In this document: positions 1 to 28,411 of the stretch, in pieces
Position numbering within the stretch: the stretch's first letter is position 1
How the letters are laid out: each line of letters opens with the position of its first letter
IMG/VR virus record: IMGVR_UViG_3300046453_000183
Location: 1-28,411 of that record
Source: a virus
Direction: 5' to 3' (one strand)
DNA: 28,411 bases
Notes under the pieces: generated by a model
Told to the model about the DNA's origin: nothing
The model's database searches: none
The model's input: the letters and a program-made list of their open reading frames with translations, nothing else
Position numbers and translations under genes: made by a program

Positions 1-1554
1 GCCTGCGGCGATGTCGTCCGTGTTGCCGGGGTAGGCCGGGTTGCAGGCGTCCTGCAGGTACTTGAGCAGCGTGCGGCCATTGGCGGACCGCGCGAGGCGC
101 AGGCCGGGATAGCGGGTGTCCGTGCGCGCGTTCGCCGCCAGCATCGAATCGTAGGCGTTGCCCACGCCGGTCGTCGTGAAGTCGGTAGACGGCAGGATCT
201 CGATCAGCAGCGTGCGGTTGCCATCGGCTCCGGCGACGATCGGGTCGAGGACGGTGGTCCAGAAGAACGGGTTGGTGTAGTCGCCGAAGCCACCGGGCAC
301 GCCGGAGTTGAACATGTTGGCGCCTACGTCGACCAGGTTCCACGACCGAGTGCGGTACCGGGCAATGTCCGGAACGAACTGGACCTGGCCGGAAAGCGTG
401 AGCGCGCCCAGGCCGGCGTCCTGCGTGAACTTATAGGCGTTGCTCGCACCGTTCGGTGCGGACGCGATGCCATGGCGAACCGTCGCGCCGTCGATGATGA
501 TGCCGGGCATCGACATGCCGGTGACGACGCCGGCGTCGCCGGTCGACAGGAACGCGCTCGGCTGCGAGATATCGACCGGCGAGACGCCGTTGATGCCGAT
601 GACGCTGGACGCGCTGCCGCCAGCCAGCAGCTGGTCGCTTGCGAACCTCAGCAGGATCGGGGCGACGCCGCCCCGGTAGGGCTGGCGCGCATCGCCCGAG
701 TACCGGGCGACGTTGTGCACGTCGTCGACCGGGTCGAGGCCTAGCAGCGCCGCGACGAACTTGGGCCACTTGTCGATGTCATTTTCGTCTGCCTGGCTGT
801 CCCCGTAGGTGAACAGCGCGGTCGGGTTCTCCCAGTCCTTCGGCGTGAACGTGCGCGCAGAGCCCGGCAGCGTGATCGCGGTACCGTCCCAGGAATAGAC
901 CAAGCGGGTCGCCGGCACGTTCAAAGCCCAGCTGGCCTGCACGGTCGGGTTCACATCGCTCGACAGGGCGACGACGCGGAAGTCGGCGATCTGGATCGAG
1001 GCCAGCACGTCGATCGCGGCGTTCTGCACCGGCTGCTCGGCGAGGATGTCCTCCAGGTGGCCGTTCGCGATGTCGATCGCCCCGCGAATAGCATCGAGCG
1101 AACCAGGCAGGCCGTTGACCTGGTTCTGGTTGATGCTCTTGCTGGAGAGGTCGTTCGCAGCGTCGAGCGCGTCCTGCAGCCCGACGATCGTGCTGATCAC
1201 CTGGGTACCGCGGTGGTTACCTCGCGTCAGCAATTCGGCCTGCGTCATCAACCCGACCCAGTCGGTCGTTGTGACTAGGCCGCCGTCGCTGTCGGTGTCG
1301 CCCGCCACGCGCCATTCGAACACGCGCCAAGGCACGATGCTCGTCACCAGGAAGCGCAGGCCTCGCTTGCGCTGATCCAACGGGATGGCTTCGCGCTCGG
1401 CGATCGAACCGGCGCGGCCCACGCCCGCCAGAAGTGCCTGTATGCCGGCCGCTGCGTCTAGCGCGGCCTGGACCGTCTGTTCGTCGGCGGTAGTCAGACC
1501 CGGGCCGCGCAAGCCGCCGATGGCGATGGTGAGCTGATCGGTCAGGCGGCTCAT
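1..1554 (-). CDS. Tail fibre / receptor-binding protein with SGNH-hydrolase-like domain (partial, runs off left edge)
   Basis: The minus frame stays open from an ATG at 1554 to base 1, giving 518 codons without a stop; the C-terminus lies outside the window. The ATG overlaps the TGA of the upstream gene (ATGA). The N-terminal 240 residues look structural. From about residue 247 SGNH/GDSL esterase hallmarks appear: block I YGDSQAD with the candidate nucleophile Ser253, a WPKFVAALLG helix, block II SGD with Gly287, and block III VGAN with Asn413, followed by a LLIEILPSTDF strand. The stretch between blocks II and III is unusually long (about 125 residues) and could be an inserted beta domain. 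The block V Asp/His pair would lie past the left edge. Being last in the tail operon fits a fibre that could de-esterify host surface polysaccharide. Fibre role is inference from position; the SGNH call is by motif. Confidence 0.72.
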   Translation of the reverse strand, partial: MSRLTDQLTIAIGGLRGPGLTTADEQTVQAALDAAAGIQALLAGVGRAGSIAEREAIPLDQRKRGLRFLVTSIVPWRVFEWRVAGDTDSDGGLVTTTDWVGLMTQAELLTRGNHRGTQVISTIVGLQDALDAANDLSSKSINQNQVNGLPGSLDAIRGAIDIANGHLEDILAEQPVQNAAIDVLASIQIADFRVVALSSDVNPTVQASWALNVPATRLVYSWDGTAITLPGSARTFTPKDWENPTALFTYGDSQADENDIDKWPKFVAALLGLDPVDDVHNVARYSGDARQPYRGGVAPILLRFASDQLLAGGSASSVIGINGVSPVDISQPSAFLSTGDAGVVTGMSMPGIIIDGATVRHGIASAPNGASNAYKFTQDAGLGALTLSGQVQFVPDIARYRTRSWNLVDVGANMFNSGVPGGFGDYTNPFFWTTVLDPIVAGADGNRTLLIEILPSTDFTTTGVGNAYDSMLAANARTDTRYPGLRLARSANGRTLLKYLQDACNPAYPGNTDDIAAG

Positions 1555-1937
1555 GCATTCACTCCGGCCGAGAGGATGAATTCGCCAATGAGCAGGCTTT
1601 CCTGCATATCGTCGGCGTAGGTAATCTTGATCTCGTGGACGTAGGTCTGGGCGTCACCTGGGGCTGGCGAGTTCTGGCCCGGCAGATCGACCAGGACTTC
1701 CTTGTCGATCACGGGGAAGATGGTCAGGCGCCGCCAGCCGGCGCGATCGGGGTGGATGCCATCCGTGAAAGGCACCGCAGCATCTCTGGCCAACGGATCA
1801 CCCGAAGCGCCGGGATAGGCGCGAACCTCCATTGAGATAGTGGCACCCGACAGCGGCAATTCGACGCCCGCGTAGTCGACATGAATCGTCGGCGCGAAAT
1901 CGATGTTCCGCGCCGCATAAAAGGGCTGGTACGGCAT
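1551..1937 (-). CDS. Small baseplate/tail protein
   Basis: A 128-aa protein starting at ATG 1937 with AGGA six bases upstream. Its stop overlaps the start of the large fibre gene, so the two are translationally coupled. The sequence is rich in beta-strand-like stretches (residues about 12-40 and 60-125) with no membrane segment. It resembles the small Ig-like or baseplate-associated proteins that sit just before fibres in siphophages, where they join the fibre to the tail tip. I do not recognise a named family; the role is inferred from location between the Mtd-like protein and the fibre. Confidence 0.75.
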   Translation of the reverse strand: MPYQPFYAARNIDFAPTIHVDYAGVELPLSGATISMEVRAYPGASGDPLARDAAVPFTDGIHPDRAGWRRLTIFPVIDKEVLVDLPGQNSPAPGDAQTYVHEIKITYADDMQESLLIGEFILSAGVNA

Positions 1938-1958
1938 GGTAATTCCTCGGTAGGCCGG

Positions 1959-2351
1959 TCAGGAAATGCCGGTGATGAGGCCGCCGACCGTCGTAACGGT
2001 GATACCGCCTACGGTATGCGGCCCGTCCGCGATCGGCGTCACGTCGGCGAGCACGGTGAGCGCTTCGCTCGCCTGCTGGGCACCGATCGCATCCCGCCAC
2101 GATGACTTGTCGACACTATCGACGATGGACAGCGTGAAGGCGCTTGGCATTTCGCCGGCGGCGTAGGCGGCAAGAACGGCAGGTAGATCTAGGTTCGAAT
2201 ACGCGAGAGAATTCCAAGCCGTCGCGCCATCACCATACTTGACCAGGAGCGTGTCGGTTTCGAGGGCAGGCTCTCCTGGGCCGAGCGTCGGATTCACGCT
2301 TGCCCAAGTCGCGGCGGTATCTCGGCGTAGCTGAAAACGAACCGTCGCCAT
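1959..2351 (-). CDS. Mtd N-terminal-domain-like tail adaptor protein
   Basis: A 130-aa protein starting at ATG 2351 with GGAGG seven bases upstream, two bases after the tail-tip gene. Residues about 4-50 match the repeated module found at the N-terminus of the Bordetella phage major tropism determinant and many tail fibres: a QLRRDTAATW start, then GPGEPALETDT, then KYGDGATAWNSL. In larger fibres this module anchors the fibre to the tail. Here it stands alone with an 80-residue tail (DSVDKSSWRDAIGA and a Gly/Thr-rich end), so it is probably an adaptor or trimeric hub for the downstream fibre rather than a full receptor-binding protein. Family call from sequence pattern; role inferred. Confidence 0.75.
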   Translation of the reverse strand: MATVRFQLRRDTAATWASVNPTLGPGEPALETDTLLVKYGDGATAWNSLAYSNLDLPAVLAAYAAGEMPSAFTLSIVDSVDKSSWRDAIGAQQASEALTVLADVTPIADGPHTVGGITVTTVGGLITGIS

Positions 2352-2353
2352 GG

Positions 2354-3862
2354 TCAGGCCTCCGTGTCCGCGTTGCCGCCGTCCAAGACGACCTCGTCAG
2401 TGTCGTCGATCGGTTCGGCCTCGGCGAGCTCGCCGACGTCGCCGGGCTCATGGTAAGTCGCCGGGTCGAACTCGAACATCTCGGCGTTGTGCTCCTCGAG
2501 CTGAAGGCCAACCGAGAAGTCCTGGCTGAGCCCCCAACTGGTGACCTGGAAGGCGTAGTTCGACAGGCCATATCTGGATGTCGCGAGCTGCACGGTGTCG
2601 AGGGTAGAAACCGCGATGCCCATGATGTTCATCGGCCAGGTGACTTGTCGCTCCGCCTGGGCTTTGCGGAGATAGTATTCGAGGATCCGCTGACCCCGGT
2701 AATGCGAGGTGATGTGCGGAAGGTCGTAGGAAAGCTGCCGCACGTCGTCCTGGAGGATCTCGCGCGTCGGTACGTCGCTGGCCTGATACTGATCCGGCTC
2801 GATGTACGTCCCGGTCACCTGATTGCCGATCTGGTCGCCATCGAGGAGCGCCGGGACCGTGATCGCGCCGGCAAGGTCCTGCTCTTGCAGCGTTGTAGAA
2901 GGCGGCACGTAATATCCCGGCCGCAGGAGCATCTTGCCGCCGCTGTAGGTGAATTTGCCGGCACAGCACGTCACGAAGGTGTCCCGCACCTCGCTGGGCG
3001 CAGCGCCCGTCTGGATGTAGCTGTCGAACTCGTACCGCCGTTCCTGTCCGGCCGGGGTGTCTACAAGCTCGTCGGATACGTTCGACTGGGCAGCGACCCA
3101 GTCCCAGTCGATCTCGTCGTCGTAGCAGCCGAAGCCGCCTTCCTCTCGCGGGATGGTCATCCAGTCATAGAAGACCTGCAGAGCGTTGCGCGTGTAGGCC
3201 CGCAGGCCCGTGCGCGGATCGAGGATATCGTCCTTGCCCTCCACCTCGGCCGTGATGTTTGGCATTCCCGCCTGGACGATGTCGTTCGTCAGGTAGAACT
3301 TCGCGTAGATCAGCGCGGTACCGCGACCGCGATGGGCTGACGTCCATTTGCCCTCGGTCTCCGCCACGAACGTCGGGTGCGCGACTTGGTCCGGCGTGCC
3401 GCGGTAGAACCACAACCAGGCGTTGCCCGCGTACTTCCCGCTGGTCACCATGCCGGCGCTATTCACGCTGACGACTTCGTCACCCAGCCACCAGCGCTGG
3501 ACGCCCTTGCACTGGTGACCGGCGACGGCGATCACAAAGTACCGATACCGCTTCCCCCGAGGATGGAAGAAGATCATCAGCCCGCCTACGCGCCGCTTCC
3601 CATAGATGATGAAGCTGTTCGAGACTGACTGACGGAAGATGCTCGGCGTCGCCGACGTCGACGGTCGCGCGGCCAACGCTGCAAATGCCATCCCTGCAAC
3701 TGCTGTAGCGGTCGCGGCGATGAAGGCGGTCGCCGCCGCCGTCGCGGCGGCGGTCGCAGTGACGCCGAGAGTGGATAAGAGCGACGGGGCGAGTTGGGGC
3801 GCGAAATACGCAACAGCGACGGCGATCGCGATAACCGCGACCGCCTTCAGAACTTTGCCCAA
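2354..3862 (-). CDS. Tail tip attachment protein (J-like / GTA megatron-like)
   Basis: I choose the TTG at 3862 (502 aa), because AGGAG lies seven bases upstream and the preceding gene stops at 3873. The frame is open further upstream to 4003, but that part is low-complexity and overlaps the previous gene. The N-terminus (residues about 2-80) is hydrophobic and Ala-rich, with probable membrane-active segments; the rest is a soluble tail-hub fold with AYTRNALQVFYDW and a Cys pair in FVTCCAGKF. Position after two tail-tip assembly genes and the DUF6950 gene matches gp15 of gene transfer agents and J of lambdoid phages, which form the central hub and contact the receptor. At 502 aa it is shorter than lambda J (over 1,100 aa). 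The acidic C-terminus (EAEPIDDTDEVV) is probably flexible. Confidence 0.85.
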   Translation of the reverse strand: MGKVLKAVAVIAIAVAVAYFAPQLAPSLLSTLGVTATAAATAAATAFIAATATAVAGMAFAALAARPSTSATPSIFRQSVSNSFIIYGKRRVGGLMIFFHPRGKRYRYFVIAVAGHQCKGVQRWWLGDEVVSVNSAGMVTSGKYAGNAWLWFYRGTPDQVAHPTFVAETEGKWTSAHRGRGTALIYAKFYLTNDIVQAGMPNITAEVEGKDDILDPRTGLRAYTRNALQVFYDWMTIPREEGGFGCYDDEIDWDWVAAQSNVSDELVDTPAGQERRYEFDSYIQTGAAPSEVRDTFVTCCAGKFTYSGGKMLLRPGYYVPPSTTLQEQDLAGAITVPALLDGDQIGNQVTGTYIEPDQYQASDVPTREILQDDVRQLSYDLPHITSHYRGQRILEYYLRKAQAERQVTWPMNIMGIAVSTLDTVQLATSRYGLSNYAFQVTSWGLSQDFSVGLQLEEHNAEMFEFDPATYHEPGDVGELAEAEPIDDTDEVVLDGGNADTEA

Positions 3863-3872
3863 CGGGTATCTC

Positions 3873-4214
3873 CTAAGCGATCCGCGTCCGGAGCGGCCAA
3901 GCCGCGTCGACGTCGCGCATGGCGGCGAAGTCGCCGCCGAAGAATTCAGCCTGATCACCGCGACAAATGCCGATCGCCCAACCGCGTTGGACGATGTCGC
4001 CACGCATTGCCTGGCGGAACGAAATCGGAGATCCGTGCACGGCCGAGATGACCCCGCCCATGTCTCGCACCCCGAGGCGGCGCATCATGGCCGCCCAGTC
4101 GCGCGGTCGACGCGGCGACGGCCCGACGATGTCGCAGATGTCCTGTCCGGTGCCGGCGAGGACGTGAGCCCGCCAGCGGTCGCCACAATGCTCATCCCAG
4201 GCGACGGTGCTCAA
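3873..4214 (-). CDS. DUF6950 family tail-tip protein
   Basis: A 113-aa protein. Translation probably starts at TTG 4214, whose last two bases overlap the TGA of the upstream gene; the frame continues upstream but only as antisense-like sequence. The pattern RDWAAMMRRLG, then FRQAMRGDIVQRG, then AIGICRGDQAEFF fits DUF6950, a compact family found in alphaproteobacterial prophages at the place where other tails carry an NlpC/P60 peptidase. The N-terminal region reads AWDEHCGDRW, with a single early Cys (residue about 10). Whether this protein is an active peptidase or only a tail-tip scaffold cannot be told from sequence. It sits between the BR0599/DUF2163-position protein and the tip protein, the place of GTA gp14. 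Confidence 0.75.
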   Translation of the reverse strand: MSTVAWDEHCGDRWRAHVLAGTGQDICDIVGPSPRRPRDWAAMMRRLGVRDMGGVISAVHGSPISFRQAMRGDIVQRGWAIGICRGDQAEFFGGDFAAMRDVDAAWPLRTRIA

Positions 4215-4792
4215 ACCACAGCGTCCTGCTTCGACTTTGCCCACAGAATGGGCACCTCGACCATGCGGCTCACGTATTGGAAAGCCCGGTCGCCAGGATA
4301 CTTCCGCTGCTGCCACCAGTCCGTGAATCGGCGAATGGCTGGGCGACGCTGATCACGCATGCGACTTTCGCCGCCGGCAGTGACGGTAATCGTTTCGCCG
4401 GCATCGACGATTTCGTAGGTGTCGAGCCGGCCTTTCCAGATGGCCTTGAACCCGACGACCTCCCGATAGGCCGGGTCCAAGGCCCCGACATACAGTTCGT
4501 ACAAGCACCCCCGCGTGGCCTGGTCGGCGATGTCGTCCCGGAATTCGGACGGGATCTGGTAGAGGGTGGCTTTCACGCCCACCGCGGAACCGTCGGTGCC
4601 CTCGCCTACCGTGTCGATTTGCCCCAGCCCGCCGATCGCCGACCAGGTCTCGCCACCATACGTAATCGTCGCGTTCCCGGTGACGGCGTAAACGGGGTCG
4701 GGTAGGTCGATGTGAACGCCAAGGAACGGCCGTAGCTCGGGCTTCTCGATCTCCGCCTGCAAATTGGGATCGAGGTCGCGCAGCCCACTCAC
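4211..4792 (-). CDS. Phage tail-tip assembly protein (DUF2163-position)
   Basis: A 193-aa protein starting at GTG 4792, which overlaps the TGA of the preceding gene (GTGA). The N-terminal half carries typical tail-tip beta patterns (YAVTGNATITYGGETW, GLGQIDTV) and the C-terminal half a PAIRRFTDWWQQRKYPGDRA motif that recurs in alphaproteobacterial siphophage proteins placed just upstream of the peptidase-position gene. Its position corresponds to GTA gp13. It probably joins the distal tail ring to the hub. The family name is tentative, the tail assignment firm. Confidence 0.75.
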   Translation of the reverse strand: MSGLRDLDPNLQAEIEKPELRPFLGVHIDLPDPVYAVTGNATITYGGETWSAIGGLGQIDTVGEGTDGSAVGVKATLYQIPSEFRDDIADQATRGCLYELYVGALDPAYREVVGFKAIWKGRLDTYEIVDAGETITVTAGGESRMRDQRRPAIRRFTDWWQQRKYPGDRAFQYVSRMVEVPILWAKSKQDAVV

Positions 4793-5466
4793 GGCAGGGC
4801 CTCGGTGAAATCCAGGACGTAATCGGTGGTCGTGCCGACCTCGCTTTCGTTCTGCCCGGCATCGTCGCCTTGCAGATCAAAGCGGGCGGTGACCTTTTCC
4901 AATTCGATTGGCGTTCCGGTCGCGATCGGGCCCGAGAGCGGCGGCTTGAACACGGCGGTGACGATGCCTGAAGCCGGCGCGATCGCGGTGATGCCGCCGA
5001 CAGGCCGCGGCGAGACATCGGTGATAATGTGCGGTCGGCCGTCGCCGCCGATATAGTCGCCGATCGACGGACCGATCTTGCCCTCGCCGATGTGGATCGA
5101 GATGGAAACTGCGCCGGCCGCCGCCGGCGCCGCCGCAACGGCAGCCGCATAATTGGTCAGGTAGTGCTGCGGCCGGGGGCGCCGGAAGTCGTGGAACCGG
5201 ATCTTGTAGAGGCCGCCTTCGAGCTGAGCGATCAAGGCATCGAGGCGGGCGGCGGCGAAAGCAGGATCTCCGCCGGCCGGCGCGTTGCCCACCGCCTCGT
5301 AGCCATGGCCTGCCCGGAAGGTCAGGCGTGCAATCCAGCGTGGCGCTGACAGGCCGTACACCTTCCGGGTGCGGGTGAGCGGACTTTCCTGGCCCCCGAC
5401 ATGCGGCTGCAGATAGAACATGACCTTGTAGGGGGCGAGGCCAGCCGGCCAGTCGAGATCAGCCAC
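4789..5466 (-). CDS. Distal tail protein-like (DUF2460-position)
   Basis: A 225-aa protein starting at GTG 5466, eight bases inside the end of the tape-measure gene, so it is translationally coupled. Residues about 30-110 show a signature of siphophage distal-tail proteins: LSAPRWIARLTF, then a helix AARLDALIAQLEGG, then YKIRFHDFRRPRPQ. An Ala-rich hinge (AAAVAAAPAAAGA) leads to a beta-rich C-terminal half ending in DYVLDFTEALP. It directly follows the tape measure, as GTA gp12 does, and would cap the tail tube and recruit the tip complex. The sequence similarity is general rather than diagnostic. Confidence 0.7.
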   Translation of the reverse strand: MADLDWPAGLAPYKVMFYLQPHVGGQESPLTRTRKVYGLSAPRWIARLTFRAGHGYEAVGNAPAGGDPAFAAARLDALIAQLEGGLYKIRFHDFRRPRPQHYLTNYAAAVAAAPAAAGAVSISIHIGEGKIGPSIGDYIGGDGRPHIITDVSPRPVGGITAIAPASGIVTAVFKPPLSGPIATGTPIELEKVTARFDLQGDDAGQNESEVGTTTDYVLDFTEALP

Positions 5467-8400
5467 GACGCCGCTGTGCCTCGTTGATGCCGCGCACGGC
5501 TGCAGCGCGTGCGGCTTCGGCGAATCGCATCGCTTCCCCCTTCGTCGCGAGGTCGACCGCGCCGGTGAACGGCATCGTCATGCTGACGTAAGTTGCGCCC
5601 TGCCCGCCGTTGTCGTTGCCCGGCTTCTCGATGTTGACGATTTCGCCGGCGGTCGCGCGGAACGACACCAGGTTCTGATCAATACCGGAACTGCCGCCGA
5701 CCTTGAACGAACCACCCGTCTTGAAGCCGGGCAGGTTGTGCCAGTCCACGCCGGATGCCGCCGATGCTGCTGAGGCACTGCTGTTGAGGCTGCTGCCGCC
5801 GAATAGGCTGCCGATCGCGCTGCCTATCGAGCCGAGGATACCGCCCCCGCCGCTCGATCCGCCGACATTGGAAAACAGCTTCGAGATCAGGTCCGCCAAG
5901 CTGTTGAGTGCTTCTTCCATCCCCTTGGCCACGCGATCGCGCCACCAGTTCTTGAACCACCCCTTCAGATCGCCATCGAGGGCAGCGCGCACGCCATCCT
6001 TGAAAGTGTCGCGGAACACGCCGGTCTGGCGCGCCTTATCCATCTCGTCCCATTCCACGCCGGCCTGGCGCTGGGCAGAAGCGGGATCCATCTCGAAATC
6101 GTGCTCGAGTTGGCGAGCGCGTTCGCGGATGTCGATTTCACGTTGGAGCTGGCGGATGCGTTCCTCGCTGTCGCCGCGCGCCTTCGCCAAATCCAGCTGG
6201 CGGTCCTGCTCGCCTACCGCCATGAGCCGGGCTCGGACTTCAGCACGCGCCTGGTCCGTCTCGAGCTGCTGACGCACGGCGCGCGCGGTCGCCTCTTCCA
6301 GCGAGAGGCCGTCGCGCTGGAAACCGGCGATTCGATCCTTTAGCTCCTGCTGGCGCTGCAGTTGCTCCTCGAGCGCCTGGTTGTCGGAGATCCGCGCCAA
6401 GTCGATCTGGTGCGCGGCGTCGTCGCGCTCGAGGTCCTTGGCGAGGCCAACGCGGCGTGCCGCTTCGAGCGTCGCCATGTCGCGCTTCGCCGCGGTCGTC
6501 GCGGCCTCGAGCGAAAGGCCGGTGCGCTGGTAGGCTTCGATCTGCTTGCTGAGGTCAAGGCGAGTACGGATCGCGCGCTCGGCTTCGGTGTCACCGCGCA
6601 GGCGCGCGGCTTCTAGATCAAGATCATCCTGCAACTGCTGCCGATTGGCGGCGTCGTACTTAGTATTGCGCCCCTTCGGCGTGTGCTTCGTCTTCGTCTT
6701 GCCGTCGTCGAAGTCGACAGATTGCTTTGCGGGAGGTGGGGTTTTGGGATTTTCCGGCTTGGCCGGTGGCGGCGGTGCTGCAGCAGGCGCGCTATCTCCG
6801 AGACCAAGCCGTTTTTTCAATCCAGCGTATTGGTCGCCAATAAACTTCGCTGCCTTTTGGACCCAGGCAAGAATCCCGCCGAAGTTGTCGACCAGCCAAG
6901 TCTTCACACCGTCGTACACGCTTTTCGCCGCCGACACGATGCCGGGGAAGGCCTGTTGCACACTGCTCACCGCGCCGCTGACGAACCCGGTCATGCTGGT
7001 GAAGATCGATGCGAACCCATCCGACAGCCACTTCTTGGCCTCGGCCCAAGCTGCCTGCAGCGGTGCGCTGATCTCAGGTACCAGCGCGGAAATCATGTCG
7101 ACGATCGCGCCGATTACGTTCTCGATGACGCCAGCCATCGCATTCCAGGCACCCTGGAAATCACCGCTCAACAGCGCGCTTACCGCAGTGACGACGCCGC
7201 TGACAACATCGACCAGGCCGGAGATGATCGCGATCGCTGCGCCAAGCACCCGGCCGATGACCTCGCCGGCGTTCTCGATCGTCCCGACCAGGAGCGTGCC
7301 GATCACGTCGACCAGCCCGGACAGCAAATCCATAAGGCCTTGGAGGGCGGCCCCGATCGGGCCGCCAGTCAACTTGGAAAACAGCGCACCGATCTTGGCG
7401 AACAGCGCCTCGAGCGGTGGGCCCAGCGTCTCCGACAGGCTCTTCCACACCGCCGCCAGGGCGAAGGTGATTTGGTCCTTGAACAGCAGGAACGCGGAAA
7501 TCGCTAGCCCGACGGGTCCCATGAACGCCAGAAAACGACCGGCAAGCATGGTGAGAGCCCGCGCCAGGCCGTATTCACCCAGCAGACCGATCACGGTCGA
7601 CACGGGCGAAATGATGAGCGCGATTGCGCGGCCGATCAGTCCGAACTTAGATGCGAAGCTCGCGAGCAGGATAGCGCCGAGGTGCCCCAGGACAAGCATT
7701 AGCGGGCCCATGATCGCACCGAGGGCGGCGAAGGCCGCGCCGATCTTGTGCACAATGGGCGGAGCGTTGGCGATCGCCTCGAGCATCCTGGCAAAGCCAT
7801 TCTTGATGCCGGTTACGATCTCGAGGATGCTCGTGTTGACGCCGAGGGCAATCTTGACGCTTTCCCAAGCCGTCGCGATGCGCTTGCCGGCGGCCTCGGA
7901 TCCCTCAAGCCGCTTGGCGATCTTCGCATCGACGTCGCCGGCGCCGATCGTTTTCTGGAGATCCTCGAAGCCCTTGGCGCCCTGCTCCATCAGGCCAATC
8001 GCGGTACGCGCAGCATCGGCGCCGAAGATCGTGTTGAGCGCCTCGGTCTTGGACTTGTCGGTCAGGTTGCCCAGCGCCTTGCGCAAGATTTCGGCCTGCT
8101 CAGCCATCGGCTTCATGCGGCCGCTGGCGTCGAAGAACGAAATGCCGAGCTTCGTCATCGCCCGTTTGGCCTCGGTGCTATTGCCGACGAGGCTCTGGAT
8201 GTAGGTTTTGAACGAGGTGCCGGCGTCCGCGCCGCTCGTGAATTGCGTGCTCGTCGCGGAGATGGCGGTCGCGAAATCGGTGAAACTCACGCCCGCCGAT
8301 GCTGCGATCGCGCCGCCCTGCCCCACCGCCAGGCGGAAATCCTCGAAGCCGAACTTGGAGGTGTCGAGCGCGCCGACGACTTTCTTGACGACGTCCGGAA

Positions 8401-8911
8401 GCTGGGCTGCCCCGACCTTGAACTGGCTCATAATGTCGGTGACGAGCGAGGCCGACGATGATGCGTCGACCATGCCGGCGGCCGACAGGTCGAGGGCGGC
8501 CTTCAGCGCGCCCCCGAGGATGTCCGAAGTCGATACGCCGGCAAGCCCGAGCGCTTCGATAGCTTCGGCCGCCTCGGTCGCACCCTTGCCAACCGCAGGG
8601 CCCATCGTGCGCGCCTGGTCGGACAGTTGCTTGAGCTCCGCCCCTGATACGCCGCCCAGCGCCGCCTCGACGCGCTTCATTTGCGCCTCGAAGGAACCGG
8701 CGCCCTTGTCGATCGCGCGGACCATGGCGGCGAAAGGAATGGTGATGCCAAGCGTCAGGCCGGTGCCGATCGCCTTGATGCGCTGCTCCACCGCGTGGAA
8801 TTTGTCGACGAGGCGACCAAGGACGCCTTCCACGCCCTTGGCCGCAGAATCGAACTCGGAGGTGTCGGCGCCGAACACCACTCGCGCGGCGCCGACAACT
8901 GCCATATTCAT
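5459..8911 (-). CDS. Phage tail tape measure protein (TP901 type)
   Basis: A 1150-aa protein starting at ATG 8911 with GGAGG about eight bases upstream; the start overlaps the stop of the chaperone extension (ATGA). Residues about 30-330 hold the TP901 core (FEAQMKRVEAALGG, VGKGATEAAEAIEALG, FGADAARTAIGLMEQG). Residues about 385-490 and 515-585 form two blocks of hydrophobic segments that may insert in membrane during DNA ejection. A Pro-rich linker follows near 705-735. Residues about 755-945 are a long coiled coil made of three related units (LDLEAARLRGD, IDLARISDN, LDLAKARGD at unit starts). The C-terminus contains a Gly/Ser-rich stretch (SSGGGGILGSIGSAIGS). This protein sets tail length. 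No lytic peptidase or lysozyme motif was seen. Confidence 0.95.
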   Translation of the reverse strand: MNMAVVGAARVVFGADTSEFDSAAKGVEGVLGRLVDKFHAVEQRIKAIGTGLTLGITIPFAAMVRAIDKGAGSFEAQMKRVEAALGGVSGAELKQLSDQARTMGPAVGKGATEAAEAIEALGLAGVSTSDILGGALKAALDLSAAGMVDASSSASLVTDIMSQFKVGAAQLPDVVKKVVGALDTSKFGFEDFRLAVGQGGAIAASAGVSFTDFATAISATSTQFTSGADAGTSFKTYIQSLVGNSTEAKRAMTKLGISFFDASGRMKPMAEQAEILRKALGNLTDKSKTEALNTIFGADAARTAIGLMEQGAKGFEDLQKTIGAGDVDAKIAKRLEGSEAAGKRIATAWESVKIALGVNTSILEIVTGIKNGFARMLEAIANAPPIVHKIGAAFAALGAIMGPLMLVLGHLGAILLASFASKFGLIGRAIALIISPVSTVIGLLGEYGLARALTMLAGRFLAFMGPVGLAISAFLLFKDQITFALAAVWKSLSETLGPPLEALFAKIGALFSKLTGGPIGAALQGLMDLLSGLVDVIGTLLVGTIENAGEVIGRVLGAAIAIISGLVDVVSGVVTAVSALLSGDFQGAWNAMAGVIENVIGAIVDMISALVPEISAPLQAAWAEAKKWLSDGFASIFTSMTGFVSGAVSSVQQAFPGIVSAAKSVYDGVKTWLVDNFGGILAWVQKAAKFIGDQYAGLKKRLGLGDSAPAAAPPPPAKPENPKTPPPAKQSVDFDDGKTKTKHTPKGRNTKYDAANRQQLQDDLDLEAARLRGDTEAERAIRTRLDLSKQIEAYQRTGLSLEAATTAAKRDMATLEAARRVGLAKDLERDDAAHQIDLARISDNQALEEQLQRQQELKDRIAGFQRDGLSLEEATARAVRQQLETDQARAEVRARLMAVGEQDRQLDLAKARGDSEERIRQLQREIDIRERARQLEHDFEMDPASAQRQAGVEWDEMDKARQTGVFRDTFKDGVRAALDGDLKGWFKNWWRDRVAKGMEEALNSLADLISKLFSNVGGSSGGGGILGSIGSAIGSLFGGSSLNSSASAASAASGVDWHNLPGFKTGGSFKVGGSSGIDQNLVSFRATAGEIVNIEKPGNDNGGQGATYVSMTMPFTGAVDLATKGEAMRFAEAARAAAVRGINEAQRRRG

Positions 8912-9293
8912 GCAGGTCCTCCAGAAATGACCTCACCCGCCGTCGACGCCCAGGCAAGGCCGACGGCGTAGAGTTCCTGCCAAGTCGATTTCTTCGGCTT
9001 CGGCGCGGGAGTGATGAGGAAGCTCTTGAGTGGCGGAATTTTCTTGGATCGACCGAGCACACCCGCCAACCAGCCGGCCTGCGTCACCAGGTCGTGCAGG
9101 CTGCGTGATGCGCGGGCCTTGCCATCGAGTACCCGGACCAGCTCGCGAGGTGTGAGGCGCCAGTACTGTTCGGGGTCTAGCCCCGTTTCGCACCACGTGA
9201 GGTGGAGGCTCGCCCAGTCCCACGGCCGTTCGGCGCTTTCGACGCCGGCATCCGAGGGTCCGCGGCGCCCGCCTTGGCCGCCTCCGGGAAAGC
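8908..9293 (-). CDS. Tail assembly chaperone, C-terminal frameshift extension (GT-like)
   Basis: This open frame lies in the -1 frame relative to the chaperone gene at 9177-9611 and ends at TGA 8908-8910, overlapping the tape-measure start. From residue PWDWASLHLTW onward it looks like real protein (DPEQYWRLTPRELVRVLDG, a tail-chaperone-like helix, then LITPAPKPKKSTW). It has no plausible start of its own near the real portion: the ATG of the open frame lies far upstream in nonsense sequence. The simplest reading is a -1 ribosomal frameshift from the upstream chaperone, as in lambda G/GT, giving a fusion of about 234 aa. The start coordinate marks the shift region, not an initiation site. Confidence 0.75.
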
Positions 9294-9611
9294 CGTTTCG
9301 ATCGCGCGCATGATGAGCTCGAGCGAGGGCTCCAGTCCGCCGATCGCATCGATGATCTGGCCGGCTTCCCGGTCCGTCATCTCGGGCTGGCAATCGGTCA
9401 GGCCGATTCGGAACATCGTGCGGATTTTGCGCAGCGAGGGCGCGTTCGCCAGGACCGCCTGCAGCTCGCTTATGTTCTCGAGCTCGAACTCTTCCTCGAG
9501 GACGCACAGGGCGTTCGTAGAGAAAGCGAATACGTAGCGGCGAGGCTCGGCTTCGCCGGCGAACGGCAAGTCGAAACCCAGCAGGCCCCGGTGGGTGTTG
9601 GCTGCCGTCAT
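9177..9611 (-). CDS. Tail assembly chaperone (G-like, GTA TAC-type)
   Basis: A 144-aa protein starting at ATG 9611, two bases after the tail-tube gene. Residues about 1-105 have the tail-chaperone pattern: RRYVFAFSTNALCVLEEEF, then FRIGLTDCQPEMTDREAG, then IDAIGGLEPSLELIMRAI. This family coats the tape measure during tail assembly and is absent from the finished tail. The last 35 residues are low-complexity and Arg/Gly-rich, typical of sequence that is read in this frame only when the ribosome fails to shift into the extension frame. Position between tail tube and tape measure is canonical. Confidence 0.85.
   Translation of the reverse strand: MTAANTHRGLLGFDLPFAGEAEPRRYVFAFSTNALCVLEEEFELENISELQAVLANAPSLRKIRTMFRIGLTDCQPEMTDREAGQIIDAIGGLEPSLELIMRAIETAFPEAAKAGAADPRMPASKAPNGRGTGRASTSRGAKRG
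9285..9291 (-). promoter_or_regulatory. Candidate -1 frameshift slippery heptamer T TTC CCG
   Basis: On the minus strand the zero frame reads GCT TTC CCG, giving the X XXY YYZ pattern TTTCCCG. A -1 slip here moves translation into the open frame ending at 8908 and replaces the low-complexity chaperone C-terminus with a Gly-rich linker and the extension domain. GC-rich sequence downstream could form a hairpin with GCGGC pairing to GCCGC about 10 bases later. No other canonical heptamer was found in the overlap before the zero-frame stop at 9177. Confidence 0.6.
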
Positions 9612-9613
9612 GT

Positions 9614-10051
9614 TCAGGAGCCCCCGCCGGCCAACGTAAGCACCGGCTTGCCGGTGAGCTTCCAGGTCGCGGAACCGGTCATGCGATCGTCGATCGGCGT
9701 CGCATGCCCGTGCGATGTGGCGAAGCCCTTGAAGTTGAGCTGAGCACCGTTGGGATAGACGATGCGCCAGGCATCAACCGTGCGGTCGGCCAGGTGGGTG
9801 TGAATCGTGGCGTCATCGAACAGGCCTGCGACCAGATTGTAGGTGAGGCTGGTCTCGCCGGCGTCCGCGAGGCCGGGCTTGAATTCCCGGTAGCCGTCGG
9901 GGCTGGCGAAGTGGGTGAACTCCACGCTGTCGCGCGAGGTCTCGGGCGGGTTGAGTTCGGTCATTTCCGCGAACGGAGTGTAGACCGAGCCGACAACCTT
10001 GCCGAACGTGGTCAGGAGACCGATGTCGGTCGCCGCGTTGGTTTCTGCCAT
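9614..10051 (-). CDS. Major tail tube protein
   Basis: A 145-aa protein. I choose ATG 10051 because AGGAG lies five bases upstream; the longer frame upstream is low-complexity Ser/Pro sequence. The protein begins MAETNAATDIGLLTTFG and contains PPETSRDSVEFTHFASPDG and NLVAGLFDDATIHTHL, then ATWKLTGKPVLTLAGG near the end. This is the usual pattern of lambda-V-like tail tube subunits, which stack as hexameric rings. It follows the tail completion gene and precedes the chaperones, as expected. A strong hairpin (10106-10125) stands in its leader and it has one of the better ribosome binding sites in the operon, fitting high expression. Confidence 0.88.
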   Translation of the reverse strand: MAETNAATDIGLLTTFGKVVGSVYTPFAEMTELNPPETSRDSVEFTHFASPDGYREFKPGLADAGETSLTYNLVAGLFDDATIHTHLADRTVDAWRIVYPNGAQLNFKGFATSHGHATPIDDRMTGSATWKLTGKPVLTLAGGGS

Positions 10052-10105
10052 GATGGCTCCTGTCGTGGGCTGTGAGCCCGAGTGGTGGTGGATGGATGCT
10101 GGCAG

Positions 10106-10125
10106 CGCCGGCGCGTTCGCCGGCG
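10106..10125. other. Perfect 8-bp stem-loop in the leader of the tail tube gene
   Basis: CGCCGGCG is repeated (and, being itself palindromic, pairs with its copy) across a four-base CGTT/AACG loop. No U-run follows, so it is not an intrinsic terminator. It lies in the 115-base gap between the tail completion gene and the tail tube start, one of the larger non-coding gaps in the late operon, and may stabilise the tail tube message. Confidence 0.6.
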
Positions 10126-10166
10126 ACCGGCTCGGCCAGCGCGAGCTCGATGGTGGAAACGGCCGG

Positions 10167-10565
10167 TCAGCCGATCGGGATGTTCCAAACGAGGACGTCG
10201 AGGCTGGTGCGGTGGACGACGCCGATGGTGTCGGTGTCCGTGTCGGAGCGCAGGCCAAGCACGATGGTGCGGAGCCGAACGCCGAGGTGATCCCCCCGAT
10301 ATCCGACCAGAAGGCCGCCCTGGCCACCAAGTAACAGCGCCAGGTCCTTCGCCGCTTTGTAGGTTCGGCCCCAGCATTCGATCTGGATCCGGTCACGGCT
10401 CCAACCGGCGCCGCCGCTGAAAATCATTTGCGGGGTCTTGTTGCCCGACAGGACGATCCCCGGCAGCGCATCGCTCTGCGGACGAACGCCCCAGTCTACC
10501 CGGCGCTGTACGGCCATGCCGATCGGCGCATGCTGCAGCAGGAGGTCCCGGAGGGCTTCGTCCAT
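10167..10565 (-). CDS. Tail completion protein (DUF3168)
   Basis: A 132-aa protein starting at ATG 10565, one base after the stop of the HK97 gp10-like gene. The order of features fits DUF3168: an N-terminal helix (DEALRDLLLQHAPIG), then VDWGVRPQSDALPGIVL, then RDRIQIECWGRTYKAAKDLA, then a beta-rich end with SLDVLVWNIP. DUF3168 proteins form the terminator ring at the head-proximal end of the tail tube. The position between gp10-like protein and tail tube is the canonical one. Confidence 0.88.
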   Translation of the reverse strand: MDEALRDLLLQHAPIGMAVQRRVDWGVRPQSDALPGIVLSGNKTPQMIFSGGAGWSRDRIQIECWGRTYKAAKDLALLLGGQGGLLVGYRGDHLGVRLRTIVLGLRSDTDTDTIGVVHRTSLDVLVWNIPIG

Positions 10566-10566
10566 G

Positions 10567-11001
10567 TCAGCGCTTCATCAATCGCTGGAATTCATCCGCG
10601 ATATATTCGAGGGCAACATACGTAGCCTTCGGCGCCATCGCGTCGAATGCTGGCCCCATGAAAGGTTGAGGCTGCATATACATCGTCCCGAACTCAACCA
10701 TGTGACCGTAAAAGCCATCATGGGGCAGACCTTTGCCCTGTAACGGTCCTACGAATAGGACTTGCTCGCCTTTCTTAAGTTGCACGCGAGCGAAGTTCAT
10801 TCCTTTCGTCTCCGTGCTTATGCCGATACTGTCTCGCAAGTTACCCGTGTCGACAGGGACTAGGCGCTTTGCCTCTTCCGCAACCAATTCAGCGCCAGCC
10901 ATCAGAGCATCTTCCACGACATCACGGTTCGTCAGCCGCATCAGCTTGCGCAGATTACGTTTGATTTCTTCCGTGCCCTCGATGCGGATCTTCATCTTCA
11001 T
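10567..11001 (-). CDS. HK97 gp10-like head-tail connector / tail completion protein
   Basis: A 144-aa protein. I choose ATG 11001, which overlaps the upstream TGA (ATGA); sequence upstream in frame is an antisense-like Arg-rich stretch. Hallmarks of the gp10 family are present: GTEEIKRNLRKLMRL, then AEEAKRLVPVDTGNLRDSIG, then FYGHMVEFGTMYMQPQPFMGPA. In HK97 this protein helps join the completed head to the tail. Neighbours on both sides are connector genes, and all overlap or nearly touch. Confidence 0.92.
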   Translation of the reverse strand: MKMKIRIEGTEEIKRNLRKLMRLTNRDVVEDALMAGAELVAEEAKRLVPVDTGNLRDSIGISTETKGMNFARVQLKKGEQVLFVGPLQGKGLPHDGFYGHMVEFGTMYMQPQPFMGPAFDAMAPKATYVALEYIADEFQRLMKR

Positions 11002-11360
11002 GGCCGGATGTCCGGACGGGCGGCCGTTGTGATCTCGACGCCGACGAACCGGCCGGAGACTTCCTTCGTGCCAATCACGGCGAACGTCATTTTCCGGTGC
11101 TTGATGAAGTCGCCGCCGACGATCGAGCGGGTCAATGCGTCGGAACGCACCGTCCATCTGGTTGTCAGCTCCTGGCCCTGCTGATTGGCGCGCATACGCT
11201 CGCCATCCTTGACGTCGACGCGCTTGGCGCTGCGGCGGCCGATCTCTGCCGGTGGACCATCGACGGTGGCGGTGCCATCATCGATGGGCGAACTGCGCCA
11301 GAATGAAATGCGGTGGTCGAGCTCGGTGGTCGAAAGGCCCCGGCGGGTGCCGGCCGCCAT
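10998..11360 (-). CDS. Head-tail adaptor / head closure protein
   Basis: A 120-aa protein starting at ATG 11360, which overlaps the upstream TAA (TAATG). It shows the pattern of the phage head-tail joining family: LDHRISFWRSS near the N-terminus, a central KDGERMRANQQGQELTTRWT and VRSDALTRSIVGGDF, then HRKMTFAVIGTKEV. Members (SPP1 gp16, HK97 gp7) form the ring that closes the head after packaging. Assignment rests on pattern and on location between gp6-like and gp10-like genes. Confidence 0.88.
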   Translation of the reverse strand: MAAGTRRGLSTTELDHRISFWRSSPIDDGTATVDGPPAEIGRRSAKRVDVKDGERMRANQQGQELTTRWTVRSDALTRSIVGGDFIKHRKMTFAVIGTKEVSGRFVGVEITTAARPDIRP

Positions 11361-11911
11361 TAGAGCCAGATCCTGTCGTTGACGATCCAGGGGTCGAGAT
11401 CGACGATAGTATCGTCGAACAGAGCCCGGACCTGAAGGAGCAGCCCGGTTCGAACGCTCGCCGGGATCGCATCGCCATCCGCACCATAACCTACGATGGC
11501 GCGGACGGTGACCCGGCCCCCGCGGAAATGCGGACTGACCAGCGAAGACCAGGTGCCCGAAACGGGGCGGATACCCATCTCCAGATCGTCGCCGAATATC
11601 TCGACGGTATCGAGATCGAGCGACTGGACGTCACCGGCGGTATCCACGTAGCTAATGTCGATGAGGGAAGCGATCGGGCCGATCGGGAGCAAATCGAGGT
11701 CGCTGAAGCTATCTGCCCTGATTTGCACGGTCTGGTGGATGAGACGCGTGCCGGTCACTGATTCAACGCGACCGCGCGCGCCGGCGACGTGAAGCGCGAG
11801 TTCATCGTCAAAGCCGACTTCGTCCTCGTCAAGGCGGAGGAACTGCTTCGCCTGGGCAAGCGAAATAGGCTCCTCGGCCGGCGCGACGATGGTGACCGGC
11901 TTCGCCCACAT
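11360..11911 (-). CDS. Head-tail connector protein, gp6-like
   Basis: A 183-aa protein starting at ATG 11911 with GGAG eight bases upstream. The N-terminus PISLAQAKQFLRLDEDE followed by DELALHVAGARGRVESVTG is the helical start of the HK97 gp6/phage_gp6-like connector family; a beta-rich middle and a C-terminal VRTGLLLQVRALFDD helix complete it. These proteins form the first ring below the portal. The gene follows the small gene at 11915 with three bases between them. Confidence 0.88.
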   Translation of the reverse strand: MWAKPVTIVAPAEEPISLAQAKQFLRLDEDEVGFDDELALHVAGARGRVESVTGTRLIHQTVQIRADSFSDLDLLPIGPIASLIDISYVDTAGDVQSLDLDTVEIFGDDLEMGIRPVSGTWSSLVSPHFRGGRVTVRAIVGYGADGDAIPASVRTGLLLQVRALFDDTIVDLDPWIVNDRIWL

Positions 11912-11914
11912 GGA

Positions 11915-12139
11915 TTAGGCTCCGGCCGCTGGCGCCGCCTTGGCGTCCGCTTCGGCTTCCTTCAGCTCCTTCTTGAGCCGGACGACGCGCTCCGCCGGCG
12001 TCTCTGCAACAGGCGCGAGTTCGGCGAAGTCGGCATCGATGAGACGCTGCGCCTCTGCCACGTCGTCGAACGCCTTGGTGTCGCCCGGGGCGAGCGACAT
12101 CTCCGGGCCCGAAAGCCCGGTCTTCATCTTCAATTCCAT
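11915..12139 (-). CDS. Small hypothetical phage protein between capsid and connector
   Basis: A 74-aa protein. I choose ATG 12139 because GGAG lies eight bases upstream; the longer frame to 12184 lacks support. The sequence has an acidic middle (DVAEAQRLIDADFAELAP) and a charged coiled-coil-like C-terminus (ERVVRLKKELKEAEAD) ending in Ala. It contains no known motif. Small charged proteins of this kind commonly separate the capsid and gp6-like genes in alphaproteobacterial siphophages; the function is unknown. It lies just downstream of the capsid terminator, so it starts the next transcript unless there is read-through. Confidence 0.7.
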   Translation of the reverse strand: MELKMKTGLSGPEMSLAPGDTKAFDDVAEAQRLIDADFAELAPVAETPAERVVRLKKELKEAEADAKAAPAAGA

Positions 12140-12194
12140 TTTGGGATCTCCAAAGGGAGGCTGCTTTTCCTCGAGGCCGCGCACGGCGTCGGGG

Positions 12195-12226
12195 AAAAGC
12201 CCGGGCGGGGCATCGACCCCGCCCGG
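12195..12226 (-). terminator. Intrinsic terminator after the capsid gene
   Basis: A perfect 10-bp stem (CCGGGCGGGG at 12201-12210 with its complement at 12217-12226) with a six-base loop, followed on the minus strand by GC and then four U residues. It starts eight bases past the capsid stop. The U-run is short, so partial read-through into the connector genes is likely. Confidence 0.75.
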
Positions 12227-12233
12227 ATGCTCA

Positions 12234-13496
12234 TCACGCCAGGCGCAGGTGCTTGATGGCGTTCGGATCGGCGAGCTCGCCGTCGAAACGCATCAGGCCG
12301 GCAATGCCGAGGTCGGGCCAGAAGCGCTCGCGTAGCACGCCGATGACCGGCGAACCGACCTTGCGGACGAAATACTTGCTGTGGTCGCCGAAGATCACGG
12401 CGCGGTTGCCGGTGGCGATCGCCGGCACATCGTCGTTGATCGAGTAGGGCTTGCCGAGGAGCAGGTCGGGCGCGCCGACCTTCACATCGCCCATCTGCCA
12501 CAGGTAGTTGCCGTCGCCGTCCTTGAGCTTGCGGATGGCCTGCAGGGTGGTGTCGGCGAACTGCCAGCGACATTTCGGGCTGCGACGATACGGCGCACGC
12601 ACCGAGTGCTGAAGGTCGATCAGCTCGTCGGCGGCGATTGCCGTGGTCGAGGCCGAGGTCTTGCCGAGGAGCGAAGCCGTCACGATGCCGTTGGGGGCGT
12701 CGTTGCCGGTCCCCACGGTCAGCTGGCCATTGCCGAGGCGAGCAAGGCGCTCGCCGATCAGCGACGCGAGCAGCAGCTCCATGTCGAAGATCGAATCGGT
12801 GTCGAGCTCCCAGCTCCAGCGGATGAACTCGGTATCGAAGCCGTAAGCACCGAGGACCGCGCGGCCGATCATGGCATCCTTGCCGCCGTCGTCGGTCAGC
12901 GCTGCGCCTTCGGCATGGGTACCGGCGGTGCTGGCGGTGTCGTCCAGCGTGGGCAGGTTCATCGGATTGCCCGACGGCGTGGTAATGACGCGGGCGACGT
13001 CGGTGTCGAACATCGGACCCCAGTCCTTCATGACGCGAACGATTTCGGTCATCAGGGTGGTGGGCACGGTGTAGCCGCCGGCGCTGTTGGTGCCGACCGA
13101 CTGGATGCGCTGTTCGAACGCCGCAACGCCCTGGCGGAGCACGGCGCGCTCTTCGGGCTCGAGGTCGGACGGGGCGACGCCGCAGATGACCTTGGCGAAG
13201 ACCGAGCGGTATTCGATCGTGGTCTCGTCGCCCTCGGCCTGGCCACGGGCTTCGGTATCGCGGCCGAGCGGGCGATTGCGCTCACGGCGCTCGGTGGCGG
13301 CGCCTTCGGCGCGCGCCATGCGCTCTTCACGCTTGATCGAGGCGTCGAGCTTGTCCAGCTCGGCCATGATCACGTCGTGACGGTTCTCGAGTTCGGCAGT
13401 GCGCGCCTCGTCGGTATTCTTGGTGATTTCTTCGAGGGCGGCGCGTGCGTCTGCGACGAGCTTTTCCCGCTTCTCCTGCATTTCCTTCAGGGTCAT
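12234..13496 (-). CDS. Major capsid protein, HK97 gp5-like
   Basis: A 420-aa precursor starting at ATG 13496 with TGGAG about eight bases upstream. Residues about 1-85 are a charged coiled coil (EMQEKREKLVADARAALEE, RHDVIMAELDKLDASIKREE), the scaffold-like delta domain that the prohead protease removes. The mature domain shows VGTNSAGGYTVPTTLMTEI, then MNLPTLDDTASTAG, then GTGNDAPNGI and a RFWPDLGIAGLMRFDG C-terminus, all typical of HK97-fold capsids. The gene stands between two minus-strand terminators (13514-13539 upstream and 12195-12226 downstream), which sets it apart as its own transcription unit within the late operon. Confidence 0.96.
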   Translation of the reverse strand: MTLKEMQEKREKLVADARAALEEITKNTDEARTAELENRHDVIMAELDKLDASIKREERMARAEGAATERRERNRPLGRDTEARGQAEGDETTIEYRSVFAKVICGVAPSDLEPEERAVLRQGVAAFEQRIQSVGTNSAGGYTVPTTLMTEIVRVMKDWGPMFDTDVARVITTPSGNPMNLPTLDDTASTAGTHAEGAALTDDGGKDAMIGRAVLGAYGFDTEFIRWSWELDTDSIFDMELLLASLIGERLARLGNGQLTVGTGNDAPNGIVTASLLGKTSASTTAIAADELIDLQHSVRAPYRRSPKCRWQFADTTLQAIRKLKDGDGNYLWQMGDVKVGAPDLLLGKPYSINDDVPAIATGNRAVIFGDHSKYFVRKVGSPVIGVLRERFWPDLGIAGLMRFDGELADPNAIKHLRLA

Positions 13497-13513
13497 CGTG
13501 CACTCCAGGCATG

Positions 13514-13539
13514 AAAAAGCCCACCGGAAGCCGGCGGGC
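13514..13539 (-). terminator. Intrinsic terminator between protease and capsid genes
   Basis: A nine-base stem (13519-13527 with 13531-13539) and three-base loop, followed on the minus strand by five U residues. The one non-Watson-Crick position is G-U in the minus-strand RNA but A-C in the plus-strand RNA, so the structure is built for the minus transcript. It ends about 17 bases before the capsid start codon and right next to its ribosome binding site. Confidence 0.8.
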
Positions 13540-13596
13540 GGATGAGGGCGAAGCGGGACGCTGTCGCCACCTCGGGCCGAAGCCCGGTGAATTGTG

Positions 13597-14217
13597 TTAT
13601 CGGATCCCGCGTTCGGCCTGCGCCTGGCGGGCGCGGCGAGCGGAGATGCGGCCGAGCGCGCCGGCCTGATTGTGCTCGCGCCGTTCGTTCCGCAGATGCT
13701 CGAGCGAACGCAGCCCGATCTCGGTATCCGGATAGGCGGGGAACGCGGTGATCGTCACCTCGTAAAGATCCACTTCCAGGATCGTCCGGAGCGGTGGGTC
13801 GACGGTTTCGTCCCACTCCTGCTTGCGGGTGACGAAACCGAACGACATGCCGTTCACGTCGCCCCGCTCGATCAGCACCGCAAGATCTCGGCCGTCCGTG
13901 GTGTCCGGGAGATCGATCTCGACGGCCAGGCCCTTTTCGTCCTCCTGCAGCCGAAGCGTCCCGGCCGTCGACCGGCCCACAACGCGATCGGTGCGGTGGC
14001 TGTAGAGTGCCAGGACATCAGCGGTTTTCAGCGTCTCGGTGAAGGCGCCCTGGGCGATTTTCTCGCGCCAGTAACCGCCAATATCCGTCTCGCTGTTGAA
14101 GATGGCCGCATAGCCGCGAACGGTTCGGCCTTCGCCGTCGCCCTTGGCGATCTCACGAACCTCGATCGGCAGCGTGAGCGCGCGCCGTTCGCGCCCTTCA
14201 CTCTTCGGTGCCGGCAT
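13597..14217 (-). CDS. HK97-type prohead protease (S78/U35)
   Basis: A 206-aa serine protease that matures the capsid by removing the delta domain. I choose ATG 14217, with a purine-rich AAGGAAGAG upstream; it lies 20 bases inside the portal gene. The sequence has GYAAIFNSETDIGGYWREKI, then the His motif ALYSHRTDRVVGR with His74, then GDVNGMSFGF with Ser125, matching the catalytic His/Ser of the HK97 gp4 family, and VDLYEVTITAFPAYPDTEI near the C-terminus. The final 30 residues are Arg-rich. Location between portal and capsid is canonical. Confidence 0.95.
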   Translation of the reverse strand: MPAPKSEGRERRALTLPIEVREIAKGDGEGRTVRGYAAIFNSETDIGGYWREKIAQGAFTETLKTADVLALYSHRTDRVVGRSTAGTLRLQEDEKGLAVEIDLPDTTDGRDLAVLIERGDVNGMSFGFVTRKQEWDETVDPPLRTILEVDLYEVTITAFPAYPDTEIGLRSLEHLRNERREHNQAGALGRISARRARQAQAERGIR

Positions 14218-15475
14218 CGGTCTCTTCCTTTTCGGTAGTGTCCCCGGGCGCCGTAGCGGCGACAGGCTGGGATAGGACTGTTCCAAGCGGCACGGTGGCG
14301 CCCTGGACGTAAAGGCGTTCGCCATTTGGCAGCGGCGGCCGCTCCTCGAGCGCTCGCGCCTCGTTGGGGGTGATCTGCCCCGTCTGGATAGCCCGCGCCA
14401 AGCCTTCGGTGCGACTCTTGAAGTCGCCGCGCTGCAGGCCCTCGAGATTATGTTTCACGCGCCTGGTCCGCCGGCGCTGACCGAACACCTTAAGGTTGGT
14501 CTCGTCCTCAAACTGTTTGGCGCGGTGGCTGATCAGATGCTTCACCAGCTGCAGGTCCTGCTGCTCGGTGTTGCTGAAGGTCCCCTTGGACAGGTCCTGC
14601 AAGAATACCGGCGGCAGGTTCCAGATGCGGGCCACCTCCTGGATCTGGAAGAGCCGAGCCTCGGTCATCTGGCCCTTGGCGGGATCAATGCCAATTGCCT
14701 TCAATGCATGCCCTGGGGGCATGCCGAAGAAGGGCGTGTTAGCCTTCTTCGCCATGTCGATCGCGCGCTTGATGTCGGCCTGGGCGCGCTTGAACGCGTC
14801 CGGCCCAGCTGGCAGCGGTCCTTCGAGTGCGAGAGGCGGCACACCGCCCCCGGCGAAGAACGTGCCCGCGAAATCATTCATGGCGATCGCCAAGGCAATC
14901 GCCTTGCGACCCTTGGCGATCGGGCCGTAGGCATCGATCTGGTTCGGCTTCAGCATGAACGTCACGTCGATCACGTCAGCGGCAGGATATTCCCGGCCGT
15001 CGAAGCGATAAACCTTTCTGCCGGCAACTCGGGCGACGGTGGTATACGCCGGATCCATCGGCCACAGCGCAACGGCGCGGGTGCCGACGCGTTCGATCCA
15101 GGTCATGCCGCGTCCGCCGGTGAACACCTGCTGCCAAGTGTATTTCCGCCAGTCGAAGCTACTCCATTCCGAGTTCGGCGCCTCGTTGAGCAACATCGCC
15201 AGGTCGCCATCTTCCCGCGTCGCCTGTCCGTCTCCATCCCGGAACACATGCAGCGGTAAGCTGGCAAGTGTGGCCGACAGGAAGTTTACAGCGTCGAAGA
15301 CCGCAGGAACCTCAAGCGCGCTGTCGATCGTCACTGGCGGCAATGCGCCGCGTGCGTCGAGCAAGCCGAAGTAGGAAAGCATATCCTCCGCGCTGGCGCT
15401 GACGGGGATCGTCGGGTTTTCTAGCGGATTTGCGGCGCGCTCTTCACGGCCGAGCATCCGGTTCCAGAAGCCCAT
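14198..15475 (-). CDS. HK97-family portal protein
   Basis: A 425-aa protein that forms the dodecameric DNA gate at one capsid vertex. ATG 15475 overlaps the large terminase stop (TGATG). Family markers in order: VPAVFDAVNFLSATLASLPL, then DWRKYTWQQVFTGGRGMTW, then DVIDVTFMLKPNQIDAYGP, then EVARIWNLPPVFLQDLSKG with SNTEQQDLQLVKH, and a C-terminal TGQITPNEARALEERPP. Length is typical. The acidic tail (TTEKEETDAGTEE) overlaps the start of the protease gene. Confidence 0.96.
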   Translation of the reverse strand: MGFWNRMLGREERAANPLENPTIPVSASAEDMLSYFGLLDARGALPPVTIDSALEVPAVFDAVNFLSATLASLPLHVFRDGDGQATREDGDLAMLLNEAPNSEWSSFDWRKYTWQQVFTGGRGMTWIERVGTRAVALWPMDPAYTTVARVAGRKVYRFDGREYPAADVIDVTFMLKPNQIDAYGPIAKGRKAIALAIAMNDFAGTFFAGGGVPPLALEGPLPAGPDAFKRAQADIKRAIDMAKKANTPFFGMPPGHALKAIGIDPAKGQMTEARLFQIQEVARIWNLPPVFLQDLSKGTFSNTEQQDLQLVKHLISHRAKQFEDETNLKVFGQRRRTRRVKHNLEGLQRGDFKSRTEGLARAIQTGQITPNEARALEERPPLPNGERLYVQGATVPLGTVLSQPVAATAPGDTTEKEETDAGTEE

Positions 15476-17262
15476 CAGCTCGGCACCATGCTGAATTCGG
15501 GGTCATCCCAGGGAGAGGTTGGCACTTCGTCTGCTTCCTTCCCGCCCATGGCGACGCCGAGCGCGCTCATGAGAGCGACCGGGTTATCGATTTTGAGATG
15601 CGCCTGCCCGTCCGGCTTGTTCGGGTAGACGTTGTCTTTTTTGTCGGGCTGGCCGACGACGTTGGAGATCTCCCACTCCATCACCGCGTCGCCGCCGTGA
15701 ATCATGCGGGTAGAGCGCATCAGCGCGTCGAGCTCCTTCATCGGCTCGCTCATGGTGAGCACCGTCGGTCGGTATTCCATTACAGGCACGCCGGTTTTCG
15801 CCAGCCGGGTCGATAGCTGCGTGGCCTGGAACGGATCGTAGGGCACCTGTTCGACTTGGAAGAGCGTCGCCGCTTCCTGGATCGCCTGCTCGATCTCGTC
15901 ATAGTCGACGATGTTTCCGGCCGTGACGTCGAGGAGGCCCTGCGCATCCCAGCCCTGATAGGCAGGTACGTCAGCCACCGTGTCTGCCGGCAGGAAGTAC
16001 CTGCCGATGCGGATGTACGGATCGTCCTTTGTCGCTTTCCCGCCCAGCGGCAGGAACAGGTACTCCAGCGCGGCAATGTCTATCTTCGACGCCAGATCGA
16101 GGCCGAGGATGACGCGGCGGCCGCGCAACCATTCGAGCGCGAGCGCCTGGCGCGGATCTGCAGGAATCCGGAGATCCGCACATTTACGCCAGGCCTCGAT
16201 GTCGAAGTACGCGGCCTTCGCTGACACCCACAGGTTCAGGTGCTTCGTCTTGAAGACGCCGACCTTGCGGGGAGTGGAGATCGCGTCCCGCTGCCGGGCC
16301 TTGAGGAAGTCCCCGGAAACCGAAATATCGTAGTTGGGATTGGCCTTGCGGAGCGCGGCCTCGGACTTCCAATCGTCGTCCTGGTCGATTGTGTACTCGA
16401 CGAAGAACGTCTCGTCGTCGAGCGGCGGCCCGCCATTGTGACCGATCCCGGCGATCTTTTTCCGCTCGTCCAGGATCGAAGCGTAACATGGGCCCGCGAG
16501 GTTATCGCCGGCAGTGGTGATGAGGACCTGCAGGGGCTGGTCGCGGGCGCCCATGCCGGTCTGCATGGTGTCGACCTGGCCGTCGTCGGCGTGCTCGTGA
16601 TACTCGTCGTGGATCGAGCAGCTGGGCGACTGGCCGTCGCCCGGGTCTCCAATGATCGTTTCGAACTTCGAGGCGTCGGCCTCGCGCATCAGGTTCTTGG
16701 CGTTGACGTCGATTCCGAAGCGCTTCAGCAGCGCCGGCGTGCGCATCGCCATCAAGCGCGCGGGCCCGAATACCTCCCATGCCTGCTTCTCGTTGGTCGC
16801 GCCCGAATAGACCTCGGCGCCGAACTCATTGTCCGCGCAGAACATGTACAAACCGATGCCGGCCGACAGAGCGGACTTGCCGTTCTTGCGTGGCACGACG
16901 ACGAACAGGCGGCGAAAGCGGCGCAACCCGCTCGCCTTGCGTAACCACCCGAACGTGCAGGCAATGATCCACACCTGCCACGGCTCGAGGCGGAGAGTCT
17001 CCTTGCTCCGGGCCCACTTGCCTTTCGAATGCGGCAGTCTCTCGATGAAGCGGCACGGCCGCGCCGCCCGGTCCGCGTCGAAGCGGTAGGGAAAGTCCTT
17101 TGACCGCTGCGCCTTCAGGTCGTCCAGGAAGCGTTGGCACTGCAGCTTGATCGACTTACAGGCAGGGATCTTCCCCTTGACCACGTCGCCGGCGTACTGG
17201 CGCGCTATCGCCCCGTAATTGCGTGCCTCCACATTAGAAGTCGTCGAACGCGCCGGCCTCAT
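15475..17262 (-). CDS. terL: Terminase large subunit (HK97/lambdoid type)
   Basis: A packaging ATPase and nuclease of up to 595 aa. ATG 17262 overlaps the small terminase by 29 bases; a GTG at 17232, just past that gene's TAA, would give 585 aa, and neither has a convincing ribosome binding site. Walker A is VVPRKNGKS (residues 122-130), Walker B is CSIHDEYHEH with Asp219-Glu220, the coupling motif is ITTAGD (249 on), and the nuclease motif is ILGLDLAS with Asp389. Residues 272-284 hold a GIGHNGGPPLDDE segment that looks inserted between the ATPase and nuclease halves. The family cuts concatemers at cos in HK97 relatives, with help from an HNH protein like the one at 17891. Confidence 0.96.
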   Translation of the reverse strand: MRPARSTTSNVEARNYGAIARQYAGDVVKGKIPACKSIKLQCQRFLDDLKAQRSKDFPYRFDADRAARPCRFIERLPHSKGKWARSKETLRLEPWQVWIIACTFGWLRKASGLRRFRRLFVVVPRKNGKSALSAGIGLYMFCADNEFGAEVYSGATNEKQAWEVFGPARLMAMRTPALLKRFGIDVNAKNLMREADASKFETIIGDPGDGQSPSCSIHDEYHEHADDGQVDTMQTGMGARDQPLQVLITTAGDNLAGPCYASILDERKKIAGIGHNGGPPLDDETFFVEYTIDQDDDWKSEAALRKANPNYDISVSGDFLKARQRDAISTPRKVGVFKTKHLNLWVSAKAAYFDIEAWRKCADLRIPADPRQALALEWLRGRRVILGLDLASKIDIAALEYLFLPLGGKATKDDPYIRIGRYFLPADTVADVPAYQGWDAQGLLDVTAGNIVDYDEIEQAIQEAATLFQVEQVPYDPFQATQLSTRLAKTGVPVMEYRPTVLTMSEPMKELDALMRSTRMIHGGDAVMEWEISNVVGQPDKKDNVYPNKPDGQAHLKIDNPVALMSALGVAMGGKEADEVPTSPWDDPEFSMVPS

Positions 17263-17743
17263 CCGGCTTGGCGGTGGCGATGCGAAGCGCGGCGGCCGGA
17301 TTGAGCATGAGCTCGCCGAGGAGCGACTGCGCGTGGCGCATGGCGTCCGAGAGCATCGTCACCTCCGGTCTTGCCCGCACCATGCGCGTCACGATCAGCT
17401 GCTCGGCGACACTTTTCGCCGACTCCGTCGTGTAGGTGTCGCCCTCCACCTCGAGCACGGCCTGGTACCGTTGGATTTGCTCAAGCCGCAGTGCGAGCAG
17501 CGCAACGTGCTCTGCAAAGTGAGGGTTCGAACGGCCTTGATCCTCGAGCATCTTCGCGATCGAGGCGAAGTGCAGTTGCGCCAGATCGGAGAGGTGCAGC
17601 GGGCAAATCATCGGCGCGGTGCTGGGATCTGCGCCAGGTACGGGAGTGACCTCCCGATCTTTGCGCTCGGTTCCCGCCAGCTTTTTCAACGCCGGCTCTT
17701 TCGGCCGGCGGCCGGCGCCGGAGCGCGATCCACCTCTTGCCAA
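17234..17743 (-). CDS. terS: Terminase small subunit (P27 family)
   Basis: A 169-aa DNA-recognition subunit of the packaging motor. Translation starts at TTG 17743, five bases after a strong AGGAGG. The N-terminus (SGAGRRPKEPALKKLAGTE) is the signature of P27-type small terminases, followed by the helical pattern DLAQLHFASIAKMLEDQG, LALRLEQIQRYQAVLE and SAKSVAEQLIVTRMVRAR. The acidic end DEAGAFDDF overlaps the large terminase start region. It lies next to the HNH gene and a non-coding interval that probably holds cos. Confidence 0.92.
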   Translation of the reverse strand: MARGGSRSGAGRRPKEPALKKLAGTERKDREVTPVPGADPSTAPMICPLHLSDLAQLHFASIAKMLEDQGRSNPHFAEHVALLALRLEQIQRYQAVLEVEGDTYTTESAKSVAEQLIVTRMVRARPEVTMLSDAMRHAQSLLGELMLNPAAALRIATAKPDEAGAFDDF

Positions 17744-17890
17744 AGCTACCTCCTACTTATAGCCAGGCAGCCGGCCGAATGCGCGCGCATCCCCGAAACT
17801 TTTTACCCTTTGAATTCGACCGCGTGCAAAACTTCTTAAACCACCGGTGTCCGCTCGAGATGGTCGGAGACCTGGACCCTCCCCCTCCCG
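17744..17890. other. Non-coding interval between HNH and terS, candidate cos region
   Basis: This 147-base gap is the only sizeable one in the packaging module. It includes a 12-bp perfect palindrome (ATGCGCGCGCAT, 17779-17790), an AT-rich tract (about 17793-17842) unlike its surroundings, and an eight-base palindrome CACCGGTG close to its left part. In HK97-like phages cos lies between the HNH gene and terS. Which palindrome, if any, is the cleavage site cannot be decided here. The terS ribosome binding site (AGGAGG) lies at the terS-proximal edge. Confidence 0.5.
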
Positions 17891-18202
17891 TCACCGCTCT
17901 CGGCCGCGACGCGCCTCGCTGAGCGTCTTCGCATCGTGGCAGGGCATGCAGAGGGCCTGTTTGTTGTTTCGGTCGTCACTACCGCCCGCGGCCAGGTTGA
18001 CGATATGGTCGACAACCTCGCTCGCCACATACAGGCCGTTCTCGAGGCAATGTCGGCAGAAGGGCTCGGCGGTGAGGACCTCGCGGCGATCGCGCTGACC
18101 AGCTCGGCCGCGCTTACGCTTGTCCTGGTGCAGCTGGGGGCGTTCCCATGGCTTCGGTTCACGCCAACCGGGCGGGCGGAACCGTGGCGCTTGCGAGGGC
18201 AT
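17891..18202 (-). CDS. HNH endonuclease (packaging-associated)
   Basis: A 103-aa HNH nuclease. ATG 18202 overlaps the upstream TGA by one base (TGATG). The basic N-terminus (RFRPPGWREPKPWER) leads to a zinc-ribbon HNH core: FCRHC with Cys49 and Cys52, VVDHI with Asp65-His66, RNNKQALCMPCHD with Asn80, Cys85, Cys88 and His89. In HK97 the equivalent gp74 stimulates terminase at cos. Placement directly before the probable cos region and terS supports the same job here rather than a homing nuclease. Confidence 0.9.
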   Translation of the reverse strand: MPSQAPRFRPPGWREPKPWERPQLHQDKRKRGRAGQRDRREVLTAEPFCRHCLENGLYVASEVVDHIVNLAAGGSDDRNNKQALCMPCHDAKTLSEARRGRER

Positions 18203-18471
18203 CAGCGCGGAAACAAGGTGACGACCAGATCGCCCTGGACGTGTTCGACTGCGAGGCATTCGCGCACGTCGTCGATGATATAATTGCCGTCATCGCCGAT
18301 CTTGTAGCGAGTGACTACGCCGACATCAGGGGCGGCGCCGAAGTCGAAGCCGATCACTGCGTGCTGCTCGATGCCGTCGAGGGTGATGATAAGACGGCGG
18401 CCGAAGTCGGGATCGTAGCCCCCGTCCCCAACGAAGAGGCGCTCTGGGATCCGGTCGGCCAGCGCGGACAT
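18202..18471 (-). CDS. Hypothetical 89-aa phage protein
   Basis: I choose ATG 18471, which overlaps the TGA of the DUF3164 gene by one base (TGATG); upstream sequence in frame is antisense-like. The protein reads as alternating beta strands (RLFVGDGGYDPDFGRRLIIT, then QHAVIGFDFG, then NYIIDDVRECLAVEHVQGD) with no membrane segment or Cys motif. I do not recognise a family. Its gene is coupled on both sides (DUF3164 and HNH), so it belongs to the packaging-proximal transcript. Confidence 0.7.
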   Translation of the reverse strand: MSALADRIPERLFVGDGGYDPDFGRRLIITLDGIEQHAVIGFDFGAAPDVGVVTRYKIGDDGNYIIDDVRECLAVEHVQGDLVVTLFPR

Positions 18472-19109
18472 CAGCCGACCGCAACGTCTATGGTGACCGC
18501 CGTCCACTGCGCTTGGGCATTGGCGCGGCGGTACATGCGCACATAGCGCTTCGAACCGATCACGCGCATGCTGTCGCGGATCGCGCGCATTGCTTCTTGC
18601 CAGCGCGTGTCCTCGATCTCGAGCCGCAGAAGGCCGAGCAGATCGTTGCGGTTGATCCGGCCTTGGTTGTCGACGTCGAACGCGCGATTGATGATCGCTT
18701 GGATCTCGGCGCCGCTCCCGGCGGACCATTCCCGCAAGCACTCGTCGACCAAGGTCTTCGCCACTTGCAGCTCGGGTCCGAACGAGATGTTCTCGCTGAC
18801 CTGCACGCAGATCTTGAGCGTGCCGTCGAAGCTGGTGAACGTCAGGTTGCCCTTCGATCCGCCACGCCGTGCGCCGTATTCCTGCTCGAGCAGCGACACG
18901 AAGTCGTCCATGTCGGCGAGCGTCTGCAGGCGGAATGCCGCTACCACCGCCGAGATGGGCAGCGCGGCACCGATGACTTTGCGGACGATCTCGTCCTCAA
19001 GCTTGTCGACCGCCTTCACGGCGCTTTCGGGGATGAGCCCGCCATCGCCTTTGATGAAGTAGACCTGGCCATCGATCGAGCGCGTGCCGGCGGATAGTTC
19101 GTCCGCCAT
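18471..19109 (-). CDS. DUF3164 family protein
   Basis: A 212-aa protein starting at ATG 19109. The sequence follows DUF3164 closely: VDKLEDEIVRKVIGAA, then MDDFVSLLEQEYGARRGGSK, then NLTFTSFDGTLKICVQVS, FGPELQVAKTLVDECLREW, EIQAIINRAFDVDNQGRINR, and a C-terminal RDSMRVIGSKRYVRMYRR. DUF3164 is best known from Mu-like transposable phages, where its role is not established; here there is no MuA or MuB nearby. The mix of long helices and a basic C-terminus suggests a nucleic-acid partner, but that is inference. Confidence 0.9.
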   Translation of the reverse strand: MADELSAGTRSIDGQVYFIKGDGGLIPESAVKAVDKLEDEIVRKVIGAALPISAVVAAFRLQTLADMDDFVSLLEQEYGARRGGSKGNLTFTSFDGTLKICVQVSENISFGPELQVAKTLVDECLREWSAGSGAEIQAIINRAFDVDNQGRINRNDLLGLLRLEIEDTRWQEAMRAIRDSMRVIGSKRYVRMYRRANAQAQWTAVTIDVAVG

Positions 19110-19111
19110 GG

Positions 19112-19357
19112 TCAACGGGCTCCCGCCGGGATATTGCGCCGGTGCGACGCTACGAGCGCGGTGAACGCGCCGGTACCTGCAAGCCGCTCGATCGGTGGGA
19201 TTTCGCCAGCGGGCGGAAAGTCGAGGGCGGCGGTAAGAGCAGCGCGGCCTTCCGCGATCTCGAGGATCGCCTGACGAAGCCAACGGCCAGAAACGGTCAC
19301 CGGGCTCTCGTCGGTAAGCTCAGCGGCAAGAACGCGGGCGCGATCGAGGTCAAGCAT
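19112..19357 (-). CDS. Hypothetical 81-aa phage protein
   Basis: ATG 19357 overlaps the upstream TGA (TGATG), and the stop lies two bases before the DUF3164 start. The first 45 residues are amphipathic helix (LDLDRARVLAAELT, WLRQAILEIAEGRAALTAAL); the C-terminal half has FPPAGEIPPIERL. No motif, signal or membrane segment is visible and I do not recognise it. The tight packing in the operon supports it being real. Confidence 0.65.
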   Translation of the reverse strand: MLDLDRARVLAAELTDESPVTVSGRWLRQAILEIAEGRAALTAALDFPPAGEIPPIERLAGTGAFTALVASHRRNIPAGAR

Positions 19358-19554
19358 CAGGTCGCCTTTCTGCAGCTGCGGAACGCCGCACGGACGCGGC
19401 GGCAGTGTTCGTCTGCAAGTTCCTCGAGGTCGTCGTAGCGATCGGTGCAGCGCACACCGGCACGCACTTCGGCTAGGATCCTGTCGAACGCCTCCTGCTC
19501 ACGATCGAGCAGGACCTCGAGGCTCTCGGGCCTCGCCGTCAGGCCGCTGCGCAT
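19357..19554 (-). CDS. Hypothetical 65-aa phage protein
   Basis: A short, charged, helical protein with two Cys residues in the middle and end (AGVRCTDRYDDL, DEHCRRVRAAFRSC). It starts at ATG 19554, 16 bases inside the preceding gene, and its stop overlaps the next start. I do not recognise a family. It may be part of the early-late junction regulators, but nothing in the sequence shows it. Confidence 0.6.
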   Translation of the reverse strand: MRSGLTARPESLEVLLDREQEAFDRILAEVRAGVRCTDRYDDLEELADEHCRRVRAAFRSCRKAT

Positions 19555-19829
19555 GCCTGCTTGCGGTAGACCGGGCAGTCGTTCTTCGACGGCCGAGGCA
19601 GGCGGTGGCGGCGCGCGAAAGGCAGCGCCGGCAGGGTGGCGGCCACAATGCGCACGGCTTCGCGGTGCACGATGCTGGCGGTGGCCAGGCCGGCCTTCAG
19701 GAGCCTGATGCCCTGCGCAGCGATCGCCGCCTCGATCCGCTTGTTGCGCATCGGGGTGAAGCCGATCGGAAGATCACGAGTGCGGCCGGTGTGGGCGAAG
19801 TCATATTCGCCCAAAAAGTTGTTCGTCAT
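19539..19829 (-). CDS. Hypothetical 96-aa phage protein, first gene after a terminator
   Basis: I choose ATG 19829 because GGAG lies five bases upstream. The protein starts MTNNFLGEYDFAHTG and has a basic, helical middle (FTPMRNKRIEAAIAAQGIRL) and a basic C-terminus with two Cys residues (KNDCPVYRKQAC). It carries no recognised domain. It is the first gene of the long minus-strand late transcript: the terminator at 19847-19883 ends just 17 bases before its start codon, so its expression requires read-through of, or a promoter within, that hairpin. Confidence 0.65.
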   Translation of the reverse strand: MTNNFLGEYDFAHTGRTRDLPIGFTPMRNKRIEAAIAAQGIRLLKAGLATASIVHREAVRIVAATLPALPFARRHRLPRPSKNDCPVYRKQACAAA

Positions 19830-19846
19830 GGATGCTCCGCGCATGG

Positions 19847-19883
19847 AAAAAGCCCGCCTGCCGGGGAATGGCAGACGGGCTTT
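19847..19883 (-). terminator. Intrinsic terminator separating regulatory and late operons
   Basis: A 12-base stem (19851-19862 with 19870-19881) around a seven-base loop, followed on the minus strand by a run of U residues (19847-19851). The single imperfect pair is G-U in the minus-strand RNA, again showing design for the minus transcript. It follows the 20275-19970 gene and precedes the first late gene. Confidence 0.8.
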
Positions 19884-19969
19884 CTCGGGTCAGACCGCTG
19901 CCGCCAGGGGCACTGGGCGGAGCTATCGCAGGGCTCGATATGACCGTTATCGTGACGGATCGGCAGGGT

Positions 19970-20275
19970 CTATTTTGCGCAGGGGGTGAGCGACGGGCAT
20001 CTTCCCATTTCGACGAGGCGGCAAAGCTCTGCTGCCTGATCTTCCGCCCAGACCTGCCCGACCAGCGAGAGACGCGCTTGCTCGAAACTCACATCAATGC
20101 TGGTGAGGCGCGGATTGTCTCGATGATCATAAATCAGACCAAGTGACCGAAGAGCCCGCATGAAGCCGGCGCGATGGGCCGCGTTGACCAGTTGATCGTA
20201 TCGACCTTGCGGGAAGACGCATTCAACCCAAGCTAGCGCCTTGCTCACACTAATCACGGCACAATGCCGTCTCAC
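19970..20275 (-). CDS. Hypothetical 101-aa phage protein
   Basis: Starts at GTG 20275, overlapping the preceding TGA (GTGA). It has an N-terminal mixed region (VSKALAWVECVFPQGRYDQL), a helical middle (AHRAGFMRALRSLGLIYD) and a C-terminal helix (QVWAEDQAAELCRLVEMG). I do not recognise a family. It is the last gene of the 21782-19970 operon, which ends at the terminator at 19847-19883. Confidence 0.6.
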   Translation of the reverse strand: MRRHCAVISVSKALAWVECVFPQGRYDQLVNAAHRAGFMRALRSLGLIYDHRDNPRLTSIDVSFEQARLSLVGQVWAEDQAAELCRLVEMGRCPSLTPCAK

Positions 20276-20910
20276 AGGATGCCTGCCTGTGCAGCGGCAA
20301 GCGAAGCGTGATCAATGTCCTTACGCACCTGGTCGTTCATCGCGTTCCACAGGTCCAAGGCGCTGATGAGCAGCTTCTTCGCCTTCGCGTTTCGCATCCG
20401 GAAATGCGCGGCAGCGCGAGTCACGCCGATGTCGTCCACCACCATCGCAAGCACCACTGCCGGCTCCGCGATTCGCTGGCGCCAGTGGGAATAGGTGACC
20501 TCAGCCCGCACGGCGCCGAGCCGTTCGAAGAACATGCCGTCGCCGGCACCACTTTGATCGACGCGGGTCTCGTAGCTCACGGTGCCGATCGTCACCGGTG
20601 CGGTGATGCGGGCATGGACGACCGCGATCGACACAGCGGCCGCGAGCTGGTCGGCATCGATGTCGCCGACGGTGAACAGCCGGGCGAGCGCGCCTTGGCG
20701 CATGGTCGCCGCTTTCGCATGCGTTTCGGGAGTGCCGTTGACCTTGTGGCCGTAGCTATCGCGCGCCTGGCGATTGGACTTGCGGAGATCTCGCTCTTCC
20801 CGGGCTAAACGCGGGTGGCGCTTTGCCCAGGCCTGATGCCTGGCATCGAGCGCCCGTGCTTCATCCCGCGCGCGCTGCTTTGCCGCGCGGCTCATCGTTG
20901 TAGTCGCCAC
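20272..20910 (-). CDS. Conserved alphaproteobacterial prophage protein of unknown function
   Basis: A 212-aa protein starting at GTG 20910, six bases after GGAGG; its start lies 50 bases inside the upstream gene. The first 55 residues are strongly basic (RAAKQRARDEARALDARH, REERDLRKSNRQARDSYGHK). Then comes KVNGTPETHAKAATMRQGAL, a central AAAVSIAVVHARI segment, and a C-terminal region with a helix-turn-helix-like look (IGVTRAAAHFRMRNAKAKKL). The pattern is familiar from sphingomonad prophages but has no assigned function to my knowledge. DNA or RNA binding is a guess from charge. Confidence 0.7.
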   Translation of the reverse strand: MATTTMSRAAKQRARDEARALDARHQAWAKRHPRLAREERDLRKSNRQARDSYGHKVNGTPETHAKAATMRQGALARLFTVGDIDADQLAAAVSIAVVHARITAPVTIGTVSYETRVDQSGAGDGMFFERLGAVRAEVTYSHWRQRIAEPAVVLAMVVDDIGVTRAAAHFRMRNAKAKKLLISALDLWNAMNDQVRKDIDHASLAAAQAGIL

Positions 20911-21322
20911 CCTGTACCTCCGCGAACCCGGGAGGAACGTAATCGAGCATGGGCCGCGCCGGCAGCGTCGAATGTGCGCAGGGGAGGCAGACGGTGAAGA
21001 TGTCCTCGTCCACGACGTAGCCGAGCTCGCGCAGCTGGCGGACGGCTTCGTCGCGCAGTGTGGGCAGGTAGAGGCCGCGCGGGCCCGGCCGGCGCAGCAG
21101 CTGACCGGAAGCGACCAGGGCCTTCACCAGTTGGCGCGCCCGGGTAGGACTGATGCCGAGGCCATTGGCGATCTCGCCGTATGATGGGCTGGATCCCCAC
21201 CGCGCGAGGTAATCGCGCACGAAAGCGAGCACCAGCAGGCGCCGGCTCGTCATCTCGGGTTTGAGCCGCATGCCGGCCCCGTTGATGTTCTGCAGCGACG
21301 CCGCCACGACCGCATGTTCCAT
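20861..21322 (-). CDS. LexA-type winged-helix DNA-binding protein without protease domain
   Basis: About 153 aa from ATG 21322 (an in-frame TTG at 21358 and the internal ATG at residue 18 are alternatives). Residues about 26-90 match the LexA N-terminal DNA-binding domain: LLVLAFVRDYLARWGSSPSY, then EIANGLGISPTRARQLVKAL, then a GQLLRRPGPRGLYLP wing. The S24 autoprotease domain of LexA is absent; instead there is a 60-residue C-terminus with a VCLPCAHS pair of Cys. It would bind DNA but could not be inactivated by RecA-driven self-cleavage. It sits downstream of the LexA-box promoter at 21785. Confidence 0.8.
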   Translation of the reverse strand: MEHAVVAASLQNINGAGMRLKPEMTSRRLLVLAFVRDYLARWGSSPSYGEIANGLGISPTRARQLVKALVASGQLLRRPGPRGLYLPTLRDEAVRQLRELGYVVDEDIFTVCLPCAHSTLPARPMLDYVPPGFAEVQGGDYNDEPRGKAARAG

Positions 21323-21438
21323 CCGAATTCCCACGCCCCCGCTCAAAGAACATAGCAAGAAAGAGTGGAATTAACAGTGCGTCGCTAGTGAGAGGCGTTT
21401 CATCGCTCGGGAATGCGCGAGCATCATTAGCGGACCGG

Positions 21439-21642
21439 TCAGCTAGGTGTGTCTTGGCGAAGGACGCCGAGCGACGCGCGAGCAAAGTCGCGCATTATCC
21501 TTTGCCAGTAGGGCCCTGCATTTTCCCATGGACGCCATTCGTTATCGCGGTCAGCCGCTTCTTGGGTGCCCCACATTGCCTCAGCCAGATGCTCGACGAG
21601 CGCGCTGTCGTCGTTCGCGCTGCAGATCCGGCAACGGCTCAT
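21439..21642 (-). CDS. Small Cys-containing protein of the LexA-box operon
   Basis: A 67-aa protein starting at ATG 21642, overlapping the stop of the 47-aa gene (ATGA). It begins MSRCRICSANDD, a CxxC pair, and has a helical middle (ALVEHLAEAMWGTQEAADRD) followed by WQRIMRDFARASLGVL. Similar short proteins with a D/N-W-W-R pattern occur in phages and bacterial accessory loci, without assigned function. Its expression is probably tied to the LexA box at 21785-21799. Confidence 0.7.
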   Translation of the reverse strand: MSRCRICSANDDSALVEHLAEAMWGTQEAADRDNEWRPWENAGPYWQRIMRDFARASLGVLRQDTPS

Positions 21643-21782
21643 GCACGCTTCGCTTGCTCAAGAAGCAGCCGGACGTTGGCGAACAGCAGCAACGTCGGAG
21701 TATCGGCGATCCCATTTTGCTGGGCCGCAATGTTCATTAGCCTCTCAAGATCGGCAGCGGGAAGGGTAACCGTGGGTTCCAT
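21639..21782 (-). CDS. 47-aa small protein under LexA-box promoter (candidate SOS-induced trigger)
   Basis: I choose ATG 21782: the -10 of a good promoter lies six bases upstream, inside a LexA box, and there is no ribosome binding site, so the message is probably leaderless. The protein has a short N-terminus (MEPTVTLPAADLERLMN) and a Leu-rich C-terminal helix (TPTLLLFANVRLLLEQAK). No motif is recognised. It is too short for an enzyme; small SOS-induced phage proteins of this kind include antirepressors such as 186 Tum, but similarity to any is not visible. An earlier in-frame start at 21845 is not supported. Confidence 0.65.
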   Translation of the reverse strand: MEPTVTLPAADLERLMNIAAQQNGIADTPTLLLFANVRLLLEQAKRA

Positions 21783-21784
21783 GA

Positions 21785-21799
21785 GAACATGATAGGAAC
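21785..21799 (-). promoter_or_regulatory. LexA (SOS) box, GTTC-N7-GTTC
   Basis: The minus strand reads GTTC CTATCAT GTTC, an exact match to the direct-repeat LexA operator described for Alphaproteobacteria. The -10 hexamer TATCAT (21789-21794) occupies the seven-base spacer, so LexA binding would block RNA polymerase directly. Confidence 0.8.
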
Positions 21800-21818
21800 A
21801 TAAGGGCGAGTCTATCAA
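21789..21818 (-). promoter_or_regulatory. Promoter of the LexA-box operon
   Basis: -35 TTGATA (21813-21818) and -10 TATCAT (21789-21794) on the minus strand, 18 bases apart. The predicted start is at or next to the A of ATG 21782, giving a leaderless message. The only candidate operator seen here is the LexA box. Confidence 0.7.
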
Positions 21819-21834
21819 GCCTAAACCGGATCGG

Positions 21835-21859
21835 GGCGGATACACCCTCTACCGCGATC
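21835..21859. repeat. Accessory-junction repeat, copy A (left-end core only)
   Basis: This copy matches the left end of the roughly 73-bp element seen at 22301, 23092 and 24541 (GGATACACCCTC then CCGCGATC). It lies between the LexA-box promoter and the end of the 81-aa gene. A reverse GCGGATA copy at about 21870-21877 gives it inverted ends about 43 bases apart. The right-end block GATACCCC is absent. Confidence 0.5.
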
Positions 21860-21868
21860 TCAGGCAGC

Positions 21869-22114
21869 CTATCCGCAGACAGCTCCCACGAACCATATCG
21901 GACGGCCCTCAGAATCGTGATCGCCCAGTTTTCTTGAGGTAAGGACACGCGAACCTTGCTCGATGATTACCATATCACCTCCGCCCCACCCCGGAAGCCC
22001 TGCGACAAATTCATCAGCGTCCGCCTTAGCTCTGCTGATCTCCATTGCTTCGGTTTCCATCTGAGCGAACTCAGTCTTTTGAACCCTAGAAATTACTTTT
22101 ATTAGAAGCGCCAT
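21869..22114 (-). CDS. Hypothetical 81-aa accessory protein
   Basis: Starts at ATG 22114 with AGGTGG seven bases upstream. It opens with a basic strand (MALLIKVISRVQKTEFAQME), a helix (EAMEISRAKADADEFVAGL), then GWGGGDMVIIEQGSRV and a short C-terminus ending in FVGAVCG. I do not recognise it. It is more AT-rich than the late genes and lies at the edge of the accessory interval, so recent acquisition is possible. Confidence 0.65.
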   Translation of the reverse strand: MALLIKVISRVQKTEFAQMETEAMEISRAKADADEFVAGLPGWGGGDMVIIEQGSRVLTSRKLGDHDSEGRPIWFVGAVCG

Positions 22115-22425
22115 GTTTTAACCACCTTTACTTGTCCTCTAAGTTTAGGTGATCTGTTTTCAAGCTGCAACCACGCAAAGTGCAGACCAATCGGTGGACG
22201 CTTACTTCTTCCGTCACGACTAACTACGCGTAAAAAAGTCACCTTGCTGAGAGCATTGCCACTCGGAGGGGGCAGGTTGGCAGGGTCTGGCCATCAGCGC
22301 GGCGGATACTCCATCCGCCCTGCCCCGCCGAAATGCTGCTGTTGCGGGGTTCAGATGCCCCAGTCGATACCCCAAAAATCACGGCGCCGATACGGATTTC
22401 ATACACACTATAATACGCATTGCGC
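22115..22425. other. Non-coding interval before hicA
   Basis: No credible gene on either strand. It contains full copy B of the junction repeat (22301-22373), an inverted ATACACAC copy of the hicA operator repeat (22401-22408) and a perfect TATAAT (22409-22414) without a good -35. The stretch 22115-22300 holds only AT-rich sequence in which I see no structure I can name. Confidence 0.6.
22301..22373. repeat. Accessory-junction repeat, copy B (73 bp)
   Basis: Starts GGCGGATACTCCATCCGCC, a perfect seven-base-pair hairpin, and ends GATACCCC, with a GATGCCCC copy 12 bases before the end. It shares both end blocks with copies C and D and has the same length as D, though the middle differs. It separates the 81-aa gene from hicA. 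Confidence 0.65.
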
Positions 22426-22463
22426 TTGTGACGCCCCATCTCCGTGTGTATAAACGTGTGTAT
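22401..22463. promoter_or_regulatory. hicA promoter with three copies of GTGTGTAT
   Basis: -35 TTGTGA (22426-22431) and -10 TATAAA (22449-22454), 17 bases apart, on the plus strand. The 8-mer GTGTGTAT occurs at 22444-22451, overlapping the -10, and 22456-22463, overlapping the start codon, with an inverted copy ATACACAC at 22401-22408. These are candidate sites for autorepression by HicB. The -10 ends seven bases before ATG 22462, so the message may be leaderless. Confidence 0.7.
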
Positions 22464-22644
22464 GGAAACGGATAGCAAGAAGATCGTGAAGAGGCTCTTG
22501 GACGAAGGGTTCGACCTCATTTCGGTGAAGGGGTCACACCATAAGTTCCGCAAGGGCGCCGTTACGATCATCGTTCCGCATCCGAAAAAGGACCTCCCGA
22601 TCGGCACGGCGAGGAACATAGCACGGGCAGCGGGCTGGCTATGA
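22462..22644 (+). CDS. hicA: HicA toxin (mRNA interferase)
   Basis: A 60-aa protein with the compact dsRNA-binding-like HicA fold. It starts at ATG 22462 (an in-frame GTG at 22444 lies inside the promoter and is unlikely). Diagnostic segments are KKIVKRLLDEGFDLISVKGS, then HHKFRKGAVTIIVPHPKKD and PIGTARNIARAAGW; the first His of SHH is the catalytic residue of the family. HicA cuts mRNA and is held by HicB, which follows directly, as usual for this order. The small module is typical of prophage stabilisation or defence. Confidence 0.93.
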   Translation: METDSKKIVKRLLDEGFDLISVKGSHHKFRKGAVTIIVPHPKKDLPIGTARNIARAAGWL

Positions 22645-22682
22645 CCAGTCCTCTGCCCGGCTCATCGAACAAAGGACCCGCC

Positions 22683-23072
22683 ATGCACTATTTCTACGCC
22701 GTCGCGCACAAGGATGAGGATAGCTCTTACGGCCTGACCTTTCCCACCATGCTCGGCCTCTTCGCGGCCGCCGACGAACTGGACGGCCTCGTGCCGGCCG
22801 CAGTCGAGGCTCTCTCGCTCTGGTTCGAAGATGCGGAGTTCGTTCCTCCTGCTTCTCTCGCTACAGTACGCGAGCTCGCCGCTGCAGATCTCGCGGACGG
22901 TGCGTTTCTTGTCGCCGTTCCGTGGGTGCAGCCGGTCGGGTTGAGCGAGCGAGTGAACATCACGCTCGACAAGGCGGTGCTCGCCGCGATCGACGCGGCG
23001 GCTGCTCACCGCCACCAGTCTCGTAGTGGCTTCATCTCCGATGCGGCTCGGGAAGCAATCGGACGAATTTAA
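22683..23072 (+). CDS. hicB: HicB antitoxin
   Basis: A 129-aa partner that blocks HicA and represses the operon. I choose ATG 22683, with AAGGA six bases upstream, over an ATG at 22641 that overlaps the hicA stop, because the family begins YFYAVAHKDEDSSYGLTFP. The N-terminal half is the HicB RNase-H-like fold, with the FPTMLGLFAAADELD segment. The C-terminal part (SERVNITLDKAVLAAIDAAA) is a ribbon-helix-helix DNA-binding domain, ending GFISDAAREAIGRI. The domain fits binding to the GTGTGTAT repeats at the promoter. Confidence 0.93.
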   Translation: MHYFYAVAHKDEDSSYGLTFPTMLGLFAAADELDGLVPAAVEALSLWFEDAEFVPPASLATVRELAAADLADGAFLVAVPWVQPVGLSERVNITLDKAVLAAIDAAAAHRHQSRSGFISDAAREAIGRI

Positions 23073-23091
23073 GGATTTTCTGAACTATCGC

Positions 23092-23163
23092 GGGGGATAC
23101 ACCCTCCGCCGCGGTCGTGGAGCGCCGTGCCCTCTCAAGCCTGGTACCTCAGGAGATACCCCC
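23092..23163. repeat. Accessory-junction repeat, copy C (72 bp)
   Basis: Starts GGGGGATACACCCTCCGCCG and ends GGTACC plus, eight bases on, GATACCCCC. It shares its left block with A and D, a TCTC...AGCC middle with D and its right block with B and D. It separates hicB from higA. Confidence 0.65.
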
Positions 23164-23166
23164 GGA

Positions 23167-23469
23167 TCAGGCCGCTTTGGCGATCCGGGTCACATCCAAA
23201 TCGTCGATATGCATGCGCGCCTGGGCAATGTCGTAAGCAGCCTGCATCCGCATCATCGTGTCAGCAGACATGCCGAACGCCTTCTCAAAGCGGAGAGCCA
23301 TGTCGGCCGACAGCGCGGCTTTGCCGTTGAGCAAGTTGCTCATGGCCACCCGGGTAACCCCCAGCGCCTCGGCAGCGCCAGACACGGTGAGACCGTATGG
23401 TTCGACGAGCTCCGTCCGAAGCCAAGGCCCCGGATGAACGAAGAACGAGGAATGAACCTTGATGGCCAT
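23167..23469 (-). CDS. higA: HigA antitoxin (XRE family)
   Basis: A 100-aa antitoxin; ATG 23469 overlaps the higB TGA by one base. The helix-turn-helix core is typical of HigA: a PGPWLRTELVEPYGLTVSGA start, AAEALGVTRVAMSNLLNGK, then ALSADMALRFEKAFGMSAD. Toxin before antitoxin is the HigBA order. The protein binds DNA and probably the inverted repeat upstream of higB (23757-23799). Confidence 0.92.
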   Translation of the reverse strand: MAIKVHSSFFVHPGPWLRTELVEPYGLTVSGAAEALGVTRVAMSNLLNGKAALSADMALRFEKAFGMSADTMMRMQAAYDIAQARMHIDDLDVTRIAKAA

Positions 23470-23750
23470 CAGTGATAATCCTCCAGATCGAGGTCGGCGA
23501 TCGCGTGCTCGTCGGCCATAGTGAAAGTGAGCCGCCAGTTACGAGTCACGGTCATCGTATAAGTTCCGGCCCGATCGCCGGTCAGGGCATGAAAGCCGAA
23601 GTTAGGCGGAACCGAGAGGTCGTCGACCGAGCGCGCGATCAGAATCAACGCGACCATTTTCTGGATCCGCTCTGGCTCCCTCACGCCCTTCGCGTTACCG
23701 GTTTCGATGAACCGGCGTAGCTTCTTGTCCCGAACACTCTCGATTTCCAT
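23469..23750 (-). CDS. higB: HigB toxin (RelE/HigB mRNA interferase)
   Basis: A 93-aa toxin starting at ATG 23750. The pattern of the HigB family is clear: RDKKLRRFIETGNAKGV, then RIQKMVALILIARSVDDL, then FGFHALTGDRAGTYTMTV and TRNWRLTFTM, with the family's usual C-terminal VDLEDYH-type end (ADLDLEDYH). It is a ribosome-dependent mRNA interferase neutralised by HigA. There is no ribosome binding site and its promoter -10 lies seven bases upstream, so the message may be leaderless. Confidence 0.92.
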   Translation of the reverse strand: MEIESVRDKKLRRFIETGNAKGVREPERIQKMVALILIARSVDDLSVPPNFGFHALTGDRAGTYTMTVTRNWRLTFTMADEHAIADLDLEDYH

Positions 23751-23806
23751 AACGATATGTATAGTATGGCTTTACACCCTGTCAAGCCATACTATACATC
23801 GAGAGT
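23736..23806. promoter_or_regulatory. higBA promoter and 16-bp inverted repeat operator
   Basis: On the minus strand -35 is TTGACA (23780-23785) and -10 TATACA (23758-23763), 16 bases apart. A perfect inverted repeat with 16-base arms (23757-23772 and 23784-23799) and an 11-base spacer covers the -10 and part of the -35. A second pair, ACTCTCGAT (23736-23744) and its complement (23798-23806), lies outside it and reaches the first codons of higB. HigA or the complex should bind here. Confidence 0.8.
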
Positions 23807-23953
23807 GATATACCCGCCGCCGCGGGCGAAGCGGCACGGCCTCATTTGCGCCCGGTCGTGTGAGAATGCGGGCGGGGTCAGCAATCGTACGAGAAGTCTG
23901 ATTTGGGTGGGTTTAAGACCGACCGCTTCTAGGTAGCTATGTGGTGCTAGCTG
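23807..23953. other. Non-coding interval upstream of higB with partial repeat copy E
   Basis: The first 21 bases (about 23807-23827) resemble the left block of the junction repeat (GATATACCC then CCGCCGCGG) but no right block follows within 75 bases. A short run of AGCTA/TAGCT repeats occurs near 23935-23960, close to the stop of the next gene. I see nothing else here. Confidence 0.45.
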
Positions 23954-24439
23954 TCATTGAGCTACGAAAACTTCGGCAGGAACCTCGACCGAGAACGGTT
24001 CCGCGAGCACGACTTCTCTCCTCCGTCTCAAAAGGCCAGATGTTCTAATCGTGTATGGAACATAAATGTGGCGCGAATAACCATCGCCTTCGAGATGGAC
24101 GCGAATGCCATCCGGTAAAGTCGGATTGTAAGCTGTCGGGATGTTCACATCGACAGCAACGGCAGATCCCGAAATGCTTTTGCTTTTTGCCTCATCGCGC
24201 AGTGCCTCTGACAAAAGCTGATACAGTTCGGCGGGGGCAGGGTGCTCCTCACCGTTCCACCCTGCAACGGCCTTAACCTCGCCCGCTAATGTTAGCGCGG
24301 CTCCGAACGGTAGGAACGAGGCGCTGTCTTCGAGCATCTGTTTCGCGAAATCGAGGCAATACGAGAATGCCGAGTGCAACTGCTCAGGATTTGCAACCAT
24401 ATACCCCGCCGTGATTGAATACCCTTCGAACACTGGCAC
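23954..24439 (-). CDS. Hypothetical accessory protein, candidate exclusion or defence gene
   Basis: A 161-aa protein from GTG 24439 (ATG at 24400 would give 148 aa; neither has a good ribosome binding site). The core pattern is FAKQMLEDSASFLPFGAAL, then EVKAVAGWNG, then ELYQLLSEALRDEAKSKSI, VAVDVNIPTAYN and DGIRVHLEGDG, ending with a VPYT strand. I have the impression of a widespread soluble hypothetical family with this FGAAL...DV...DGI layout, but no function is assigned. It sits in the lysogeny-side interval between repressor and toxin-antitoxin genes, where phage exclusion and lysogenic conversion genes are often found. Confidence 0.7.
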   Translation of the reverse strand: MPVFEGYSITAGYMVANPEQLHSAFSYCLDFAKQMLEDSASFLPFGAALTLAGEVKAVAGWNGEEHPAPAELYQLLSEALRDEAKSKSISGSAVAVDVNIPTAYNPTLPDGIRVHLEGDGYSRHIYVPYTIRTSGLLRRRREVVLAEPFSVEVPAEVFVAQ

Positions 24440-24540
24440 GATGAACCAACGGCGGCAATTGGCATGATAGCGGGGCTAGTGGAACGGCCGCCATGGGGCG
24501 TCTGTGGCCGGTCTGCTTTGGCAAACGCATTGATGAACAT

Positions 24541-24613
24541 GGCGGATATTCCCTCCGCCGCGATCACGAGAACACGCCACTCTCGTAGCCTAACGTACCC
24601 CCGTGATACCCCC
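24541..24613. repeat. Accessory-junction repeat, copy D (73 bp)
   Basis: Starts GGCGGATATTCCCTCCGCC (six-base-pair hairpin) and ends with two copies of a TACCCCC block: GTACCCCC then GATACCCCC, 11 bases apart. It shares its left block with A and C, a TCTC...AGCC middle with C and its right block with B and C. It separates the 161-aa gene from the membrane-anchored gene. The flank 24440-24540 holds no gene I can support. Confidence 0.65.
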
Positions 24614-24625
24614 TAAGAAACCGGC

Positions 24626-25252
24626 TTATTTCCAGTCCAAACCAGCTGTTTCGAAGACGAACTGCTGCCGGCCTCGCTGAAAGAACTCCGCCTCGATCAC
24701 GACGCGTTTGGACGCCTTAAGTTTCTTGAGGAATGAGTTGGGGCCTTTGACAAATCCATAATTCGAGCTGCCGTCAGAGGCGCCGCTGCATTTGTAATTC
24801 TGAATAGGGCCGCCATCGAACTTCGCGCTCAGGTAATTTTCCGTGAAGCTGTCGCAGAGGATTTGTCCCTTCTCGACCGATAGTACCACGTCCAGGCCAG
24901 CTTTGGGATCGCGCTGCACCGTGAGGACGCCGCTTTGCTCGCCATATGGAAACTCAAGGTCGATCGAATTTTCAGACGTCAGCCTGGCCATACGGGTCTC
25001 AGTGCCGCGCATCTCGTCCTTGTAGTCGCTGTAAGCCCATTTCGACTTTGAGGACCCATCCTCGTCGGCGCTGGCTGGCGTTGTAGCAGCTGCCGCTTTC
25101 TCGTCCTGGGCTTTGGGCTTCTCGCTATCTCGGGGTGCCGGTGCGAGCTTTCCGATCACTATCAACCCAACAAACACCGCGAGAGCTATTTGCCACCACC
25201 GCCACTTCTTCTTTGCCGGTGCCGATGCCCCCGCATCACTTTCCTTCGTCAT
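24626..25252 (-). CDS. Membrane-anchored accessory protein, possible exclusion factor
   Basis: A 208-aa protein from ATG 25252, with GGGG-type purines upstream. The first 19 residues are charged and basic before a single membrane segment (WQIALAVFVGLIVIGKL, residues 20-36), then a low-complexity acidic/Ala-rich stretch (37-70), and a globular beta-rich domain (71-208) containing SENSIDLEFPYG, KGQILCDSFTENYL, KFDGGPIQNYKC and EAEFFQRGRQQFVF. The N-in topology would place this domain in the periplasm; Cys133 and Cys155 could form a disulfide. It is the gene nearest the repressor on the lysogeny side, the position of rexAB in lambda. Function is inference. Confidence 0.75.
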   Translation of the reverse strand: MTKESDAGASAPAKKKWRWWQIALAVFVGLIVIGKLAPAPRDSEKPKAQDEKAAAATTPASADEDGSSKSKWAYSDYKDEMRGTETRMARLTSENSIDLEFPYGEQSGVLTVQRDPKAGLDVVLSVEKGQILCDSFTENYLSAKFDGGPIQNYKCSGASDGSSNYGFVKGPNSFLKKLKASKRVVIEAEFFQRGRQQFVFETAGLDWK

Positions 25253-25330
25253 TGCCCCGTCGCCCCTTCGACAAATCGATTGCACTACCTAACCGAAACT
25301 GATTGACCCCGCCCCCATGGCTAAATGCCC

Positions 25331-25681
25331 CTATCCATGGACACTAGGCGACCGCGCGCTGGTGGCCAGTGATCGAATTAGGAGCGTCGCAGCGGAGCGC
25401 TCAGCCGGTGGCAAATTCCGGAATAGCTCGACGATTTGTCGTTCCTCGCTGGTGATCTCGAAGTCGGGACTTTCGCCTGCGGGATCGTCTGTTTCACCTG
25501 ACAGGAAGGCGGAGGTCACCCGAAGCTCGCGAGCGATTAAGTGCAGCTTTGTTGTGGAGCGCTGCTCACCGCGAATCAGACCGTTGATAGTGCTTTGAGT
25601 CACGCCGATTCGGCGCGCGAGTTCTGATTGCGAAATGCCAATGACCGCCAGCTGGTCCTTAATTCGATCGCCGAGGCCCAT
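25331..25681 (-). CDS. CI-like XRE repressor without S24 protease domain
   Basis: A 116-aa repressor. I choose ATG 25681 (MGLGDRIKDQLAVIGIS), because the longer frame to 25738 crosses the operator region. Residues about 17-38 are the helix-turn-helix (SQSELARRIGVTQSTINGLI), and residues 75-105 a helical C-terminus (EERQIVELFRNLPPAERSAA) typical of oligomerising short phage repressors. It lacks the LexA/CI-type autoprotease. It faces the Cro-like gene across 83 bases and probably maintains lysogeny. A short repressor without protease needs another route to SOS induction. Confidence 0.88.
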   Translation of the reverse strand: MGLGDRIKDQLAVIGISQSELARRIGVTQSTINGLIRGEQRSTTKLHLIARELRVTSAFLSGETDDPAGESPDFEITSEERQIVELFRNLPPAERSAATLLIRSLATSARSPSVHG

Positions 25682-25774
25682 GAAACCGCTATCTAACGAA
25701 AAGGCGGTAGAGCCAATGCAAGTATTCCGTTGACACATCTATCGGCGCAGCGTTAGCAAACGGAATGCCGATAG
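25682..25774. promoter_or_regulatory. Immunity operator region between CI-like and Cro-like genes
   Basis: Perfect inverted repeats interlock here: ATTCCGTT (25724-25731) with AACGGAAT (25759-25766), and CTATCGGC (25739-25746) with GCCGATAG (25767-25774). CTAACG (25694-25699) is also inverted relative to CGTTAG (25752-25757). A plus-strand -35 TTGACA (25730-25735) lies 17-18 bases before a weak -10 (TTAGCA or TAGCAA near 25753-25759). The right arms overlap the Cro-like start codon at 25765. The promoter for the repressor cannot be fixed. Confidence 0.65.
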
Positions 25775-26085
25775 AGCACTCATCCAGTACGCCTTTAGCG
25801 CGCGCCGTTCGCTTGGTTGGATCTCAGTCGGCTTTTGCGCGCCTGATCGGTAAGCGACAATCGGTTGTCCATGGATGGTTGCGCGAGGACAAGCCGCTTC
25901 CGATCGAACTGGTGAGGGTGGTTTCTGAGGCGACGGGCATCCCGAAGAACGAATTACGGCCAGACCTGTCCGACATTTTAGATCCTGAGCCCCCCATGCC
26001 CGGCACCCCGCCGGGCGGTACGCCGGCGGAGCCCACCCAACGCTCCGCCGGCGTCCCTGAGTCGCTGAAGGGGCTTCAGTCGTGA
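25765..26085 (+). CDS. Cro-like regulator (YdaS-type helix-turn-helix)
   Basis: A 106-aa protein starting at ATG 25765, with no ribosome binding site. Residues 10-65 match YdaS/Cro-like proteins: TPLARAVRLVGSQSAFARLI, then GKRQSVVHGWLREDKPLPI, then LVRVVSEATGIPKNELRPDL. YdaS-type proteins bind DNA as Cro does and often neighbour YdaT. The Pro/Gly-rich C-terminus is extended and unlike the family. It lies opposite the CI-like repressor, so it is the probable lytic switch protein. Confidence 0.88.
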   Translation: MPIEHSSSTPLARAVRLVGSQSAFARLIGKRQSVVHGWLREDKPLPIELVRVVSEATGIPKNELRPDLSDILDPEPPMPGTPPGGTPAEPTQRSAGVPESLKGLQS

Positions 26086-26366
26086 CGATCTCCATGGATC
26101 GGTTTACTACCCAGCCAGCGGTCAAGCGTATGCTGCGGCCGCGAGCAGTGCTTGGAGCGGTCAGTTGGGCGCTCGCCGGCAGTGCCTGGTCCTGCAGCTC
26201 CTGGCCGGGCGAAGGGCCTACGCGCGGCGCGCGTGCCTCACGCGCCCGGGCAGCCGGCACCCATATGAATTCGTCGGACGGTGGAAGTCCGATGATAGCC
26301 CGGCGGCGGGTACCGGATCTCGCTCGCCGCCGGGCGCACATTGCTCGCGCGAGCACGCCGGCATGA
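26082..26366 (+). CDS. Uncertain 94-aa ORF of the early operon
   Basis: Starts at GTG 26082, overlapping the Cro-like stop (GTGA), and its TGA overlaps the next ATG (ATGA). That double coupling argues for a real gene, but the sequence is Arg/Ser/Ala-rich and low in structure (VLGAVSWALAGSAWS, GARASRARAAG), with no motif. An alternative reading frame across the same bases is also open and looks equally unconvincing. I list it as possible. Confidence 0.4.
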   Translation: MTISMDRFTTQPAVKRMLRPRAVLGAVSWALAGSAWSCSSWPGEGPTRGARASRARAAGTHMNSSDGGSPMIARRRVPDLARRRAHIARASTPA

Positions 26367-26899
26367 CGCTGATGAAACGTCGCGCGCCCCTCACTACAGA
26401 CGCGGCTCTTGCTCGGATCGCTGGTCAGGTGCCCGGCGCATGGCCGGCGATGGCGGAGCACCTCGATCGTCGAGAAAGCCTTGTGCGTGCCTGGGGAGAT
26501 CCCCAACGCCGTGAAAAGGTCCCCTTCGACGACGCGATCAAGCTCGATCTGCTTTATCGTGACGCCGGCGGCGACGGTGCGCCGCTGTTCGAAACGTACG
26601 CTTACCAGCTGGACGAGGCCGGTATGTTCCGCTTCGCTGACGAGATTGCCCTCGGCCGGTTGGCCGCACTGGTGATCCGTGAGTGCGGCGAGGCAAGCGC
26701 TAGCCTAGTACTCTCGGCCCAGCCCGGCGCCAATCCCGCCGACCACCGCCTCACGCTCGGCCATGTCGACGAGGCGATCGACGCGTACCAGCGCGCACGC
26801 GTACTCGTTGCGGCCCTCGCCAACGGGGGCCGGATCGATAGCGCCACGCTCCTCGCGGATCTCGCCGGCGACCCTCGCGCTACTGGCCCGCCGGACTAG
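26363..26899 (+). CDS. CII-like phage regulatory protein (CP76-type)
   Basis: A 178-aa protein starting at ATG 26363. The pattern matches phage CII-like regulators of the CP76 type: AALARIAGQVPGAWPAMAEH, then DRRESLVRAWGDPQRREKV, then DAIKLDLLYRDAGGDGAPL with the GGDGAP turn. The C-terminal half is helical (ADEIALGRLAALVIRECG, HVDEAIDAYQRARVLVAAL). In temperate phages such genes lie in the early operon and set the lysis-lysogeny decision. Its location two genes after the Cro-like protein supports this. Confidence 0.8.
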   Translation: MTLMKRRAPLTTDAALARIAGQVPGAWPAMAEHLDRRESLVRAWGDPQRREKVPFDDAIKLDLLYRDAGGDGAPLFETYAYQLDEAGMFRFADEIALGRLAALVIRECGEASASLVLSAQPGANPADHRLTLGHVDEAIDAYQRARVLVAALANGGRIDSATLLADLAGDPRATGPPD

Positions 26900-26996
26900 A
26901 GCTTCAGAGCGGAGCCCGGCTCCTTCCCACTTTCGCCTTCCCACGCTCGATCGGCTTCGCGCCTTTCGGAGCGCCTTCGTGCGTCCGGATCAACCT

Positions 26997-27440
26997 ATGT
27001 CGATGACCCCAGGCACATACCTTAGGAAGCGGCGCGAGGCCGCAGGCTTCACCGTGCCGCGGGTGGCAGCCGCCCTCGCCGGCGCGCCCGATCGCATTCG
27101 GCCGATACGACCGCGTGATTTCGACTTGCTCGAGCTGGTACTGGAAGCTGTGGAAGCCGACTTGCTCGCACTCACCCTGCCCCAGGCCGCGCTACTTCGT
27201 CGGATTTTCCGGTTCGATCTTACCACGCTTGAGCTGCTGATGCTGCACCATGGCGAGGTACCCCTTTCGGATCTGCCTTTGCCGCAGATCTGCCGCGTCT
27301 GCGCCTGCACTTGGCATGATGCATGCCAAACCGAGCACGGCCCCTGCGCCTGGAAGGCGAGCGACCCAACCCTTTGCACCACTTGCCGCGATCCCGCCGT
27401 CATCGGCGACATAGCCCCCTCCATGGGAGAAACGATGTGA
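26997..27440 (+). CDS. Helix-turn-helix protein with Cys-rich C-terminus
   Basis: A 147-aa protein starting at ATG 26997 (an ATG two codons later is also possible). The N-terminus MTPGTYLRKRREAAGFTV resembles an XRE-type helix-turn-helix start. The C-terminal third carries seven Cys residues (99, 102, 104, 110, 117, 127, 130) in ICRVCAC, HDAC, GPCAW and LCTTC, a pattern that would hold zinc and that recurs in alphaproteobacterial prophages. Its stop overlaps the next GTG. Probable early regulator; target unknown. Confidence 0.75.
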   Translation: MSMTPGTYLRKRREAAGFTVPRVAAALAGAPDRIRPIRPRDFDLLELVLEAVEADLLALTLPQAALLRRIFRFDLTTLELLMLHHGEVPLSDLPLPQICRVCACTWHDACQTEHGPCAWKASDPTLCTTCRDPAVIGDIAPSMGETM

Positions 27441-27781
27441 ACTCCAGGTTCGAAGAAGACATGCGTCGCCTCGCGCGCATGGATCCGGCGGAAGGCGCAG
27501 CGCGTCGGGAAACCCGCGCACAGTTGCTCGCCAGCGGCATTCCGGCGGCCCACGTCGATCAGGTTGTAGATGTTGGCTTTCACGCTGCCCAGCGGGCGCT
27601 GGACTCTCTCCATGACGTCGTTTTCAGCGCGGGCGACACCCGCGTGATCATAACCGCGCTGGGCGTTGCCCTGGGTTTGGCGAAGGCTCGGTTCGAAGAT
27701 CAAGAAAAGGTGATGGTCGAGGTCGGAACAAAGGTCGGACTTCGCTCCAAATCACTCGTTGTCGGGGGCAATCATGGCTGA
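27437..27781 (+). CDS. Hypothetical 114-aa early protein
   Basis: Starts at GTG 27437, overlapping the preceding TGA (GTGA), with GGGAG seven bases upstream. It is helical throughout (NSRFEEDMRRLARMDPAEG, AAHVDQVVDVGFHAAQRAL, IITALGVALGLAKARFEDQ). No domain is recognised. Its last codons overlap the GapR-like start, so it is translated together with it. Confidence 0.7.
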   Translation: MNSRFEEDMRRLARMDPAEGAARRETRAQLLASGIPAAHVDQVVDVGFHAAQRALDSLHDVVFSAGDTRVIITALGVALGLAKARFEDQEKVMVEVGTKVGLRSKSLVVGGNHG

Positions 27782-28010
27782 AACCACTGACGATCGCCTG
27801 CGCCTTCTCATCGAGCGCGTAGAACGCCTCGAGGAAGAGAAGAAGGGCATCTCCGACGACATCCGCGACGTCTTCAACGAGGCGAAGGCCGTCGGATACG
27901 ACGTGAAGATCATGCGCGCGATCGTGCGCATCCGGAAGATGAAGCCGGATGATCGCCGCGAAATGGACATGCTCCTCGACACCTACAAGTCGGCCCTGGG
28001 GCTCGACTGA
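27774..28010 (+). CDS. GapR-like nucleoid protein (DUF2312)
   Basis: A 78-aa protein starting at ATG 27774, five bases after a G-rich ribosome binding site. It matches the GapR family end to end: an RLRLLIERVERLEEEKKGI coiled coil, then DDIRDVFNEAKAVGYDVKI, then MRAIVRIRKMKPDDRRE and a LLDTYKSALGL end. Host GapR of Caulobacter is about 89 aa and binds AT-rich, overtwisted DNA ahead of replication forks and RNA polymerase. A phage copy in the early operon could serve phage replication or replace the host protein. The role in phage is inference. Confidence 0.92.
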   Translation: MAETTDDRLRLLIERVERLEEEKKGISDDIRDVFNEAKAVGYDVKIMRAIVRIRKMKPDDRREMDMLLDTYKSALGLD

Positions 28011-28411
28011 TGACGTCGCCAGCTGCCCCCGACACGACAGGACCGGCTCGCGCCCAGCGCTGGTTGCCCGGCGAATATGCCGAGTGCCTCCACGATGCGC
28101 CTTGGTTCCGCCGAGCGGTTACGCCGCACCGGTCTGGTCCGGCCGCCGGCGACGTAGTCAAGGTACGCAGCGTAGTCGTGAAGCGCTGTCCGTGGAACAC
28201 GAAGAACGTCGAAATGCTCACGTTCGATCGTTGGCCCCGATCGGCGTTTCCGAGCAGCAGCTTCCGCAAAGCCGCGAAGCCGAAGTTCACACTCAGCTCC
28301 CTGCGGCCGAAGCGCAATTCGCACGTCGCCGGCGTCGGCGCCGCGGCGATCGTCACTGCTGTTTGTTACGGCGCGGCCGCGGTGGCCCAGCTTTTTGGTG
28401 ATGACCATTGA
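28010..28411 (+). CDS. Hypothetical early protein with C-terminal membrane segment
   Basis: A 133-aa protein; ATG 28010 overlaps the GapR-like TGA (TGATG) and it ends exactly at the window edge (stop 28409-28411). The middle contains DVVKVRSVVVKRCPWNTKNV and EMLTFDRWPRSAFPSSSF. Residues about 106-129 (VAGVGAAAIVTAVCYGAAAV) form one strong hydrophobic segment close to the end, so it is probably tail-anchored. I do not recognise a function. Confidence 0.7.
   Translation: MTSPAAPDTTGPARAQRWLPGEYAECLHDAPWFRRAVTPHRSGPAAGDVVKVRSVVVKRCPWNTKNVEMLTFDRWPRSAFPSSSFRKAAKPKFTLSSLRPKRNSHVAGVGAAAIVTAVCYGAAAVAQLFGDDH

Follow-up and report, generated by a model that had tools for sequence, protein, structure and literature searches.

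A 47- and 67-aa gene pair behind a LexA box in a phage of probable sphingomonad host is probably mobile SOS-timed cargo

The window, that is, the whole stretch of DNA analysed here, corresponds to a virus record in IMG/VR and is 28,411 bases long. Its minus strand encodes a tape measure protein together with a head and packaging set of HK97-like type. Since no end repeats are found, the window is probably a phage fragment; its host very probably belongs to Sphingomonadales. The features discussed here are as follows.

20861-21322, minus strand: winged helix-turn-helix (wHTH) protein with a LexA-DNA-binding-domain-like fold (Pfam LexA_DNA_bind, 3.7e-5)
21348-21362, minus strand: core operon promoter element TTTC-N7-GTTC, one mismatch from the LexA box
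21431-25750: variable region, repressor included, which separates the phage core operon from the repressor/Cro switch
21439-21642, minus strand: gene for the 67-aa CxxC ('CRIC') protein, the conserved cassette member, whose start overlaps the stop of the 47-aa gene (ATGA)
21639-21782, minus strand: 47-aa gene, predicted leaderless, which opens the operon and is its variable member (L007 has a copy that is 68% identical)
21785-21799, minus strand: putative LexA (SOS) box GTTC-CTATCAT-GTTC, an exact match, found again in relatives ahead of members of the 67-aa family
21789-21794, minus strand: -10 element TATCAT, within the spacer of the LexA box (promoter scan; identical layout in L007)
21813-21818, minus strand: -35 element TTGATA (promoter scan)
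21830-21859: one of five copies of a palindromic repeat in the cargo region, immediately upstream of the cassette promoter
25331-25681, minus strand: CI-like repressor of 116 aa with HTH_3 only and no S24 protease domain
25765-26085, plus strand: Cro/YdaS-like gene, divergent from the repressor

The variable region contains the cassette of the 47-aa and 67-aa genes, a HicAB-like toxin-antitoxin pair (22444-23072, plus strand), a HigBA-like toxin-antitoxin pair (23167-23750, minus strand), and other small genes. An imperfect palindrome with a consensus of about GATCGCGGCGGATACACCCTCCGCCGCGATC is found in this region in five copies of the same orientation (at 21830, 22296, 23087, 23798, and 24536), which separate its gene units. 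The palindrome also exists in the corresponding region of L065, L005, L066, L067, L069, and L057, and its orientation relative to the repressor is constant wherever the examined stretch includes the repressor. These palindromes may mark module boundaries or act as stoperator-like sites. The repressor was described in the initial annotation as a protein of 116 aa without S24 domain; this description holds, and HTH_3 is present. A partner protease of the ImmA type beside the repressor was considered and rejected. The next gene on the same strand (24626-25285) encodes, as judged by eye, a membrane-anchored small protein, and its sole PHROG match is a family of unknown function.

The box had been noted as an exact GTTCCTATCATGTTC at 21785-21799 (minus strand) with the -10 element in its spacer, and it is found again by the box and promoter scans. 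The cassette promoter, TTGATA-N18-TATCAT, has 10 of 12 matches in the promoter scan, and the minus strand reads in order TTGATA-N18-TATCAT-GTTCTC-ATG. The 47-aa frame (21782-21639) is also as first reported, with its ATG six bases past the -10 element and no ribosome binding site. Because of this short distance, the mRNA of the 47-aa gene is predicted to be leaderless. The same leaderless layout is found in L007 (the L007/G404 contig); apart from the window, this is the one phage in which the 47+67-aa pair was found. Codon-position differences between the two copies are 14/6/24, indicating that the 47-aa gene is coding and under purifying selection. Its protein is modelled as an extended N-terminus followed by two helices (pLDDT 77), and no significant fold match is found for the model. 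The possibility of a ribbon-helix-helix protein was rejected: there is a weak resemblance in sequence and model layout, but no profile or fold match. A degraded copy of the 47-aa gene is found in Novosphingobium sp. AP12 (L082, G001:C21:16643-16771), where the start codon and both half-sites of the box have apparently decayed.

Conservation of the 47-aa frame in related prophages had been proposed as a check. The frame is kept in L007/L008, and the first gene of the cassette differs at other loci. It encodes 81-91 aa in L016 and L006, 93 aa in L015, and 116+57 aa on the plasmid pKN1. It is weakly YozE-like in L046 and L050, and it is absent in L009, L013, and L018.

The second gene of the operon, which was not part of the initial finding, is better conserved than its 47-aa partner. 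The 67-aa protein begins with MSRCRICSAND. Members of its family are carried by Novosphingobium, Croceibacterium, Sphingomonas, and Sphingobium on prophages, chromosomes, and one plasmid, and the cassette genes are accessory and mobile, being found in about 2% of the sampled Sphingomonadales genomes. On the plasmid, Sphingobium pKN1, the family member has its own LexA box, and no phage gene is annotated near it. In several cases, the locus adjoins lysis or recombinase genes at the end of a prophage (the recombinases and some of the lysis genes were assigned by eye). Searches of Pfam, PHROGs, and PDB sequences give no match for the family, and no relative of the 67-aa protein is found among INPHARED phages. 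The protein is modelled as a two-helix hairpin (mean pLDDT 83), the CxxC end being less certain. The best Foldseek matches of this model are RyR domains, but they are not significant (probability 0.84, E 0.93, TM about 0.57). Assignment to the RyR domain (PF02026) is not supported by sequence profiles: there is no Pfam match, and the hhalign probability against phage RyR proteins is about 1%. An SRAP gene (SOS response associated peptidase; L050:11006-11650, minus strand) exists a few kb from a family member and has a tandem GTTC-N7-GTTC-N7-GTTC box (boxes at 11919 and 11930). A second SRAP gene is found near a broken 67-aa copy on pHR1a.

An exact GTTC-N7-GTTC in either orientation is found within 600 bp upstream in 14 of 20 loci of the 67-aa family, compared with 1.7% when 600-bp stretches are taken at random from DNA of that kind. 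This count covers the 20 loci with a recognisable 67-aa member, several of whose records are fragments; L049 was read separately. The promoters of the family belong to about nine lineages that are poorly alignable with each other, so the box is conserved in relatives, as the initial annotation had asked, across promoters that are otherwise unlike. Six loci have no exact box within 600 bp (L045, L046, L047, L049, L051, and L054). L046 has a box 806 bp upstream and L047 a one-mismatch site at -36. L045 has an intact family member and L049 a divergent one, both without a box, and the copies in L051 and L054 are broken. On pHR1a, where the copy is broken too, the box is retained.

GTTC-N7-GTTC is the published LexA box of Alphaproteobacteria (PMC8565304), and the lexA promoters of four genomes that carry the family also have it. 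SOS control of the 47+67-aa operon, as read from these sequences, is well supported because the box recurs in most relatives and the same box is found at host lexA. The LexA control proposed at the outset is thus strengthened by boxes before the same family across sphingomonad elements. While the box is that of the alphaproteobacterial SOS regulon (PMC8565304), the cassette genes differ from that regulon in being accessory and mobile.

The closest kin of the window is L065 (contig L004), which is 88-94% identical around the cassette and does not have the cassette. DNA homology between the two covers 14774-19987 (94%) and 20272-21430 (89%) and then resumes at 25751; between 21430 and 25751, one short repeat is the only homology. 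The repressor of L065 is protease-less and 56% identical to that of the window. In the window's lineage, S24 repressors are found in L066, L068, and L071, and repressors without S24 in the window, L004, L067, and L069. Within the stretches examined, the cassette is found only in the window. The repressors of L067 and L069 end in a common LHDxQHTYRG tail. Outside the lineage, two carriers have repressors with S24. In L007/G404, CI is an HTH-S24 protein, and a small HTH gene lies divergently beside it. The Sphingomonas prophage of G004, which is P2-like, has the 67-aa gene and an HTH-S24 repressor; the repressor and the cassette are separated by genes for the tail sheath, tape measure, baseplate, terminase, and major head protein.

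The 47+67-aa pair is probably a LexA-repressed mobile cargo (moron) operon. Counted for this reading are the exact boxes at 14 of 20 family loci and at four host lexA genes, the leaderless layout shared with L007, the purifying pattern in the 47-aa gene, the absence of the cassette from the near-identical L065, the presence of the family on pKN1, its co-occurrence with S24 repressors in two other prophages, and the variation of the first gene of the cassette. Counted against it are L045 and L049 without a box, the mismatch in L047, and the distant box of L046. In a lysogen, host LexA bound to GTTC-N7-GTTC would cover the -10 element. Upon DNA damage, LexA would be cleaved and a leaderless mRNA would start at the 47-aa ATG. 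The 67-aa CxxC protein would be made next, by translational coupling with the 47-aa gene. This protein would be the conserved effector, and the cassette would move among unlike sphingomonad prophages, a plasmid, and chromosomes while its first gene is exchanged. Other prophage cargo timed by SOS suggests, by analogy, that the most likely role of the cassette is action on the damaged host. The 67-aa protein may affect SOS, replication, or division, like DinI-like or division-inhibitor morons elsewhere. More tentatively, the 67-aa family could serve sphingomonad phages and plasmids alike as a general SOS effector that is independent of the element and has swappable partners, aiding escape of the element via the damaged host or across prophages.

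Another possibility is that the whole phage lineage is SOS-induced elsewhere. LexA would repress the wHTH core operon via TTC-N5-TAT-GTTC, and the cassette would be an extra copy of this control. The wHTH gene is the first gene of the core operon, outside the cassette, and is 99% identical in the cassette-less L004. The element before it has LexA-box spacing in 13 phages (the window and 12 relatives), its TT is invariant, and the C of the first TTC is kept in 11; several exact host boxes likewise end in TATGTTC. However, G is not conserved at the opening position of the first half-site, and part of the conservation is explained by an ordinary -10 element (TATGTT). Direct LexA control of the core operon is somewhat doubtful, though it deserves more credit than the readings that follow. 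Autoregulation of the operon by its own LexA-like protein was rejected: the recognition helix of the wHTH protein varies while the promoter site does not, so that the element is more likely read by a host factor.

The initial annotation suggested that the operon is a Tum-like trigger of the prophage. In such a role, the 47-aa or the 67-aa protein would bind a non-cleavable repressor, that of its own or of another prophage, and release it after SOS. The cassette does encode small proteins in a prophage with a protease-less repressor, and LexA control is suggested by the conserved box. The antirepressor of Gifsy is likewise a small protein of a LexA-controlled operon, and such a protein can act in trans on other prophages (PMC3121763). 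If the cassette substituted for the protease, however, it should covary with the loss of S24, and no covariation is seen. Protease-less repressors are found in the cassette-less L065, L067, and L069 as well, the cassette-bearing G404 and G004 have S24 repressors, 68%-identical 47-aa proteins (window and L007) accompany unlike repressors, and the 67-aa family also exists on a plasmid. Since the cases are few and some records are fragments, these observations only lower the antirepressor reading, which we regard as improbable. The cassette is thus probably not the trigger that wakes this prophage.

That the box at 21785-21799 arose by chance and regulates nothing is very improbable: the window has three exact GTTC-N7-GTTC against 0.91 expected (three or more in 6 of 100 shuffles), so that one box alone is weak evidence, but this box is significant because it keeps its place ahead of the same gene although the promoters are unlike. 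The two further exact boxes, at 20924 (wHTH gene) and 23443 (higA), are inside coding sequence and were set aside as chance.

Small-protein prophage operons under a LexA box are known from Gifsy, where dinI is found with an antirepressor gene (GfoA/GftA; PMC3121763). The Gifsy operons and the cassette each have one common SOS protein and one variable partner. Unlike the Gifsy operons, the cassette has no sequence match to DinI, its variable first gene does not track the repressor type, its family is also found on a plasmid, and the LexA box and the host group differ. Tum of coliphage 186 is likewise encoded by a LexA-controlled small gene of a temperate phage whose repressor is not of the self-cleaving kind. 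Tum has 146 aa, the second half being DinI-like (PMC3121763), whereas the cassette proteins have 47 and 67 aa and no DinI-like similarity, and the cassette is optional. The lack of visible Tum homology noted at first extends to both proteins: neither resembles Tum or DinI in Pfam and PHROGs.

In a full-text literature search, no paper was found that combines Sphingomonas, SOS box, LexA, and prophage. Two things joined in the initial annotation come apart here: SOS control of the operon is supported, and triggering of the prophage does not follow from it. Kept behind LexA boxes by elements that are unrelated, the 67-aa family offers a clear target for asking what damage-timed expression gives the mobile elements of Sphingomonadales.
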